Below, piece by piece: positions 1-64,000 of a stretch of DNA of 64,000 nucleotides (the first letter of the stretch is position 1; each line of letters starts with the position of its first letter). The stretch is taken from NCBI GenBank assembly GCA_913062955.1, contig CAJXZP010000001.1, forward strand, positions 62,001 to 126,000, read 5' to 3'. The notes under the pieces were generated by a model. The model saw nothing but the letters and a program-made list of their open reading frames with translations. It was not told where the DNA came from and searched no databases. A program made the position numbers and the translations under genes. This DNA is from an uncultured Flavobacteriales bacterium (GTDB taxonomy: Bacteria > Bacteroidota > Bacteroidia > Flavobacteriales_G > Salibacteraceae).

Positions 1-2925
1 TTGCAAAAACAATACGATGATGTATTGGCCACTGCCGAACGTGCGTTGACGGCTAAGAACTGGGATGTGGCTAAATCAAAATTTAATGAAGCGGCTAAGT
101 TGAAACCAAGTGAATCTTATCCGAAAGAAAAAGCGGCCCTAATGGTTAAATTGAAAACAGAAGCCATTGCGAAAGCAAAAAAGGAGAAACTAGAAAAAGA
201 TTACCAAACCAAAATAGTTAAAGCAGATCAATTGTTGGCCTCGAAGAATTGGCAAGGAGCCATATTGGAATATGAAGGAGCCAAAGCAATGAAACCTTCG
301 GATTCTTATCCCAGCGATCAAATAAAAAAAGCCAACAATCGTATGGCGGAAGAGATCACCAATAAAAGAAAAGCGGAAGAGCTGGAAACCAATTATCAAA
401 AGCATAAAAAAATCGGAGAAGATGCTTTATCTCAAAAGAATTGGCTCGTTGCTATAGAGGCTTTTACTACGGCAAGTTCTTTAAAACCGACAAGTACTGA
501 AATCAAGAAATTATTAAACCAAGCCAAGAGTGGTAAAAAGACGGCTGATGATTTGGCTTTAAAAGCAAAAGCGGATAAAGAAGCCTCCGAAAAATTACAA
601 AAGCAATTTGATAGTGAAATGGCTAAGGGTGCAGCTGCACTTACGGCCAAGAACTGGGCGGGAGCAAGAGCTGCATTTAACCAAGCAAAATCGTTGAAGC
701 CAGAAGAGTTGGCTCCTGAAAGCCAATTAACCAAATTGGATGGTTTAGTAGCGGCAGAAGAAAAAGAATTGGCCGAAGCGGAAGCTAAGAAAAAAGCGTC
801 TGAAGAGGCAGCTAAAGCCCGCCAAGAAGAGGAAGCGCAATTAGCAGCGGAGAAAAAAGCGGCCGAAGAAGCGAAACTGGTTGAGGATAAAAGATTAGCC
901 GCTGAAGCTGCTGCTGCGGCAGAAGCCAAAAAACAAGCCGATGCAGCGGCCGAACAAGCAAGACTCGAAGAAGAGGCTAAAATTGCCGCTGAAGTGAAAG
1001 CCGCTGAAGAAGCACGATTAGCAGAGGCAGCACGTATTGCATCTGAAAATGCAGAAAAAGAAGAGCAGGAAAGACTCGCTGCAGAAGCAACTGAAAAAGC
1101 TAAAAAGGAAGACGAAGCTCGGTTGGCTCGGGAGGCAGCAGTGGCAGAAAAAGCTAGATTAGCAGAGGAAGCTGTAGCAGCTGGTGCCTTGGCAGCAAAG
1201 CTAAAGCAGAAAGAAGAAGCCGAAAAAGCAGAGCAAGAACGTTTGGCCGCAGAAGCAGCTCAGGCAGAACAAGACCAATTAGCGCAAGACCAACGTAATG
1301 CGGAAGAAGCCGAAAAATTGAGGTTAAGTCAAGAAGCGGAACAAAACCAAATTGGATTTGATAAGGCGGTGACGGATTATAAAACCGCTATTAAAAATTC
1401 AGAATGGGACCTGGCTTTACGCGCCATTAATTCAGCCCAAACGTTTATTCCGGAAAATGAAGCGTTAGGTAAAATGCAATCAGAATTGGCGGCTTTACAA
1501 AAGTCGGAAACGAAAGCTTTAAATGCAGAGAAAGAAAAAGAAGCAAAAGCTTTGGCTCTAGAAAAGCAATATCAAACCTTGGTTATGGCCGGTGATGCTG
1601 CTTTGAGTAAGAAGGATTTTGGGACGGCAAAAAAATCATATACGGGTGCTTTAAAGGTAAAAGCAGGGGAGGCATATCCTCAAAGTCAATTGGATGTGGT
1701 GCGCGAAATGGAGTTGGCTTCCAATGCTGAGGCGTTGGAAGCCCAGCGAGAAAAGGACCGGGAATACAGTCAGTTAATGGCAAAAGCAGAAGATGCTATG
1801 AATGGTCGGGATTGGAGTTCTGCGAAAGAAAATTTTAATAAAGCATTGAAAGTTAAACCTGAAAATAATGGTCCGAAAGAGCGTTTGGCGGCTATGGAGG
1901 CATTAATTAAAAAGGAGTCAGAATTGGCCAATGCGGCTGCAGAGTTGGATGCCGATTATTTGGAACGCATGAATAATGGCCAAAAAGCGCTAGATAAACA
2001 GAGCTTCGCAGATGCTAAAAGATTCTTTTTTGGTGCTTCAAAATTGAAACCTAAGCAAGAGTTACCGAAGCAGAAATTGGAGGAAACAGAATCTTTATGG
2101 GCTGCTCAGGTGGCCAAAGAAAAGCTATTGGCCGCTCAACAAAAATCGGAAGAGTTGGATTCGAATTACAATGGGTTTATTGCTTCTGGTGATAAAGCGT
2201 TAGAGAATGAAATGTGGGATGAGGCCATCAAAAGTTATCAAGGAGCTATTGCATTAAAACAAGAGGAAGCCTATCCGAAGCAAAAACTAGTGGAAGCAAA
2301 ATCCTCTCGGGAACAAGCTTTATCCAAAGCAAATAAGGAACGAGCCGAAGCGGAGGCTTTAGCTATTAAAGCAGAAAAGGAAAGACTTAAAGCCGAAGCT
2401 GAAATAGCCGCTAAAGCCGAATTGGACGGAAACTTTGCGGGCTATATGGGAATGGGGGATGGTGCAATGGCGTCTCAGGATTACAAATTGGCGTTTAGAA
2501 GTTATTCCAAAGCGTTGGAGTTGAAACCCGAAAATGCAAGTGCACAATCCAAAAGAGATGCGGCAAAAATTAAATTTGATGCATCGGAAGCAGACCGATT
2601 GGCTGTTCAGACAGAAAGAAAACGTTTGGCGGCTATTGAATTGGTAAAACGAAAAGAAGTAGCTCGTGTTAAACGCGAAGAATATTTGTCCGAATTAAGA
2701 AAAAATTCTCCTTCGGAATTAGCGAAACGATATCCAGATGGTATTACCGAAGAGATCGATACCGAAAATGAAATGATTGTGACTAAAAGTATTATTGTTG
2801 AAAATAATGAAGGGCGTTACTTAATCCGATTCGATTACCCTTGGGGCGAACACTTTTATTACCTAGATGGAAAAAACATTAGAGAAGACGCTTACAATTG
2901 GAATATTAGAAAATATAAGTTTTAA
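1..2925 (+). CDS. Giant TPR-like repeat / coiled-coil protein, 5'-truncated by window edge
   Basis: The frame is open from the first base, so the true start most likely lies upstream; the TTG at base 1 is probably an internal Leu codon. The 974 visible residues hold about ten copies of a roughly 30-residue TPR-like unit (pattern xKxWxxAxxxFxxAxxLKPxxxYP), for example near residues 17-43, 79-106, 143-168 and 215-242. They are separated by Ala/Glu/Lys-rich helical linkers; a long AEEA-type stretch spans about residues 250-450. The last ~75 residues form a different, mixed-composition domain (PSELAKRYPDGITEE ... YYLDG) that I associate with Bacteroidetes TPR proteins but cannot name. A scaffold or envelope-associated role is inference. 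No catalytic motif is visible and no terminator follows. Confidence 0.85.
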   Translation: MQKQYDDVLATAERALTAKNWDVAKSKFNEAAKLKPSESYPKEKAALMVKLKTEAIAKAKKEKLEKDYQTKIVKADQLLASKNWQGAILEYEGAKAMKPSDSYPSDQIKKANNRMAEEITNKRKAEELETNYQKHKKIGEDALSQKNWLVAIEAFTTASSLKPTSTEIKKLLNQAKSGKKTADDLALKAKADKEASEKLQKQFDSEMAKGAAALTAKNWAGARAAFNQAKSLKPEELAPESQLTKLDGLVAAEEKELAEAEAKKKASEEAAKARQEEEAQLAAEKKAAEEAKLVEDKRLAAEAAAAAEAKKQADAAAEQARLEEEAKIAAEVKAAEEARLAEAARIASENAEKEEQERLAAEATEKAKKEDEARLAREAAVAEKARLAEEAVAAGALAAKLKQKEEAEKAEQERLAAEAAQAEQDQLAQDQRNAEEAEKLRLSQEAEQNQIGFDKAVTDYKTAIKNSEWDLALRAINSAQTFIPENEALGKMQSELAALQKSETKALNAEKEKEAKALALEKQYQTLVMAGDAALSKKDFGTAKKSYTGALKVKAGEAYPQSQLDVVREMELASNAEALEAQREKDREYSQLMAKAEDAMNGRDWSSAKENFNKALKVKPENNGPKERLAAMEALIKKESELANAAAELDADYLERMNNGQKALDKQSFADAKRFFFGASKLKPKQELPKQKLEETESLWAAQVAKEKLLAAQQKSEELDSNYNGFIASGDKALENEMWDEAIKSYQGAIALKQEEAYPKQKLVEAKSSREQALSKANKERAEAEALAIKAEKERLKAEAEIAAKAELDGNFAGYMGMGDGAMASQDYKLAFRSYSKALELKPENASAQSKRDAAKIKFDASEADRLAVQTERKRLAAIELVKRKEVARVKREEYLSELRKNSPSELAKRYPDGITEEIDTENEMIVTKSIIVENNEGRYLIRFDYPWGEHFYYLDGKNIREDAYNWNIRKYKF

Positions 2926-2939
2926 TGAGAGCCCACTAT

Positions 2940-3467
2940 TTATAAAGGAAATGCTTTATTCATTAACCCGTAATCAATGTGATCGGCTTGTGAATGGCAA
3001 TTAATACATGCCTGGCCTTTATCAGAAGCTTTTACGGCAACGGTTCCATCCGCATCTATATAGCCCCAAACCCATCCATTTGCATCGGCATAAGCGTGAT
3101 TTGAATCCTTAAACAAAACAGCATAACGTTCAATTACCTCCGTATTAGACATTAGTTCTTTCACGATGGTGGATCCATCTGGGAATTGAGTACCTGGAAC
3201 AACTAACCCGTTCGAATCTAAAAAAGAGGCTGCCAGCAGATTATATCTCGTTCTAAGTTTAGGGTTACTATGGCCTGAACCGGAACTTTTTGGTAAGGCG
3301 GTATCCGAATATTTGTACCAAGAATATCCTTCTGTGTCCATGGCCATTTGATATAAGCTAGCGTCCACATTTTCATTTGCTGATATCTGATCATGCGTAC
3401 AAGATTCTAACACAGAAATGGAGATTAAGGTAGCGATGATAGCGGAATAAAAAAGTGCGTTGTTCAT
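2940..3467 (-). CDS. Cytochrome P460-type c-heme lipoprotein
   Basis: The ATG at 3467 is preferred over an upstream one at 3488 because it puts a clean lipoprotein signal at the N-terminus: hydrophobic residues 4-20, then LESC with Cys23 as the likely lipidated residue. The mature part carries an aromatic-rich domain (GYSWYKYSD..., NGWVWGYID) and, near the C-terminus, one CINCH motif (about residues 154-158) for covalent c-type heme attachment. This layout fits the cytochrome P460 family, known for binding heme c and in some members oxidising hydroxylamine. The cross-linking lysine typical of true P460 was not verified, so the reaction is unknown. Probably periplasmic, membrane-anchored, and a single-gene unit convergent with the giant TPR gene. 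Confidence 0.7.
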   Translation of the reverse strand: MNNALFYSAIIATLISISVLESCTHDQISANENVDASLYQMAMDTEGYSWYKYSDTALPKSSGSGHSNPKLRTRYNLLAASFLDSNGLVVPGTQFPDGSTIVKELMSNTEVIERYAVLFKDSNHAYADANGWVWGYIDADGTVAVKASDKGQACINCHSQADHIDYGLMNKAFPL

Positions 3468-3581
3468 GGTGTCGTAAATTTGTGACAAGATAACAAAACT
3501 TGTATTTAGAAATTTGTCGGCTGTATTCCAATTCCTTTCTTCAGATTAATGGATCATAGGAGGAGTCCCTTATTTACTTAC

Positions 3582-3995
3582 ATGAAACATTTACTCGTAC
3601 TTTTATTGGCTGTTCTCGTAGACACATTTTCTTTTTCGAAATCCGTTACTCCGGTGTACTACTGGGTATTGCTCCTATACCGCCCATGAGGATGTTGGAT
3701 ACTATAGGTCTGAGAGTTTGGGTGTCCCTACAGTTCACGGGCATTAGGTGAGGGGGAAGTTATTGAACTAAAATTTAAAGTGACTCCAAACCCCGGATCT
3801 GATTAGCTATTTGTAACTATTGAGGTATCTGAAATGGTGGTGGTTCGAATTATGAACTTAACTGGGAAAGCGGTTTTTACAAATCAAATTTCGGGGCAGA
3901 TTACTACAGATATCTTCCATCTAAATTCAGGTGCGTCAATGGTGGAATTTACGGGTTCTAAAGATAAAGAAGAACTAAAAATTATTAAACGATAG
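3582..3995 (+). pseudogene. Decayed T9SS cargo gene (signal peptide and type A sorting domain remnants)
   Basis: An ATG at 3582 opens a signal-peptide-like start (MKHLLVLLLAVLVDTFSFSK) that stops after 35 codons. Overlapping frames continue until about 3730. From 3738 a single frame reads ALGEGEVIELKFKVTPNPGSD, then an in-frame TAG at 3804-3806, then LFVTIEV...VRIMNLTGKAVFTN...GSKDKEELKIIKR, ending with TAG at 3993-3995. VxPNPxxxxLxV, then V.I.NLTGK, then a basic end is the classic T9SS type A C-terminal sorting domain; the TAG sits where Gln (CAG) would be usual. At least two frame changes and one nonsense codon mean it cannot make a full product. The central passenger part appears to be deleted. 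Pseudogene call is from direct reading; original function unknown. Confidence 0.7.
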
Positions 3996-4020
3996 AAGGC
4001 GGTAATACCTTTCACTTTGT

Positions 4021-4051
4021 TTTGTAAAACTTAACTGGCTGAGTATTTTTG
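4021..4051 (+). promoter_or_regulatory. Bacteroidetes-type promoter of the MutS2-like gene
   Basis: TTTG at 4021-4024, 19 nt, then TATTTTTG at 4044-4051: a full match to the Bacteroidetes consensus TTTG-N~19-TAnnTTTG. The predicted transcription start falls at or within a base or two of the GTG start codon at 4057, so the mRNA would be leaderless. Confidence 0.65.
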
Positions 4052-4056
4052 TTCGT

Positions 4057-6168
4057 GTGAAATTTGCAGATCAACAAACCATTGAGGACCTAGAGTTCGG
4101 GGCTATCAAAACCATGTTAGTTAAACTTTGTTTTGGCCCATCGGCCATTTATAGGGTCAACCATTTAACCTCTTTACCGAGTATAAGTGAGGTAGATTTA
4201 TCTCTTTCCTTGGTTCAAGAATATGTGAATATTCAAGCGGAAGATGCCGTGTTTCCTAGATTGGAATTCACAGAACTGACCAAAGAATTGATTTTTCTTC
4301 GGAAAAAGGGAAGTCAATTAACCTTGGATAGTTTTGTTGCGCTTTTAGAGGCCAGCCGCATAGCAAATGCCTTGGTGAAGTTTATTAAACCATTTGAACA
4401 GGAATATCCTAATTTATTTGGTCTGATACAGCATACCTATTATTCCAAAGAGGTAATTCAACCGATTGAAAAAGTACTCGATGCAAAATTTCAAGTGAAA
4501 GATGATGCTTCGCCTAAATTGTTTGATATCCGGATGGATATTCGTTCCATTCGTCAAAAAATAAATTCCAACTTTGATCGCATTTTAAAACGTTTACAAG
4601 GAACAGGTGTATTAGCCGATACTTCGGAGTCTTTTGTGAAAGGGAAGCGTGTTTTGGCCGTTAGTGCAAGTCACAAACGGAGTATACCCGGTGGTATTGT
4701 AGGAAGTTCCAATAACGGACATGTCGCTTATATTGAACCAAAATCCAATCAGCCCTTACACAATGAACTGGAGCAGTTAATTGAAGATGAACGGCTAGAA
4801 ATAATTCGGATTTTCAGAGAATTAACCCATGAGTTAAGTCAACATACTGAGCTCATTGAAACGTATCAATTTCTTTTAACAGAATTAGATTTTATTCAGG
4901 CCAAAGGTCGTTTGGGGCAGCGAATGAAGGCTTTAAAACCTCATATTGACCCTAAGGAAACGCTTATTGATATAATTGACGCGAATCATCCGTTGTTGTT
5001 GTTGGCTAATATGGAAGCCCGTAAACCTACTTTTCCACAATCGTTACGCATGGATAAGTTTAGCAGGATGATGGTTATTTCGGGTCCGAATGCCGGTGGG
5101 AAGTCCATTACATTGAAAACCGTTGGTTTATTGCAAATTATGTTTCAATGTGGGCTATTAGTGCCTGTAGATCCTCGTTCCAAGATGGGGTGGTTCACTA
5201 CTATTCTGACGGATATTGGAGACAATCAATCCATCGAAAACGAATTAAGTACCTATAGTTACCGCTTGCAACGAATGAAATATTTCTTGGATGTTGCGAA
5301 TAAGAAAACCCTTCTTTTACTGGATGAATTTGGGACCGGTTCAGATCCTGAATTAGGTGGTGCGTTGGCAGAGGTATTCTTTGAAAACCTATATAATAAA
5401 AAATGTTTTGGTGTCATCACTACCCATTATGCCAATATCAAATTAAAAGCCTCTCGTTTACGGAATGCCGTGAATGCAAGCATGCTTTTTGACCGAGAGT
5501 CGTTAGCTCCGATGTTTGAGTTATCTGTTGGACAACCCGGCTCTTCGTTTACATTTGAAGTGGCCCAAACCAATGGGATTTCTATTGACTTGATTGAAGA
5601 TGCCAAAAAATTACTGGATGTAAAACGGGTAGAGATGGATAATCTTATTGCCGAGTTACAAAAAGAAAAATCATCCATTACAAAGCTAAATGATTCGAAT
5701 ATAAAAGCGGAACGAAAGGCGACCGAAACACAATCCTATTACGAAGATTTACAACATCATGTAAATCAACAAATCCAAAAGAATCAACTTTTATTGGAGC
5801 AAAACAATAAATACATTAGTTGGGGTAAAAAATTAGAGCAGTTAATCAATAGCATGAAAGGGACTAAAGCTTCTCAACCGTATATGGAAGAAGTAAGAAA
5901 GTACTTGATTATTGAAAAAACCAAATTATTTGAAAGCAAAAGGAAGGCACAACTAAAAAAGGAAGTGAAAAAAGACTTCAAACCGAAAGTTAAACCCCGT
6001 AAAAAAGAACCTGCACAGGTTATTAAACCTGTTTTAGTAGGAGGGAAGGTGAAATTACTGACCGGAACAGAAATAGGGGAAGTATTAGATATCTCGGGAA
6101 AGAATGTCACCGTATTATTCGGTAACTTTCAAACCAAAACCAAGATCGATAAACTAGAAGGAGTATAA
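4057..6168 (+). CDS. MutS2-like ATPase lacking the Smr nuclease domain
   Basis: 703 residues, GTG start. The MutS-family core is complete: helical lever and clamp region about residues 1-300, Walker A GPNAGGKS at 343-350, the MutS signature around ENELSTYSYR (395-404), Walker B LLLLDE at 419-424, and TTHY at 455-458. After the ATPase comes the MutS2-type coiled coil (about 510-600), a Lys-rich linker, and a KOW-like beta segment at 660-700. The protein ends there. Canonical MutS2 is about 780 residues and carries a C-terminal Smr endonuclease domain, which is absent. MutS2 proteins act in ribosome-collision rescue or suppress recombination; which applies to an Smr-less form is open. Ends 1 bp before the convergent DUF4835 gene. 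Confidence 0.88.
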   Translation: MKFADQQTIEDLEFGAIKTMLVKLCFGPSAIYRVNHLTSLPSISEVDLSLSLVQEYVNIQAEDAVFPRLEFTELTKELIFLRKKGSQLTLDSFVALLEASRIANALVKFIKPFEQEYPNLFGLIQHTYYSKEVIQPIEKVLDAKFQVKDDASPKLFDIRMDIRSIRQKINSNFDRILKRLQGTGVLADTSESFVKGKRVLAVSASHKRSIPGGIVGSSNNGHVAYIEPKSNQPLHNELEQLIEDERLEIIRIFRELTHELSQHTELIETYQFLLTELDFIQAKGRLGQRMKALKPHIDPKETLIDIIDANHPLLLLANMEARKPTFPQSLRMDKFSRMMVISGPNAGGKSITLKTVGLLQIMFQCGLLVPVDPRSKMGWFTTILTDIGDNQSIENELSTYSYRLQRMKYFLDVANKKTLLLLDEFGTGSDPELGGALAEVFFENLYNKKCFGVITTHYANIKLKASRLRNAVNASMLFDRESLAPMFELSVGQPGSSFTFEVAQTNGISIDLIEDAKKLLDVKRVEMDNLIAELQKEKSSITKLNDSNIKAERKATETQSYYEDLQHHVNQQIQKNQLLLEQNNKYISWGKKLEQLINSMKGTKASQPYMEEVRKYLIIEKTKLFESKRKAQLKKEVKKDFKPKVKPRKKEPAQVIKPVLVGGKVKLLTGTEIGEVLDISGKNVTVLFGNFQTKTKIDKLEGV

Positions 6169-6169
6169 A

Positions 6170-7072
6170 TTAACGCTCGTTAATCTTTGACCAGTTTTGC
6201 GTATTAGAAGGGTAAATCTTATCTAATAGCTTTACTACTTTTTTCTTTTCATCTTCGGGCGATTCCTTGAAAATACCGACAATTTCACTAGATTTTGCAT
6301 TAAAGAAGATTTGAATATTCACGGCATCCGGAATGTCTTCATACACCGTCTCTAGAAGTTCTAATGCTTCTAGTATTTTTTTTCGGCCTTCTGTCGGAGT
6401 ATCGTACATTTTATCGAGTCCCTTTCTATGGTACATGTACAAGCATTTATTAATGTTCTCATACCGAGGTTGAATTAAATTTTGAACGATCCAATACCTG
6501 TTTTTATCATCGTCTAAAGCTTTCCAACCTCCGTAAGCCGTATTTTGATTTTGATTCGCAATACTCATGGCAATATCCAAATATTCTTTCCCTCCAAATG
6601 GGCTAAATGTTTCATAATCGTAACCAATAACTAGATATACATAATAGGCTAACATGGCCGTTAGATTGTTATCTGCCGAATTCTGTACGTTAAAGTTTAA
6701 TACATCTCCTTGCGCAAAATTGAAGTCAAATTTATCATCCTTGTAGCTAATAACTGCCGAGTTATATCCGGAGTTAAAAACCGGTCTTACGGACTGAATA
6801 CTCAAGCTCGCTTTAAATCCTCCCGAACCATTCGCATCCTTGAAGTTAATAAGCATGGAAAACTCAATTTTCTCGTCATCTTTAATAATTGCGTTGGTCC
6901 ATTTGGTTTGATTAAGGAATTCTCTGACCTGCGTTTCAAAATCACTAATGACTCCTAATTGTAAAGATCCACCCGAAACTTGCTCTGTGTTTACCGTAAG
7001 ATTACAATTCACCTCTTGAGCCGTAACTTGAAAGGCTATTAGAAAAAATAGAAAAAGAAATAATTTAGTCAT
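6170..7072 (-). CDS. DUF4835 protein (PorD-like, T9SS-associated)
   Basis: 300 residues with a cleavable signal peptide (MTKLFLFLFFLIAFQVTAQ) and no other membrane segment, so exported. The mature start EVNCNLTVNTEQV and the body (NYDYETFSPFGGKEY-type stretch, ALELLETVYEDIPDA) match the DUF4835 family found almost only in Bacteroidetes; some annotations call this family PorD and link it to type IX secretion, which I recall but cannot verify. Last gene of the bamD-rpoZ-coaBC-DUF4835 string. Its start overlaps the coaBC stop (TAATG), so translation is probably coupled. The same order is common in Bacteroidetes, often followed by recN, which is not present here. Confidence 0.8.
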   Translation of the reverse strand: MTKLFLFLFFLIAFQVTAQEVNCNLTVNTEQVSGGSLQLGVISDFETQVREFLNQTKWTNAIIKDDEKIEFSMLINFKDANGSGGFKASLSIQSVRPVFNSGYNSAVISYKDDKFDFNFAQGDVLNFNVQNSADNNLTAMLAYYVYLVIGYDYETFSPFGGKEYLDIAMSIANQNQNTAYGGWKALDDDKNRYWIVQNLIQPRYENINKCLYMYHRKGLDKMYDTPTEGRKKILEALELLETVYEDIPDAVNIQIFFNAKSSEIVGIFKESPEDEKKKVVKLLDKIYPSNTQNWSKINER

Positions 7073-8262
7073 TATAATTTTTGGATCGCATTAATAATAT
7101 CAATTGCCACTTCCGACTTGCTCTTTAACTCAAATTCCGTCAAATTATTCTTGGCGTCTATCAAAGTTATTTTATTCGTGTCGTACCCAAATCCAGCGCC
7201 TTTATCTTGTAGGGAGTTTAAGACGACTAGGTCTAGGTTTTTACTGGAAATTTTCTTGGTCGCATTGGCTACTTCATCATTGGTTTCTAAGGCAAAACCA
7301 ATCAATTTCTGAGTCGACTTTAACGAACCTAAATGTTTTAGGATATCCCGTGTAGGTTTTAGTTCGATGTTAAAATCGTTGGCTTTTTTCTTGATTTTTC
7401 TATCCGCTACATGAGAAGGAGTATAATCTGCTACTGCAGCTGCTAAAACGGCTACTTGCGAATTATTAAAAAGTGGAACCGTGGCATCAAACATATCCTG
7501 CGCACTTTGTACAAATACTTGATTTACGTTTTCATGATTCACCCTGGGGGTTCCAGGACCCGAAATTAAATGGACCTGTGCTCCTTTATCAGCAGCAGCT
7601 AAGGCCAAGGCAACACCCATTTTACCCGAAGAATGATTTCCTATAAAACGAACCGGATCAATAGGTTCAAAGGTAGGTCCTGCAGTAATTAACCAATTCT
7701 GGTCTACCAAGGGTTTAGTATTTCCGAAATACTTTTCAAAAAATACTTGAATGTTTTCAGGTTCGGCCATACGTCCTTTTCCTACCAAACCACTGGCTAA
7801 TTCGCCAAATTCTGAATCAATAAATAGATGCCCTCTATCTTTTAATTCCGTCATGTTTTTCTGGGTACTTGGATGATCGTACATGTCCAAGTCCATAGCC
7901 GGACAAATAACCACCGGACAACGAGCAGATAAATAAACGGCTTGTAAAAAATTGTCGGTTATGCCGGTATTCATTTTTGCCAAAGTATTTGCGGTAGCAG
8001 GTGCTATTAGCATTACATCAGCCCACAAACCTAGATCTACATGGTTGTTCCATGTGCCTTGGGTTTTGTCGCCCACATAAGTACTATATACTTTGTTTTT
8101 GGATAGGGTAGCCAATGTTAATGGACTAATAAATTCAGTGGCCGAAGGAGTCATAATAACTCGAACCTCCGCTCCTGATTTTACAAAATTCCGTATAACA
8201 AAAGCGGCCTTGTAGGCCGCTATGCTCCCGGAAACTCCGAGTAGTATTTTTTTGCCTTCCAT
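7072..8262 (-). CDS. coaBC: CoaBC: phosphopantothenoylcysteine decarboxylase / phosphopantothenate-cysteine ligase
   Basis: 396 residues. The bifunctional enzyme joins cysteine to 4'-phosphopantothenate and then decarboxylates the product to 4'-phosphopantetheine in coenzyme A synthesis. The N-terminal flavoprotein half (about 1-180) shows GVSGSIAAYKA, the IAPATANTLAKM loop and the PAMDLDMY motif. The C-terminal ligase half (about 190-396) shows ITAGPTFEPIDPVRFI and NHSSGKMG. Length matches the family. Lies 20 bp downstream of rpoZ and overlaps the next gene by one base, consistent with one operon read from upstream of bamD. Confidence 0.95.
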   Translation of the reverse strand: MEGKKILLGVSGSIAAYKAAFVIRNFVKSGAEVRVIMTPSATEFISPLTLATLSKNKVYSTYVGDKTQGTWNNHVDLGLWADVMLIAPATANTLAKMNTGITDNFLQAVYLSARCPVVICPAMDLDMYDHPSTQKNMTELKDRGHLFIDSEFGELASGLVGKGRMAEPENIQVFFEKYFGNTKPLVDQNWLITAGPTFEPIDPVRFIGNHSSGKMGVALALAAADKGAQVHLISGPGTPRVNHENVNQVFVQSAQDMFDATVPLFNNSQVAVLAAAVADYTPSHVADRKIKKKANDFNIELKPTRDILKHLGSLKSTQKLIGFALETNDEVANATKKISSKNLDLVVLNSLQDKGAGFGYDTNKITLIDAKNNLTEFELKSKSEVAIDIINAIQKL

Positions 8263-8282
8263 AAAGGCGTAAATTTAGTTAA

Positions 8283-8618
8283 TTATTCAGTTTCACCTTC
8301 CTCGTTGGTAGGATTACGGTAATAAATCTGATCATTTTCAAATTCAACCATTGCCAAAGCTAATGGTTTAGGTAATTTTTCGTAATACTTAGAAATTTCA
8401 ATTTGCTCTCTGTTTTCAAAGATTTCCTCTAAGTTATCAGAACTAGAAGCAAACTCACTTAATTTGGCGTTCAATTCCTCTTTGATATCTCTACCAATTT
8501 GGTCCGCACGCTTAGAAATAATAGCAAGGCTTTCGTATAAGTTTCCTACTTTATCACCTAAATCGCCCGAATTTCGAGTAATCGTAGTATCTGGAGCATC
8601 CGATTTTTTATATGTCAT
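8283..8618 (-). CDS. rpoZ: RNA polymerase omega subunit (Rpb6 family)
   Basis: 111 residues. The region GNLYESLAIISKRADQIGR (about 27-45) followed by IKEELNAKLSEF is the conserved Rpb6/omega core that binds the beta' subunit and helps assemble RNA polymerase. KLPKPLALAMVEFENDQIYYR and an acidic tail follow, as in Bacteroidetes omega proteins. It is 2 bp downstream of bamD, so translation is likely coupled, and 20 bp upstream of coaBC; a bamD-rpoZ-coaBC order is usual in this phylum. The call rests on family pattern and context. Confidence 0.85.
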   Translation of the reverse strand: MTYKKSDAPDTTITRNSGDLGDKVGNLYESLAIISKRADQIGRDIKEELNAKLSEFASSSDNLEEIFENREQIEISKYYEKLPKPLALAMVEFENDQIYYRNPTNEEGETE

Positions 8619-8620
8619 TT

Positions 8621-9430
8621 CTATTTGTTTTCAATTTTTTCTTTTAGTTTTTCCAGTCTGCTGTACATTTCTTGGGCTGTACCCATATGTTCACTACTAG
8701 GAAACCGATCTGCAAAATTAACATAAGCTTTGAAAGCTTTGTTAATTCTTACCACCTTTTTTTCATGTACACTCTTGATGGCAAGTAAATAATAGGAATC
8801 ATAGATGTTAAAAAGAATTTCCTCCCGATACTTACTATCCGGGAAATCCTTTAAAATGTTTTCGTAGGTGATTACCGCACTGGTAAAATCTTCCATCATT
8901 TTATATTGAGTAGCTCCTGCATAAATTTTGTCTTCGAGCTTTCTTTCCAGTTCTATAATTAGGGTATTACAGGTGTCTACTCGATCACCTCTTGGATACC
9001 GATCTACAAATAGTTGTAAGGATGAAATAGCATCGTAGGTACTGGACTGATCTAATTTGGGTGCGGGGGAAAGCTTATAAAAAGAATAGGCACTCATAAA
9101 TGCACATTCTTCAGTATACAAACTGGTAGGAAATGTCTTGGTAAATTCGGAGAATCTATGAGAGGCTAAAAGGTAGTCCGTTTGGTAAAAATCACAATAG
9201 GCTAACATGTAAAAAAGCTTTTCTGATCTTTTTTGACCTCTATATATAGCCGTTAAATCTTCAATTAATGGGTAAGCTTTATAATACTCCTTGCTTTCGT
9301 AATAGTCGTTCGCTTTTGCAAACTTATATTCTAAATCTGATGATTTTAATACCTTATTATACTCCGAACAAGAGCTAATTAATAAGGATGTAATAGCTAC
9401 AAATAATATGGTGCCCCACTTTTTTAACAT
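8621..9430 (-). CDS. bamD: BamD: outer membrane assembly lipoprotein
   Basis: 269 residues. The lipoprotein signal MLKKWGTILFVAITSLLISSC gives Cys21 as anchor. The rest is a chain of TPR helices (NDYYESKEYYKAYPLIEDL, FPTSLYTEECAFMSAYSFY, FPDSKYREEILFNIYDSYY) matching BamD, the lipoprotein that with BamA folds beta-barrel proteins into the outer membrane. First gene of the operon running to DUF4835. A TACATTTG box (9435-9442) ends only four bases before the ATG, so the message is probably leaderless. Confidence 0.92.
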   Translation of the reverse strand: MLKKWGTILFVAITSLLISSCSEYNKVLKSSDLEYKFAKANDYYESKEYYKAYPLIEDLTAIYRGQKRSEKLFYMLAYCDFYQTDYLLASHRFSEFTKTFPTSLYTEECAFMSAYSFYKLSPAPKLDQSSTYDAISSLQLFVDRYPRGDRVDTCNTLIIELERKLEDKIYAGATQYKMMEDFTSAVITYENILKDFPDSKYREEILFNIYDSYYLLAIKSVHEKKVVRINKAFKAYVNFADRFPSSEHMGTAQEMYSRLEKLKEKIENK

Positions 9431-9434
9431 GATG

Positions 9435-9442
9435 CAAATGTA
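9435..9442 (-). promoter_or_regulatory. Predicted -7 box of bamD
   Basis: On the minus strand this reads TACATTTG, an exact TAnnTTTG match, ending four bases before the bamD ATG (9430). No clear TTTG lies at the -33 position. The remaining 300 bases up to the next gene hold that gene's promoter and nothing else I can name. Confidence 0.45.
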
Positions 9443-9674
9443 ATTTTTTTAGACATTAATACGGCATATTGTAAGTATTCTAATGGAGGTATAATACCGC
9501 TTTGGTTTAGTATTTAAAACAATACGTAAAAGCCTGTAGCTCAATCACTTATCACTATGTATATTGGAGGGTGCAAGTTTCTTCGTTAAGAATGTTTAAC
9601 GAATTTTAGGTTATTCCAGTCCCAACTGTTCATAAACTACTGGTTTTACTAACATTTATCATACAGCTAGAAGG

Positions 9675-9704
9675 TTGGTAGTTACCTAATAAATTATAGT
9701 TTTG
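9675..9704 (+). promoter_or_regulatory. Promoter of the SPT-like gene
   Basis: TTGG at 9675-9678, 18 nt, then TAGTTTTG at 9697-9704 (exact TAnnTTTG). The ATG is 46 nt further on, giving a short AT-rich leader typical of the phylum, with no strong Shine-Dalgarno sequence. Confidence 0.55.
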
Positions 9705-9750
9705 CCGAGGTTATTTAAATAACCAAATTATTGAAAATTTAAGTTTGAAT

Positions 9751-10995
9751 ATGGTTGATATATTTGATAAAGTAAGGGGAAACAATGGACCTTTAGGTCA
9801 GTACTCTAAGTTTGGTCATGGTTATTTTTTCTTTCCAAAATTGGAAGGGGATATTTCTAATAAAATGACTTTTAGAGGTAAGGAAGTGTTGGTGTGGAGT
9901 TTAAATAACTACCTAGGACTAGCAAATCACCCTGAAATCAGAAAGGTGGATGCAGAAGCCGGTCTAAAATACGGCTTGGGGAATCCAATGGGTTCTAGAA
10001 TGATGTCTGGTAATACTGCTTTACACGAAGAGTTAGAAGATTCACTTGCCGATTACGTAGGTAAAGAAGCAGGGATCTTATTAAATTTTGGTTACCAAGG
10101 TATGGCTTCGGCTATCGATGCGTTAGTAAATCGGAATGATGTAATTGTATATGATTCGGAGTCACATGCATGTATCATGGATGGGATGCGTATGCATATG
10201 GGTAAAAGATTTGTTTTTGCACATAACAACATCGAGCAGTTGGATATCATGTTAACCCGAGCAGCTAAAATTACGGCTAAAACAGGTGGTGGTATTATGG
10301 TACTTACCGAAGGTGTTTTCGGTATGGCAGGTGATCAAGGTAAACTGAAAGAAATTGTAGCTCTTAAAGAAACCCATAACTTCCGTTTGTTTGTGGATGA
10401 TGCACACGGTATTGGTACAATGGGCCCAGAAGGTCGTGGTACGGGTTATGAGCAAGGAGTACAAGAAGGAATTGATATCTATTTCGGAACGTTTGCAAAA
10501 TCATTCGCTTTAATTGGTGGATTTATTGCTGCCGATGAAGACGTAGTTCGATTCTTGAATTACACGATGCGTTCTCAAATTTACGCGAAATCATTGCCTT
10601 ACCCAATTGTTGTGGGGGCTATGAAACGTTTAGAAATGATGAAAACCCAACCCGAACATAAAGCTAAACTTTGGGAAATTGCTACGGCACTTCAAAGTGG
10701 TTTACGTAACGAAGGATTTGATATTGGGGTAACGAACTCTCCAGTAACGCCTGTTTACATGAAGGGTGGAGTACCAATGGCGACTAAATTGGTAGTTGAT
10801 TTACGTGAGAATTACGGAATCTTCTGTTCTATTGTTGTTTACCCTGTGGTACCAAAGGGAACATTGATGTTGCGTTTAATACCAACAGCAATGCATACGT
10901 TAGAGGATGTGAAATATACGATTGATACTTTTAAAGTAATCAAAAAGAAATTAGAAGAAGGCGTTTACGCTGGTGATGATTTTGTTGCTCAGTAA
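9751..10995 (+). CDS. PLP-dependent alpha-oxoamine synthase, serine palmitoyltransferase-like
   Basis: 414 residues from the ATG at 9751; an in-frame TTG six bases earlier is less likely. Fold-type I PLP enzyme of the alpha-oxoamine synthase group, which condense an amino acid with an acyl-CoA. Visible: substrate region NNYLGLANHPE, GNPMGSRMMSGN, the PLP-phosphate ring contact DDAHGIG (about 217-223), and Schiff-base Lys250 in GTFAKSFAL. The N-terminal segment (FFFPKLEGDISNKM) resembles the Bacteroidetes enzymes used for sphingolipid or sulfonolipid (capnine) bases rather than BioF or Kbl. Serine versus cysteate as substrate cannot be told here. Stand-alone gene with its own promoter and a strong terminator. 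Confidence 0.85.
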   Translation: MVDIFDKVRGNNGPLGQYSKFGHGYFFFPKLEGDISNKMTFRGKEVLVWSLNNYLGLANHPEIRKVDAEAGLKYGLGNPMGSRMMSGNTALHEELEDSLADYVGKEAGILLNFGYQGMASAIDALVNRNDVIVYDSESHACIMDGMRMHMGKRFVFAHNNIEQLDIMLTRAAKITAKTGGGIMVLTEGVFGMAGDQGKLKEIVALKETHNFRLFVDDAHGIGTMGPEGRGTGYEQGVQEGIDIYFGTFAKSFALIGGFIAADEDVVRFLNYTMRSQIYAKSLPYPIVVGAMKRLEMMKTQPEHKAKLWEIATALQSGLRNEGFDIGVTNSPVTPVYMKGGVPMATKLVVDLRENYGIFCSIVVYPVVPKGTLMLRLIPTAMHTLEDVKYTIDTFKVIKKKLEEGVYAGDDFVAQ

Positions 10996-11017
10996 ATAGA
11001 GTACTTATAATATAAAG

Positions 11018-11048
11018 AAGCCGTTTCCTATTGAAACGGCTTTTTTTT
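11018..11048 (+). terminator. Intrinsic terminator of the SPT-like gene
   Basis: Perfect 10-bp stem AAGCCGTTTC / GAAACGGCTT with a 5-nt loop, running into eight T residues, 22 bp after the stop codon. Confidence 0.9.
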
Positions 11049-11096
11049 GTCTCAAAATTAAAGTTCTGGATACGCAAAGGCTAGCCATATTAATTG

Positions 11097-11165
11097 GAAG
11101 ACGGGAGTCGGGAGTCAGAAGATCGAAGTCGGGAGACGGAAGACGGAAGTCAGAAGATGGAAGAC
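11097..11165 (+). repeat. Degenerate purine-rich heptamer repeat (GGRAGWC)
   Basis: About ten tandem copies of a 7-nt unit varying between GGAAGAC, GGGAGTC, GGAAGTC and AGAAGAT. Not coding in any convincing frame. It lies in the ~740-base stretch without genes between 11049 and 11785, which also holds a perfect palindrome and a structured element. Confidence 0.7.
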
Positions 11166-11361
11166 TAGAACATCTTTCAATACCTCTACGTAAGTTAGAT
11201 TCTACCGAATTAACTTTTAAAAATGCGATGCATTTTTTCCTTGGCGGAGGTGACAGAATAGAGCATAGTGAGATTCAGGGGGATTGACTTTTCGTGAAAA
11301 ACACAAGAATACAGTAATAACAAATGCCCAACCGATGGTTTGGAATGGCGATTTAGGAGCA

Positions 11362-11398
11362 AATAACCTAGAAGGTTTTCAAAACCTTCTAGGTTATT
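11362..11398. repeat. Perfect 37-nt palindrome
   Basis: An 18-bp arm AATAACCTAGAAGGTTTT is followed by one C and then its exact reverse complement. There is no T tract, so it is not an ordinary terminator. Its core (AACCTNNNAGGTTTTCAAAACCT...) resembles palindromic repeats that I recall scattered between genes of Bacteroidetes. Only one copy is in this window. Confidence 0.85.
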
Positions 11399-11629
11399 CG
11401 TTAAAACATCCCGAACCCAACAATACCATCAAAGTCGAAGGAATCCGCAAGCAAGAAGTTGGAAGACCTAAGTAGATTGTTTTATTCCTAATTGGCGGAG
11501 GAGTTTGAAACCAAATTATGAATAACACACAAAGAACTATCGTCTAGAAGAGGGAAGGCCTGTGACTACTTTTGGAGGGAACAAAGTTTCTGGTTTGAGA
11601 AATATAAAAAGAAAGTGACTAATAGGAGT

Positions 11630-11728
11630 GGGGGCTTTTGCGTTAAGGATAGTAGTGGTACCCCACAGCGAAGCGAGGAGTATAACGAAAAGCCTGACCC
11701 GATTGAGGAACGAGATAGGGTAACGCCC
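11630..11728. ncRNA. Candidate structured RNA element beside rnpB
   Basis: A ~100-nt block with nested pairing. On the plus strand GGCTTTTGCGTTA (11632-11644) pairs with TAACGAAAAGCC (11682-11693) except for one bulged G. Inside are GTGG/CCAC and an AGCGAAGC hairpin. After it, ACCC (11697-11700) pairs with GGGT (11718-11721). The ends are GGGC and GCCC. The wording GCGTTA-GGATAGTAG...CCTGACCCG...AACGCCC resembles a motif I recall widely in Bacteroidetes intergenic DNA, but I cannot name an Rfam family. Strand and transcription are unknown; it sits just past the rnpB terminator. Confidence 0.45.
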
Positions 11729-11729
11729 A

Positions 11730-11780
11730 TAAAAAAAATAAAATGGAAAAGGGGCCAACCCTATTCGGTCCAGCCCCTTT
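11730..11780 (-). terminator. Intrinsic terminator of rnpB
   Basis: Read on the minus strand: AAAGGGGC (11780-11773), an imperfect inner helix, GCCCCTTT (11755-11748), then a T-rich run with eight consecutive T residues (11738-11731). Confidence 0.7.
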
Positions 11781-11785
11781 ATGTT

Positions 11786-12124
11786 GCAAATCTATAAGCC
11801 GGATTCTGTAATAGCTTATCATTTATCTAGCCCCATCGTCACCAATGGGATCAAGCAATCTACCCTCTCCGTTTGGACGGGTCGCCCTCAAACCGGAGTT
11901 TATTTGATTTTTCATCGCCTGAGGTTTACCTAGCCAAAACTGTCACCAATCTTGCTGGTGAGCTCTTACTTCACCGTTTCACCTTTACCCAAATAAATGG
12001 GAAATATACTCTCTGCTGCACTTGCTGTCACTAATAAATTAGCGCCTTCCCGTTAGGAAGCAGGCTACCCTTTGATGTCCGGACTTTCCTCATGCCCTTA
12101 CGGACCCGCGATAAGCCGATTTGC
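11786..12124 (-). ncRNA. rnpB: RNase P RNA (type A, catalytic RNA of tRNA 5' processing)
   Basis: The minus strand shows the universal RNase P core: 5' GGCATGAGGAAAGTCCGGAC (conserved region I, near 12075-12094), a GGTGAAACGGTG / AGCTCACCAGC segment, and the 3' strand ACAGAATCCGGCTTATAG (conserved region V). The ends are set by helix P1, where GCAAATC at the 5' end pairs with GATTTGC at the 3' end, giving about 339 nt. RNase P RNA cuts 5' leaders from pre-tRNAs. A TATCTTTG box lies just upstream and a terminator just downstream, so it is its own transcription unit. Ends may be off by a few bases. Confidence 0.95.
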
Positions 12125-12128
12125 GCAA

Positions 12129-12136
12129 CAAAGATA
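12129..12136 (-). promoter_or_regulatory. Predicted -7 box of rnpB
   Basis: Minus-strand TATCTTTG, exact TAnnTTTG, ending five bases before the P1 helix that defines the RNase P RNA 5' end. The agreement between box position and RNA start supports both calls. Confidence 0.6.
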
Positions 12137-12245
12137 TAACTCCTTTTTAGTTTAGGAGTCATTAACATTGCATGGCTAACACTTAATTTTTGAGTCCCTA
12201 TTACTACGATTTCAAATACTGTATACTTGTGAAAAATCAAGGTGT

Positions 12246-14144
12246 ATGGTATTGTCGTTATTAGATTGGTCCATTATTGTAGGATTCCTTCTTGTTTCTT
12301 TAATTATTGGAATTCGATTCAAAGGAAAAGCGGAAGGTGGATTAACCAATTTCTTCCTAGGAGGACGAAACCTCCCTTGGTACATAGCCGGTATCAGTAT
12401 GGTGGCAACCACATTTGCGGCCGATACTCCATTAGCCGTTTCTGAGTTGGTCGCATCCGGTGGTGTATCCAAAAATTGGTTGTGGTGGAGTTTTTTGGCA
12501 GGGGGGATGCTCACCACTTTTTTCTTTTCTAGGTACTGGAGAAGAGCCAATATTGTCACTGAATTGGAACTGATTGATATTAGATACAGTGGAAAAGAAG
12601 CAAAGGTCCTCAGAGGTTTTAAATCTGTTTATCTTGGAATTTTCCTGAACTCCATGGTAATAGCATGGGTTAATTTGGCGCTGAATACGCTATTAGTCAC
12701 CTTTTTTGATATTCCCGCTACGGAGGTTTATTTGTACACTTTTCTGGCCATGGCCATTGCTGTAACGTATGCTTCCATGTCTGGATTACTGGGAGTTGCC
12801 ATTACGGATACGGTACAGTTTTTTATTGCGATGGCTGGAACCATTATTTTGGCTTATTTGGTACTCGATGCTCCTGAAGTTGGCGGTATGGAAACGATTA
12901 CGGCTCGATTACCTCAACATTATTTTGATTTTTTTCCAAGTTTGGATGCTGGAGCAGCCTCTAATTTTCATGTCTTTTCGGTAAGTATGGGAGCCTTTTT
13001 ATCGTTTGTAGCGGTTCAGTGGTGGGCGAGCTGGTACCCGGGGGCCGAACCGGGTGGGGGTGGATATATTGCCCAACGAATGATGTCTGTAAAAACGGAA
13101 AAAGACGCTTTAAAAGCTACCTTGTTTTTTCAAGTTGCCCATTACGTATTGCGACCATGGCCGTGGATTATAGTGGCGTTGGCAGCCATAACCTTATACG
13201 CACCCGAATACGCCATTCAAGATAGTGCTATTTCTGACTTGATTTATTCCATGAAGGATCAAGGAAAAAGTATGGAAGAAGTAATGTTGGCCATTCCCAA
13301 TTCAGCGGATGGAATTATTCACAAATCTATTGAATATGCGTACAACCAAAGATTGGGGTATGTATATGCCATGCAAGATTTCCTACCCAATGGGTTGAAA
13401 GGTTTGTTGTTGGTTGCTTTTTTAGCTGCGTATTTAAGTACCATTTCTACGCAATTAAATATGGGCGCAAGTTTTATTGTGAATGATTTATACGTTCCGT
13501 ATTTGACCCAAAATAAAAAGACAGCTAATCCCAAAAAACTGATCCAAGTATCCAGAGTAGCCACCGTGGTTTTAATGATGGTAGGCCTAATAGTGACCAC
13601 CCAAATAAAGAGTATTTCTGGGGTGTGGGAGTTTATAATGGAAGCCGGTGCTGGATTAGGTGCCGTATTGATTTTACGATGGTATTGGTGGCGAATTAAT
13701 GCGTGGAGTGAAATTGTAGGAATGGTGGCTCCCTTTTTAGCTTATGGTTTTGGTCACTTAGTCTTAGATCCTATGTTTGGAGAGGCTTTTGTTACCAATA
13801 AAGGAACTTTCTACTTCACGGTTTTGTTTACCACTGGGAGTTGGATTTTGGTCACCAAATTGACGGCACCTGTAGAAAACCAAAAACTGAAAAGTTTCGT
13901 AGAGTTAATTCAACCTGATGGTTGGTGGGGACCAGTGTATTTGGCCAACGGAATGGAAAAACCAAAATCCAATATGAAACTCCTCTTTGCACTATGGATT
14001 AGTGCTTTGGTAATGACCTATAGTTTGTTATTTGCAATGGGGAAATTGATTTTTGGAGAATTACAAGAGGCCTTAATCTGGGGCACTATTGGTTTTATAG
14101 GAATGATCGTATTATCCCAATTATTAAAGCGAATGAAATGGTAG
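12246..14144 (+). CDS. Sodium:solute symporter (SSS family)
   Basis: 632 residues, strongly hydrophobic throughout with about 13-15 membrane segments. The N-terminus (DWSIIVGFLLVSLIIGIRFKG, then FFLGGRNLPWYIAGISMVATTFAADTP) is the typical SSS start: TM1, a G-rich loop, and TM2 with the SMVATTFAADTP substrate/Na+ region. GFKSVYLGIFLNS and AYLSTISTQLNMGASF fit the later conserved core. It lacks a C-terminal kinase extension. The substrate cannot be read from sequence; sugars, carboxylates and amino acids are all used by relatives. It starts 122 bp from the divergent rnpB and ends 42 bp before the DUF2520 gene. Confidence 0.9.
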   Translation: MVLSLLDWSIIVGFLLVSLIIGIRFKGKAEGGLTNFFLGGRNLPWYIAGISMVATTFAADTPLAVSELVASGGVSKNWLWWSFLAGGMLTTFFFSRYWRRANIVTELELIDIRYSGKEAKVLRGFKSVYLGIFLNSMVIAWVNLALNTLLVTFFDIPATEVYLYTFLAMAIAVTYASMSGLLGVAITDTVQFFIAMAGTIILAYLVLDAPEVGGMETITARLPQHYFDFFPSLDAGAASNFHVFSVSMGAFLSFVAVQWWASWYPGAEPGGGGYIAQRMMSVKTEKDALKATLFFQVAHYVLRPWPWIIVALAAITLYAPEYAIQDSAISDLIYSMKDQGKSMEEVMLAIPNSADGIIHKSIEYAYNQRLGYVYAMQDFLPNGLKGLLLVAFLAAYLSTISTQLNMGASFIVNDLYVPYLTQNKKTANPKKLIQVSRVATVVLMMVGLIVTTQIKSISGVWEFIMEAGAGLGAVLILRWYWWRINAWSEIVGMVAPFLAYGFGHLVLDPMFGEAFVTNKGTFYFTVLFTTGSWILVTKLTAPVENQKLKSFVELIQPDGWWGPVYLANGMEKPKSNMKLLFALWISALVMTYSLLFAMGKLIFGELQEALIWGTIGFIGMIVLSQLLKRMKW

Positions 14145-14186
14145 GTTTCTTTGTGTAATTCTATGTAAACGTTTTTCTTTGACGCT

Positions 14187-14957
14187 ATGAAAAAGGTTTC
14201 TTTTATTGGGTCAGGTAATGTGGCAACACACCTCGCTTTGGGTCTCCAAGAAGCCGGGATGGATATTTGTGAAATTTTTAGTTCAACACCAAAAAACGCC
14301 CTTAAGTTGGCTTCTAAAGTGGGCGCAAAAGCTGTTTCCTCCATTACTGATTTGGATGTACAGGGAGTGGATGTAATTATTATTTCTATTAAGGATGATT
14401 TAATTCATTCGGTGTCAAATGCTATTGGTGTTAGCTCCACTTTAATTGTCCATACTTCTGGAACCAAAAGTATGGATGAATTATCTAAGCATGAGAATAG
14501 GGGTGTTTTTTATCCGTTACAAACATTTTCGATCGAGAGCGAACTAAAACTAAGTAATATACCGTTTTGTGTGGAGGCCTCCAATTTGGAGGAATTGGAG
14601 ATTTTAAAAGAAATGGCGAGTTTGTTAAGTGCAGATGTTCGTATAACGAATGAAGAAACTCGAAAAAGTATTCATGTGGCCGCAGTGGTAGCGTGTAATT
14701 TTTCGAATCATATGTTTGCTTTGGCAGAACAACTATTGTTAGAAACAGGAGAAGACTTGTCTATATTAAAACCTTTGATTGAAGAAACGGTTTCTAAAGC
14801 TTTGGATAATCATCCAAAAGAAGTGCAAACAGGTCCTGCAGTTAGAGAGGATCAAGAGGTACTAAAAAATCACCTTCATCGTTTAAAAGGAAATCCGGAT
14901 TTTCAGAAATTATATCAAGATATCAGTAATTCGATAATAAAATTAAAAAATGAGTGA
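14187..14957 (+). CDS. Rossmann-fold / DUF2520 protein
   Basis: 256 residues. The N-terminal half is a dinucleotide-binding Rossmann domain (KKVSFIGSGNVATHLALGL, glycines at 8-10 region; HTSGTKSMDEL). The C-terminal half is the helical DUF2520 domain (RKSIHVAAVVACNFSNHMF; GPAVREDQEVLKNHL). This resembles NADP-dependent dehydrogenases of the ProC/F420-oxidoreductase type, but the substrate is not known. It heads the chain DUF2520-kdsC-prenyltransferase-maf, a gene order I recall in other Bacteroidetes, and overlaps kdsC by 8 bases. A near-match box TTTCTTTG sits five bases before the ATG, suggesting a very short or absent leader. Confidence 0.85.
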   Translation: MKKVSFIGSGNVATHLALGLQEAGMDICEIFSSTPKNALKLASKVGAKAVSSITDLDVQGVDVIIISIKDDLIHSVSNAIGVSSTLIVHTSGTKSMDELSKHENRGVFYPLQTFSIESELKLSNIPFCVEASNLEELEILKEMASLLSADVRITNEETRKSIHVAAVVACNFSNHMFALAEQLLLETGEDLSILKPLIEETVSKALDNHPKEVQTGPAVREDQEVLKNHLHRLKGNPDFQKLYQDISNSIIKLKNE

Positions 14958-15477
14958 GCATTATTTAAAACTATTACCTCAAATTAATACGTTGATTTTT
15001 GACGTGGATGGGGTGCTTACCGATGGTAGTGTAACCATTATGCCTAATGGGGAGCAAATAAGAAGTTTGAATTCTAAAGATGGATTCGCTATTCAGTTGG
15101 CTATTCGAAAAGGGTTAAGAGTTTGTGTAATTACCGGAGGTAGTTCGGAAAGTATCAAACAAGCATTGATGAATTGGGGGATTGAAGATGTGTATCTAAA
15201 AGTATCGAATAAAATGGATACTTACGATGATATCAAAGTTATGTACGACCTGAAGGATGAACATATTATGTATATGGGGGATGATTTACCGGATTATGAG
15301 GTAATGAAAGCGGTAGGTATTCCTGCTTGCCCTAATAACGCAGCACGAGAAATTTTAGATATTTCAAAATATATCTCTGATCGTGCAGGTGGTAAAGGGT
15401 GTGTTCGAGATATTATTGAAATGGTATTGCGCGCTCAGAAAATGTGGATGGATAATACAAACGATATAACCTGGTAG
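14950..15477 (+). CDS. kdsC: KdsC-like HAD phosphatase (KDO 8-phosphate phosphatase)
   Basis: 175 residues, the size of KdsC. HAD motif I is FDVDGVLTDG with Asp18 (nucleophile) and Asp20. VCVITGGSS is motif II, a conserved Lys lies in LKVSNKMDTYDD, and MGDDLPDYEVM is motif IV. There is no cap domain, as expected for the tetrameric KdsC type. It releases phosphate from 3-deoxy-D-manno-octulosonate 8-phosphate in LPS core synthesis. It overlaps the DUF2520 gene upstream and ends one base before the prenyltransferase start, so the genes are probably one operon. Confidence 0.9.
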   Translation: MSEHYLKLLPQINTLIFDVDGVLTDGSVTIMPNGEQIRSLNSKDGFAIQLAIRKGLRVCVITGGSSESIKQALMNWGIEDVYLKVSNKMDTYDDIKVMYDLKDEHIMYMGDDLPDYEVMKAVGIPACPNNAAREILDISKYISDRAGGKGCVRDIIEMVLRAQKMWMDNTNDITW

Positions 15478-15478
15478 G

Positions 15479-16462
15479 ATGATGGAAGTAAAAGCAAAAA
15501 TGTCGCATTTGTTCCGACCATTAAACTTGGTCATTATTGGTTTGACCATGTATTTATTGAAATACGGACTATTGCACGCCATGTTACGGATGTTAAGTAA
15601 AATTGTGAAGGTGGATTTGGTTTCGCAAATGAGTCCTTTTCAGTTTACACTTTTGGTGGCTAGTGTACTATTCATTGCCGCAGGCGGATATATTTTAAAT
15701 GATATAAAAGATGTGAAAACCGATGAGTTAAATAGATCTGCTAATCCAGTAGGAAAGTTAATTACCCTTGAAAAAGCAAATACTTTATATCAAGTATTTA
15801 CGGTTATAGGTTTGGTTTTTTCTTTTTGGATCGCTTTTGATATCGGGAATTACAATTATGGAATTATTCAATTAACGGCAGCCATTTCATTATGGTTTTA
15901 TTCCAATTACTTCAAATCAGAATTTCTATCGGGAAACTTGGTGGTTGCCTTTGTCGTGGCTTTAGTACCTCTTACTGTGGGAGTGTATGAAGTTTCTTTG
16001 GTCCAAATTGCTTATTTCAATAAGGTACAAGGTTTTCAAGATTTCAATTTTAACTTTTTAGCTTATTGGTTTTTGGCCTATAGCACCTTTGTTTTTGTTC
16101 TTACTTTAATTCGGGAAATTGAAAAAGATATGGAGGATGTCACAGGCGACCAATCTATCGGAGCTAAAACCTTGCCTATTGTATTAGGAATAAATGCTGC
16201 CAAAGGGGTGGCAACCTCTCTTTATGTTTTGGTGTTGATTGGATTTTATTGGGTGAGAGTGAATTTCTTGACCGACCCAATTTCAGGGACCTTTATTCTG
16301 GTTTTCATTTTATTAATTCTTTTGAATTTATTTCAATTATGGAGTGGTAAAACCATTTTGGCTAAAGTGAGTACATGGTCCAAAGTAATCTCTGTTGTGG
16401 GTATTTTATTTCTGTATGCTTTAGGGTACATAATTGATAACGAACTTTTTTTCAATGTATAG
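15479..16462 (+). CDS. UbiA-family prenyltransferase
   Basis: 327 residues with about eight or nine membrane segments. The first Asp-rich motif is NDIKDVKTD (N74, D75, D78, D82); the second is EKDMEDVTGDQSIGAKTLP on the opposite loop. Both bind Mg-prenyl diphosphate in UbiA enzymes. Bacteroidetes homologues are often labelled geranylgeranylglycerol-phosphate geranylgeranyltransferase; the acceptor cannot be told from sequence, and menaquinone or another lipid is possible. Two adjacent ATGs (15479 and 15482) both fit. Lies between kdsC and maf with no intergenic space. Confidence 0.85.
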   Translation: MMEVKAKMSHLFRPLNLVIIGLTMYLLKYGLLHAMLRMLSKIVKVDLVSQMSPFQFTLLVASVLFIAAGGYILNDIKDVKTDELNRSANPVGKLITLEKANTLYQVFTVIGLVFSFWIAFDIGNYNYGIIQLTAAISLWFYSNYFKSEFLSGNLVVAFVVALVPLTVGVYEVSLVQIAYFNKVQGFQDFNFNFLAYWFLAYSTFVFVLTLIREIEKDMEDVTGDQSIGAKTLPIVLGINAAKGVATSLYVLVLIGFYWVRVNFLTDPISGTFILVFILLILLNLFQLWSGKTILAKVSTWSKVISVVGILFLYALGYIIDNELFFNV

Positions 16463-17030
16463 TCATCTAGAAAAATACCAACTTGTTCTCGCTTCTAATT
16501 CCCCCAGGCGTCAACAACTTCTAAAGGATATGGGGGTTGATTTTACGGTCCAAAGCTCAAAAGGGGAGGAAACCTACCCCGCCAATTTAGCCGTGGGTAA
16601 TGTGGCTGAATTTCTGGCGATTCAAAAAGCAGATTGGTTCGATGATTTTTCGCACAATGAGCTTTACATAACTTCGGATACCACGGTGGTTCTTGATGGG
16701 GAAGTACTCGGGAAACCTACCAATGTACAGGAAGCAAAAAAAATGCTTTTAGCGCTTTCTAATAAACAACATGAAGTGATTACTGGATTTTGTTTGAAGT
16801 CGCAAGAAAAGCAAGTTTCTGGCGCTTGTGTAACCCAAGTACATTTCAAGAAATTGGAAACTTTTGAATTGGAGTATTACGTAAATAATTTCAAACCATT
16901 CGATAAAGCGGGATCCTATGGAATTCAGGAATGGATAGGGATGATTGGAATTACTAAAATTGAAGGTTCCTACTTTAATGTGATGGGATTGCCTACGCAT
17001 GAGATTTTTAACGAATTAAAGCATTATTAA
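16455..17030 (+). CDS. maf: Maf-family nucleotide pyrophosphatase
   Basis: 191 residues from the ATG at 16455, which overlaps the prenyltransferase stop; a TTG start 21 bases upstream would add an unlikely tail. Signature LVLASNSPRRQQLL near the start, SDTTVVLDGEVLGKP in the middle, and DKAGSYGIQEW near the end (the Asp and Lys of the catalytic site). Maf proteins hydrolyse non-canonical or modified NTPs (dTTP/UTP/m7GTP types). Length is normal. Last gene of its operon. Confidence 0.92.
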   Translation: MYSHLEKYQLVLASNSPRRQQLLKDMGVDFTVQSSKGEETYPANLAVGNVAEFLAIQKADWFDDFSHNELYITSDTTVVLDGEVLGKPTNVQEAKKMLLALSNKQHEVITGFCLKSQEKQVSGACVTQVHFKKLETFELEYYVNNFKPFDKAGSYGIQEWIGMIGITKIEGSYFNVMGLPTHEIFNELKHY

Positions 17031-17104
17031 GCCAAATTCGATATAAGTAAGATGTAATCAGTGATTTAGATGGTTTGTGCTTGAGAAAAAAAACGTCTAT
17101 AAAG

Positions 17105-17217
17105 GAATAAGACCCTGTCTCTCGACAAGGTCTTCTTCAACCATCTACTTAACCCTACTCTTAAATGTCTTCATCTACGGTAGTTGTAGAAATATGTTTT
17201 GGGCTCCTTAAGTATGG
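17105..17217 (-). ncRNA. Candidate structured small RNA (6S-like layout)
   Basis: Inside the 301-base gap between maf and trxA. On the minus strand a promoter (17220-17249) is followed by an RNA whose 5' end ACCAU-ACUUAA pairs with UUAAGU-AG-AUGGU about 80 nt later (two-base bulge). CCC/GGG extends this helix past a GGAG bulge, and UCUAC/GUAGA forms an inner hairpin. Directly downstream comes an 11-bp GAGA-loop hairpin. Long bulged hairpin plus terminator is the general layout of 6S-type RNAs, but identity is unproven. A 9-codon ORF (MKTFKSRVK) inside is probably chance. Confidence 0.5.
17109..17134 (-). terminator. Hairpin at the 3' end of the candidate small RNA
   Basis: AAGACCTTGTC-GAGA-GACAGGGTCTT on the minus strand: an 11-bp stem with one mismatch or wobble and a GNRA loop. 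The T8 tract lies about 15 nt further on, so termination strength is uncertain. It could also stop transcription arriving from maf. Confidence 0.5.
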
Positions 17218-17219
17218 TG

Positions 17220-17249
17220 CAAAGGTATACTCTCTTTAGAGAATTCCAA
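17220..17249 (-). promoter_or_regulatory. Promoter of the candidate small RNA
   Basis: Minus strand: TTGG (17249-17246), 18 nt, TACCTTTG (17227-17220), an exact TAnnTTTG. It points away from trxA towards the 3' end of maf, with no gene downstream on that strand, which argues for an RNA product. Confidence 0.55.
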
Positions 17250-17331
17250 TACTTTTTTATTCTTTTTTTACTTTTTTTTTTCAATTTGTCAAATTACGGA
17301 CGTTTTTGAGAACCGTAAAAAAGAAACAATA

Positions 17332-17697
17332 TTATACGGTTGCTTTAAGTAGCTCTTTATGAATGATATCGACCATAGCGTCCTTTGGTAAAGCCCCAGC
17401 TTGCATCATAGGTGGTGTTCCTACGGGTACAAATAACATGCTCGGAATCGAACGAATTCCAAATACACTGGATAATTCTTGTTCTACTTCGGTATCACAT
17501 TTGTAAATATCTAATTTACCTGCATATTCATCCGACAACTCCTCTAATAGAGGGGCGATCATTTTACAAGGGCCACACCAATCGGCATAGAAGTCAATAA
17601 TTGCAGGTTTTTCTCCTTTATACGCCCATTCTTGGGTTTTGGTAAAATCAAAGAATTTTTCTTTGAATCCTTCGGTCGTTAATTTTATTGTTGCCAT
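17332..17697 (-). CDS. trxA: Thioredoxin
   Basis: 121 residues from the ATG at 17697; the frame is open 13 codons further up but those residues match no thioredoxin. Active site WCGPCK with Cys41 and Cys44, preceded by IIDFYAD, and the cis-Pro motif SIPSM in the second half. It reduces disulfides in cytoplasmic proteins. No signal peptide. Single-gene unit, divergent from the thioesterase gene; a TATCTTTG box lies 25 bases upstream. Confidence 0.92.
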   Translation of the reverse strand: MATIKLTTEGFKEKFFDFTKTQEWAYKGEKPAIIDFYADWCGPCKMIAPLLEELSDEYAGKLDIYKCDTEVEQELSSVFGIRSIPSMLFVPVGTPPMMQAGALPKDAMVDIIHKELLKATV

Positions 17698-17722
17698 AAT
17701 CTTATCATCTAAATTTGCAGGG

Positions 17723-17730
17723 CAAAGATA
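17723..17730 (-). promoter_or_regulatory. Predicted -7 box of trxA
   Basis: Minus-strand TATCTTTG, exact TAnnTTTG, 25 bases before the ATG at 17697. No clear -33 element. Confidence 0.45.
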
Positions 17731-17774
17731 TTTCACCTTTGCTTATTAGAATGTAACATTCATTACAATTACTT

Positions 17775-18194
17775 ATGATTTGGTTTAAAGATTACTCGGT
17801 TGAAGATTGGGAAACAAAAACAAAAGGTACGATCCATGATTCCTTAGGAATTGAAATTACTGATTTAGGCGCCAGTACTGTTTCGGGTAAAATGCCTATT
17901 GATGAACGTACTTTCCAGCCTATGCGAATTTTACATGGGGGAGCTTCGGTGGTATTGGCAGAATCTCTAGGTAGTATTGGTTCTTCCTTATTGGTGGATC
18001 CGGATAAGTTTTATGCCGTTGGCCAATCCATTAATGCGAACCATGTACGTCCAGGAATTTCAGGTTTTGCAAATGGAATTGCCAAACCGATTCATATAGG
18101 TACCCGATCTCATATTTGGGATATCGAAATTTTTAACGATGATAGGAAGTTAATGTGTACGTGTAGACTCACCATGGCTATTGTGGCTAAGTAA
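17775..18194 (+). CDS. Hotdog-fold acyl-CoA thioesterase (PaaI / MenI type)
   Basis: 139 residues. LHGGASVVLAESLGSIGS carries the HGG motif and the Glu of the PaaI/4-hydroxybenzoyl-CoA thioesterase (AU-type) active site; NANHVRPG and HIGTRSHIWDIEIFND follow the family pattern. Such enzymes release free CoA from aromatic or fatty acyl-CoAs; the closest well-known use is 1,4-dihydroxy-2-naphthoyl-CoA hydrolysis in menaquinone synthesis. No men genes are nearby, so the substrate stays open. Divergent from trxA. Confidence 0.85.
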   Translation: MIWFKDYSVEDWETKTKGTIHDSLGIEITDLGASTVSGKMPIDERTFQPMRILHGGASVVLAESLGSIGSSLLVDPDKFYAVGQSINANHVRPGISGFANGIAKPIHIGTRSHIWDIEIFNDDRKLMCTCRLTMAIVAK

Positions 18195-18205
18195 ACAGGG
18201 AGTAC

Positions 18206-19156
18206 TTATAGGTATGGTGCCCATTTTTTATTGGGGGCTGCACTAACTTCTTTTTCAGTACCCGATTCAGGATCGGTGAATTTAAGTTTCCAGGCATGCA
18301 GAAATAGGCCATCCACGGAATAGGTGAGTGGGTGTGTTTTAAAATATTCGGGGTTTTTATATCCAGGGTCACCTTTTATAGGAAGACCTAATCCTGCTAA
18401 ATGGAGTCTGATTTGATTGGTGTGTCCGCTATGGGGAGTAACGCGTAATAAAGATTCATTTTCAAAAGATTTAATATATGAAAAATCTGTTTTTGAATGT
18501 GAGTCAGCGACCAATTTACGTCCTCCAGCGGGTGTTTTAGTTTTGCTAATTCCTTGGTTACTGCTAAATGTATCTTGTTTTGGTCTGCCCTCTACTAAAG
18601 CTAAATAGGTTTTAGTGACCGCTCGGTTTTCAAACTGTTTGCTAAGAAAGTTTGCGGCTTGCTTATTTAAGGCGACTAATACAATTCCGGTGGTATTGGC
18701 ATCTAATCTATTGATGAGATGAAATGAACGGTCTGGAAAGGCTAGTTTGAGCCCGCTTGTTAATGTATTGTGTAAATATCTTCCTCCTGCATGAACAGGG
18801 AGAGGAGAAGGCTTGGAAAGTACCCAGTAACTCTCTGTTGCTTCCATTAAGTGGATGTCCCAGTTTACGAGAGGTTCCGGTTTTGGAGCCACCGAGTGTT
18901 GGGTAATTTGTCCGGCCCGTAACCTATGATTTGGGGTAGAAGGCTTCCCATCTACTAATAGGTTTCCCGTAGTGATTTTAGCCAACCAAAAGTCACGTTG
19001 TACATGTGGGAAGGATTCGGTAAATAAATCAATTAACGAGTGGCCATCAAACCTCTTCTTTACCGAGAGTTTGAAAGTTCGATATTCTTTATTCTTTTCT
19101 GAAATGATTTGCGGAAGGGAAATAAGGGCGTTTTTAAATTCGCTGGAGGTAATCAT
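18206..19156 (-). CDS. RluA-family RNA pseudouridine synthase
   Basis: 316 residues. Catalytic motif HLINRLDANTTGIVL with Asp152, then KTYLALVEG and HSGHTNQIRLHLAGLGLPI, all typical of RluA-type synthases that isomerise uridine in rRNA or tRNA. An S4-like segment is visible at about 50-80 (LLVDGKPSTPNHRLRAGQ). The position it modifies cannot be told. Three bases downstream of the HAD gene, so it is probably the last gene of serC-serA-HAD-rluA. Confidence 0.9.
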   Translation of the reverse strand: MITSSEFKNALISLPQIISEKNKEYRTFKLSVKKRFDGHSLIDLFTESFPHVQRDFWLAKITTGNLLVDGKPSTPNHRLRAGQITQHSVAPKPEPLVNWDIHLMEATESYWVLSKPSPLPVHAGGRYLHNTLTSGLKLAFPDRSFHLINRLDANTTGIVLVALNKQAANFLSKQFENRAVTKTYLALVEGRPKQDTFSSNQGISKTKTPAGGRKLVADSHSKTDFSYIKSFENESLLRVTPHSGHTNQIRLHLAGLGLPIKGDPGYKNPEYFKTHPLTYSVDGLFLHAWKLKFTDPESGTEKEVSAAPNKKWAPYL

Positions 19157-19159
19157 TGC

Positions 19160-19579
19160 TTAGCGCTTAAATACCTCAACGCTTTTTTTCTTGACGATGA
19201 GGTCGGTAAATTTACCCTTAAAGTTGGTGGCTTTTACAGAGGCGTTATCTACCCAATGGTAATTGCCTCCTCTCGGTTTTCCAAAAATGATCCCATGGTA
19301 TTTAAACCCATGAGTATTTAACCATGTTTCGGTTACTTGCCGATGCTCTTCTACCCGAGAGGTGAAAAAAGTAATAATATTACCTTGCTCGTACCATTTA
19401 TTTAAGGTTTCTAAGGCATCTGGAAATGGAATACAAGTGGCCATTCTTTCGGACTCTTCGTTAGGTATATCTTCGGTAATGGTACCGTCAATATCTATCA
19501 AATAGTTTTTTAACTCTTCGGGAAGAGTAGGAGAAAGGCTTTCGCCTTTCTCATTTTTGACCTCTTGTAAATTGTTCAT
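19160..19579 (-). CDS. Small HAD-superfamily phosphatase-like protein
   Basis: 139 residues. LIDIDGTITED is HAD motif I (Asp29 and Asp31), ITFFTSRVEEHRQVTETWL supplies motif II plus helix, and DNASVKATNFKGKF fits the later part, with GNYHWVDN as motif IV region. Homologues in Bacteroidetes are often labelled phosphoheptose isomerase, which this sequence does not support. Position between serA and rluA raises a link to serine synthesis, but it does not resemble SerB closely; the substrate is unknown. Five bases separate it from serA. Confidence 0.75.
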   Translation of the reverse strand: MNNLQEVKNEKGESLSPTLPEELKNYLIDIDGTITEDIPNEESERMATCIPFPDALETLNKWYEQGNIITFFTSRVEEHRQVTETWLNTHGFKYHGIIFGKPRGGNYHWVDNASVKATNFKGKFTDLIVKKKSVEVFKR

Positions 19580-19584
19580 TGATT

Positions 19585-20544
19585 TTAATTCAATGGAAAG
19601 TTGGTTGTAATAAAATCAGCCAATTCTTGACCAATTCTATCTTGTGCTTCCACAGTAGCTGCTCCCACGTGGGGTGTTAAGCTAATTCTATTGTGGGCTA
19701 ATAAAGCTTCGCTTGGCGTAGGTTCGTTTTTAAATACATCGATACCTGCGGCACGGACTTTACCCGTATTTAATGCATGGATTAATTCTGCTTCATCAAT
19801 GATTCCACCTCGAGCTAAATTGATAAGGATGACTCCTTCTTTCATTTTATCTAACTCCGATTTACCAATTACAGCTTGACCGTTTGCTTGTGCTGGTACA
19901 TGTAAACTAATAAAATCAGCTTTCGCAAAAACACGATCACGATCTTCGGTTATTAACTCCACACTTACGGTTTGATTAGCCACTTGAACATCAATTGTTA
20001 CTTTGTCCATAAATGGATCTGAACCAATGACATTCATTCCTAATCCAAGAGCATATTTAGCCGTTTGCTGGCCAATACGTCCCATTCCAATAAGACCAAT
20101 GGTTTTCCCTCTTAACTCAATTCCTTTTCCGTATTTCTTTTTCAATACTTTAAAATCGGTAGATCCTTTGGTGGGCATTTGACGGTTAGAGTCAAATAGA
20201 TCTCTAGCCATACTCATCATGTGGGTAATCACCAATTCGGCCACGGCTTGCGAAGAAGCTCCAGGAGTGTTAAATACTAAACGACCGTTGTCACGGGCAT
20301 AGTCAACATCAATATTATCCATACCTACGCCACCTCGACCAATTCCTTTTAGTCCAGGACAAGCGTCAATTAAATCTTTGCGTACGGTAGTGGCACTTCT
20401 CACTAGGAGAACCTCAACGTTATTATCGTTGATGTATTGAATTAATTCCGGTTGCGGAACATTGGTCGTTTCAATCGTGTAACCTGCTTTGCTTAAGGCC
20501 TTTTCACCAAGAGGTGAAATCCCGTCATTTGCTAAAACTTTCAT
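19585..20544 (-). CDS. serA: D-3-phosphoglycerate dehydrogenase (short form, no ACT domain)
   Basis: 319 residues. NAD-binding GMGRIG (153-158) in the Rossmann domain, NLARGGIIDEAEL with catalytic Arg246, and TPHVGAATVEAQ with catalytic His292 mark the D-2-hydroxyacid dehydrogenase family. Placement directly after serC indicates 3-phosphoglycerate oxidation, the first step of serine synthesis. It ends after the catalytic domain: the C-terminal ACT domain that gives serine feedback control in many SerA proteins is missing, so control must be elsewhere. Confidence 0.92.
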   Translation of the reverse strand: MKVLANDGISPLGEKALSKAGYTIETTNVPQPELIQYINDNNVEVLLVRSATTVRKDLIDACPGLKGIGRGGVGMDNIDVDYARDNGRLVFNTPGASSQAVAELVITHMMSMARDLFDSNRQMPTKGSTDFKVLKKKYGKGIELRGKTIGLIGMGRIGQQTAKYALGLGMNVIGSDPFMDKVTIDVQVANQTVSVELITEDRDRVFAKADFISLHVPAQANGQAVIGKSELDKMKEGVILINLARGGIIDEAELIHALNTGKVRAAGIDVFKNEPTPSEALLAHNRISLTPHVGAATVEAQDRIGQELADFITTNFPLN

Positions 20545-20557
20545 AAAAAGAATATGC

Positions 20558-21622
20558 TTAAGAGTTTAATTTTTTCATTACGTTCACCAATACTTCTACA
20601 CTTTCTAAGGGTAAAGCATTGTACATAGAAGCTCTATATCCACCAACAGATCTATGACCTTTGATTCCAGAAATATTTGCTTCGTTCCACATTTTATCAA
20701 ATTGCTCTTTTAAAGAGTCATCTGTTAAGGCAAAACAAGCATTCATGTTTGAACGATCTTCTATAGCTGCAGTTCCTTTAAATAATGGATTTGAATCAAT
20801 TTCGCTGTATAACATTTTTGCGCGTTGTTGCGCCAAATTTTCATACGTAGATAAACCACCGTTTTTCAACATGTGTTCTAAATTTAACATCGCTACGTAA
20901 ATGGAATAAACAGGAGGAGTGTTAAACATAGATTCCTTTGATGCATGTACTTTAAAGTCCATCATCGCAGGAATATTCCTTCCGGAGCGACCAAAAATCT
21001 CATCTTTAACAATGTATAAAGTAGCTCCTGCAGGACCTAAATTCTTTTGAGCTCCGGCATAGATTAGGTCAAAATCAGCTACGTTGATTTGACGACTAAA
21101 AATATCACTACTCATATCACAAACCTTAACGCCATCAAATTCTGGGAATTCTTTGTACTGGGTACCGAAGATGGTATTGTTTGAAGTGAAGTGGTAAAAG
21201 TCGGCATCCGAAGGGATATCAAATCCTTTAGGTATGTAATTATAGTTTTTGTCTTTTGAAGAAGAAACGATATCTATATTTCCAAATCTCTGGGCTTCCT
21301 TAATTGCCTTGGAAGACCAAGTTCCTGTATCCGAATAGGCTGCTTTTCCATTTTCGGTTAGTAAGTTATAAATGGTCATTAAAAAACCCGTACTGGCCCC
21401 ACCTTGAAGAAACAAAACAGAATACCCTTCTGGAACGCTAAGCATCTCTTTGACCATAGCAATAGCACTATCGGCTACCTTAACAAAAGAAGTGCTTCTA
21501 TGAGAGATTTCTAAGATAGAAAGATCTAAGTTATCAAAATTAGTTACCGCAGCAGCAGCTTGTTGAAGGACTTCTTGGGGTAAGATACATGGCCCCGCAC
21601 TATAGTTATGAACTTTGCTCAT
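20558..21622 (-). CDS. serC: Phosphoserine aminotransferase
   Basis: 354 residues, the usual size. N-terminal NYSAGPCILPQEVLQ, the GGASTGF phosphate loop, and AGAQKNLGPAG with PLP-binding Lys193; C-terminal IKGHRSVGGYRASMYNALP is the family end motif. Converts 3-phosphohydroxypyruvate plus glutamate to phosphoserine plus 2-oxoglutarate. First gene of the serC-serA-HAD-rluA set with 13 bp to serA. A TAATTTTG box lies 22 bases upstream. Confidence 0.95.
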   Translation of the reverse strand: MSKVHNYSAGPCILPQEVLQQAAAAVTNFDNLDLSILEISHRSTSFVKVADSAIAMVKEMLSVPEGYSVLFLQGGASTGFLMTIYNLLTENGKAAYSDTGTWSSKAIKEAQRFGNIDIVSSSKDKNYNYIPKGFDIPSDADFYHFTSNNTIFGTQYKEFPEFDGVKVCDMSSDIFSRQINVADFDLIYAGAQKNLGPAGATLYIVKDEIFGRSGRNIPAMMDFKVHASKESMFNTPPVYSIYVAMLNLEHMLKNGGLSTYENLAQQRAKMLYSEIDSNPLFKGTAAIEDRSNMNACFALTDDSLKEQFDKMWNEANISGIKGHRSVGGYRASMYNALPLESVEVLVNVMKKLNS

Positions 21623-21644
21623 TTTAATGTTTTTTATTGGCTGG

Positions 21645-21652
21645 CAAAATTA
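21645..21652 (-). promoter_or_regulatory. Predicted -7 box of serC
   Basis: Minus-strand TAATTTTG, exact TAnnTTTG, 22 bases before the ATG. A -33 TTTG is not evident. Confidence 0.45.
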
Positions 21653-21817
21653 GGTAGAATTGGACGAATAGAGGGGTATAATTAAAATTATTATACGGTT
21701 ATGAAACATGCTATTAAACACGAAATTCCAAACGATCCAGAATAAACGAAGGAAAGGGCTATTTGTTAAAATTTTACAATCTTATTTTTATAAATTGCAG
21801 AACCTAATTGTTAGCAT

Positions 21818-24346
21818 ATGCGGTTTGTTGTGAGAGTTTTTATGATCCTATGGGTATCGAGTTTGGCAATGCCATCTGGTTTTTGCCAAAAGGAAGTGCC
21901 ACTTGATTCGTCCATTGTGAAAACGGCTATTGATATGAGTAGCGTTAGCACCGAATCACAAACGACCAATCTAATCCTAGATAGCTATGCTGAAAATGAC
22001 TATGATCATAGATTATTAAAAAGGACGGATTCCACATTTTTATGGAAGGCGGACTTAATCAATGAGGACTTCAAGAAAATTGAGCAACAAGATTTATCCA
22101 GTATCAGCAAAGCGAGTTTAGATGCTTTGACTTCGACATGGAATTTAAATCTAACGGAGATTGAGAAAGGAGCAGAGTTAGTTCAGCAATTATTTGTGCA
22201 AACAACGGATGATTTAGAAAGTTTAAGAAATCAACGTGTACGATGGCAAGCCACATTAACGGTATTAAATTCTACAGAATCGCCTGTGGAAATGGTGAAT
22301 AATATTGATACCATAATTCAACGAATTGATAAAGCAGAAACACGGTTAAATGAAAATTTATCTTTTTTAATTCTATTGGAAGCGAAGGTTAATAAATTAA
22401 AAACTTTAACGAATAAAGTGGATAGTTCCATAAAATCCGCATTGGAGGAACGCTCCAAGGATATGTTTAAACAGAATAGACCTGTGATTTGGAAATTGCT
22501 TTTCACAAAATCAGATACGCTACATCCGGACTCTTTGGAATTGGCTTCTATGCCAGAGGATAGTTTGGTAGATGTCTCTACTAAATTGGTACATTGGAGT
22601 AATGAAAAAATAAAATTTAGTGTAGAGTTTATTGAATCCAATCAGAACACCATTTATTTCCATGTCATATTATGGATTCTGACCGTGATGCTGAGCCTAC
22701 GTTTTGGTAAGCAGGAGTTGGAAATAAAAGATTTGGGTAAGCGAACCTTTGCCGAGCAATCCTTATTGGATGTCCGTCATAAATTGATATTATCGGCTTC
22801 TTACATTTCCATTTTGTATTCCACCCTATTGTATGAGTTTTTACCATTTCTGATTTTGGAAATATTGGTCATTGTGCTTTTGGCTCTGAATGTCTTGATT
22901 CATCGTACGAGTAAGGGGAATCGAGTTGTGAAAATCGCCTTTTTTTTAGCTGTATTATTTATCACCGGACAACTAAGTACAGAAACGTGGTTTCATGGAT
23001 TAGCGTTTAGATTGTATTTATTTGTCAAAGCAGCATTGATTTTCTGGGCATTATCTCTATTTAAAAAGTATTTAGAATTATATAAAAGTGACAAATCACC
23101 CACCATTTGGAAGAAACTACCTAAGCTTACTGGGGTAATTAATGTCATTTTAATAATTGCAGTGGTGGCCAACATATTAGGGTTCGTTAAATTATCCGAT
23201 TTAAGTATGCTTTTGGCGATTCAAATATTAGTGGTATCCTTTATATTTTATGGGATATTGGTGACCAGTAACGGGTTAATTTCCTTGGTGTTTAACGTAG
23301 CTTGGATTCCTAAAGAAACGAGTTCATTGCAATTTCGAAATACCATTGAATCTATTGTTTTAAAGATTGTAAATTTCTTGGCTTCTTTATTTTGGGTAAA
23401 AACAATATTGTCTACAGTCGGGATTTATGTGCCAATTAAGGGATTTGTTTTGGATGTATTTAATACCCCAGCCGAGATCGGTACGATTTCCATTTCGTTA
23501 AAGGATATTGCTTTAGGGATATTTGTTTTTGCATTGACCTATGCGATAACCAAATTTATCGGTATTTTGGTTAAAGAAGGTGGTTTGGATAGGCTTCATC
23601 TAAAAAGAGGGGTGCCCAATGCGGTTTCCTTAGTGGTTCGATATACCTTATTCGGATTGGGGTTTCTGCTTTCCTTGTCGGTTGCGGGTATTGATCTAGG
23701 TATGTTTAGTTTAATGGCCGGTGCTTTGGGTATTGGAATTGGTTTTGGACTTCAAAATATTATTTCAAATTTTGTATCGGGTTTAATCCTTGTGTTTGAA
23801 AGGCCTTTGCAAGAAGGGGATGTAGTAGAAGTCAATACTTTACTAGGAGTGGTTAAAAATATTGGGGTACGTTCATCCAATATTAGAACCTATACCGGTT
23901 CTGAAGTAGTGGTTCCGAATGAGGTTTTAATATCCAAGGAATTGGTAAATTGGACCCTAAGTGATCCAAATAAGAGATTAGAAATTAAAATAGGGGTGGA
24001 TTACGGTAGCGAACCTAGAGAGATTATCAAGCTTTTAATAGAAGCCGCTTTGGGAAATTCGGAGGTGCAACGTGATCCAGCTCCTTCGGCTTATTTCGAA
24101 GAATTTGGAGATTCGTCCCTCAATTTTAGATTGTTGTTTTGGGTGCACCATACCATTGGTATGAGTGTTCGAAGTGATGTTATGCTTCGGGTTAGTGATA
24201 CCCTAAGAAAGCATGATATTAATATTCCGTTCCCTATTCGAACGTTAGTGATGGATGAAAAAATGAAAAAAAATCTGATTTCTCCTGAGCTTCTTTCGGA
24301 TAAAAGAAGGAATGTGGACTATGATGGTTCCAAAGGAAAAGCCTAG
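21818..24346 (+). CDS. Large mechanosensitive channel of the MscS family
   Basis: 842 residues. Signal peptide (about 1-23, ending PSGFCQ), a coiled-coil periplasmic domain up to about 270, about eight membrane segments (roughly 280-620), then the MscS core: a Gly/Ala-rich pore helix MAGALGIGIGFGLQNIISNF, followed by FVSGLILVFERPLQEGDVVEV and VVVPNEVLISKELVNWT in the cytosolic vestibule. The long N-terminal part makes it like MscK/MscM rather than short MscS. It releases solutes on osmotic downshock. Ends with a cytosolic basic tail. Tail-to-tail with the S4 gene, 3 bp apart. Confidence 0.9.
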   Translation: MRFVVRVFMILWVSSLAMPSGFCQKEVPLDSSIVKTAIDMSSVSTESQTTNLILDSYAENDYDHRLLKRTDSTFLWKADLINEDFKKIEQQDLSSISKASLDALTSTWNLNLTEIEKGAELVQQLFVQTTDDLESLRNQRVRWQATLTVLNSTESPVEMVNNIDTIIQRIDKAETRLNENLSFLILLEAKVNKLKTLTNKVDSSIKSALEERSKDMFKQNRPVIWKLLFTKSDTLHPDSLELASMPEDSLVDVSTKLVHWSNEKIKFSVEFIESNQNTIYFHVILWILTVMLSLRFGKQELEIKDLGKRTFAEQSLLDVRHKLILSASYISILYSTLLYEFLPFLILEILVIVLLALNVLIHRTSKGNRVVKIAFFLAVLFITGQLSTETWFHGLAFRLYLFVKAALIFWALSLFKKYLELYKSDKSPTIWKKLPKLTGVINVILIIAVVANILGFVKLSDLSMLLAIQILVVSFIFYGILVTSNGLISLVFNVAWIPKETSSLQFRNTIESIVLKIVNFLASLFWVKTILSTVGIYVPIKGFVLDVFNTPAEIGTISISLKDIALGIFVFALTYAITKFIGILVKEGGLDRLHLKRGVPNAVSLVVRYTLFGLGFLLSLSVAGIDLGMFSLMAGALGIGIGFGLQNIISNFVSGLILVFERPLQEGDVVEVNTLLGVVKNIGVRSSNIRTYTGSEVVVPNEVLISKELVNWTLSDPNKRLEIKIGVDYGSEPREIIKLLIEAALGNSEVQRDPAPSAYFEEFGDSSLNFRLLFWVHHTIGMSVRSDVMLRVSDTLRKHDINIPFPIRTLVMDEKMKKNLISPELLSDKRRNVDYDGSKGKA

Positions 24347-24349
24347 GGT

Positions 24350-24739
24350 TTATTCTTCTTCTCGGAAGTTTCTTTGCTCCAGGGCTTTTAACATATCTCT
24401 ACGATCACGTTTGGTAGGACGACCCTTGATACCGATGTTATAGTTTTCCCGTTTCTCCTTTTCAATACTGGCTAGTAGGTCTAAATCTTTTTGTGGGGTA
24501 ATTTCAATGACAAAATCCGCAACGAGTTTCGCTCCAACTCTACTTTTTGGAATGTCCATTACTTTAAAGGTACGTTGAGTAGGAGGGATTTTAATGGATA
24601 CCTTATCCGAAGTTTCTAAATCTTTAGAGGCTTTAACGGTTTTTGAATTTACCGAAATTTTACCATCCTTAACAGCTTTGGTTGCCAAACTACGGGTTTT
24701 ATACAACCGAATACACCATAAATATTTATCGACTCTCAT
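24350..24739 (-). CDS. S4-domain RNA-binding protein (Hsp15-like)
   Basis: 129 residues from the ATG at 24739, giving MRVDKYLWCIRLYKTRSLA; a start ten codons upstream would run into the terminator of the gene behind. The S4 fold covers about 1-65 (VKDGKISVNSKTVKASKDLETSDKVSI). The C-terminal part is basic (KGRPTKRDRRDML), as in the heat-shock protein Hsp15 (HslR), which rescues stalled 50S subunits carrying peptidyl-tRNA. Function is by family. Confidence 0.85.
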   Translation of the reverse strand: MRVDKYLWCIRLYKTRSLATKAVKDGKISVNSKTVKASKDLETSDKVSIKIPPTQRTFKVMDIPKSRVGAKLVADFVIEITPQKDLDLLASIEKEKRENYNIGIKGRPTKRDRRDMLKALEQRNFREEE

Positions 24740-24750
24740 GAAGCGAATGT

Positions 24751-24784
24751 AAAAAAAAAGCCCTCGCAATTGCGAAGGCTTTTC
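24751..24784 (-). terminator. Terminator of the LPP20-like gene
   Basis: AAAAGCC-T-TCGCAATTGCGA-G-GGCTTTT hairpin on the minus strand, followed by nine T residues in all. It also separates this transcript from the S4 gene downstream. Confidence 0.85.
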
Positions 24785-24802
24785 AATTTTTATGAATTCA
24801 AA

Positions 24803-25375
24803 TTATTGACCCATTTTAGCCATTTCAGCATCAAATGTTTCTTTGAATTTTTCGTAGTTATAATCTGCTTTTAACGACTCATCTTTAGAAAGACGTTCGT
24901 TATACTTGGATAAAATCTCATCTGCAGAAAGTTCGATGGCAATGTAAGTTTTGTATTTTCCTTCTGCTGTTTTAGCTTGTCTTTCGCAAATTACACGGAT
25001 TCCATTCAACGTTTGGTTAACTACCGTTCTAGCATTTTCTTGGAACGTTTCTGTTACTTCTTCTTTATTATTGAATTCGGAAGACTTTACGTAGTTGTCA
25101 CCCACTATTTTCATGGTCGAAGCCATATCGGTAGCTAATTGTGCTCTTGCATTTGACATTGCCTTTTTCTTCGCAGTCATTTGATCTAAAGATTCTCCAA
25201 TTGCATTCGCTCTAAAGAATTTTTTGTCGGTAAAGTAATCCGGACCGGAACAAGGTACATCTACAAATACTTCTCCTGCCGCTGGTCCTGCTTCTTTTTT
25301 GTTCTTACAAGAAATTGCGCCTCCAGCTAATAATCCCATAGCTAGTACGAGTGATAGTGTCTTTAATTTTTTCAT
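24803..25375 (-). CDS. LPP20-like lipoprotein
   Basis: 190 residues from the ATG at 25375 (another ATG two codons earlier is possible). Lipoprotein signal MKKLKTLSLVLAMGLLAGGAISC gives Cys23. The mature part has DVPCSGPDYFTDKKFFRANAIG, an Ala-rich helix KKKAMSNARAQLATDMAS and YKTYIAIELSADEIL, resembling the LPP20 / LPP-type outer-membrane lipoprotein family, in which an alpha/beta domain follows the anchor. Role unknown. Own -7 box TAAATTTG upstream and a strong terminator, so it is monocistronic. Confidence 0.75.
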   Translation of the reverse strand: MKKLKTLSLVLAMGLLAGGAISCKNKKEAGPAAGEVFVDVPCSGPDYFTDKKFFRANAIGESLDQMTAKKKAMSNARAQLATDMASTMKIVGDNYVKSSEFNNKEEVTETFQENARTVVNQTLNGIRVICERQAKTAEGKYKTYIAIELSADEILSKYNERLSKDESLKADYNYEKFKETFDAEMAKMGQ

Positions 25376-25398
25376 AGTCATGTTCGTTTTGTGAAAAT

Positions 25399-25406
25399 CA
25401 AATTTA
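25399..25406 (-). promoter_or_regulatory. Predicted -7 box of the LPP20-like gene
   Basis: Minus-strand TAAATTTG, exact TAnnTTTG, 23 bases before the ATG at 25375. The rest of the 300-base gap up to the pckA terminator holds a weakly open frame with an in-frame stop (about 25441-25660) that matches nothing I recognise. Confidence 0.4.
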
Positions 25407-25686
25407 GATAAATATTTTCTGTTTTTATCACCTTAAGCAAGTGATGTGCCAAAAAAATATTTACAACCAATAATAGACAATTTGTTATCCAAATAGATTC
25501 CCTTTCCAAAGGAAATTACCAGGTGATGGAGGTCAATATACGGGTAGGAACCGCTGAAAACCTATGGTTTTATTTACTTTAAGATGCGGAGTATTCTAAA
25601 TTATTGAATTGCCTTATTTCAATACCTAAAATATATTTCAAGGGGTATAGAATAGGAGAATGACTGTATTCATGAAAGTTTAGGGC

Positions 25687-25719
25687 AAAAAAAATCCCGA
25701 TTGACGAATCAATCAGGAT
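25687..25719 (-). terminator. Terminator of pckA
   Basis: Minus strand ATCCTGATTGA-TTCG-TCAATCGGGAT followed by T7-8. The UUCG tetraloop and 11-bp stem make it strong. Confidence 0.92.
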
Positions 25720-25739
25720 CTCAATATTTAAGGAGAAAA

Positions 25740-27347
25740 TTAGTTAGAACCTTTTGGTGCTCCGTCTAAAATTTCTTGACTTGCGTTATCTGCAAATTTC
25801 TTAAAGTTATCATTAAACTTTTGAGCTAATGAATTTGCTTTTTCATCGTAAGCAGCTTTGTCTTCCCATGTGTTTCGAGGATTTAAAATCTCATTCGGTA
25901 CATTCGGACATTCTGTAGGAGTAGCCAATTGAAAAACTGGATCTGCAACAAACGCTACGTTATCTAACTCACCGTTAAGTGCTGCAGTAATCATGGCACG
26001 AGTGTATTTCAATTTCATTCTTGAACCTACTCCGTAAGGACCACCTGTCCAACCGGTATTCACTAACCAAACGTTTACATCAGCAGCTTGCATTTTAGCG
26101 CTTAGCATATCCGCATATTTGGTAGGGTGTAATGGCATAAATGGGGCGCCATAACAGGCAGAGAATGCCGTTTGTGGTTCCGTAATTCCTGCTTCAGTTC
26201 CTGCCACTTTAGCCGTATATCCTGAAATAAATTGGAAGGCTGCTTGACCAGGTGTTAATTTCGAGATCGGAGGCAATACACCAAAAGCATCAGCGGTTAA
26301 GAAGAAAATGTTTTTTGGGTTTTTCCCAATAGAACCTTCTTGTACATTGTCGATATGGTAAATAGGGTAAGAAACACGTGTGTTTTCTGTAATAGATCCA
26401 TCTTCGTAATCTACTTCGTTTGTTCCTTCCTTATACGTAACGTTTTCTAATAATGCACCCGGCTTAACTGCAGCGAAGATATCTGGCTCTTTTTCAGCCG
26501 ATAAATCAATACATTTAGCATAACACCCACCTTCAAAGTTGAATATGGTGTTGTCTGATGACCATCCATGCTCATCATCCCCAATTAACTTACGTTTAGG
26601 ATCTGCTGATAAAGTTGTTTTTCCAGTACCTGAAAGACCAAAGAAAATGGCGGTATCCCCATCTTCACCTACGTTAGCAGAACAATGCATAGACAATGTA
26701 TCTTTTTGGTGAGGTAAGATAAAGTTTAATGCAGAAAAAATACCTTTTTTGATTTCACCTGTATAACCAGTACCTCCAACGATAGCGATTTTTTTGGTGA
26801 AATTCAAAATAGCAAAGTTTCCTTGACGAGTTCCGTGAATGGCAGGGTCAGCTACAAATCCTGGCGCATCAATGACATTCCATTCGGGATCAAAAGAAAG
26901 AATTTCTTCTTCCGTTGGACGTAAGAACATATTGTAAGCAAACAGGTTTAACCAAGGTAATTCCGTGGTTACACGTAAGTTCATTCTAAATTTTGGATCT
27001 GAACATGCATATACGTCTCTGGTCCAAATTTCTTTACCGGAAAGATATTCAACAACATCATCGTAAAGTTTGTCGAAAGCCTCTGAACTAAAAGGGATAT
27101 TGATATCTCCCCACCAAACGGCATCTTCCGTTATAGCATCTTTTACAATAAAGCGGTCTTTAGGTGAACGACCCGTGAATTTTCCAGTCTGTACGTTAAT
27201 AGCACCCGTGCTATTTTCCGTGGCCATGTTAAGTTCGAGTGATTTCTTCGCTAAGTCAGCTGGAGAAATGTTCCAATTTACAGTCGCATTTTTGATTCCC
27301 AAATCTTCTAAGGTAGCATTTGGGTTTTTAGTACCATTTTGCGTCAT
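25740..27347 (-). CDS. pckA: Phosphoenolpyruvate carboxykinase (ATP)
   Basis: 535 residues. P-loop GLSGTGKT at 237-244, IVGGTGYTGEIKKGIF with the metal-binding Lys upstream, and SADPKRKLIGDDEHGW with the second metal Asp. FTGRSPKDRFIV near the N-terminus carries the substrate Arg. ATP-type length and motifs. Interconverts oxaloacetate + ATP and PEP + CO2 + ADP, the entry to gluconeogenesis. Monocistronic with its own terminator. Confidence 0.97.
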   Translation of the reverse strand: MTQNGTKNPNATLEDLGIKNATVNWNISPADLAKKSLELNMATENSTGAINVQTGKFTGRSPKDRFIVKDAITEDAVWWGDINIPFSSEAFDKLYDDVVEYLSGKEIWTRDVYACSDPKFRMNLRVTTELPWLNLFAYNMFLRPTEEEILSFDPEWNVIDAPGFVADPAIHGTRQGNFAILNFTKKIAIVGGTGYTGEIKKGIFSALNFILPHQKDTLSMHCSANVGEDGDTAIFFGLSGTGKTTLSADPKRKLIGDDEHGWSSDNTIFNFEGGCYAKCIDLSAEKEPDIFAAVKPGALLENVTYKEGTNEVDYEDGSITENTRVSYPIYHIDNVQEGSIGKNPKNIFFLTADAFGVLPPISKLTPGQAAFQFISGYTAKVAGTEAGITEPQTAFSACYGAPFMPLHPTKYADMLSAKMQAADVNVWLVNTGWTGGPYGVGSRMKLKYTRAMITAALNGELDNVAFVADPVFQLATPTECPNVPNEILNPRNTWEDKAAYDEKANSLAQKFNDNFKKFADNASQEILDGAPKGSN

Positions 27348-27459
27348 TTTTATTTGTTTTTAGTTTCTAATTTTTCGATAAAAATAAAGCGACAAAACTG
27401 GTCATTTTTTTGCACATATGACATGACCAATGCCCGCTTTTTTAACAGGGTTACAAACA

Positions 27460-27855
27460 TCATTTCTGAACCTTAATAGCCCCAATAACAACGGATATCC
27501 ATCCAGATATTAACACTAATCCACCGATGGGGGTAATTGGACCTAAGATGGAACTAGCCGTTATCCCGGTAATGGAACGGGTAGAAAGTAAATAGATGGA
27601 TCCCGAAAAAAGTATCGTTCCAATAATAAATGCATACGTGCTGAATTTAAACCACTTAGGGTGGATGTGCTTCGAGTTAGAAGCTACCGCCAATAATACG
27701 ATGGCGTGATACATATTGTAACGTGCTCCCGTTAAGAAGCTTTCTAACGCATCGGAAGAGATTAGTTTTTCTAAGGCATGTGCTCCCATAGCACCCATAA
27801 TTACGGCAAATGCGCCTAAAATTCCACCGGCTATCAATAGGTTTTGACTCTTCAT
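27460..27855 (-). CDS. DUF423 small membrane protein
   Basis: 131 residues from the ATG at 27855; the frame extends 19 codons further, but that part overlaps the promoter. Four membrane segments (about 5-27, 45-62, 70-95, 105-125), with GAFAVIMGAMGAHAL and ARYNMYHAIVLLAV, both typical of DUF423 (YgdD-like) proteins. Role unknown. The TAGATTTG box is only 12 bases before the ATG, so the leader is very short. Confidence 0.82.
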   Translation of the reverse strand: MKSQNLLIAGGILGAFAVIMGAMGAHALEKLISSDALESFLTGARYNMYHAIVLLAVASNSKHIHPKWFKFSTYAFIIGTILFSGSIYLLSTRSITGITASSILGPITPIGGLVLISGWISVVIGAIKVQK

Positions 27856-27867
27856 TTGTTTTTTTGA

Positions 27868-27875
27868 CAAATCTA
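27868..27875 (-). promoter_or_regulatory. Predicted -7 box of the DUF423 gene
   Basis: Minus-strand TAGATTTG, exact TAnnTTTG, 12 bases before the chosen ATG, which supports that start over the longer frame. Confidence 0.45.
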
Positions 27876-27972
27876 AGGGCAATGGGTATTTCTTATGTGT
27901 GGATTTTGTCAAATTTTTAACGGGAGTATATGTAAATTGAAAGAGGATTGGTAATGTTCTTTGATTAATGAT

Positions 27973-28000
27973 AATCTAAACTAGATTGTTGTTATTTTTG
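27973..28000 (+). promoter_or_regulatory. fabG promoter with an inverted repeat against the -7 box
   Basis: AATCTA-AAC-TAGATT (27973-27987), a perfect 6-bp inverted repeat, is followed five bases later by TATTTTTG (27993-28000). An operator lying between the -33 and -7 elements is possible; no -33 TTTG is at the right spacing. Confidence 0.4.
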
Positions 28001-28057
28001 GCCGTTAATCAGAAAATAATAGAGGTACTCAAAAAGCCTTGAATAACACTGTTTTTT

Positions 28058-28804
28058 ATGAAATTATTAGTTGGGAAAACGGCTCTTATTACTGGAGCAA
28101 CTAGAGGAATTGGAAAGGCTATTGCAGAAACATTTGCAGCTAATGGAGCCAACGTAGCATTTACGTTTGCTTCAAGTGAGGAAAAAGCAAAAGCCATTGA
28201 GGGTGATTTAAATGCCATGGGTGTAAAAGCCAAAGCATATAAAAGTGATGCCTCTGATATGGATGCTGCACAAACTTTGGTAAACGAAGTGGTGAAAGAA
28301 TTTGGAACGATAGATATTTTAGTTAATAACGCAGGTATTACTAAAGATGGTTTATTAATGCGAATGAGTGAGGCAGATTGGGATAGGGTATTGAATACCA
28401 ATTTGAAATCTGTTTTCAACATGACTAAATGTGTTATGCGTACCATGATGAAAGCTAGAAATGGTTCTATCATTAACATGAGTTCTGTTGTTGGGGTTAA
28501 AGGAAATGCAGGTCAAGCAAATTACGCAGCTTCAAAAGCAGGTATTATTGGATTTACAAAATCAATCGCTTTAGAATTAGGTTCCAGAAACATTAGATGT
28601 AATGCAGTAGCTCCAGGGTTTATTGAAACAGAAATGACCAGTGCTTTGGATCCTGAAAAGGTAAAAGGTTGGAGAGAGGCTATTCCAATGAAACGTGGGG
28701 GGACTCCAGAAGATGTGGCTAATTTGACATTGTTTTTAGCTTCCGATTTATCCAGTTACATTAGCGGACAAACTATTCATGTGGATGGCGCCATGCTAAC
28801 ATAA
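28058..28804 (+). CDS. fabG: 3-oxoacyl-[acyl carrier protein] reductase
   Basis: 248 residues, short-chain dehydrogenase/reductase. NADP site TGATRGIG (Gly13-Gly19), NNAG at about 90-93, catalytic Ser143, Tyr156 and Lys160 in YAASKAG, and the C-terminal SYISGQTIHVDGAM of FabG. It reduces 3-oxoacyl-ACP in each cycle of fatty acid elongation. Nineteen bases separate it from the VWA gene on the same strand, so the two may be cotranscribed. Confidence 0.92.
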   Translation: MKLLVGKTALITGATRGIGKAIAETFAANGANVAFTFASSEEKAKAIEGDLNAMGVKAKAYKSDASDMDAAQTLVNEVVKEFGTIDILVNNAGITKDGLLMRMSEADWDRVLNTNLKSVFNMTKCVMRTMMKARNGSIINMSSVVGVKGNAGQANYAASKAGIIGFTKSIALELGSRNIRCNAVAPGFIETEMTSALDPEKVKGWREAIPMKRGGTPEDVANLTLFLASDLSSYISGQTIHVDGAMLT

Positions 28805-28823
28805 TCCAAGCTTTGGATATTAA

Positions 28824-30905
28824 ATGGAAATAACGACCGAATATAATTCGTGGTATATTATTGGGTGTGCAGCTCTGGCTGGGCTGTACACTTTTTTTCT
28901 ATACTGGAAGAACGTGCAGCATAAAGATGTAAATCCTATTTGGATTCGTTTATTATCCGGGTTACGATTTGTAACCATTTTTGTTTTAGCCTTATTAGTA
29001 CTCAACCCACTGATCCAGAAATGGATTGTCCAAACCCAAGACCCCATAATTATTATTGCTCAGGATGTATCGGAATCCATACGGAACAATAAAGATTCGG
29101 TGTATTATACCACGGAATACCTAAAAGAATTAAATCAATTAAAAGAAGCTATCTCAGAAAATTTTGAGGTGGTCTTTATCCCTTTTGGTGGAGAAGTCCT
29201 GCCCGATACAGGAGGGTTCACTTTCTCAGAGAAGAGAACCAATTACGCCAAAGTATTTGATGAGATTGATGCCCGTTATGCGGGAGAAAACATTGGAGGA
29301 GTCATCCTGGCTTCTGATGGATTATTCAATGTTGGGGCACACCCCAATTATTACAATTTCAAACAATTGTATCCTATTTATACCCTTGGCCTAGGGGATA
29401 CTTCTTTAAAAAGTGATATTTCAATTCCAGAAGTGCTAACCAATGATATTGTGTATTTGGGGAATCAGTTTCCAGTAGAAGTAGGGGTAAGTGCGCTATT
29501 ATTAAAAGGTAAAAGTGCGGAGTTGACGGTATCTCAAAACGGAAAAGTTCTTATTAAAAGAACGCTTCAGGTGCAGTTGGATAATGATTACTTTACTGAA
29601 AAATTTGTTTTTACAGCCGAAAAGGAAGGGACTCAACGTTATGTGATTTCGGTCACACAGTTCGATAATGAATTAAATCTTATTAACAATCAAAACCAAA
29701 TTTTAATAGATGTTATTGATAATAGAGACAAGGTGTTACTCTTGGCTAATGCACCTCACCCAGATGTGGCGGTTATTCGAGGTGCATTAGAAAAAAAGGA
29801 TAATATTGAATTGGATGTGGCTTTTGTTTCTGATTTGGAGCAGGTTTTGTCCTCGTATAATTTGATTATTGCGCATGGTTTTGGGGATAAATCAAATCGT
29901 CAAATATGGCAGAAAGTTTGGGAGACTAAAGTTCCACTATGGGTAATAATGAATAGTACCACTAATTTAAATGGTTTGAATTCGTTAAAAATGGGGTTTG
30001 AATTAAGTGGAAGGTCTAACAAAAGCAATCGGATGAAAAATGCCGTTAATTCCGGTTTTGATAATTTCCGTTTAAGTAAGGAAACGATTTCATTTTTAGA
30101 AAACTGTCCCCCATTAACTTGCGCGCATGGCGAAATAAATGGCGTATTAGAATCTCAAGTTTTGGTGTATCAAAAGTTGGGGAATGTAGAAACCGAGAAT
30201 CCGTTGCTGCATTTTGGACTTCGAGAAAATACTAAAACCGCATGGTTGTTTGGCGAAGGGATCTGGCAGTGGAAAATGTATGATTTTGTGGAGAATGAGA
30301 ATCAGGAGCATTTGGATGAATTGGTAAGTAAAATCGCTCAGTACCTTTCGGTGAAAGAAGATAAAAGTAGGTTTAGAGTTGCGGTGAATAAACGTTTTAA
30401 CGAAAGTGAAAACGTAAAGATAAAAGCAGAACTATACGATAAATCATATGCCTTAGTAAACGATCAAGAGGTCCGATTAGTGATTGAAAATGAAAATCAG
30501 AAAACCTTTAATTATATATTTAATGCCATCGGTTCAGGTTATGGATTAGACCTTGGGAAACTTAAAGCGGGGGTTTATTCTTATGCCGCTGAAACGACTA
30601 AAGGTGCGGAAAAGTTCACTAAAAATGGACAGTTTATTGTAAAACCATTAAATGTGGAATGGCAAAAAGTATCCGCTGATTTTGGAGTGCTTCAAGCCCT
30701 TTCTGAAAAGACGAAAGGACAGTTTTTTGAACGGGATCAACTGAATGATTTGAAAGTACTATTTAGCGACAAATCTAAGTTTCCATCCATTTCATATACA
30801 AGCGAAACGAAGAAATCTATGTTACATGAAAAGTGGATATTTTTCCTGATACTACTGTTGTTAACTTTGGAATGGGGTGTTAGAAAATACAAAGGACGCT
30901 ATTAA
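28824..30905 (+). CDS. Membrane protein with von Willebrand A-like domain
   Basis: 693 residues. Two N-terminal membrane segments (about 10-28 and 36-58), a VWA-like domain starting at IIIIAQDVSESIRNN, with the DxSxS MIDAS metal site, a long periplasmic part with Ig-like beta segments (GNQFPVEVGVSALLLKG), and a C-terminal membrane helix (about 668-685). Similar proteins (BatA/BatB relatives, glutamine amidotransferase-like domains) occur across Bacteroidetes without known function. Convergent with the subtilisin gene, with the two stop codons overlapping in TTAA. Confidence 0.75.
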   Translation: MEITTEYNSWYIIGCAALAGLYTFFLYWKNVQHKDVNPIWIRLLSGLRFVTIFVLALLVLNPLIQKWIVQTQDPIIIIAQDVSESIRNNKDSVYYTTEYLKELNQLKEAISENFEVVFIPFGGEVLPDTGGFTFSEKRTNYAKVFDEIDARYAGENIGGVILASDGLFNVGAHPNYYNFKQLYPIYTLGLGDTSLKSDISIPEVLTNDIVYLGNQFPVEVGVSALLLKGKSAELTVSQNGKVLIKRTLQVQLDNDYFTEKFVFTAEKEGTQRYVISVTQFDNELNLINNQNQILIDVIDNRDKVLLLANAPHPDVAVIRGALEKKDNIELDVAFVSDLEQVLSSYNLIIAHGFGDKSNRQIWQKVWETKVPLWVIMNSTTNLNGLNSLKMGFELSGRSNKSNRMKNAVNSGFDNFRLSKETISFLENCPPLTCAHGEINGVLESQVLVYQKLGNVETENPLLHFGLRENTKTAWLFGEGIWQWKMYDFVENENQEHLDELVSKIAQYLSVKEDKSRFRVAVNKRFNESENVKIKAELYDKSYALVNDQEVRLVIENENQKTFNYIFNAIGSGYGLDLGKLKAGVYSYAAETTKGAEKFTKNGQFIVKPLNVEWQKVSADFGVLQALSEKTKGQFFERDQLNDLKVLFSDKSKFPSISYTSETKKSMLHEKWIFFLILLLLTLEWGVRKYKGRY

Positions 30906-32722
30906 CGAACTACCATCTTGATGGGGTTTCTATTTCCAATACGTACAAAATAAATTCCCGTACCCAATTTCGCAGAAACAGAGATGATAGCTGAATTAAT
31001 AGAGATATCCTCGGTATAGATTCGCCTACCTACTTCATCAAAAATTTGTACTGTTTCCATAGTCTTCAATGGAAATTCAAAGGTTATATGAAAGGTTCCA
31101 TTGTTTGGGTTTGGAGATAAGATATAAGAGGGTTTATTCGCTATATCAGATATTCCAACCGTCCAAATATCAATTTCTTCTGAATTTGAACAACCAAATG
31201 CTTCCGTTACCGTTACGGAATAAGTGCCCGGTATTAACCCGGAAATGTTTTGACTTGTGGCACCTGTACTCCAATCATAAGAATACGGGTTTTCGCCACC
31301 ACTTGGAATAAGATCAATGGCCCCATCGGCAATAGTGCTACTTGTTGCAGGATATCTAGTGTAGGCAATGTTAACTGTTCCAGTCTGCATAGCGGATACG
31401 GCCTTAAACATATTCAACCTGCCGCTAGTTATGTTCTTATCCGCAAGATTTGGAACCGTATCTACCGATTCTAATAATTTATTGCGAACCCATAACGTTA
31501 AACTATCTGGTCTGGATAAGGCATCATTCATATCAAAACCACACATGGCCGAATACATAGCACCTATTACTCCAGCTACATGAGGAGTGGCCATGGAAGT
31601 TCCTGTTTTGTAGCTGTAACCATTATTTAGTACTGTAGATCGAATATCGGTACCTGGAGCGGCTAAATCAATTTGGGTCGCACCGAAACCGCCAAGTAAG
31701 GTTCCATTGGTATTAATATTAGAAACCGATACCATAAAATGACTCGGACAGGTAGTAGGGATATCTCCAAATGCATCTACATCAATTCCACTATTACTAG
31801 TTGCTGCTAAATTTAAGATTCCGGCTGCGCCAAGTGAGTCGTAAAAAGCACACCAACCAGGATAATCGGCAGGATCCCCATAATCTATCCCAAATGAAGA
31901 GTTTGTAACCACCACAAAAGCTCCGGAATCTCCATTGGTTTCGTTGTATTTAGACCGAAGTTCTAATGCGTACCCATAGCCTTCTAGCACAATGGCTTCG
32001 TTCGTTGAGGAGGCTTGAATAGGCAGGATTTTCCCTCCCCAAACAATTCCAGCTATACCTTCCGCATTATTGGTTCTTGCGGCCATTATTCCAGCCACAT
32101 GTGCCCCATGATCATCAGGTCCAATATTTCCCGTATGTGAAAATGCATTCCAACCATCGTAATCATCAATGTATCCGTTATGGTCGTCATCCATTCCGTT
32201 GTTGGGGATTTCATGTTTGTTTTTATAGAGATTCAAATCAATATGATTCATTTCCATCCCACCATCTACTACTGCCATTACTATGGTATCACCCGATTGA
32301 GTAACGTTGTCAGTGGTAATGTCCCACGCTTCGGGGGCGTAAATACGTGCGGTAGCAGAATTACCGAGCGACCATTGAACAGGGTATTCTAAATCGTTAG
32401 GAACGGTTGATCGTAATTTTATGTTGTTATGGTTGGGTTGAGCGATAGAAACTCGTTCATCATTTTTTAAAAGTTCAATCGCTTCTTTAACTGTTAATTG
32501 ATTCGGGTTAAATTCAATTAAACTCACATGTGCTCGTTTTGACAGAATCCTATTTAAGGTAAACTCCCCTTCAGGAACCTGGTTGTTCAACGTTTGGATA
32601 ACCTCCGAAATGGAATATTGCCCATGTACAAACACAATGGCTTGATGCTTAAAAAAACTTTCTTGACTCCAACTATAAAATGAAATAAATACAACCACTA
32701 AACCGACAAAAACTTTCTTCAT
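30902..32722 (-). CDS. T9SS-exported subtilisin-like serine protease (S8)
   Basis: 606 residues. Signal peptide MKKVFVGLVVVFISFYSWSQ, a propeptide (I9-like, about 25-100), and the S8 domain (about 130-410) with Asp153 in AVVDGGMEMNH, His205 in HGAHVAGIM, Asn274 and Ser376 in GTSMATPHVAGV: a complete triad. A short Ig-like segment (PSGGENPYSYDWSTGATS) follows, then the type A T9SS sorting domain LSPNPNNGTFHITFEF ... IYFVRIGN ... MVVR. It is thus exported through the type IX system and probably anchored or released at the cell surface. DHNGYIDD near 185 resembles a calcium loop. Confidence 0.92.
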   Translation of the reverse strand: MKKVFVGLVVVFISFYSWSQESFFKHQAIVFVHGQYSISEVIQTLNNQVPEGEFTLNRILSKRAHVSLIEFNPNQLTVKEAIELLKNDERVSIAQPNHNNIKLRSTVPNDLEYPVQWSLGNSATARIYAPEAWDITTDNVTQSGDTIVMAVVDGGMEMNHIDLNLYKNKHEIPNNGMDDDHNGYIDDYDGWNAFSHTGNIGPDDHGAHVAGIMAARTNNAEGIAGIVWGGKILPIQASSTNEAIVLEGYGYALELRSKYNETNGDSGAFVVVTNSSFGIDYGDPADYPGWCAFYDSLGAAGILNLAATSNSGIDVDAFGDIPTTCPSHFMVSVSNINTNGTLLGGFGATQIDLAAPGTDIRSTVLNNGYSYKTGTSMATPHVAGVIGAMYSAMCGFDMNDALSRPDSLTLWVRNKLLESVDTVPNLADKNITSGRLNMFKAVSAMQTGTVNIAYTRYPATSSTIADGAIDLIPSGGENPYSYDWSTGATSQNISGLIPGTYSVTVTEAFGCSNSEEIDIWTVGISDIANKPSYILSPNPNNGTFHITFEFPLKTMETVQIFDEVGRRIYTEDISINSAIISVSAKLGTGIYFVRIGNRNPIKMVVR

Positions 32723-32813
32723 AAATCCTCTTGAGTTGGCGAATATAAATGCATTTCATGCTCCTACCAATTTAATGATGGTTTGGGGCATTAATTTGAC
32801 ATTAGTGAGATAA

Positions 32814-32831
32814 AGTAATTGGGTAATTACT
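32814..32831. repeat. Inverted repeat between divergent protease and helicase genes
   Basis: AGTAATT-GGGT-AATTACT, perfect 7-bp arms with a 4-nt spacer, in the 175-base shared upstream region of the minus-strand subtilisin and the plus-strand helicase. A candidate operator; no other support. Confidence 0.4.
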
Positions 32832-32897
32832 ATGTATATAATCCGAAAGGAAGTATCGAATCCTGTATCTTTCGGCCGATCTAAATAAACCTTCTTA

Positions 32898-35800
32898 ATG
32901 AGCTTTTTAGTTTACAAATCATCTGCCGGTTCGGGTAAAACCTTTACGTTGGTAAAGGAATATTTAAAATTGGCATTGGGTAGTAACAACCCCATGGTAT
33001 TTAATCAAATATTGGCTATTACCTTTACCAACAAGGCGGCTAGCGAAATGACCGATCGTATTTTGCTGACTTTGGAAGAAATGAGTGGCGTCAGTACACC
33101 CATGAAATCTGGAACGCGTGACTTAATGAGTTTATTAGCGGTTGAACTGGAAATTTCGGAAGCGTTACTTAAAAAAAGAGCGCGGGTGACCTTAAAAAAG
33201 ATTGTCCATAATTACCGAGATTTTTCGGTGGGAACTATTGACAGCTTTGTACATCGTATCATTCGTAGTTTCTCTACCGAAATGGGACTGAATCAACAGT
33301 TTGAAGTGGAGTTGAATACGGATAGTATTTTGAAACGTGCGGTGGACTTAATGTTAGATAGAGTAGGAGTAGATAAAGTCCTTACCCGATTCATAAAACA
33401 ATACATTGATGCCAAATTTGAAGAAGGTCAAACTTGGAAAATTGACGAAGATTTATTTGGCTATGCTAAGGGATTGCTATTAACACATGAATGGTATTAC
33501 CTGAATAAAGCGAAAGCAATATCTTTAGAAGAATATGCCAAACGTTACGAACAATTATCAAAAGAAGTAAAAGAATATCAGAAACATATAGGTAGCCTGG
33601 CAACCGTGGCATTTATGTATGCGATAGATGGAGTGGAGGCCAGTAGTTATGCGAATAGAGGGGTACTAGTTAACTACTTTAAAAAGATAACCCAAAAGGA
33701 TTTTCAACCTCCTTATGGGGCGCAAATCCAAAAGTTAATGGACAACGAATCTAGTAAATGGTTTGCGACCAAAGCCTCTGCAGCGGATAAAGCAACTATT
33801 GAGGATAAACGTCCTTTTTTGGAACAGAAAATAAACGAAATTCAGCAATTTCGTTCCGAGAATGAAAAGCGGTATTTGTTCCAAAAACTCATGCTGAATA
33901 ATATGTATCGCGTGGCATTATTATCTGAAATTGATAAATATGTGCAACAAATCAAGCAGGAAAATGATTTGGTATTAATTTCTGATTTCACCGAATTGGT
34001 AGGCGAAATTACTCGAAATGAAATGGTGCCGTTCATTTTTGAAAAATTAGGGGAACGCTACAATCACTTTTTGTTTGATGAGTTTCAGGATACCTCCTTA
34101 ATGCAATGGCATAATATGCTACCGTTGGTGGAGGAGAGTTTGTCTAAAGGCGGAACTAGTCTGGTGGTAGGGGATGCCAAACAATCCATTTACCGATGGA
34201 GAGGTGGGGTAGTAGAGCAATTTGAAAACTTGCCACTGGTGTATAACCCCTATGCAGATTCTTATGTCCAGGATAGAGAAATATCTTTAACAGGAAACAA
34301 TAAAGAAGTCCCATCCTTAAACAAGAACTACCGTTCTATGGCTAACATTGTACGGTTCAATAATCTCTTTTTTGAAAGAGCGAGTAAGGCCTTTGGCGGA
34401 ATGATTGAAGAGTTTTATAAAGATGTAAAACAAGAAATAAAGGATGAGGAGTCTACTGGATATGTGGCGTTCAAATTTTTTAATGGAAAGACGAAGGAGG
34501 AATCTACCCAAGCCATAAAAGAAGAAATTGCCACGTTAATTCCAAGGTTGGTAAAGGAAGGTTATGCGTTAAAGGATATGGCGATCTTAACCAAAACAAA
34601 AAAAGATACACCCGCTTTAGTAGAGTATTTAAATGTGCGTAATATTAATGTGATTTCGAGTGAAAGTTTGCTGGTAGGTAATTCGCCTGCCGTGAAATTG
34701 GTAGAAAGTACCTTGGTGTATTTCAATAAACCCGGTGAAGTATTTTACATGAGTAACGTCCTGATTAAGATCAATGAGTTGTTTCCGAAACCTAATTTCC
34801 ACAAGGTAATAAATACGCCTAAAGAACTGGATGAATTACGTTTTCAAACCCTATTATCGGAATGGGGAATAAGCTTAGATCGTAAAGAAATCTTGTCCTT
34901 ACCCTTATATGAAATGGTATCTGCAATTGTGGAGGCCTATGGATTACAAAATATTCAAGACAATAGATTAGCGTCTTGGATGGATTATATTTTCAACTTA
35001 TCACAGAAATCAGGTATTGGAATATTTGATTTATTGGATGATTGGGAAGGCCAAAAGGATAAATTAAGTATTCAAATACCGGAAGATGTGGATGCGGTGA
35101 ATGTTTTGACTATTCATAAATCTAAAGGTTTGGATTGGCCTGTGGTTATTATGGCTCAGGGGAATTGGGCTATCAAACATAATAAACATACAATGTGGGT
35201 GGAAGTTCCCGAAAGTGATCCGGTGCCGGTAATGATTGTACCGGTCTCAGATAATCAACTAAAAGATTCTGTTTTTGACAAAGAGCTAGCGCTAGAATCA
35301 CAACGATTATTGGTGGATAGTGTAAATGCTATGTATGTCGCTTTTACTCGTGCAGCAGACCGGTTGTATGTGATGACTCATAAACCCCAGGATAGTTTTT
35401 TCGGTCAGGTTTTCCCTATCCTTGAAGAAATGGTTGGGCATGAAAAAGTGAATGTGACTTATGACGATTCTAGTGGTAAAACGGAACTGGAGACGTTCAC
35501 ATTCGGAGAATTGAATGTGGTGGAAAGGGAAGTTTCCAATACGGATTCGAATTTGATAAAATTGAAGAACCATAAGAATTCGCTGTATCGTACCAAACTA
35601 AAAGTAAAGAAGAATTACTTGAAATGGATGGATGATTCGGGCGAACGAAATTATGGGAATCTAGTACATAAAGCATTTTCATTTATTTCCACCGCAACGG
35701 ATTTAGAAGAGGCTATTTTGGCTTTAATTAATCAAGGAGACATTGATCAGGAAGAAGAAAAACAGGTCCGTACTGAAATTACCAATGTATTGCATCATCC

Positions 35801-36062
35801 GGATGTAAAACCATTTTTTAAGGAGGGCTTGGTGGTGAAAAATGAAGCAGAGATAATATTGGCCAATGGGGATTTACTACGTCCTGACCGAGTGGTATTT
35901 GATCGGGATGAGGTCATTGTAATAGACTTTAAAACAGGAATGCGCAAACCTCAACACGACCAACAGATCATAAGCTACAAACAACAATTAATGCAAATGG
36001 GTCATGCCTCTGTTCGTGCCATCCTTATTTATACCAGTAGTGTAGAAGTATTGGAAGTTTAA
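32898..36062 (+). CDS. RecB/AddA-like helicase-nuclease (UvrD family)
   Basis: 1054 residues. Walker A SSAGSGKTFTLV at the N-terminus (about 8-19), ITFTNKAASEM (motif Ia), FDEFQDTS (motif II), GDAKQSIYRWRGG (motif III), LTIHKSKGLDWPVVI and AFTRAADRLYV in the second RecA domain, then a C-terminal PD-(D/E)XK nuclease (about 950-1054) with LLRPDRVVFDRDEVIVIDFKTG holding the catalytic Asp-Glu/Asp-Lys set. Such enzymes resect double-strand breaks for RecA loading. The partner AddB-type protein is not in this window. Convergent with the histidine kinase, with stop codons overlapping in TTAA. Confidence 0.88.
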   Translation: MSFLVYKSSAGSGKTFTLVKEYLKLALGSNNPMVFNQILAITFTNKAASEMTDRILLTLEEMSGVSTPMKSGTRDLMSLLAVELEISEALLKKRARVTLKKIVHNYRDFSVGTIDSFVHRIIRSFSTEMGLNQQFEVELNTDSILKRAVDLMLDRVGVDKVLTRFIKQYIDAKFEEGQTWKIDEDLFGYAKGLLLTHEWYYLNKAKAISLEEYAKRYEQLSKEVKEYQKHIGSLATVAFMYAIDGVEASSYANRGVLVNYFKKITQKDFQPPYGAQIQKLMDNESSKWFATKASAADKATIEDKRPFLEQKINEIQQFRSENEKRYLFQKLMLNNMYRVALLSEIDKYVQQIKQENDLVLISDFTELVGEITRNEMVPFIFEKLGERYNHFLFDEFQDTSLMQWHNMLPLVEESLSKGGTSLVVGDAKQSIYRWRGGVVEQFENLPLVYNPYADSYVQDREISLTGNNKEVPSLNKNYRSMANIVRFNNLFFERASKAFGGMIEEFYKDVKQEIKDEESTGYVAFKFFNGKTKEESTQAIKEEIATLIPRLVKEGYALKDMAILTKTKKDTPALVEYLNVRNINVISSESLLVGNSPAVKLVESTLVYFNKPGEVFYMSNVLIKINELFPKPNFHKVINTPKELDELRFQTLLSEWGISLDRKEILSLPLYEMVSAIVEAYGLQNIQDNRLASWMDYIFNLSQKSGIGIFDLLDDWEGQKDKLSIQIPEDVDAVNVLTIHKSKGLDWPVVIMAQGNWAIKHNKHTMWVEVPESDPVPVMIVPVSDNQLKDSVFDKELALESQRLLVDSVNAMYVAFTRAADRLYVMTHKPQDSFFGQVFPILEEMVGHEKVNVTYDDSSGKTELETFTFGELNVVEREVSNTDSNLIKLKNHKNSLYRTKLKVKKNYLKWMDDSGERNYGNLVHKAFSFISTATDLEEAILALINQGDIDQEEEKQVRTEITNVLHHPDVKPFFKEGLVVKNEAEIILANGDLLRPDRVVFDRDEVIVIDFKTGMRKPQHDQQIISYKQQLMQMGHASVRAILIYTSSVEVLEV

Positions 36063-38704
36063 CCGTTAATATGGACATACCAAGTACGTAAACAGCTTTC
36101 AATTTCGTTGGTCGTAAATGGTTTGGAAATATAATCATCCATACCTGCTTCAATGTAGGATTGTTTATCGGTACCCATGGCATTTGCCGTAACCGCAATA
36201 ATTATCGGTTTGGTATTTCCATACATACGTACAATTTCTTTGGTCGCAGTTACACCGTCCATTACCGGCATTTGAACATCCATGAAAATAACATCAAATT
36301 CTTGGATTTTTAATTCATCCAATGCCTCTTGTCCATTTGAAACAATCACGGGGTTATATCCCATTTTATTCAAATTTATCTTTAATAGCTTTTGGTTTAT
36401 TTCGTTGTCTTCAGCTATTAGAATCTTTAAAGGACAAATTAATCCAAGTTCTTTATCAAACTTCACCTTTGTTTTAGATGTGGGGTTAATGGTCACTTTT
36501 GCACTTTTTTCCGATTTCGCTTTTAACTCAAACGTGAACTTGGAGCCTTGAGCAAATTCACTTTCCAAATGGATTTGAGTTCCCATCATACCTAGTATAC
36601 CCTGAGAAATGGATAATCCTAGTCCTACCCCCGAATATTGGCGACTAACTTTGGAATCAAGTTGATTAAAGGAGGAGAATATTTCCTTTTGTTTGGCCTT
36701 TGGTACTCCAATACCAGAATCGGAGACTTCAAATCGGATGGTGACAATTTCACCATTCAAGGTAGGTTCGGTAGCGACTAGCATCACCGTCCATTTGACA
36801 AATCCCTTATGTGTAAATTTGATTGCATTACTTAATAGATTCACCACCACTTGTCGTATTCTTGGGGCATCAACAAAAACAACAGCTGGGATTTTATGGT
36901 CAATTTCTACCTCCAGGTCTAACCCTTTTTCTACCGCCAAAGGTTCAAACATGTTCACTACATGCGTGAGTTCCTTTTTAAGGTCGGAGGGTTGTAATTT
37001 AATATTTACTTTTTTTGCTTCTACTCGAGAGAAATCTAAAATATCATTTAATAGTATCAGTAAATTATTACTACTAATACTGATATTGTTTAAGTAGTTT
37101 CTTTGAATATCGGTGAGTTTGGTATCTGACAACAAGGAACTCATTCCAATAATTGCATTCATTGGAGTTCTGATTTCGTGAGAAACCATCGCAATAAATT
37201 CAGACTTTACCTTTAACCCTTGCTCGGCAAGAGTATTTGCTTCCATTAGGTCTTTGGTCTTTTTTAGATTGTCTTGAATTTGGGTTTTCAATTCTATAGA
37301 TTGGCGATGTTTAATTCTCGCTTGTCGAGCTAGTGCAATAGCTACGGATAGTGTAATTACAAAAAGCGAAAAGGTGACGAAGAAGTAAAAGGTGCTTTTT
37401 TCTTTTTCCTTTTCTTTCAATTCCGTGATCTCTAATAATTGTTCGATGGACTTTTTGTCATTTACAGAATGGTATTTAACCATTAACTCATCCATTTTTT
37501 CATTCTTTTCCATTTTTAAAATGGAATCCGCCATTAAATCTGAAATTCGTAAATAGTGATAGGCCATTTCAAAATTTTCAGAGAGGTAAGAAACATTAGC
37601 AAGTAAGTTATAGGATTTTTTAAGCGTTTCTTCATTCGGTACATTGGTAATACTTACCGCTTGATTTAACCAGATTACAGCCTTGAGTTTATTATCTGTT
37701 TCGTAGGCGATTTTACCGAGGTCGTAATATATTTCAGATAGGATTAATGGATGTTCTCGTTCCGTTAACTCAGATAAAACAGCTTCCAAATTTGATTCTG
37801 CCGTTTTCCATTTTCCGGTATCCATTAAATACTCTGCGTAACTTTTAATCGTGAGTTTCAAATGTCCAAAGTCATTTATATCGGTGGAAATATCCATGGA
37901 TCTTTTATAGTTATCCTCGGCCATTAAAAAATCCCCCTTGGATTTATTAATATTTGCCATGTGAAACCAAATTTCTGCCAATAGAACCTTTTTGTCATAC
38001 GTAATCGCTAAGGATTTTGCACGCCTTAAATATTCTAAGGCTTTATCATAATCACCCAAATTAGAATAGTTATTCCCAATATTTATTAGGGTAGAAATTT
38101 GCTCCCATTTAGGTGCATAGGCAATTTTTAAATCTAAAGCTCTATTTAAATACCTAAGGGCATTGGTATAATCTTTTGTTCGGCTGCTTAATATACTTAG
38201 GTTATTTAAAGCTTTTGCCATGTTCGCACTATCCGATTTAATTTTTGAAAGTTCAAAGGACCTATTAAATTTCCGCAGGGCTTCTTCTCTATTTCTGGCA
38301 GATAGGTATACCGCACCTAGAGATCTTTCAATGTTTATTTCGGAGGTAGTATCGTGATTGTTTTGTGCAATGATTAGGGCTTTGTTAAAATAATAATACG
38401 CAGAATCTTTTTGAGTGTCTTGAAAATGCATCAAACCCAATTGATGGTAGGCATGGCCTATTAAATTGGCGTCTTTGGTGTCTTTGGCATATTCCACAAA
38501 GGAATTTGCAATCTCAAAAGCACGCTCAAAAGAATAATTAGCGTTGGTTTGAATCGCTTCTTCAAACCGGAATTTCATTTCTATAACTGGCAAACTACTG
38601 GAGTAGAATGACAGGGTATCGTAAGAATTTTGAGCGCTAATATGGCTGCCAAAAAATGGTATTAAAGCGATAAAAATTGAGACTGATTTTAACCAAATTT
38701 TCAC
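36059..38704 (-). CDS. Hybrid sensor histidine kinase with TPR sensor
   Basis: 881 residues. Signal segment about 1-24, a periplasmic TPR array (about 60-390; units such as DYTNALRYLNRAL and DYDKALEYLRRAK), a membrane helix at 439-459, a coiled linker, HisKA with phospho-acceptor His509 in FIAMVSHEIRTPMN, HATPase with N box around 615-630, DSGIGVP (662-668) and GVGLGLSIS (692-700), then a receiver domain (760-881) with Asp809 in FMDVQMPVMDG. No DNA-binding output domain and no response regulator next to it, so the partner must be elsewhere. The ligand is unknown. Confidence 0.93.
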   Translation of the reverse strand: MKIWLKSVSIFIALIPFFGSHISAQNSYDTLSFYSSSLPVIEMKFRFEEAIQTNANYSFERAFEIANSFVEYAKDTKDANLIGHAYHQLGLMHFQDTQKDSAYYYFNKALIIAQNNHDTTSEINIERSLGAVYLSARNREEALRKFNRSFELSKIKSDSANMAKALNNLSILSSRTKDYTNALRYLNRALDLKIAYAPKWEQISTLINIGNNYSNLGDYDKALEYLRRAKSLAITYDKKVLLAEIWFHMANINKSKGDFLMAEDNYKRSMDISTDINDFGHLKLTIKSYAEYLMDTGKWKTAESNLEAVLSELTEREHPLILSEIYYDLGKIAYETDNKLKAVIWLNQAVSITNVPNEETLKKSYNLLANVSYLSENFEMAYHYLRISDLMADSILKMEKNEKMDELMVKYHSVNDKKSIEQLLEITELKEKEKEKSTFYFFVTFSLFVITLSVAIALARQARIKHRQSIELKTQIQDNLKKTKDLMEANTLAEQGLKVKSEFIAMVSHEIRTPMNAIIGMSSLLSDTKLTDIQRNYLNNISISSNNLLILLNDILDFSRVEAKKVNIKLQPSDLKKELTHVVNMFEPLAVEKGLDLEVEIDHKIPAVVFVDAPRIRQVVVNLLSNAIKFTHKGFVKWTVMLVATEPTLNGEIVTIRFEVSDSGIGVPKAKQKEIFSSFNQLDSKVSRQYSGVGLGLSISQGILGMMGTQIHLESEFAQGSKFTFELKAKSEKSAKVTINPTSKTKVKFDKELGLICPLKILIAEDNEINQKLLKINLNKMGYNPVIVSNGQEALDELKIQEFDVIFMDVQMPVMDGVTATKEIVRMYGNTKPIIIAVTANAMGTDKQSYIEAGMDDYISKPFTTNEIESCLRTWYVHING

Positions 38705-38776
38705 ACGTCCAAATTATAACTAATTTGAGATTCCTAAATCAATTTTTTTTGTTTTTTTTGTATAAACTAAACGCTA

Positions 38777-39331
38777 TTGAAAGATTCCAAAATTGCTACA
38801 CTTGAGGCTCAGAGAATAAGTTTGTTACATAAGTTGGAACGGGTTTCTGAAAAAAACCTGAATCAAGATTTGAGGAAAGGAAAATGGTCTATTCTTCAAG
38901 TTTTGGAACATGTCATTGTGTGTGAGGAGCTATCTATTCAATATGCTTTTCGAAAAATAACACAACCTGATTCTCTTGAACGGGTAGGGGTGAAGTCTAA
39001 AGTCTTATCGAAAATAGTGACTTTGGGGTTAGGTTTGAAACTTAAACATGAAGCCCCCTCAGTAACAAAACCCAATTCTGATCGAAATACTTCCTTGGAT
39101 ACCCTGAGAGAAAGATGGGAGATATCTAGAGATAATTTGGAAGAGTTATCTATACAATCTACCGGTTTTTTGGAATTAGGTATAGGAAAACATCCTTCCA
39201 TAGGGAGTATGAGTTTTTCTCAAATCCTAGCTTTTTTTAGGGCGCATTATAACCATCACTTAGTTCAAATAAACACATTGTTTGAATTAGCGATGGCGAA
39301 CCAGGATAAAAACGGTTCAGATAAAAAATGA
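38777..39331 (+). CDS. DinB-superfamily protein (first copy)
   Basis: 184 residues with a TTG start. The four-helix DinB fold shows KWSILQVLEHVIVCEE (first metal His) and HYNHHLVQI near residues 150-160 (two more His), the usual three-histidine metal site. Relatives are thiol-dependent transferases or of unknown role. Divergent from the histidine kinase by 72 bases and ends one base before mazG on the other strand. A second DinB gene lies at 44168; the two share only the motif pattern. Confidence 0.75.
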   Translation: MKDSKIATLEAQRISLLHKLERVSEKNLNQDLRKGKWSILQVLEHVIVCEELSIQYAFRKITQPDSLERVGVKSKVLSKIVTLGLGLKLKHEAPSVTKPNSDRNTSLDTLRERWEISRDNLEELSIQSTGFLELGIGKHPSIGSMSFSQILAFFRAHYNHHLVQINTLFELAMANQDKNGSDKK

Positions 39332-40102
39332 CTAGAGCCTCTTTGCTTCTTCCCAATAAACATCCATTTCGGCTAAAGTCATTTGATCAAGGGGTTTCCC
39401 CAGGTCTTTACATTTTTGTTCGAGGTAATTAAAGCGTTTAGTAAATTTTTTGTTCGTACGCTCCAGTGCATCCTCTGGATTTACCTTAATGTGGCGCGCA
39501 TAATTGATTAAAGAAAAAAGAACATCTCCAAATTCTCCTTCAATTGCCTCGGGCGAACTACCCTTATTTACCTCTACCTCAAGTTCGGCTATTTCTTCTT
39601 TTACTTTATCCCAAACCTGGTGGTCGTGTTCCCAATCAAACCCAACTCCTTTAACCTTATCTTGAATCCGATTTGCCTTTACCATCGCAGGAAGCGATTT
39701 CGGAACGCCTTGTAAAACGGTTTTTCTTCCCTTTTCCTTTAATTTTATTTGTTCCCAGTTTCGTTTTACTTCTTCCTCGTCTTTCACCGTTACATCCCCA
39801 TAAATATGAGGATGTCTTCGAATCAGTTTTTCTGAAATTCCATTTAATACATCGGTAATATCAAACTGATTGGTTTCGCTCGCTATTTTACTATAAAATA
39901 CCATGTGAAGCATAATATCTCCAATTTCACCTTTCAGTTCTTCAAAATTTTTTTCAAGGATGGCATCCGATAATTCATATGTTTCCTCGATGGTTAAATA
40001 TCTAAGGGACTCCATGGTTTGTTTCATGTCCCAAGGGCATTTTGCTCTTAGGTCATCCATTATGTTTAAGAGTCTTTCAAATGCTGCAAGTCTTTGGTCC
40101 AT
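39332..40102 (-). CDS. mazG: Nucleoside triphosphate pyrophosphohydrolase MazG
   Basis: 256 residues with two MazG domains in tandem, as in E. coli MazG. N-terminal CPWDMKQTMESLRYLTIEETYEL, with the metal Glu residues of EExxE type; GEIGDIMLHMVFYSKIA; and in the second half EGEFGDVLFSLINYARH. RRHPHIYGDVTV is a family hallmark. It hydrolyses NTPs to NMPs, cleaning aberrant nucleotides. A TAATTTTG box lies 17 bases before the ATG. Confidence 0.93.
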   Translation of the reverse strand: MDQRLAAFERLLNIMDDLRAKCPWDMKQTMESLRYLTIEETYELSDAILEKNFEELKGEIGDIMLHMVFYSKIASETNQFDITDVLNGISEKLIRRHPHIYGDVTVKDEEEVKRNWEQIKLKEKGRKTVLQGVPKSLPAMVKANRIQDKVKGVGFDWEHDHQVWDKVKEEIAELEVEVNKGSSPEAIEGEFGDVLFSLINYARHIKVNPEDALERTNKKFTKRFNYLEQKCKDLGKPLDQMTLAEMDVYWEEAKRL

Positions 40103-40119
40103 GTTTATTATGTTTCGTG

Positions 40120-40127
40120 CAAAATTA
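40120..40127 (-). promoter_or_regulatory. Predicted -7 box of mazG
   Basis: Minus-strand TAATTTTG, exact TAnnTTTG, 17 bases before the mazG ATG. Confidence 0.45.
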
Positions 40128-40242
40128 GTAATAATTCTGGGTGTAAATAGGGCTAGATTCTCTGGTTTTTCCTTTTTGTAAGTACCAGGTTAATTTATAC
40201 CTAAATTGTGTCTGAATTCCCTTTTTCAACTTCATTTTTTCC

Positions 40243-40250
40243 TACCTTTG
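40243..40250 (+). promoter_or_regulatory. -7 box of the NqrM-like gene (leaderless)
   Basis: TACCTTTG, exact TAnnTTTG, ending four bases before the ATG at 40255. The mRNA should start at or next to the start codon. Confidence 0.5.
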
Positions 40251-40254
40251 TTCC

Positions 40255-40440
40255 ATGGTTTTAAAATTAATTTTACTCTCTATTTCTTTAATGGCTTTGG
40301 CATTTGCAGGTCTGGGAATTAAGATTTTAGTAAAAAAAGACGGTGAATTTGCAGGTACGTGTGCCAGTAAAAATCCTCTCTTGGTGAAAGAAGGTGTGGA
40401 ATGTGGTTGTGGTGGAGCTGATAATTGTGAAGAAGATTAA
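40255..40440 (+). CDS. Small Cys-rich single-pass membrane protein, NqrM-like
   Basis: 61 residues. One N-terminal membrane helix (about 2-26), then GTCASKNPLL with Cys36 and a tail cluster CGCGGADNC (Cys50, 52, 58). The plan resembles NqrM, a small membrane protein needed to insert iron into the Na+-translocating NADH dehydrogenase, though spacing differs and no nqr gene is here. Usually annotated only as membrane or secreted protein. A metal-handling role is inference. Predicted leaderless transcript. Confidence 0.65.
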   Translation: MVLKLILLSISLMALAFAGLGIKILVKKDGEFAGTCASKNPLLVKEGVECGCGGADNCEED

Positions 40441-40482
40441 TTAATAGTTTGTTATTTATGCTAGTTTATAATCTCCTTTTTT

Positions 40483-41310
40483 GTGAAAAGTTTTAAAATA
40501 AGTGGTAACTCTGGTCTACCCATTACCTTCGATTTTCATTTTTCTGATTCTAAATCCGAAGCCCCGGTAATCGTGTTTTTACATGGCTTTAAAGGTTTTA
40601 AGGATTGGGGACAATGGCCTTTAATGGCAAAGGTCCTGTCGGATAAGGGGTTTAATGTATTGCGAATGAATTTTTCGCATAATGGTACTACCCCGGAAAC
40701 CCCCATTGACTTTACAGACCTAGAAGCTTTTGGAAATAATACGTTCTCCAAGGAGGTTCAGGATGTAACAGATGTACTGGATTGGTTACATTCTGAAAAT
40801 GAAATTTCATCCGGTATAGATTTATCCAAAATACATTTATTGGCACATAGTAGAGGTGGGGCTATAGCTTTAGTATCCGCTAATGAGGATCCTAGGGTGT
40901 CACGTGTGGCTACCTTATCTGGGGTAGGTGATTTGGTGCGATTTTCAGAAAAGGAGTTGGCCTTTTGGAAACAAAAAGGGGTCGCTTTTTCGATGAATGG
41001 ACGTACGCAACAACAAATGCCGATGTACTACTCCCTTGCAGAAGATTATTTGGCCAATGAAGATCGTTTTGCTCCTCAAAAAGTGGTTCAGAGCTTAACA
41101 CAACCCTATTTAATAATCCACGCTGAAAATGATGAAACGGTCTTGTTACATGAGGCGGAACAAATGAATCGTCTTGGAGGCTCCTCTACCCTGGTGGTCA
41201 TAAAGGACGCTAATCATGCATTTGGAGGTGGACATCCTTTTGAAAAGCATGTTTTGCCCGAACATACCCAAAAGTCGGTATTTCATATAGTGGAGTTCTT
41301 TAACCGGTAG
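40483..41310 (+). CDS. Alpha/beta-hydrolase
   Basis: 275 residues, GTG start at 40483. Oxyanion motif FLHGFKGFKDWG, nucleophile elbow LLAHSRGGA with Ser123, likely acid Asp217 in HAENDET and His245 in DANHAFGGG: a complete triad in the right order. No signal peptide, so cytoplasmic. Best fits the dienelactone-hydrolase/thioesterase-like group; substrate unknown. Confidence 0.85.
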   Translation: MKSFKISGNSGLPITFDFHFSDSKSEAPVIVFLHGFKGFKDWGQWPLMAKVLSDKGFNVLRMNFSHNGTTPETPIDFTDLEAFGNNTFSKEVQDVTDVLDWLHSENEISSGIDLSKIHLLAHSRGGAIALVSANEDPRVSRVATLSGVGDLVRFSEKELAFWKQKGVAFSMNGRTQQQMPMYYSLAEDYLANEDRFAPQKVVQSLTQPYLIIHAENDETVLLHEAEQMNRLGGSSTLVVIKDANHAFGGGHPFEKHVLPEHTQKSVFHIVEFFNR

Positions 41311-41329
41311 TATCTATTCCCTATTTAGC

Positions 41330-41337
41330 TACATTTG
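41330..41337 (+). promoter_or_regulatory. -7 box of the heme-binding protein gene (leaderless)
   Basis: TACATTTG, exact TAnnTTTG, ending four bases before the ATG at 41342, the same geometry as at 40243-40250 and at bamD. Confidence 0.5.
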
Positions 41338-41341
41338 TCAT

Positions 41342-41788
41342 ATGAAACGTATACTTTTAATATTAGGACTGGTTATTCTGGGAATTCAATTTGTTAGAAT
41401 CGATTACTCCGGTCCCATGGTCTCGATTGAAACCGATTTTATCTCCATGACTAATCCTCCGGAAGAAATAGAAGATATTCTAAGATCTTCCTGTTATGAT
41501 TGCCATTCAAATCAAACAAAATATCCTTGGTATAGTCAAATAGCACCCGTTTCATGGTGGATAGCAGACCATATAAAGGAAGGTAGAGAGGAGTTGAATT
41601 TTTCATTATGGGGTACTTTTTCTGAAAAAAGAAAATCAAAAAAATTACACGAAATAATAGAAGAAGTGGAGGAAGGGGAAATGCCCTTAAGTAACTATTT
41701 AATTACCCACTCTGATGCGGAATTAAGCAAGGAGAAATCGGACCAATTAATAGAATGGGTTAAATATTTAGAAATAAAAAAACAATAA
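41342..41788 (+). CDS. Heme-binding domain protein (Haem_bd family)
   Basis: 148 residues. A membrane or signal helix at about 3-18 with no clear cleavage site, then CYDCH (51-55) for c-type heme, followed by SNQTKYPWYSQIAPVSWWIADHIKEGR and FSEKRKSKKLHEI...GEMPLSNYLI, the standard Haem_bd sequence pattern. Exported, probably membrane-anchored; electron carrier role is likely but unproven. Monocistronic, with a strong terminator. Confidence 0.88.
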   Translation: MKRILLILGLVILGIQFVRIDYSGPMVSIETDFISMTNPPEEIEDILRSSCYDCHSNQTKYPWYSQIAPVSWWIADHIKEGREELNFSLWGTFSEKRKSKKLHEIIEEVEEGEMPLSNYLITHSDAELSKEKSDQLIEWVKYLEIKKQ

Positions 41789-41807
41789 AATACTATTTTC
41801 AAATTGT

Positions 41808-41841
41808 ACCTGAATTCTGTTTTGAATTCAGGTTTTTTTTT
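41808..41841 (+). terminator. Terminator of the heme-binding protein gene
   Basis: ACCTGAATTC / GAATTCAGGT, perfect 10-bp stem, 6-nt loop, then at least eight further T residues. Confidence 0.92.
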
Positions 41842-41915
41842 GGTCCTAGTACTATTTATTAACTCACAAGAAATATCTTTAGCTAGCTACCGTTATCCTC
41901 CTTAAATAGTATCAA

Positions 41916-44171
41916 ATGAGTATGCTCAAACGTATTTTATATTGGTTTACGGTGATATTACTCACCCTAATTGTGGGAGTAGTACTCTTTGTAACGGCTG
42001 TAAATTTTGAGTTTTTTGGACATCTATACAGTAAAACCGAATTAAAGGAATTCAAGAACCAAGCGGCTACTGAGGTGTACTCTTCCGATAACCAAGTTAT
42101 TGGGAAGTTTTTTGCCGAAAACCGGACCAATATTACCTATGATCAGATTCCTGTTCATGTAGTACATGCCTTGGTGGCTACCGAAGATGCTCGTTATTTT
42201 GAACATGAAGGGATTGACTCCAGGAGTTTGGTGAGGGTTTTATTTAAAACCATTTTGTTAAGTGAACGAAGTTCGGGTGGAGGAAGTACGATCACTCAGC
42301 AACTTCTTAAAAACATGTATGGCCGGAAAAATTTTGGCCCATTAACCATGTTGGTTAACAAAACCAAAGAAGCCCTTTTGGCCACGCGTTTGGAAGAAAT
42401 TTATAGTAAGGAGGAAATCTTAGCCTTGTATTTAAATACGATTCCCTTTGGGGAAAACGTATTTGGGATAGAGTCGGCTTCTCGTTTGTTCTTTAATAAA
42501 AAGGTGCGAAATTTAAACATTTCCGAAGGGGCCGTATTGATTGGGATACTTAAGGCCAACACCTATTACAATCCCCGTTTGTACCCGGAACATGCATTTG
42601 AGCGAAGGAATGTGGTATTGCACCAAATGAAAAAGTATGGTTATTTATCGGAGTATCAAACGGATTCGTTACAAACACTTCCCATTGTTTTGGATTATGC
42701 CAATTTTGAATCCAATGGTACAGCTAACTATTTCTTGATAGAGGTAAAAAAAGAGCTCCAAGAGATTTTGTCAGATATTGAAAAAGAATCGGGAAACGTT
42801 TGGGATTTCCGTTCGGATGGACTCCGGGTGGAAACGACTTTGAATTCTGAAATTCATGGTTATGGTTTAATTGCTTTTAGAAAGCATCTAAGTACCATGC
42901 AAAATCGATTGCAATTGCAATATGCTTCTGGGAAATCCCGAACGGAATTAAACGAACGAATAGAAGCATGGGCTAGTAAAAGAGGGCGTGATTTATCTAA
43001 ACAACGTACCCAAGAAATATTTTCTTGGGATGATCTATATTCTGATTCTATAAGTGTTAGGGATAGCTTACAAATGGCACTGACTACCTTGCATGCGGGT
43101 TTGTTATCGGTTAATCCAAAAACAGGTGCCATTCTTTCATGGATTGGTGGGATCGACTTTAGAACGCAGCCTTTTGATCAGGTAAAGGCCAAAAGGCAAA
43201 TGGCCTCTACCTTTAAACCCATTTTATATGCAGCGGCATTAGAAAAAGGAATGTCACCTTGTGATTATTTAAGCAATACCGCTAAAGTATTTACAGATCA
43301 AGATAATTGGAAAGTCCGTAATTACGATCATTCGGAAGGAGGGGAGTACTCCTTAACGGGAGCATTAATTCGTTCCAAAAATATTCCAACGGTGGATTTA
43401 TTATTCAAAGTAGGATTTGATGAGGTAGACTATTTATGGCGAAAAATGGGTTTTTCATCTAAGTTGCCACACGTGCCTGCTATGGCTCTGGGTATTGTAG
43501 ACGCCAGTTTATATGAATTGGCAGGTGCTTATTCTGCATTTGCGAATGGCGGTGAAAAAGTTCCGTTTTATAGTATTCAACGAATTTATGCTGCGGATGG
43601 TAGTTTAATTTATCAACGACAGGCCGGGTTAGGAAAAGAACAAGTTATGGAATCTCGAACGGCTAGTTTGATGAACGAAATGCTTCAACGAGCCATAAAT
43701 GAAGGTACAGGAACGGCTATTAGAAAGACGTATAATGTGAAACTTCCATTGGCCGGGAAAACCGGAACTTCTCAAAACTTTGGAGATGCGTGGTTTGCTT
43801 CTTATAATCCCAATATAGTCATGGTTACCCGTGTAGGGGCTTCGTATTCCTCCATTCATTTTAATTCTGGGGCAAACGGGTCTGGAGGAAGATTGGCATT
43901 GCCTTTAGTGGGATTGACGTTACAACAATTAGAAAAAAACAGGGTCTTAAGAGACATTTATTCTGAGGGATTTAAGACTCTGGATGCAACCAATCATGCG
44001 GAGTTAGAATGTCCAGACTATGAGGTAGATAATACCATTGATAAAATAAAAGGTATCTTTTCAAAGAAATCTACTACCATAAGCCGGTCAGAAAAGAAGC
44101 AAGAGGCAAAAATTAAAAAATATTCCAAGAAGAAAAAGAAAAATGGTTGGTTTAAAAAGAAAAATAAATGA
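41916..44171 (+). CDS. Class A penicillin-binding protein (PBP1A-like)
   Basis: 751 residues. Membrane anchor about 6-32, glycosyltransferase domain with catalytic Glu90 in ATEDARYFEHEGI and GGSTITQQLLKNMYGR, then the transpeptidase domain with Ser431 in ASTFKP, the SKN motif (RSKNIPT) and KTGTSQNFGDAWF. Polymerises and cross-links peptidoglycan in the periplasm. A Lys-rich tail of ~40 residues ends the protein. The next gene starts inside its stop codon region (overlap 4 bases). Confidence 0.93.
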   Translation: MSMLKRILYWFTVILLTLIVGVVLFVTAVNFEFFGHLYSKTELKEFKNQAATEVYSSDNQVIGKFFAENRTNITYDQIPVHVVHALVATEDARYFEHEGIDSRSLVRVLFKTILLSERSSGGGSTITQQLLKNMYGRKNFGPLTMLVNKTKEALLATRLEEIYSKEEILALYLNTIPFGENVFGIESASRLFFNKKVRNLNISEGAVLIGILKANTYYNPRLYPEHAFERRNVVLHQMKKYGYLSEYQTDSLQTLPIVLDYANFESNGTANYFLIEVKKELQEILSDIEKESGNVWDFRSDGLRVETTLNSEIHGYGLIAFRKHLSTMQNRLQLQYASGKSRTELNERIEAWASKRGRDLSKQRTQEIFSWDDLYSDSISVRDSLQMALTTLHAGLLSVNPKTGAILSWIGGIDFRTQPFDQVKAKRQMASTFKPILYAAALEKGMSPCDYLSNTAKVFTDQDNWKVRNYDHSEGGEYSLTGALIRSKNIPTVDLLFKVGFDEVDYLWRKMGFSSKLPHVPAMALGIVDASLYELAGAYSAFANGGEKVPFYSIQRIYAADGSLIYQRQAGLGKEQVMESRTASLMNEMLQRAINEGTGTAIRKTYNVKLPLAGKTGTSQNFGDAWFASYNPNIVMVTRVGASYSSIHFNSGANGSGGRLALPLVGLTLQQLEKNRVLRDIYSEGFKTLDATNHAELECPDYEVDNTIDKIKGIFSKKSTTISRSEKKQEAKIKKYSKKKKKNGWFKKKNK

Positions 44172-44686
44172 TTGAAAAACCGGAAGTTTTAGATCCTCAA
44201 GTTTATTATAAGTCGCTGATTGATAAAGTGATTGAGGTAGATGCTATTGAGGCATTGGAAAACTCTTTAGATGAAACGATAGATTTGATGGAGAGTGTTC
44301 CAAGGTCTAAAGAAGATTATTCTTATGATGAAGGTAAATGGAATGTAAAGCAGGTATTCCAACACTTGGTGGATTGTGAACGAATTATGGCGTATCGGAT
44401 TTTGAGTTTGGCTAGAAACGAAAAAGGAACTCTTTTGGGTTTTGATGATCAAGGATATGTTGCCATGGACGGCACCTCTAATCGCACTATTTTGGAAATA
44501 ATGAAGGACTTTGTTGCTGCCAGAAATTCGACCATTTCTCTGTGTAAGTCCTTACCCGTAAAACAACTGGATTTGATGGGTAATGCCAATGGAATACCAT
44601 CCACTGCCCGTTTGGTTACTTGGTTTATAGCGGCTCACAACTATCACCATAATACGGTTATTATTGACCGATACCTCACCTCTTAG
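44168..44686 (+). CDS. DinB-superfamily protein (second copy)
   Basis: 172 residues. DEGKWNVKQVFQHLVDCERIMAYR supplies the first metal His and WFIAAHNYHHNTVIIDRYL the others, the three-His DinB site at normal spacing. Overlaps the PBP stop by 4 bases, so it is translationally coupled to it, but no functional link is known. Confidence 0.85.
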   Translation: MIEKPEVLDPQVYYKSLIDKVIEVDAIEALENSLDETIDLMESVPRSKEDYSYDEGKWNVKQVFQHLVDCERIMAYRILSLARNEKGTLLGFDDQGYVAMDGTSNRTILEIMKDFVAARNSTISLCKSLPVKQLDLMGNANGIPSTARLVTWFIAAHNYHHNTVIIDRYLTS

Positions 44687-44782
44687 AAAAAATAAAATTT
44701 CTTAAAAAAAGAACTGAAATTTGTAAGTGCCCCACTTCCATGTTATTTTTCTCTTCCTAATCATTCGATTAAATTAATTTTC

Positions 44783-46282
44783 ATGCGTTTTTTCCTAATT
44801 GTTTTTTTCATTACCTCGTCCTTTTATACTCTTTTGTCTCAGGATAGTAGCTTAGTCCCTATCCACGTTTTTGAACTGCGTGGGGTAGTATTGGATTCGG
44901 ATACAAAGAATCCCCTTCCTTATGCTAATATTGTTATTGAACGAATAAACCAAGGAGGCATTACCAATGAGGTCGGAGAGTTTTCGTTAGATACTCTAGG
45001 GGTTTTGTTATCAGACTCCATTAGTTTTCTTTACATAGGTTACAAAACCCAAAAGGTGACGGTTCAACATTTTTTTGAAATGGGAACGGTTTATTTAAAA
45101 GAGGATATTCAAAATTTGAATAAAGTTTTTGTTTTTGGTAGTCCACCAGATCCAAAATCAATTGTGAAAAAGGTAATTGAAAATAAAGAAAAGAATTACA
45201 AACGAACCTTGAAATCAGAACACGTTTTTATTCGTTCTAGAAGTACTTCTGATTTAGAAGATTACCATTTGGAGTATAAAAAAAGTTCAATTTCGTCATT
45301 GGATGAAAAAATGATTAAGGAAATGGAGGATAAAACCCCTAGGCATTCCACTTCATACACTGATTTTTTAACCAAGGTGTATTATACTGCTCCAAGCTCT
45401 GACTCTTTTAATTATAAAACGGACCCCATTCGGATAGTAAGTTTAAAGGAAAAAGAATTGAATGATATGGATCAACTGGAAGAGGTGTTTGAAGATGTTT
45501 TTTCGAATACAGAACAGGAGGAATACTGGAAATTTAAATCCGGTATTTTTAGTTTTAAAATGGACTCCAATGATATTTCTACCTCGGAAGACACTACCCG
45601 TCCAGAAAACTCGGTCCATTTTTTACAATCATGGTACATGGTACATCGAGCCATGAAATTCAGTTCGTTAAAACCCAATTCAAGTTGGGAGTTTTTATAT
45701 GCTACAGGAAAGTATAATTATGAATTAGTTGGGGGAACCAATGTGGGAACTGAAGACGTTTATGTCATTGATTTTACTCCCAAGAGGGGAGGGTTGTTTA
45801 TTGGACGAATGTATATTTCGGTGGAAACTTACGCGTTGATTAGGGCCGATTACGAGTATGATGTAGGTAAGGTAGGTACCGATATTCATTTATTGGGAAT
45901 TGGGTATACGGAAAGTAATTTTGCGGGTTCCATATTATTTGAAAAAGTGGATTCAACCTATCAATTAAAGTACTGTTCGAAGAAACAAAGGACCGAGGGA
46001 AGTATGGACCGATCTTTTTCTTTGATGAAAAAGAAAAAGAGATTTTTTATTGACAAGAAATTAAAGGAAATTAAGATTGGATTAAATATCACAATGAAGG
46101 AGGATGTTTCTTTTGAATTTTTGGTGCTTTCTAGGAGCCCTACTACCCAGGCTGAATATACTAGTTTTAAAATGCCTAAGTATTCCACTGTTCAATATGT
46201 AGATCAATTTGATGATGATTTATGGAAAGGATATTCCATCATTGAACCAACCAAACGAATGCGGGAGTATAAAAAGAGGTAA
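44783..46282 (+). CDS. Exported protein with CarboxypepD_reg-like domain
   Basis: 499 residues. Signal peptide (MRFFLIVFFITSSFYTLLSQ). Residues about 30-110 are a carboxypeptidase regulatory-like beta domain (LRGVVLDSDTKNPLPYANIVI ... GGITNEVGEFSLD ... SISFLYIGYKTQ). The remaining ~380 residues form a beta-rich domain (LVGGTNVGTEDVYVIDFTPKR; ADYEYDVG) similar to those in Bacteroidetes outer-membrane-associated proteins, without a full TonB receptor barrel. Role unknown; envelope location is inferred from the signal and domain type. Confidence 0.8.
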   Translation: MRFFLIVFFITSSFYTLLSQDSSLVPIHVFELRGVVLDSDTKNPLPYANIVIERINQGGITNEVGEFSLDTLGVLLSDSISFLYIGYKTQKVTVQHFFEMGTVYLKEDIQNLNKVFVFGSPPDPKSIVKKVIENKEKNYKRTLKSEHVFIRSRSTSDLEDYHLEYKKSSISSLDEKMIKEMEDKTPRHSTSYTDFLTKVYYTAPSSDSFNYKTDPIRIVSLKEKELNDMDQLEEVFEDVFSNTEQEEYWKFKSGIFSFKMDSNDISTSEDTTRPENSVHFLQSWYMVHRAMKFSSLKPNSSWEFLYATGKYNYELVGGTNVGTEDVYVIDFTPKRGGLFIGRMYISVETYALIRADYEYDVGKVGTDIHLLGIGYTESNFAGSILFEKVDSTYQLKYCSKKQRTEGSMDRSFSLMKKKKRFFIDKKLKEIKIGLNITMKEDVSFEFLVLSRSPTTQAEYTSFKMPKYSTVQYVDQFDDDLWKGYSIIEPTKRMREYKKR

Positions 46283-46297
46283 ATCAAAAAACTATGT

Positions 46298-46531
46298 ATG
46301 TTAGAAATTAGACCTACCTGTGAAAATTGTAAGGTTCTTTTGCCTCCCGATAGTAAGGTGGCTATGATTTGTACCTTTGAATGTACTTTTTGTAAAGACT
46401 GTGTGGAGAATATACTTCACCAAGTTTGTCCAAACTGTGGTGGTGGTTTTCAAATTCGGCCTATCCGTCCATCCCACTTATTGAAAAAGTATCCTGCTTC
46501 CACTCAAGTAATTTATAAGCCTTTAAAGTAG
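46298..46531 (+). CDS. DUF1272 Cys-rich zinc-ribbon-like protein
   Basis: 77 residues with eight cysteines in CxxC pairs (Cys8/11, 25/29, 32/35, 44/47). MLEIRPTCENC, ICTFECTFC and CPNCGGGF are the DUF1272 consensus. It probably binds two zinc ions; function unknown. It follows the previous gene by 15 bases on the same strand, and ends 6 bp before the convergent OmpA-like gene. Confidence 0.9.
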   Translation: MLEIRPTCENCKVLLPPDSKVAMICTFECTFCKDCVENILHQVCPNCGGGFQIRPIRPSHLLKKYPASTQVIYKPLK

Positions 46532-46537
46532 GAGGTT

Positions 46538-48802
46538 CTATTCCTCTATTTGGCGATCCATTACTCCCCGAATAAATAGTTTGTGTTCTGGGTTTTTAGT
46601 ATTAGTGGTCACCACTAGGCCATGGAATTGAAGACCTTTTTTTCCAATGGTGTTAAAAAACACATGGATTTCTCCGCTTTCTCCTGGGGCAATGGGATCA
46701 ATGGAATAATGAGTGGTAACACATTCACAATTGGTGGATACATCCTCAATAATTAGGGGCTTTTCTCCTGAATTAGTAAATTTAAATATGGTTTCCAATT
46801 CGCTATTAAGCGAAATGTTGCCAAAGTTATGGGTGGTGTTTTGAAAAATAACCACCGCACTTGAATCCCCAGGGAAGGTTTGTTCCACCCAAATAATTTC
46901 CACCTTTCTAGCCTCAGAAGCTCCGGAACTGTAGACCGATTGACGTTTGCTTTTTAGGTCATCACTTACCTTTCCTAAGGAAAAGAATTCGCCAAAAGGA
47001 ATCTGTCTAAACTTTAAGAGACCCGCATCAATGGCAGGTTGTAACATGCCTTTGTTACAGGTGTACAAATAGTTTTCAATGGAGCTAATTCTACGAAGTG
47101 CCAAATTATCATTGTATGCCGCATCTCCCAATGGACTCGTAAAACCTTTTACTCCTAATTGGAGTTTATACCCCTTATCCAAATACTTTTCAAGAGAGTC
47201 GGCTAGCATTTGAAGTTTGATAAAACCTACTTCCACATCTTGCACAAAAAAAGAGTCAATTAGGGAGTGATTAGGAGCTTGTTTTAAAAATTGTGGCTTT
47301 CGTACCAAGTAGTCAGTAAAGGTTTCCTGATAGGTAAGGGTAGTTTGGGTAGCTCTAGAATTGGAATTAGGTTTATCATTATCAAAATATAAAGCAAGAG
47401 GGAGAAACTGAACGGCTTGTAAACGTACTTCCAGGTTTTCCTCTACTGGAATTTCTTTCAATAGGGTGTCTGTTTGGGTGGTGTCAATTGCATTAAAAAA
47501 ATAAATGTCATTGCAACAAGTTTCTCCTTTAAGAGTATATCCTGAGGGTCGGTTAGAAACAAATGCCCCTTTTTGAGTACCGGGAATGGCGGAGTAGTAC
47601 ATATCATTAACCGATGAGTTTGTGGGTTTTCCTATATTTTGTGGTTTTTCAAATTTTCCAGGTAAGCCTTTTGATTTGAAAATGTCAAACCCACCAAAAC
47701 CAGGATGATAATTACTACTAAAAAACAACGTTCCGTCTGTAGAATTGAAGAAAGGAGTAATTTCATCCCCTTTTGTATTTATTTGTCGACCTCCATTTTT
47801 GGGACGTCCATACTTGGTCCCATTTTTCTGAATTTCTACGGTCCATATATCCTTTTTCCCCCGAGACCTAAAACGATTGGAAGAAAAGAATAAATAGGTC
47901 TTCCCATTGCTTAAAGTGGCTACCATGGGGTGAGTTGTTATGGCACCTTCTTCATTAATATTAGGGCCGAGTTGAACGGCATTTTCCCAATGGTCTTCAT
48001 ACCAATTGGAGACATAAATGGCGCATCCTTTTTCGTTGCATCGTGTAAAATACATTTGAGAACCATCGGGGGTGATAGCCGGGTTGGCATTATTCTGTAG
48101 GGTATCGTTAATGACAGAATCTATAGCGGAAACTTCCCACCCTTTTTTGGTTAGAAAAGCATTGTAAATAATGGACTTGTATTGATTAGCGTTTATCTCA
48201 AGTTTTTTGGTTCGATTGGAATCAAAACGAAGAGCGGAGAAAACAATATGACTATCATTCACAAATCTCGGACCGTACTCTGCATCAAAGCTATTTAGAT
48301 CAAAACCTGGATGCTGGATTTCAACCATCTCTTGCATGGCTTGCCATGATTTAGCCAATAAACAGGTGGTAATTTCTTCTTTAGCTAATTTGTAATAAGT
48401 CAAAGTTTTATCCGTGCAAATTTCTCTATAGAAGTCAAAGTAGACGCCTGCTTCCTCATATAATTCTTGTCGCTTTAGCATATCCGCTAAATGAAATACG
48501 GCTTCGGGATATGTGACTTGATCATCTATTTCGGTAAGGTCTTGGTAGGCTTTTTCTGCCTTTTTGTAATTGTTGGATAACCGTTCCGACTCTGCATAGT
48601 ACCACATTATTTCTAAATCAATAGAATCTTGTTGCATGGCTTGATTAAAATAATAGGCCGCTCCCAAATAGTCTTTTTCGCTAAAGGATTTAAAACCGTA
48701 TCTCGACCAATCCTGGCCAAAACCCAAAGTAACCAGTGTCACTAATAGTCCCGTTAAAGCGAACTTTTTTAATACGGATGTGTATGTATTTATGTAATTC
48801 AA
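46538..48802 (-). CDS. TPR / PD40 / OmpA-like protein with C-terminal DUF1573
   Basis: 754 residues. Signal peptide about 1-30, TPR region (about 35-160: KSFSEKDYLGAAYYFNQAM), a PD40 beta-propeller-like region (about 190-430; DGSQMYFTRCNEKG, SNGKTYLFFSSNRF, DGTLFFSSNYHPGFGG), an OmpA-like segment (about 540-620; KLQLGVKGFTSPLGDAAYN...LALRRISSI), then a DUF1573 domain (about 655-750; FGNISLNSELETIFKFTNSG, NCECVTTHYS). The TPR-PD40-OmpA order resembles PorE-type T9SS proteins; the DUF1573 addition is unusual to me. Third gene of the T9SS surface trio, 8 bp after PorP/SprF. Confidence 0.85.
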   Translation of the reverse strand: MNYINTYTSVLKKFALTGLLVTLVTLGFGQDWSRYGFKSFSEKDYLGAAYYFNQAMQQDSIDLEIMWYYAESERLSNNYKKAEKAYQDLTEIDDQVTYPEAVFHLADMLKRQELYEEAGVYFDFYREICTDKTLTYYKLAKEEITTCLLAKSWQAMQEMVEIQHPGFDLNSFDAEYGPRFVNDSHIVFSALRFDSNRTKKLEINANQYKSIIYNAFLTKKGWEVSAIDSVINDTLQNNANPAITPDGSQMYFTRCNEKGCAIYVSNWYEDHWENAVQLGPNINEEGAITTHPMVATLSNGKTYLFFSSNRFRSRGKKDIWTVEIQKNGTKYGRPKNGGRQINTKGDEITPFFNSTDGTLFFSSNYHPGFGGFDIFKSKGLPGKFEKPQNIGKPTNSSVNDMYYSAIPGTQKGAFVSNRPSGYTLKGETCCNDIYFFNAIDTTQTDTLLKEIPVEENLEVRLQAVQFLPLALYFDNDKPNSNSRATQTTLTYQETFTDYLVRKPQFLKQAPNHSLIDSFFVQDVEVGFIKLQMLADSLEKYLDKGYKLQLGVKGFTSPLGDAAYNDNLALRRISSIENYLYTCNKGMLQPAIDAGLLKFRQIPFGEFFSLGKVSDDLKSKRQSVYSSGASEARKVEIIWVEQTFPGDSSAVVIFQNTTHNFGNISLNSELETIFKFTNSGEKPLIIEDVSTNCECVTTHYSIDPIAPGESGEIHVFFNTIGKKGLQFHGLVVTTNTKNPEHKLFIRGVMDRQIEE

Positions 48803-48810
48803 ATGGCTCT

Positions 48811-49815
48811 TTAAATATAATCTGGACAGGTTTTGTAGTATTGACGAGCAGGTTGTGCTTCTCTAAAAATATAGATGAAACTAAGTTCAAAACCACCTCT
48901 GTATCGAGATGCTACGTTGAAATCGGAATAGGTAATATCATAGGATAAACCTACATTTAAATTGTTCCAATCCATACCAACCGACATAAATCCAGCATCC
49001 CCAACTCGGGTCCATAAGCCCATATAAAGCGCCCTATAATGATGACTCCTTCCGTCCAAAATATACTTGCCGTTTATACCGGGTGTTAGTTGTTGATGGG
49101 GCCCTTGTTTCATGATTAATACAGAGGGAATTAAATCTACTTTTTGAGATATACTGAATTGATATTTTGCATGAATAGAAAATCGTAGGTCCAATCGGTA
49201 AGCATCATTTGCGTAAAAATTTATATTGGGCTGTGTTAAATTGTGAAGGGCAATTCCGGCTTCAATAATCTTTCTTGGAGCTAGTTTGGTTTGCCATACT
49301 AATCCTGTATTTAAATTGAAATAACTTGTATTGGAACTAAAAGATTCTACACTTCCACCTCCTCCATTTTGATTTCCAAATTGAAGTTGCGATTGGTCAA
49401 TTTGTCGTTGCCCATAACCAAATTGTAAACCACCAGTAAGGGTGTTTTTATGGGTGTGACTTACCTGTATGGTATAAGATCCGCTTCCATTAAAATGTAA
49501 TGTACCCAAATTACCATCACCAGCTTTGTCAAAATAAAAATCAAGTCCAACTCCTAAACCCTCTTGTTTCATGAAATTATGCGCATCACCCGAGAAAGCT
49601 ATTGTGGAGTACGGAACGGAAACAGAAGCCCATTGAGATCGGTATATTCCTGCCACACGGTATGTTCCTTTAAATTGGCCAGTAAGTGCCGGGTTTAAGC
49701 GTGCCGGAGCCTGGTTGTATTGTGAAAAATGAATGTCTTGCGCATGCGAATTCAAAACTGTAAAGAATGAAATACAGAGCACCAAAATTGGAATATAAAC
49801 CGATAGTTTTTTCAT
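48811..49815 (-). CDS. PorP/SprF family type IX secretion membrane protein
   Basis: 334 residues. Signal peptide ending SHAQ, then DIHFSQYNQAPARLNPALTG, the family hallmark, followed by a beta-barrel of about 12-14 strands (GTYRVAGIYRSQWASV; alternating hydrophobic strands to the end). PorP/SprF proteins sit in the outer membrane and help export or anchor the T9SS protein encoded next to them. Here the partner is the 1513-residue protein whose stop overlaps this start by one base. No terminal-strand oddity seen. Confidence 0.93.
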   Translation of the reverse strand: MKKLSVYIPILVLCISFFTVLNSHAQDIHFSQYNQAPARLNPALTGQFKGTYRVAGIYRSQWASVSVPYSTIAFSGDAHNFMKQEGLGVGLDFYFDKAGDGNLGTLHFNGSGSYTIQVSHTHKNTLTGGLQFGYGQRQIDQSQLQFGNQNGGGGSVESFSSNTSYFNLNTGLVWQTKLAPRKIIEAGIALHNLTQPNINFYANDAYRLDLRFSIHAKYQFSISQKVDLIPSVLIMKQGPHQQLTPGINGKYILDGRSHHYRALYMGLWTRVGDAGFMSVGMDWNNLNVGLSYDITYSDFNVASRYRGGFELSFIYIFREAQPARQYYKTCPDYI

Positions 49816-52800
49816 TAGCGAATCACCGTGATATTTCCTTTTTTATGAAATTCCCTTTTATCAATACAGGTAATGTTCAAATGGTACATAAAAACAACTG
49901 GATCTACATACCTAGCGTTGAACTTCCCATCCCAAGCAAGGGTCGGGTCGGTGGTTTCAAAAACTAATTCACCCCAACGATTGTAAATTTTTAAATCGAT
50001 CGACTCAATGACTTTTCCAGTAACCAAGTATTCATCATTTTCCCCATCCAAATTTGGAGAGAAGGCATTCGGAATAAAAATGTCAGGTTCGCCACAATTT
50101 ATTTCATAGGAAGAAATTCGTATACGATCAGAGTAGGAACATGTGGTGTTGTTTGGATCTGTAACATTAACCGTATATGTGGTGGTTTGAGTTGGTGTTA
50201 CCAATGATGAAGACTCGTTGGGGGTGTCAAAATCATCTGCTGGAGTCCATGAGTAATTAAACCCCGTATTTGGAATGACGGATAAAGTAGTACTGAAACC
50301 CAATAAAACAGAGTCTTCTAAAGAGGACGCCATTACGACCGAATCATTCAGAATAGAAACCGATACTTCTACAGAATCGGTGAAGGTACACCCGCTATCA
50401 TTTAGGGCGGTTACGTAATACCAGGTATCCATTATTGGAGCGACCCAAATGTGGGTCGTATCAAAACTACCTATAATTTCGCTAACAGGCGACCAATAAA
50501 AACTCATTGGATTGTTCGGGAATTCATTAATGGCATGCACTAATACGGTGTCTTGTTGGCAAATAAAAGTATCGGCCGAAACAGCTATGGTTTGGTCACT
50601 GATGACCGAATAGATACTATCTGTGACTTCACACCCATCTGGATTTTTGACATTAAAATAGTAAAATTGAAACGTGTTAGATTGGAATGCAGAGGCCGTA
50701 CTATCTGTTAAGGAAGTATTCAATGTATCACTAAGATTGGATTGAGAAGACCAAATGAATTCAGATCCAGTGCCATTGGAATTACCCATTAAATTGACAG
50801 CGGGGTTATCACTACAAATAATAAGTAACGAATCCGTTTCCGCTTCTATGTAACTTACGGTAATAATATTAGTGACAGAATCGGTACACACATGGTTTAC
50901 CACCAATAGGTAGGTGGCATTCGAAGTTAAATTTACGGTGGGATTATGAATTGTAGAATCGCTTAAACCGGTAGAAGGTATCCATGAATAGGTGGCTCCT
51001 GAAGTGGTGTCTTCTGGAATTCCAATTTCACTTTCTTGGTCAAAACAAGCTATGGAGTTTACCGTATAGTTACTGTCCGATTTTATGCGAATGGTCTTAG
51101 ATAGGGTATCAGATTGAGGACATATACTGGTATCGGTTGCGATTAGGGTGATGGTATAGATCCCTTTTTGAGTGTAAATAGTAGAAGGGTTACTTTGAGT
51201 AGAGCTACCTCCGTTTCCAAAGGTCCAATGATAGGTAGTTAAAGATAAACTGTCGGAGGTATTCGTAAACGGAATAAGATCCGGAGCACAACCTTCCAAT
51301 GGGAAAGTGAAATCAGCAATAATTGGATTTTGAAGATCGTTTACAATTATTTTGAAAGAATCAATGGCCGTACACCCGTTTGGAGAAGTTACTTTCAAAT
51401 AATATCTAGATATAGAGTCCATAGGGGTCACCCAAACTGATTCTCCTAAACCAATACTCGGAATGGAGTCAGAAAAGTCGGCAAAGTTGGACCATAAATA
51501 AGAAATAATTTGACCTTGGGATACCGAATTTAATAAAAAGGGAGCATCCTGTAAACAGACTCTTCGAACCCCCGTAATTAATGTGGAAATGGTATCCACC
51601 TCTACCCATTGAGAAACCGTATCAAAACAAATTCCATTGTCAATTATTAAGCGATAAGTGGTATTGTTTAAAGGGGAAGCAATGGGGTTGGATACCAAGG
51701 TATCACTTAAACCCATCGTTGGAAACCAGGATATGGAAAGGTTGGGGTCATTATTTTGAGGAATCCCAATTTGAACCCCCTCTTGGTTACAGGAAACTAC
51801 ATTAGGTAATACAGAACTGGTATTATTTAGTATAGTAATTTCTTTGATCATGGAATCGGCCAGATTACACGTTGCCGCATCATTAACAAATAGTTTGATG
51901 GTGTAAACACCAGCGGTGGTGTACGTGTGATTGGGTTCAAAACGGGTAGAAGTGGTCCCATCTCCAAAATCCCATAACCAAGTGGTTTGCGATTGCTGTA
52001 AACTTAAGTTACTTGGTGTAATGGAAAGGGGGGCACAACCCGAATTTGGGATGTTAAAATCAGCAATGACTATCGGAAGTAAAAAGTCCATTTTAAAGAC
52101 AGCTAGGTTACAAATACTACCATTAACATTGGACCAAGCACCGGGGTTTGGGTAGGTTGGGAAATCGTTAAAAACACCACATCCGGCACAAACAGATTGA
52201 TAAATCTTTCCTTTTCGATCAAATCGGCTGGTTCCTCCATCCACATGTTCATCCGCAGTGGTACCCCCCATAAATGTGGCGTAATCCAAAGTGTTTGCAT
52301 CGGCACTCAAAACCATTAAATAAAAGTCGTGACCATCTGTTGTTCCTTGGTAGGGCCCTCCCGCTGTATCCAGCCCGAGTGTCGATAAATTTCCAGCAAT
52401 CTGCCTGTTACTTCCCCAACCACTGAGATAAATAGCACTACAAACATCCACTAAAAATGCCGTTGGTGAAATATCCGGGACTCCTCGGCCCGTTCCAAAA
52501 CGAGTTGCCCAAATCACGGAATCTAATTGAGGTTTGAATTTGACAAGGAATTGTCCCCCTAGTGAATCATGATAATTCGCATTTTGTATGAGGTTTCCTA
52601 GAGGTGCAGAGGTTTGACCAAACAGGTGTACATTATCTTCAAAATCGAGCTCCACAAAGTAGCTTTGATCATAAGTAGGAGAGCCATAGTAAGTGCTGTA
52701 CAATAGGCTACTTCCATCCCCTGTAATGTGTGATACAAACCCGTCAATTCCCCCATTGGAGGTAGTGTCAAAACCAAGAGAAGATATGGGGAAATCATTG

Positions 52801-54356
52801 GATGCGGTGCCACCTGAAACGTAAATGTTGTTGTTTAAATCAATAGCTACGGAATAGGCCGCATCCGCAGTACTTCCACCCAAATAATTGGTCCATTCCA
52901 AAATGCTTAAGTCCTGGTTTAGTTTATATATTATTCCATCTAAATCGGTGCTATTTGGGTTTGGTTTTGTGGTTTGAAAACCAATGGACGTTGTAGGGTT
53001 ATCATTACTCTTGGTACAAGATACGATATAGACTTTTCCATTTTTATCCAAATCAATCTCCCCCCTAAACTCATCGGCATAGTTGAATCGGGTAGTCCCA
53101 ATATTTAAGCCATCCGTTTGTGTTCCTCCAAGATAGGTTGAGGCTAATAAATTACTTCCACTGCTGTCAAATTTCGTTACCGTTATATCCGATCCATTTT
53201 CATAATTTAAACCCGCATTGGGAATTTGAACAGGAATTACCGGAGAGTGAATGTTAAAACTGGTGTCAAATCCATTGGGAGTAGTGGGGAAGTTTAGGGA
53301 GCCTGTGGTTCCCATAACATATAATTCAGAGTATTCGTTTACAATTAAACTATGTGGAACCTCATCGGATGAACCTCCTAAATAGGTGGAGTAGATTAAA
53401 CTTGTACCTGTAGTATCCCATTTTGTAATGGCGATGTCGGTTCCCGATAATCCAGTGGAACTAGATCCTCCAGCCCAACTAACTTGATAGGCTCCTAAGG
53501 TAACTGGGTACCCAATATTAAAGGCGGAACTACCAGAGTATAAAAAACCATATTTGTCGTAGGTAGCGGTATATCCGAAGTTGTTGGAAATGGAGCCCGT
53601 AAAAGAGGAGAAAATTAGAACAGGATCTATAAGGAGTTCTAAATCGTGGTCATACCCATTTGGAAATACATAAGACAAGGTTCTTCCTTCCAGTTTATAT
53701 TTGCAATTTACTTTTTGTTTTTTACCATTTTTAATTTGCCATGCCTCTGGTTTTTCTTCCCAGTTTTCGTTTAAGGAAGTAATTACATATAACTTTCCAT
53801 TTCTAAGATAAATAGAGTCCACACCAGTATAGGAAATGGCGATTTGCTCAGTAGAGGTATGAGGGGCCACAATTAAATCATATTTCAGTCCATCATAATC
53901 GTGTTTGTATATTTTTAGATCTATTCCAGGGTATAAATCTGTATAAGTAACTTGGCCAAACGCAGGAACCTTTTTAGCCCATTTGGATGGATCATTACCT
54001 AAATAAAAATTGTAAAAATTGGCGGCTTTTTTTTGAGCACTTATCACCGGAAATGGGTTGGCATTTTCAAACTTAACCTTATAGGCATGGTATCCCATGG
54101 CTATGTTAGTGACATCTCCTTGATAATGTCCGTGATGTAATGCCTCTAATAATTCGCCATCATAAAAGTGATACGTGAAGGTATTGTTTTCTAAAAAAAG
54201 AAAACCGTTTGGAATATCTACTCTATGCGAGGTGTTTTCATGAAACTGACCTTTATTGGCAATAAACTGATACCGGGTATTCGTTAGCTCTTTCTTCTTA
54301 CTGAAGCCTGAAATGGAAACCAGGAAAAAAAATGACAAAAAGAGGAGTTGTTTCAT
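49815..54356 (-). CDS. Large adhesin-like protein with gliding-type (type B) T9SS C-terminal domain
   Basis: 1513 residues. Signal peptide about 1-19, DUF7948 domain (about 25-245; NKGQFHENTSHRVDIPNGFLF), SBBP/beta-propeller-type repeats with recurring STYLGGSSDE, DATYLGGT and AAYSVAIDLNNNIYVSGGT units (about 250-760), PKD domains (about 765-845 and 1025-1110; WLWDFGDGTTSTRFEPNHTY), Ig-like repeats, and the C-terminal CHU_C/gliding domain (about 1425-1513; IPNAFSPNLDGENDEYLV, RWGELVFE). Likely exported by T9SS and held at the surface by the PorP/SprF and OmpA-like proteins encoded after it. First gene of the trio. Confidence 0.92.
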   Translation of the reverse strand: MKQLLFLSFFFLVSISGFSKKKELTNTRYQFIANKGQFHENTSHRVDIPNGFLFLENNTFTYHFYDGELLEALHHGHYQGDVTNIAMGYHAYKVKFENANPFPVISAQKKAANFYNFYLGNDPSKWAKKVPAFGQVTYTDLYPGIDLKIYKHDYDGLKYDLIVAPHTSTEQIAISYTGVDSIYLRNGKLYVITSLNENWEEKPEAWQIKNGKKQKVNCKYKLEGRTLSYVFPNGYDHDLELLIDPVLIFSSFTGSISNNFGYTATYDKYGFLYSGSSAFNIGYPVTLGAYQVSWAGGSSSTGLSGTDIAITKWDTTGTSLIYSTYLGGSSDEVPHSLIVNEYSELYVMGTTGSLNFPTTPNGFDTSFNIHSPVIPVQIPNAGLNYENGSDITVTKFDSSGSNLLASTYLGGTQTDGLNIGTTRFNYADEFRGEIDLDKNGKVYIVSCTKSNDNPTTSIGFQTTKPNPNSTDLDGIIYKLNQDLSILEWTNYLGGSTADAAYSVAIDLNNNIYVSGGTASNDFPISSLGFDTTSNGGIDGFVSHITGDGSSLLYSTYYGSPTYDQSYFVELDFEDNVHLFGQTSAPLGNLIQNANYHDSLGGQFLVKFKPQLDSVIWATRFGTGRGVPDISPTAFLVDVCSAIYLSGWGSNRQIAGNLSTLGLDTAGGPYQGTTDGHDFYLMVLSADANTLDYATFMGGTTADEHVDGGTSRFDRKGKIYQSVCAGCGVFNDFPTYPNPGAWSNVNGSICNLAVFKMDFLLPIVIADFNIPNSGCAPLSITPSNLSLQQSQTTWLWDFGDGTTSTRFEPNHTYTTAGVYTIKLFVNDAATCNLADSMIKEITILNNTSSVLPNVVSCNQEGVQIGIPQNNDPNLSISWFPTMGLSDTLVSNPIASPLNNTTYRLIIDNGICFDTVSQWVEVDTISTLITGVRRVCLQDAPFLLNSVSQGQIISYLWSNFADFSDSIPSIGLGESVWVTPMDSISRYYLKVTSPNGCTAIDSFKIIVNDLQNPIIADFTFPLEGCAPDLIPFTNTSDSLSLTTYHWTFGNGGSSTQSNPSTIYTQKGIYTITLIATDTSICPQSDTLSKTIRIKSDSNYTVNSIACFDQESEIGIPEDTTSGATYSWIPSTGLSDSTIHNPTVNLTSNATYLLVVNHVCTDSVTNIITVSYIEAETDSLLIICSDNPAVNLMGNSNGTGSEFIWSSQSNLSDTLNTSLTDSTASAFQSNTFQFYYFNVKNPDGCEVTDSIYSVISDQTIAVSADTFICQQDTVLVHAINEFPNNPMSFYWSPVSEIIGSFDTTHIWVAPIMDTWYYVTALNDSGCTFTDSVEVSVSILNDSVVMASSLEDSVLLGFSTTLSVIPNTGFNYSWTPADDFDTPNESSSLVTPTQTTTYTVNVTDPNNTTCSYSDRIRISSYEINCGEPDIFIPNAFSPNLDGENDEYLVTGKVIESIDLKIYNRWGELVFETTDPTLAWDGKFNARYVDPVVFMYHLNITCIDKREFHKKGNITVIR

Positions 54357-54536
54357 ATAGGGAGCAAGGTAATTTAGAAACGGCAGATTTGAAAATAATT
54401 ATTCATCAGTTTTTATTGGATAAAGACGATTCATTTTACGAGAAGTTGTCTGGGTATTTCGTTTTCAGTAATTCAAAATTGTTTTAATTTTCGCCTACTT
54501 GTAAAGGTTTTGACAATTAAATGTGAAGGTTCTGAT

Positions 54537-54544
54537 TACATTTG
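54537..54544 (+). promoter_or_regulatory. Predicted -7 box of msrA
   Basis: TACATTTG, exact TAnnTTTG, 18 bases before the ATG at 54563. A TTTG at 54509-54512 is 24 bases upstream of the box, longer than usual. Confidence 0.45.
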
Positions 54545-54562
54545 ATTTATAAATATGAAAGT

Positions 54563-55162
54563 ATGAAAAGAGTAGTTTTTTTAATCCTGTGTTTAGGGAT
54601 GGTTTCAATAGCGAAATCGGAAGGTAAAAAGGAGCTGCAAACGGCTGTTTTCGGTGCGGGATGTTTTTGGTGTGTGGAAGCCGTATTTCAAGAAGTAAAG
54701 GGAGTCTACTCCGTGGAAAGTGGTTACGCTGGTGGTACATATGTCAACCCAACTTACCAAGAGGTGACTACGGGTAAAACAGGACATGCGGAAGTCGCAC
54801 GAATTTCTTACGATGCGAGTGTCGTGAGTTATGAAACCTTATTGGCAATATTTTTTCAAACCCATGATCCAACCACTTTGAATTACCAAGGTGCCGATAG
54901 AGGGACGCAATACCGGTCGGCTATATTTTATGTAAATGACTTTCAAAAGGAAACCGCTGTTAGAATAATTTTTGCACTGAATAAAGAAAAGGCTTATCCC
55001 CATCCAATTGTAACGGAGGTAACTCCTTTGGGTGTATTCTATGTAGCCGAAAACTACCATCAGAACTATTATAAAAACAATTCGGAACAAGGGTATTGTA
55101 CCTATGTCATTCAACCTAAAATGGAAAAATTCAGAAAAGTATTTAAGGATAAATTGAAGTAG
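54563..55162 (+). CDS. msrA: Exported peptide-methionine (S)-S-oxide reductase MsrA
   Basis: 199 residues from the ATG at 54563; the upstream TTG would add seven residues before the signal. Signal segment MKRVVFLILCLGMVSIAKS, then GAGCFWC with catalytic Cys34, YAGGTYVNPTYQEV, FFQTHDPTTLNYQGADRGTQYRS and AENYHQNYY, all MsrA motifs; EQGYCTYVI holds a possible resolving Cys. Repairs oxidised methionine. The signal peptide places it in the periplasm or envelope, unlike the common cytosolic form. Divergent from the adhesin operon. Confidence 0.92.
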   Translation: MKRVVFLILCLGMVSIAKSEGKKELQTAVFGAGCFWCVEAVFQEVKGVYSVESGYAGGTYVNPTYQEVTTGKTGHAEVARISYDASVVSYETLLAIFFQTHDPTTLNYQGADRGTQYRSAIFYVNDFQKETAVRIIFALNKEKAYPHPIVTEVTPLGVFYVAENYHQNYYKNNSEQGYCTYVIQPKMEKFRKVFKDKLK

Positions 55163-55177
55163 AAACTATTCTGTGCT

Positions 55178-55786
55178 TTAGTGTTTTTTAGGAGCCTGTA
55201 CTCCAGCATTAATTTCGACTTTAATAAAATTGACGTCTGGGACTACCGGACAAGAATACCGAGAGCTATATGCACAATAGGGGTTATATGCCGTATTGAA
55301 GTTGATGACGATTTCCTTTCCTGTAGGGATAGATAGATCAATGTACCGACCACCGGCATAAGAGGTTTTTCCATTGGTTAAGTCCATAAATGGTAAAAAT
55401 AAATGATTTTTGAATTCCTCCTGATTTCGCAAACGATGACTTTGATAGATGTTTAATGAAAACTGGGTGTCGTGAATAGTGAAAAATACCTTACCATAAA
55501 TCTCATATACAGGTCTTCTATCGGTAGAGGTTTTAAATTTTACGGACTTACTTTTTTTCGCTTTTTCAAATCGGGCCAACACATAGAAAGTACTGTCGAT
55601 TTCATAAAATGGAAGTCCTTCAAAGGTTCCAAAATCACTTTCGGTTAAGGGACTTTCCTCTTTATTAGAATACTCCGTATTGATGTGTTTTTGAAATAGC
55701 AAGCTCTCGGCCCAAATAGAATCGTTCTGTTTCTGAGCGATTGAAAATAATGGGAATAATACGAAGAAAAGGATAATTTTGTTCAT
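55178..55786 (-). CDS. DUF1684 exported protein
   Basis: 202 residues, signal peptide MNKIILFFVLFPLFSIAQ. DSIWAESLLFQKHINTEYSNKEESPL, SDFGTFEGLPFYEID and the C-terminal NFNTAYNPYCAYSSRYSCPVVP are the DUF1684 pattern. Function unknown. It follows lptD by 17 bases in the same direction, so it is probably cotranscribed with it. Converges on msrA with 15 bp between stops. Confidence 0.88.
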   Translation of the reverse strand: MNKIILFFVLFPLFSIAQKQNDSIWAESLLFQKHINTEYSNKEESPLTESDFGTFEGLPFYEIDSTFYVLARFEKAKKSKSVKFKTSTDRRPVYEIYGKVFFTIHDTQFSLNIYQSHRLRNQEEFKNHLFLPFMDLTNGKTSYAGGRYIDLSIPTGKEIVINFNTAYNPYCAYSSRYSCPVVPDVNFIKVEINAGVQAPKKH

Positions 55787-55803
55787 GTCATTAATGTTAG
55801 TGT

Positions 55804-58524
55804 CTAACCATCAAACCAGCGACTATTCTTACTTAGTTTCAAGTCTTGTAAGAATCCTTGTTTCACTTTTAAATTTATACGGAAACTTTTTCGATCTCCA
55901 AACGGAGTTACATTGAGGTCAATTTGCCAGCAGTGCAGATCTCTATATACATCAATAGTGGTGAACCCTAGTTTTTGTTGGTCAAAATCAAAAGACGAAC
56001 TCATTCTAACTTTCCAACCAGGAGTAAGATTAACACTACCCGAAAAAGAAAGGGAATTAACTATTTTTTCCTCATCTAATGGTTTGGAATAGGTGAAAAT
56101 ATAATTGACTTTCATATTCCATGGAATATTGAAGTCTACAAATTGTTCTTCTTGATAAATAGAGTTTGGGTCCTGTACATCGTTTACTTTGTTTATTTCT
56201 GCTTTCTCTTTTTCTGACCCATTAGAGTTTCCTGAAAAGTTTAATCCTACTGAAGTGGAGAGTCGGGTAAGACGCAATGGGCTTTTGGTAAGGTTGTAAT
56301 TAAATTGTTTGCTTCGATAGGCTTTTCCAGTTTCCGAGTCTTCTTTTATTCCGTAAAAATCGGAGGTGGTATTTAAGTTTAATAAAACGAATCGACCAAC
56401 GCTCCCATTTACCGACATGGTCATGGGTTTCCAGTTAAAAGAATCGGCCAACATGTCGTAATTAGTTGCGAAATTCCAACGATCAATAATATTCACGTTC
56501 GTGTAAGTGTCGGTCGTATCATTTCTTTTTTTGCGTTTCATTTCTATAATGTTTTGGAGCCCCATTCCAATTACTCCTTGTTCGCGACCGCTAGGAGATC
56601 CATAACCTAAGGCGGAACTTTCACCTTCAAAAACATGATATTCTTTGATGTTTCCAAGAGTGTCGGTTTGAACGGTGCCAAAGTAATCTGGATGATGAAC
56701 ACTTAAATCGGGGATATAAGAAACAGAAATAGAAGGGGTCATAGTATGACGAATAGCCTTTAAACGTTCGCCTCTAAAAGCATAAATACCATACATTTTG
56801 GTGTTGATAGAAGCATTGATGTTTGCCGTTCCGTATCGGTACATTCCTTCCGTGGAGTCCCTAACAATATCTCCTAATTCGTCCTTGTCATTGATTGCTG
56901 TGGGGTCCCATGTTTGAGTCACTTTTCGAGTGTACCAAGTTTCATCGTAACGCACGCCTGGAGCAACGGTAAAGTTACCCAGTTTTAGATTGGTGTTTAA
57001 ATTAAAGGCGTGCTTCGCTCCAAAATTATATTGTGGGTCAAAATAGGCCGGTACTGTGGTGTTTGAATCTATATCTTCTGGGTCTATCGGATTGGTATTG
57101 AATATTTGGTTGGTTTTGGTTTTCATTCGGTTTTTAAAATTACCGGTATAATTTATCCCTACTTTTTCATACCAACGATCCTTGCCAATTTTCACCTTAC
57201 GCTTAAAAGGATAAATTCGAGCCATATTTAAAGAGGCTTCGGGCAAGGTAAAAGAAATGATGGAATCTTTACTGTTTTGGTTATGACTGGCATTCAAACT
57301 TGCAGAGAACGGGCTTCGTCCAAATTTTTGAGTGTAGGTAATATTAGAAGAGAATTCATTTCGAATATAATTAGACGTAGAAGTATTTAAATCATTTTGA
57401 AAGTAATCACTACTCCCTACACTTACCTGGGCTCTGAAGTCGCTATTTGGTTTGGCTTTAGGTGCTTGTGAGTGGCTCCAGTTAATAAACATGGATTTAT
57501 TTTGAATAAACTCGGGAGTATCTCGTTCGCCATCATTATTAGAGGTATAGTTTAAACTAAAGGATCCGTTTCGTTTGTACCGAGTATTGTACTGTCCCAC
57601 TGCTCGTCCAGACCAACTTCCATTTGTATAAACATCTCCTAAAAGTTTCAAATCAAACATGTCACTGACGCCAAAATAATAACCTCCATTGGTTAGATTG
57701 AAGCCTTTTGTGGCGGAACTCCCAATGGCCGGTGGTAGAATACCAGAAGTACGCTCATCTTGATTTGGGAAAAAACCAAAGGGTACGGCCAAAAAAGTGG
57801 GAACATCTTCAATCACTAGAAAGGCAGGGCCAGTAACAATTTTATCATCATTAATAATCTTTAATTTTTTGGCCTGTATGTGGTAATGCGGATGATCTAA
57901 ATTACAGGTAGTATATTTCCCGTTTTTAATGTAAAAAACATCTTGAGAAGCCATTTTAATGGTTTCACCATGAATATACCCACTCGCTTCTTGAGTGGTT
58001 ATTTTTTTAATTAACCCTTTTTTTGTATGGAAGTTATATAGCATTTCCCCGGATTTATATTCCTTTCCTTTTTCGGTGAAAATAGGAGTATCGGTCATTT
58101 TTCCATTGCTATCGGGTAAGCCTAGAGCTAAAACTTCATTTTTAGCAAAGTCAATTTCAAGGTAATCTGCTTTTAAGTTAATATCCTCGTATTCTACCCA
58201 TGCATTACCCCATAAAATGGCTTTATTTTCTTTGTTATCTATCATGATACTATCATCCGCATGGTATTTAACTTTTGAACGAAATGAAGATTCCTTTTTT
58301 TCTACCTTCTCTATCCGCTTGTTTAGTGAATCTGACGGTATGGAATCAGGTAGAGATTCCAAAATTACGTTTTCAGAATCGTGAATATCAAAAGAAGGGT
58401 GGAATAATAACTCATAGGCTTCACTAGAGTTGCTGGCAAACAGGGGAATAGCCAAAATTGTGGCGAAAATGGCAATTAACACCAAAGCGTGGATTATTTT
58501 GTGACCGGATAACAAAGAATACAA
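55804..58524 (-). CDS. lptD: LptD-like LPS assembly outer-membrane protein
   Basis: 906 residues with a TTG start at 58524; the first in-frame ATG would remove the signal segment (about 10-29) so the TTG is needed. An OstA-like periplasmic domain (about 80-230; YHADDSIMIDNKENKAILW, GNAWVEYEDINLKADYLEI) is followed by a long beta-barrel (about 250-906) with many alternating strands and SMFINWSHSQ-type sequences. Inserts LPS into the outer leaflet. Lpt partners are not in the window. Followed by DUF1684; a TAAGTTTG box lies 40 bases upstream. Confidence 0.88.
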   Translation of the reverse strand: MYSLLSGHKIIHALVLIAIFATILAIPLFASNSSEAYELLFHPSFDIHDSENVILESLPDSIPSDSLNKRIEKVEKKESSFRSKVKYHADDSIMIDNKENKAILWGNAWVEYEDINLKADYLEIDFAKNEVLALGLPDSNGKMTDTPIFTEKGKEYKSGEMLYNFHTKKGLIKKITTQEASGYIHGETIKMASQDVFYIKNGKYTTCNLDHPHYHIQAKKLKIINDDKIVTGPAFLVIEDVPTFLAVPFGFFPNQDERTSGILPPAIGSSATKGFNLTNGGYYFGVSDMFDLKLLGDVYTNGSWSGRAVGQYNTRYKRNGSFSLNYTSNNDGERDTPEFIQNKSMFINWSHSQAPKAKPNSDFRAQVSVGSSDYFQNDLNTSTSNYIRNEFSSNITYTQKFGRSPFSASLNASHNQNSKDSIISFTLPEASLNMARIYPFKRKVKIGKDRWYEKVGINYTGNFKNRMKTKTNQIFNTNPIDPEDIDSNTTVPAYFDPQYNFGAKHAFNLNTNLKLGNFTVAPGVRYDETWYTRKVTQTWDPTAINDKDELGDIVRDSTEGMYRYGTANINASINTKMYGIYAFRGERLKAIRHTMTPSISVSYIPDLSVHHPDYFGTVQTDTLGNIKEYHVFEGESSALGYGSPSGREQGVIGMGLQNIIEMKRKKRNDTTDTYTNVNIIDRWNFATNYDMLADSFNWKPMTMSVNGSVGRFVLLNLNTTSDFYGIKEDSETGKAYRSKQFNYNLTKSPLRLTRLSTSVGLNFSGNSNGSEKEKAEINKVNDVQDPNSIYQEEQFVDFNIPWNMKVNYIFTYSKPLDEEKIVNSLSFSGSVNLTPGWKVRMSSSFDFDQQKLGFTTIDVYRDLHCWQIDLNVTPFGDRKSFRINLKVKQGFLQDLKLSKNSRWFDG

Positions 58525-58564
58525 TTTATCAGAATTATTTTTGTTGGTATCGATTTTGATGGTG

Positions 58565-58572
58565 CAAACTTA
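58565..58572 (-). promoter_or_regulatory. Predicted -7 box of lptD
   Basis: Minus-strand TAAGTTTG, exact TAnnTTTG, 40 bases before the TTG start. Confidence 0.4.
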
Positions 58573-58627
58573 AGCATTCGTTTGTGCTAGACGCATATCT
58601 TAACAATTTGAAAGAAACATATTTTTA

Positions 58628-59815
58628 ATGAATTATAAATATTTAGTGTCCATCCTTATAGTTGCTTTAGTCCCAACTATGTTATTCGCTCAATCCGCAA
58701 CGGGTTACCAATTACGGAGCGTAATTATTGATGCCGGTCATGGAGGTAAGGATCCGGGAGCTATTGGTACAGGAAGGCATACAGATACGGAGGCAGATGT
58801 GGCATTGGCGGTAAGTCTAAAATTACGGAATTATATATTGAAGTTTTACGATAATGTAGAAGTGATCATGACTCGGGATACGGATGAGTTTATTGAGTTA
58901 CGTCAACGTACAAAGGTGGCCAATGATGCTAAAGCTGATTTGTTTATTTCAATTCATTGCAACACCAACGGTAATTCTTCGGCAAGTGGTACCGAAACGT
59001 ACGTTATTGGGGTGTCTAAAGAAAAATCTAATCTAGAAGTAGCCAAAAGAGAGAATCAAGTAATCACTTTGGAGGATAACTACGAAGAGCATTACGAAGG
59101 TTTTGATCCTTCTGCTCCTGAAACGATGGTGGGTTTAAGTATGATGCATCAAACCTATTTGGGCAATAGTATTTTGTTAGCCGATTTGGTTCAAAAACAG
59201 TTTTCTGAACGAGTAGGGAGAAAAAGTAGGGGAGTCAAGCAGGCTGGTTATTGGGTGATTTCGTATACCATGATGCCAAGTGTATTGATCGAACTCGGGT
59301 TTATTAGTAATCGGGCAGAAGAAGATTTTTTGAATTCAGAAAAAGGGCAGGTGTATATGGCTTCTGCTATTTACCGGGCATTTAAAGAATACAAAATTAA
59401 ATTAGAAGGTGTGGATAATTCTAAGGAGGCTAAAGGAAAGCAAGCTCCAAAATCAGAGAAGACGGAGACAAAGACTCCTCCCGTTCCCAATGCGCCAAAA
59501 ACTACCCCCGTGGCTGGATTAGATATATCCAAGGAAACCAGATCTGTGGTAGCCGATTTAGAGTACCGGGTGCAGGTTGGAACTTCCACCAAGAAATTGG
59601 AATTAAAAAGTTACAACTTCAAAGGACATGGAAATATTTCTATGAATAAAAATGGAAAACACTACGTGTATTATTTGGGCCGCTATTCTGATTTTTATAA
59701 GGGCTTAGAATTTCAAAGAAAATTATGGGAAGAGGCTTTTAAAGATTGTTTTTTAGTGGCCTTTTATAAGGGAAAGGAAATATCTTTAAAAGAGGCTGAA
59801 AGCCTTTCTAAATAA
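58628..59815 (+). CDS. N-acetylmuramoyl-L-alanine amidase (Amidase_3)
   Basis: 395 residues. Signal segment MNYKYLVSILIVALVPTMLFAQ. Amidase_3 zinc enzyme: IIDAGHGGKDPGAIG (His), TDTEADVALA (Glu), SIHCNTN (His) and VLIELGFISN (catalytic Glu). A Lys/Pro-rich linker of ~50 residues leads to a C-terminal region (about 318-395; YRVQVGTSTKKLELKSYNF, YYLGRYSDFYKG) that looks like a SPOR-type peptidoglycan-binding domain. It cuts the stem peptide from glycan chains during cell separation. First of the amidase-MCE-Fe-S gene series. Confidence 0.92.
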   Translation: MNYKYLVSILIVALVPTMLFAQSATGYQLRSVIIDAGHGGKDPGAIGTGRHTDTEADVALAVSLKLRNYILKFYDNVEVIMTRDTDEFIELRQRTKVANDAKADLFISIHCNTNGNSSASGTETYVIGVSKEKSNLEVAKRENQVITLEDNYEEHYEGFDPSAPETMVGLSMMHQTYLGNSILLADLVQKQFSERVGRKSRGVKQAGYWVISYTMMPSVLIELGFISNRAEEDFLNSEKGQVYMASAIYRAFKEYKIKLEGVDNSKEAKGKQAPKSEKTETKTPPVPNAPKTTPVAGLDISKETRSVVADLEYRVQVGTSTKKLELKSYNFKGHGNISMNKNGKHYVYYLGRYSDFYKGLEFQRKLWEEAFKDCFLVAFYKGKEISLKEAESLSK

Positions 59816-59882
59816 AATAAAGTTGTGGAATGTTTCGTTTATCTAATAGGAAAATAGCAATTTTGGAAATTATTATTTCTAC

Positions 59883-60800
59883 ATGAGAATTAAAGAAATT
59901 AAAGTAGGTGTTTTAACTTTAGTAGGGTTTTTTGTATTCTATTTTGGGTTTAATTATCTAAAAGGTAATAGTGTGTTAAATAAAGGCTTAACCTTTTATT
60001 CCGTTTATAACGATGTAGAAGGCTTACACGTAGGAAGCAAGGTGGTTCTGAATGGGTTTCCTATTGGAAAAGTGAAGACCATTACTTTCTTAGATGGTGG
60101 AGCCGGTCGCTTGGTGGCTGAATATGTGGTTACAGACGAATCTATTTCTGTTTCTGAAAATACCGTAGCTCAAATATTAAGTACCGATTTGTTTGGCTCT
60201 AAGGCCATTAATCTGATTATTGGGAATGCTAAAAATTTGGCTATTAGTGGAGATACTTTAGGGAGTAAAGATGCCGATGGAATGATGGCAGAAATCAATA
60301 GACGTATTGCCCCTTTCGAAGAAAGAGCACAGGTTCTTATGGTTCGGGTAGATACGTTATTGCAAACGGTACAAGTTTCATTAAATGCGATGAACGCTAT
60401 AATGTCCAATGAAAAGTCGAATATCAATAGCATTACGTCCAACTTGGCATCGGTAACCGCAAATTTGAAAGCCAACAACGATCACATTACAGGTAGTTTA
60501 GAAAATATGCATAACTTAACAGATTCGTTAAGTAACGCAGATATTAAGCAAATCTTAAACAATGCAAATACAGCAGTTATTAGTATGAAAGAAGCCATGG
60601 AAAAAGTGAATAATGGCTACGGTACTTTAGGCAAGATGATTAATGATAGTTCGTTATATGTGAACTTGAACCAATCGGCCGCAGATTTGGATGTGTTACT
60701 TAAAGACTTGAAAGAGCATCCGAAACGTTATATCCATTTCTCCGTTTGGGGAGGAAAGGACAAAAAGACCAAGGAAAATAAAGCGCCAGAATCTAAATAG
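59883..60800 (+). CDS. MCE-domain (MlaD-like) lipid transport protein
   Basis: 305 residues. Membrane anchor about 7-27 (KVGVLTLVGFFVFYFGFNYL), MCE domain about 36-118 (GLTFYSVYNDVEGLHVGSKVVLNGFPIGKV ... FGSKAINL), then a long coiled-coil tail (about 150-290). MCE proteins form hexameric rings that move lipids between membranes. The permease and ATPase partners (MlaE, MlaF) are not nearby. It lies 67 bp after the amidase gene, an order I recall in other Bacteroidetes. Confidence 0.9.
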   Translation: MRIKEIKVGVLTLVGFFVFYFGFNYLKGNSVLNKGLTFYSVYNDVEGLHVGSKVVLNGFPIGKVKTITFLDGGAGRLVAEYVVTDESISVSENTVAQILSTDLFGSKAINLIIGNAKNLAISGDTLGSKDADGMMAEINRRIAPFEERAQVLMVRVDTLLQTVQVSLNAMNAIMSNEKSNINSITSNLASVTANLKANNDHITGSLENMHNLTDSLSNADIKQILNNANTAVISMKEAMEKVNNGYGTLGKMINDSSLYVNLNQSAADLDVLLKDLKEHPKRYIHFSVWGGKDKKTKENKAPESK

Positions 60801-60813
60801 ATAATTAATACAG

Positions 60814-62163
60814 ATGATTAGTTCAATAATTTTTGTTGCAGTACTGATTGCGGGTGGGTACATATTCGCTAAAAAAGCAAGTTTTATTCGTAGAAACATC
60901 CTTTTAGGAAGAGAGGAAGACCGCTCGGATAGAAAGACGGAAAGATGGTTGACCATGGCTAAGGTAGCCATGGGCCAGTCAAAAATGAACGCCCGTCCTG
61001 TAGCTGGATTGTTACACCTTTTTGTATATGTCGGTTTTGTAATCATCAATATTGAAGTACTTGAAATCATTTTGGATGGGATCTTTGGAACACATAGAAT
61101 GTTCCATTCGCTATTTGGGAATTTCTACTTTATGGTCATCAATTTCTTTGAAGTTCTTGCCTTAATGGTTATTGTGGGGGTATCGGTTTTCTGGATTCGT
61201 AGAATGATTATTCGTATTCCTCGTTTTTGGAGTAAGGAAATGAAAGGTTGGCCTAAAAATGATGCCTTGTTCATTTTGTATATCGAATTTATTTTAATGT
61301 CTGCTTTGCTTATTATGAATGCGGCCGATCAAGTTTTAATGGCGCAATCTCCGGAAATATTAGAAGCAGCGGGTTTAAGTAAATATGCATTGAACTTAGA
61401 TGGCCATTTTGCGATAAGTCAGTTTTTGGTTGGTTTAATGCCCCAAGATTTAAATATGCTCCATTACATTGAGCGTGGGGCATGGTGGTTTCATATTGTC
61501 GGAATCTTAGCATTTTTAAACTACCTACCGTATTCGAAGCACTTCCATATTATTATGGCATTCCCAAATACTTTCTTTAGTAAACTCACCCCAAAAACAG
61601 AGTTGGATAACCTCGAGGCGGTAACAAAAGAAGTGGAAATGATGTTTGATCCAAGTATTGATCCTTATGCTGCACCACCTGAAGGAGCCGAAGAAGTAGT
61701 TCCATCCAGATTTGGGGCCAAGGATGTAAAGGATTTAAGTTGGAAACAATTGATGGATTCGTATACCTGTACTGAATGTGGTCGTTGTACCTCTGTATGT
61801 CCGGCAAGCCTAACAGGGAAAGCATTGTCTCCTCGTAAAATCATGATGGATACGCGTGATCGTTTAGAAGAAGTGGGTAGAGGAATTGATGCGCATGGTC
61901 CGGAATATGAGGATGGTATTTCGTTGCTAAACGATTACATCAAACCCGAAGAAATTTGGGCTTGTACTACCTGTAATGCCTGTACTGAGGCATGTCCAAT
62001 TCTTATTGATCCGGCATCTATTATTGTGGATTTAAGACGGTATTTAGTCATGGAAGAATCGCAAGGTCCAGCGGAACTAAATGCAGTGTATACCAATATT
62101 GAAAATAACGGAGCACCTTGGCAATTTGCACAAGCGGATCGATTAAACTGGAAAGACGAATAG
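60814..62163 (+). CDS. Membrane-bound 4Fe-4S dicluster protein (HdrC/NarI-like fusion)
   Basis: 449 residues. The N-terminal ~260 residues have about five or six membrane helices with spaced His (NarI/HdrE-like diheme b region; LLHLFVYVGFVIINI, GAWWFHIVGILAF), and the C-terminal part has two ferredoxin-type sets, CTECGRCTSVCP (about 320-331) and CTTCNACTEACP (about 385-396). It is thus a fusion of a cytochrome-b-like and an HdrC-like unit. Presumably passes electrons between quinone and the CCG protein encoded next. The donor is unknown. Confidence 0.87.
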   Translation: MISSIIFVAVLIAGGYIFAKKASFIRRNILLGREEDRSDRKTERWLTMAKVAMGQSKMNARPVAGLLHLFVYVGFVIINIEVLEIILDGIFGTHRMFHSLFGNFYFMVINFFEVLALMVIVGVSVFWIRRMIIRIPRFWSKEMKGWPKNDALFILYIEFILMSALLIMNAADQVLMAQSPEILEAAGLSKYALNLDGHFAISQFLVGLMPQDLNMLHYIERGAWWFHIVGILAFLNYLPYSKHFHIIMAFPNTFFSKLTPKTELDNLEAVTKEVEMMFDPSIDPYAAPPEGAEEVVPSRFGAKDVKDLSWKQLMDSYTCTECGRCTSVCPASLTGKALSPRKIMMDTRDRLEEVGRGIDAHGPEYEDGISLLNDYIKPEEIWACTTCNACTEACPILIDPASIIVDLRRYLVMEESQGPAELNAVYTNIENNGAPWQFAQADRLNWKDE

Positions 62164-62206
62164 TCATTCCGTAATTCCAGTAATAATAAAATTGAATATT
62201 CAGAAA

Positions 62207-62998
62207 ATGGAAAATAAGTTAGTAGTTCCAACCATGGCCGAATTAACGGCAAAAGGGGAAGCACCAGAGGTTTTGTTTTGGGTAGGCTGTGCCGGTAGTT
62301 TTGATGATAGAGCCAAGAAAATTACCAAAGCATTCGTGAAAATACTTAATAAGGCAGATATTAAATTTGCTGTTTTAGGTACCGAAGAAGCATGTACTGG
62401 AGATCCAGCTAAACGTGCAGGTAATGAGTTCTTGTTCCAAATGCAAGCCATGATGAATATTCAGGTTTTGCAAGGGTATAATATCACCAAAGTGGTAACT
62501 ACCTGTCCGCATTGTTTCAATACCTTGAAAAACGAATATTCAAAGTTAGGTGGGAAGTTTGATGTCGTTCACCATACCCAATTTATTAATGAATTACTCT
62601 CTTCCGGAAAAATAACAGCCGAAGGTGGTGCGTTTAGAGGAAAGAAAATTACATTCCATGATCCGTGTTATTTGGGTAGAGGAAACGATGTGTATGAAGC
62701 CCCTAGAGAAGTATTAAGAAAGATTGATACCACATTGGTAGAGATGGCTCGTTCTCGGAGAAACTCCTTATGCTGTGGAGCCGGTGGCGCGCAAATGTTT
62801 AAAGAGGCCGAAAAAGGAGATAAAGAAATTAATGTTGAACGTACGGAGGATGTACTAGGTGTTAAGGCCGATATAGTAGCCACTGGTTGTGCATTTTGTA
62901 ACACCATGCTTACCGATGGGGTGAAGCATTTCAACAAAGAAGATGACGTTCAAGTAATGGATGTGGCTGAGTTAATTGCAACGGCAGCCGACTTATAA
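62207..62998 (+). CDS. CCG-domain (HdrB-like) iron-sulfur protein
   Basis: 263 residues from the ATG at 62207 (a TTG 15 bases upstream is open but unneeded). Two CCG-type regions: WVGCAGSFDDRAKK with EEACTGDPAKRAGN and TTCPHCFNTLKNE, then DPCYLGRGNDVYEAPREV with SLCCGAGGAQMF and TGCAFCNTML. This is the HdrB/GlpC C-domain that holds a noncubane cluster and handles disulfide or flavin chemistry. 43 bp after the membrane Fe-S protein, so likely its electron partner. Substrate unknown. Confidence 0.87.
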   Translation: MENKLVVPTMAELTAKGEAPEVLFWVGCAGSFDDRAKKITKAFVKILNKADIKFAVLGTEEACTGDPAKRAGNEFLFQMQAMMNIQVLQGYNITKVVTTCPHCFNTLKNEYSKLGGKFDVVHHTQFINELLSSGKITAEGGAFRGKKITFHDPCYLGRGNDVYEAPREVLRKIDTTLVEMARSRRNSLCCGAGGAQMFKEAEKGDKEINVERTEDVLGVKADIVATGCAFCNTMLTDGVKHFNKEDDVQVMDVAELIATAADL

Positions 62999-63005
62999 AT
63001 CGCTT

Positions 63006-63488
63006 ATGAAAATTTTAGCCACTTTACCTGCACATTCTCGCGTTTGGGTATATACTTCCAATAGAGAGTTTACAGAAACCGAAGTGAAACGAATCATCGA
63101 ATTGGGAGTGGAATTTGCCAATTCATGGAAAGTTCACGGAGAGGATTTAAATGCAGGTTTTGAAGTTGTTTACAATCGTTTTTTGGTTTTTGGAGTAGAT
63201 GAGGTGGTAGCCGGAGCTTCAGGATGTAGCATTGATAGTTCAGTTCGGTTGATGACCACTATTGAAAAAGAGTTTAATGCCGTTTTATTGGATAAGTTAA
63301 ATTTGGCATTTCACGGTTCCCAAAATACTATTGAAGTTTTACCCATGTTCGAATTTCAAAAAGAAATGGATAATGGAGGCATCCATTCCGAAACTATCGT
63401 GTTTAATAACTTAGTGGAAACGGTAGGTGAATTAAATAGTTCGTGGGAAATTCCCTTAAAGGCAAGTTGGCATAAACAGTTGTTGTAG
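63006..63488 (+). CDS. Conserved Bacteroidetes protein, commonly misnamed ABC transporter ATPase
   Basis: 160 residues from the ATG at 63006. RVWVYTSNREFTETEVKRI, GASGCSIDSSVRLMTTIEKEF and LLDKLNLAFHG are shared with Bacteroidetes proteins usually labelled ABC transporter ATPase, but I see no Walker A, signature or Walker B motif, so that name is not supported. It comes 7 bp after the CCG protein, in the same operon, and may work with it. True function unknown. Confidence 0.75.
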   Translation: MKILATLPAHSRVWVYTSNREFTETEVKRIIELGVEFANSWKVHGEDLNAGFEVVYNRFLVFGVDEVVAGASGCSIDSSVRLMTTIEKEFNAVLLDKLNLAFHGSQNTIEVLPMFEFQKEMDNGGIHSETIVFNNLVETVGELNSSWEIPLKASWHKQLL

Positions 63489-63513
63489 CAACACATCACA
63501 TAACCTATATTTG
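63483..63513 (+). promoter_or_regulatory. Promoter of the Kazal lipoprotein gene
   Basis: TTG at 63483-63485, 20 nt, then TATATTTG at 63506-63513, an exact TAnnTTTG. The -33 element overlaps the stop codon of the previous gene. A 17-codon ORF at 63535-63588 lies between this promoter and the next gene. Confidence 0.5.
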
Positions 63514-63534
63514 ACGCCATTATTAAAAAAACGG

Positions 63535-63588
63535 ATGCAATATTTAACGATTTTACTCGTCAAAAGGTATCTGGTAAGAAATAGTTAA
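63535..63588 (+). CDS. Possible 17-aa upstream ORF before the Kazal lipoprotein gene
   Basis: ATG at 63535, 17 codons (MQYLTILLVKRYLVRNS), stop TAA at 63586-63588 overlapping the next ATG (TAATG). Too short to judge by composition; the overlap allows translational coupling. Chance is a fair alternative. Confidence 0.2.
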   Translation: MQYLTILLVKRYLVRNS

Positions 63589-63833
63589 TGAAGAAGCTCA
63601 TATTTTTTGTATTACTCCTTGTTACGGTAGTGGCCATTCGATGTTCACAAGACCCACGTAATGATGCTTGTTTTGACGCAGATTTAAAGGCTTCTATGGT
63701 CGATTCGGTATGCATACTCTCTTGTGAAGGGGTATGTGCATGTAACGGAGTTACCTATTGCAATGAATGCGAGGCCATGAAACAGGGGTATGCCGTTCAC
63801 CCTGGAGACACTATTCCGTGTAGCCAGAAATAA
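63588..63833 (+). CDS. Kazal-domain-like Cys-rich lipoprotein
   Basis: 81 residues. Lipoprotein-type signal ending VVAIRC with Cys19. The mature part has CACNGVTYCNECEAMKQGY, which keeps the Kazal core pattern (Cys ... GVTYxNxC), plus further Cys residues for two or three disulfides. Kazal domains inhibit serine proteases; here a surface protease inhibitor is a reasonable guess but not shown. Strong terminator 52 bases after the stop. Confidence 0.78.
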   Translation: MKKLIFFVLLLVTVVAIRCSQDPRNDACFDADLKASMVDSVCILSCEGVCACNGVTYCNECEAMKQGYAVHPGDTIPCSQK

Positions 63834-63884
63834 TCACTTTAAATAATGTTTATTCATTTTGAATAAATGAAAACTAGATTGAGT

Positions 63885-63918
63885 TACCGCTTGTGAATTA
63901 CACAAGCGGTATTTTTTT
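63885..63918 (+). terminator. Terminator of the Kazal lipoprotein gene
   Basis: TACCGCTTGTG / CACAAGCGGTA, perfect 11-bp stem, AATTA loop, followed by seven T residues. Confidence 0.92.
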
Positions 63919-63985
63919 GTCCTATAATTAACTAGCTTTGACTTGAATCAATTTGGCATCTATACTATACTAAAATAAACTTCAT

Positions 63986-64000
63986 ATGAGTACCTTAAAA
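63986..64000 (+). CDS. Possible start of a further gene, cut by the window edge
   Basis: ATG at 63986 followed by four open codons (STLK) before the window ends, preceded by an AT-rich leader (TAAAATAAAC) like those of other genes here. Nothing can be said about its product. Confidence 0.3.

Follow-up and report, generated by a model that had tools for sequence, protein, structure and literature searches.

A candidate autonomous small RNA gene in the maf-trxA gap of a Flavobacteriales bacterium, with a likely origin in a trxA 3'UTR element

The gap between trxA and maf carries what we read, with moderate confidence, as the gene of an autonomous regulatory sRNA that would act by antisense pairing, that has the leader of the gene orf119 as its best candidate target and that would have arisen from a trxA 3'UTR element. 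In the mechanism that we propose, an sRNA of about 110-125 nt would start from a TAnnTTTG promoter of its own within this gap and would end at a hairpin terminator. Its G/U-rich core (about 17132-17166), partly held by a 5' "anti-core" arm, would pair with mRNA leaders, and pairing about 110-120 nt upstream of the orf119 start codon would alter translation or stability, in a direction that we can only infer. The independence of this small RNA, put forward in the original prediction, is well supported by sequence comparison: promoter, structured body and hairpin end are kept syntenically in three species. It would represent a new sRNA family of a known kind, with the gene in only three species. 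Throughout, G000 is the genome of the window (the whole 64-kb stretch of DNA analysed), G001 and G002 are two other species of its genus, and G005 belongs to another genus.

Locus, promoter and terminator

The sRNA gene lies on the minus strand, downstream of trxA (thioredoxin; 17332-17697, minus strand; PF00085 and TIGR01068 above cut-off) and facing the convergent maf gene (Maf-family nucleotide pyrophosphatase; 16455-17030, plus strand; PF02545 and TIGR00172 above cut-off). Read on this strand, the gap opens with a TTGG-N18-TACCTTTG promoter and the 5' arm ACCAUACUUAAGGAGCCC; an inner hairpin and a stretch rich in G and U come next, and then an 11-bp hairpin with a GAGA loop. All the parts that had been described from the letters alone are present on that strand, namely the TACCTTTG box (17220-17227) with TTGG (17246-17249) exactly 18 nt away, the pairings ACCAU/AUGGU, ACUUAA/UUAAGU, CCC/GGG and UCUAC/GUAGA, and the 11-bp hairpin itself. 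The sole Rfam feature of the window is a complete RNase P RNA of bacterial class A (11781-12127, minus strand, 250.6 bits).

The TACCTTTG box corresponds to the -7 element of a Bacteroidota-type promoter, the consensus of which is TAnnTTTG as cited in PMC7366714, and TTGG to the -33 element. Taken alone this match is only mildly informative, because TTGG-N18-TAnnTTTG occurs four times in the window, against 0.44 expected. Both elements are kept in these three members of the genus, always 18 nt apart although the sequence between them has diverged, the -7 box reading TACCTTTG in G002 and TAAATTTG in G001; a conserved promoter of its own is a mark of an autonomous intergenic sRNA. Transcription from TAnnTTTG promoters usually begins a little beyond the box, and the sRNA may thus include only part of the outermost ACCAU, which may lie at or before the start site. 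Promoter geometry places the probable transcription start at 17213-17216 (minus strand), 4-7 nt past the -7 box.

At the other end, the GAGA-loop hairpin (17109-17134, minus strand) is invariant in the three species and is the only terminator-like site within 16900-17400. It precedes a T-rich tail, although the T-richness is only moderate, and is a probable intrinsic terminator. The tail and U-run, UAUUCCUUUAUAGACG, occupy 17086-17108 (minus strand), and the conserved unit extends beyond the terminal hairpin, to 17092. The U-run after GACG (17086-17093) is found in G000 and G002; G001 lacks these eight U despite a tail that is invariant up to GACGTT, so the sRNA may end at about 17105 or at about 17086.

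Conservation across the genus

A BLAST search of 100 related genomes found the element in G002 (E = 1e-68) and G001 (E = 7e-44), in the same maf-trxA gap. In the alignment of the three species, 75 consecutive columns (17092-17166, minus strand) are identical; this invariant block takes in the core, the whole terminator hairpin including the loop, and 17 nt of tail. By comparison, the fourfold sites of the kdsC-like, maf, trxA and thioesterase genes, counting only those fourfold degenerate in both genes compared, show an identity of 21-45%, which is about random. The three species are therefore well separated and their neutral sites are saturated. As judged from the alignment, the conservation of the element exceeds chance, since 75 columns are invariant at synonymous saturation and the substitutions elsewhere avoid the predicted pairs. 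The block shows zero synonymous variation despite that saturation, as befits a sequence with no coding potential, and its invariant loop, hairpin and tail are left unexplained by a pairing seed alone.

Predicted fold

The 5' arm ACCAUACUUAAGGAGCCC (17201-17218, minus strand) is complementary to the core and pairs with 17140-17155. These pairs are retained in the three species, except that in G001 one is broken and one is lost to a gap. The inner hairpin, UCUAC-aacuacc-GUAGA (17174-17190, minus strand), is also retained in G001 despite an altered, longer loop. The consensus fold of the three species, built on an alignment in which two small gaps were set by hand, reproduces the originally predicted structure, that is, an outer stem (5' arm with GGGUUAAGUAGAUGGU), a bubble and the UCUAC/GUAGA inner hairpin, with weak energy.

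In the divergent 5' half, 3 of 24 paired positions are variable, as opposed to 19 of 30 unpaired ones (Fisher p = 1.5e-4, for three hand-gapped sequences and a structure that had been proposed from one of them). Such avoidance of substitutions at paired positions supports the fold. No base pair of the three-species alignment, however, carries a true compensatory double change. Compared with dinucleotide shuffles the whole RNA gives z = -3.2 (-3.6 to -4.6 across the three species), whereas the 5' 81 nt alone give -0.8, -2.0 and -1.2; the terminal hairpin supplies most of the excess in fold energy. When folded singly, the G001 and G002 sequences favor another hairpin that competes with this structure.

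Relatives of the core and origin of the gene

The core, with 26 specified positions (TTTAAGnnTAGGGTTAAGTAGATnGTnGA; 17137-17165, minus strand), occurs once in the window, against a chance expectation of 0.00, and recurs directly 3' of the trxA stop codon in G001 and G005. In these trxA-linked copies the core is followed by an unrelated hairpin that replaces the GAGA-loop terminator of the sRNA, and the 5' half needed for the long bulged hairpin is absent. G001 harbors both forms, the 3'UTR copy and, 174 bp further on, the autonomous one, while in G000 and G002 only the autonomous copy is found. Homology to an mRNA 3'UTR, the hallmark of a 3'UTR-derived sRNA, is thus provided by the trxA copies of G001 and G005. 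Where other genera of the family have a trxA homologue, the core is absent after it, and the core pattern, with up to 3 mismatches, was found only in G000, G001 and G005 among 395 genomes of the class, a set that did not include G002, the copy of which is known from other searches. The trxA loci of named genomes were too distant to inform, and a literature search found no paper on an sRNA in the maf-trxA gap.

A covariance model run on 41 genomes left a clear gap below the five known copies, from 69 down to 33 bits, and the matches at or below 33 bits were inspected and judged to be chance. One of them, at 33 bits in another family of the class (L153, G046:C57), has ATTTAAGAGTAAGGTTAAAT before an A/T-rich hairpin; it is probably chance too, though its first 20 bases agree closely. 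Elsewhere, GGGTTTTAGGGTTAGGTTTTTGGGTTAGAGGC stands before a G/C-rich hairpin and is repeated on a short contig (L157, G019:C159), a GU-rich-then-hairpin layout that resembles the core. A 23-nt match to the 5' arm on contig C68 of G000 falls inside a 957-aa reading frame and was dismissed as chance, as was a match on a viral contig. No plasmid relatives of the element were found, and a mobile repeat or attachment site was ruled out by the lack of other copies in the genome.

Because G001 and G005 have the core, joined to another terminator, right behind trxA, the sRNA gene appears to derive from a copied trxA 3'UTR element that gained a promoter. In the simplest history, the copied element would have gained the promoter and the anti-core arm, and in two species it would have taken the place of the original. 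This order of events is one that we infer, and the reverse order of 3'UTR copy and autonomous gene is possible. We put forward more tentatively, as a possibility that we would not yet favor, that the locus shows an sRNA family at birth, in which the duplicated trxA 3'UTR element acquired promoter and anti-core arm and then came under the strictest selection (75 nt invariant). If so, the constraint would come from several partners at once, mRNA targets together with a conserved protein, and not from a simple seed.

The same copies raise the question of whether the element is a mere 3'UTR or terminator of trxA, a block stabilising or terminating the trxA mRNA next to an incidental promoter match, an explanation that we consider unlikely. 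The presence of core and hairpin directly after trxA in G001 and G005 agrees with it. So does our finding no good terminator between trxA and the element in G000 and G002, which implies that trxA transcripts may read into the element. In G001, however, trxA has a core and terminator of its own, yet the promoter-bearing copy downstream is perfectly conserved. Moreover, promoter boxes and spacing are retained in the three species, and an invariant loop, arms and tail are not needed by simple terminators.

Candidate target

Under the preferred reading, that of an autonomous pairing sRNA, the putative seed is AAGUAGAUGGUUGAAGAAG (17132-17150, minus strand), to which the orf119 leaders of G000 and G002 are antisense. 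The uncharacterised orf119 gene encodes 119 aa without a Pfam or NCBIfam match and lies downstream of an L-piperidine-6-carboxylate dehydrogenase-like gene. Its leader carries the near-perfect antisense sequence CTTCTTCATCCATCTAYTT at the orthologous position in both species (L180, G000:C42; L179, G002:C83), downstream of the terminator of the preceding gene and 120 nt (G000) or 109 nt (G002) upstream of the ATG. This site was retained though much of the leader diverged between the two species. The duplex energies are -42.0 and -32.4 kcal/mol, values equalled by 0 and 1 of 1000 shuffled cores, and the match in G002 reaches E = 5.7e-4 in that genome. Genome-wide, the near matches to the seed do not exceed in total those of a reversed control pattern, and when the tail or the 5' portion of the core was used to scan for targets, the matches were only the element itself, trxA-type copies and chance matches. 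We regard the orf119 leader as the leading but unproven candidate target.

Two further observations concern these sequences. The orf119 leaders of G000 and G002 also share a conserved upstream stretch containing ACCTACT motifs. In G001, the sequence CCATCAACTTAACCCTAC (L041, G001:C1:1210251-1210266), one mismatch from the antisense of the core, closely follows the stop codon of a 124-aa ORF, and a TetR-like gene lies about 100 nt downstream of it.

Some other role at the RNA level, as a protein-binding RNA or as a sponge pairing with another RNA, is rather improbable in our estimate; the orf119 match would then be a coincidence, or the site would itself be a paralogous sRNA gene encoded on the other strand. 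The absence of orf119 from G001, where the core is equally conserved, is in line with such a role, and so is the conservation of hairpin loop and tail alongside a single-stranded core; the anti-core 5' arm could, for its part, pair with the trxA-type copies. Coincidence sits poorly with the fact that, apart from the element itself, the seed has its best match in the G000 genome and in the G002 genome at this antisense site, which has the same position in both. As for an sRNA gene opposite orf119, inspection of the minus strand of the leader revealed neither a well-placed TAnnTTTG promoter nor a terminator conserved between the two species.

The 6S layout and the coding frame

The original prediction had likened the element to 6S RNA, with 6S-Flavo (RF01685) as the family to search for. 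This likeness was not upheld. Rfam searches of the element gave no match at any useful score, and the 6S-Flavo model had none under either the gathering threshold or a limit of E<=10; that model, which does detect relatives elsewhere in the class, has no match in the whole genome. The general 6S RNA model (RF00013) found none in G000, G001, G002 and G005, while control genomes were positive. A weak match to BTnc231, for which the gathering score is 80.4, reached 17.4 bits and was rejected as chance driven by the terminator.

A lineage-specific 6S RNA, which would mimic an open promoter and sequester RNA polymerase, with polymerase contact accounting for the extreme conservation, has in our view a very small probability. 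Its appeal lies in a long, imperfectly paired hairpin that contains internal loops and precedes a terminator, in the strong conservation of the 3' half and in a search that found no other 6S RNA in this genome. However, besides the absence of any match with both models, the conserved sequence does not resemble 6S-Flavo, the trxA 3'UTR copies have the core but no 5' arm, folding of the 5' 81 nt is scarcely better than that of shuffles, and the gene is confined to one genus, whereas a family-wide spread is expected of 6S RNA.

A short peptide read from the ATG at 17144 (MVEEDLVERQGLIPL) is the least credible explanation, since this 15-codon ATG-to-TAG frame does lie inside the invariant block but has no synonymous change although nearby fourfold sites are saturated, which speaks for selection on the RNA rather than on a peptide, and the conservation continues on either side of a frame that is not kept in the trxA-type copies.

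Significance and comparison with known sRNAs

To our knowledge, few sRNAs have been described in this phylum outside Bacteroides and Flavobacterium. The present one is unusual in the strictness of its conservation, hairpin loop and tail included, and in the coexistence of 3'UTR and autonomous copies. It combines this conservation with an mRNA 3'UTR origin that appears traceable, both copies being found in one species, and with a testable target leader, and would offer a compact case of 3'UTR elements becoming independent regulators in bacteria with promoters that are not of the sigma70 type.

Like 6S-Flavo (RF01685), the element is a small RNA of Bacteroidota in which a long hairpin is imperfectly paired, and it differs from that family in giving no model score in this genome, in its conserved sequence and in its phylogenetic spread. 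Its working mode would be most like that of GibS/FopS of Bacteroides thetaiotaomicron (PMC7366714, PMC11697453) and Rfp18 of Flavobacterium psychrophilum (PMC9723704), which are intergenic, terminator-ended sRNAs of Bacteroidota. As in these, a short intergenic gene has its own promoter and ends in a hairpin, its putative seed is highly conserved, and pairing with mRNA leaders is predicted. The element differs in that it matches no Rfam family searched and that, while the seed of GibS is a single-stranded 5' end, its conserved core belongs to the 3' half, where the 5' arm pairs with part of it. MicL and DapZ, 3'UTR-derived sRNAs with their own promoter (reviewed in PMC9438474), offer the closest parallel as to origin: the core is common to a trxA 3'UTR, and the gene lies downstream of trxA on the same strand with a promoter of its own. 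In contrast to MicL and DapZ, a 3'UTR copy and a separate promoter-bearing copy coexist in one genome, that of G001, while the other two species have the separate copy only.
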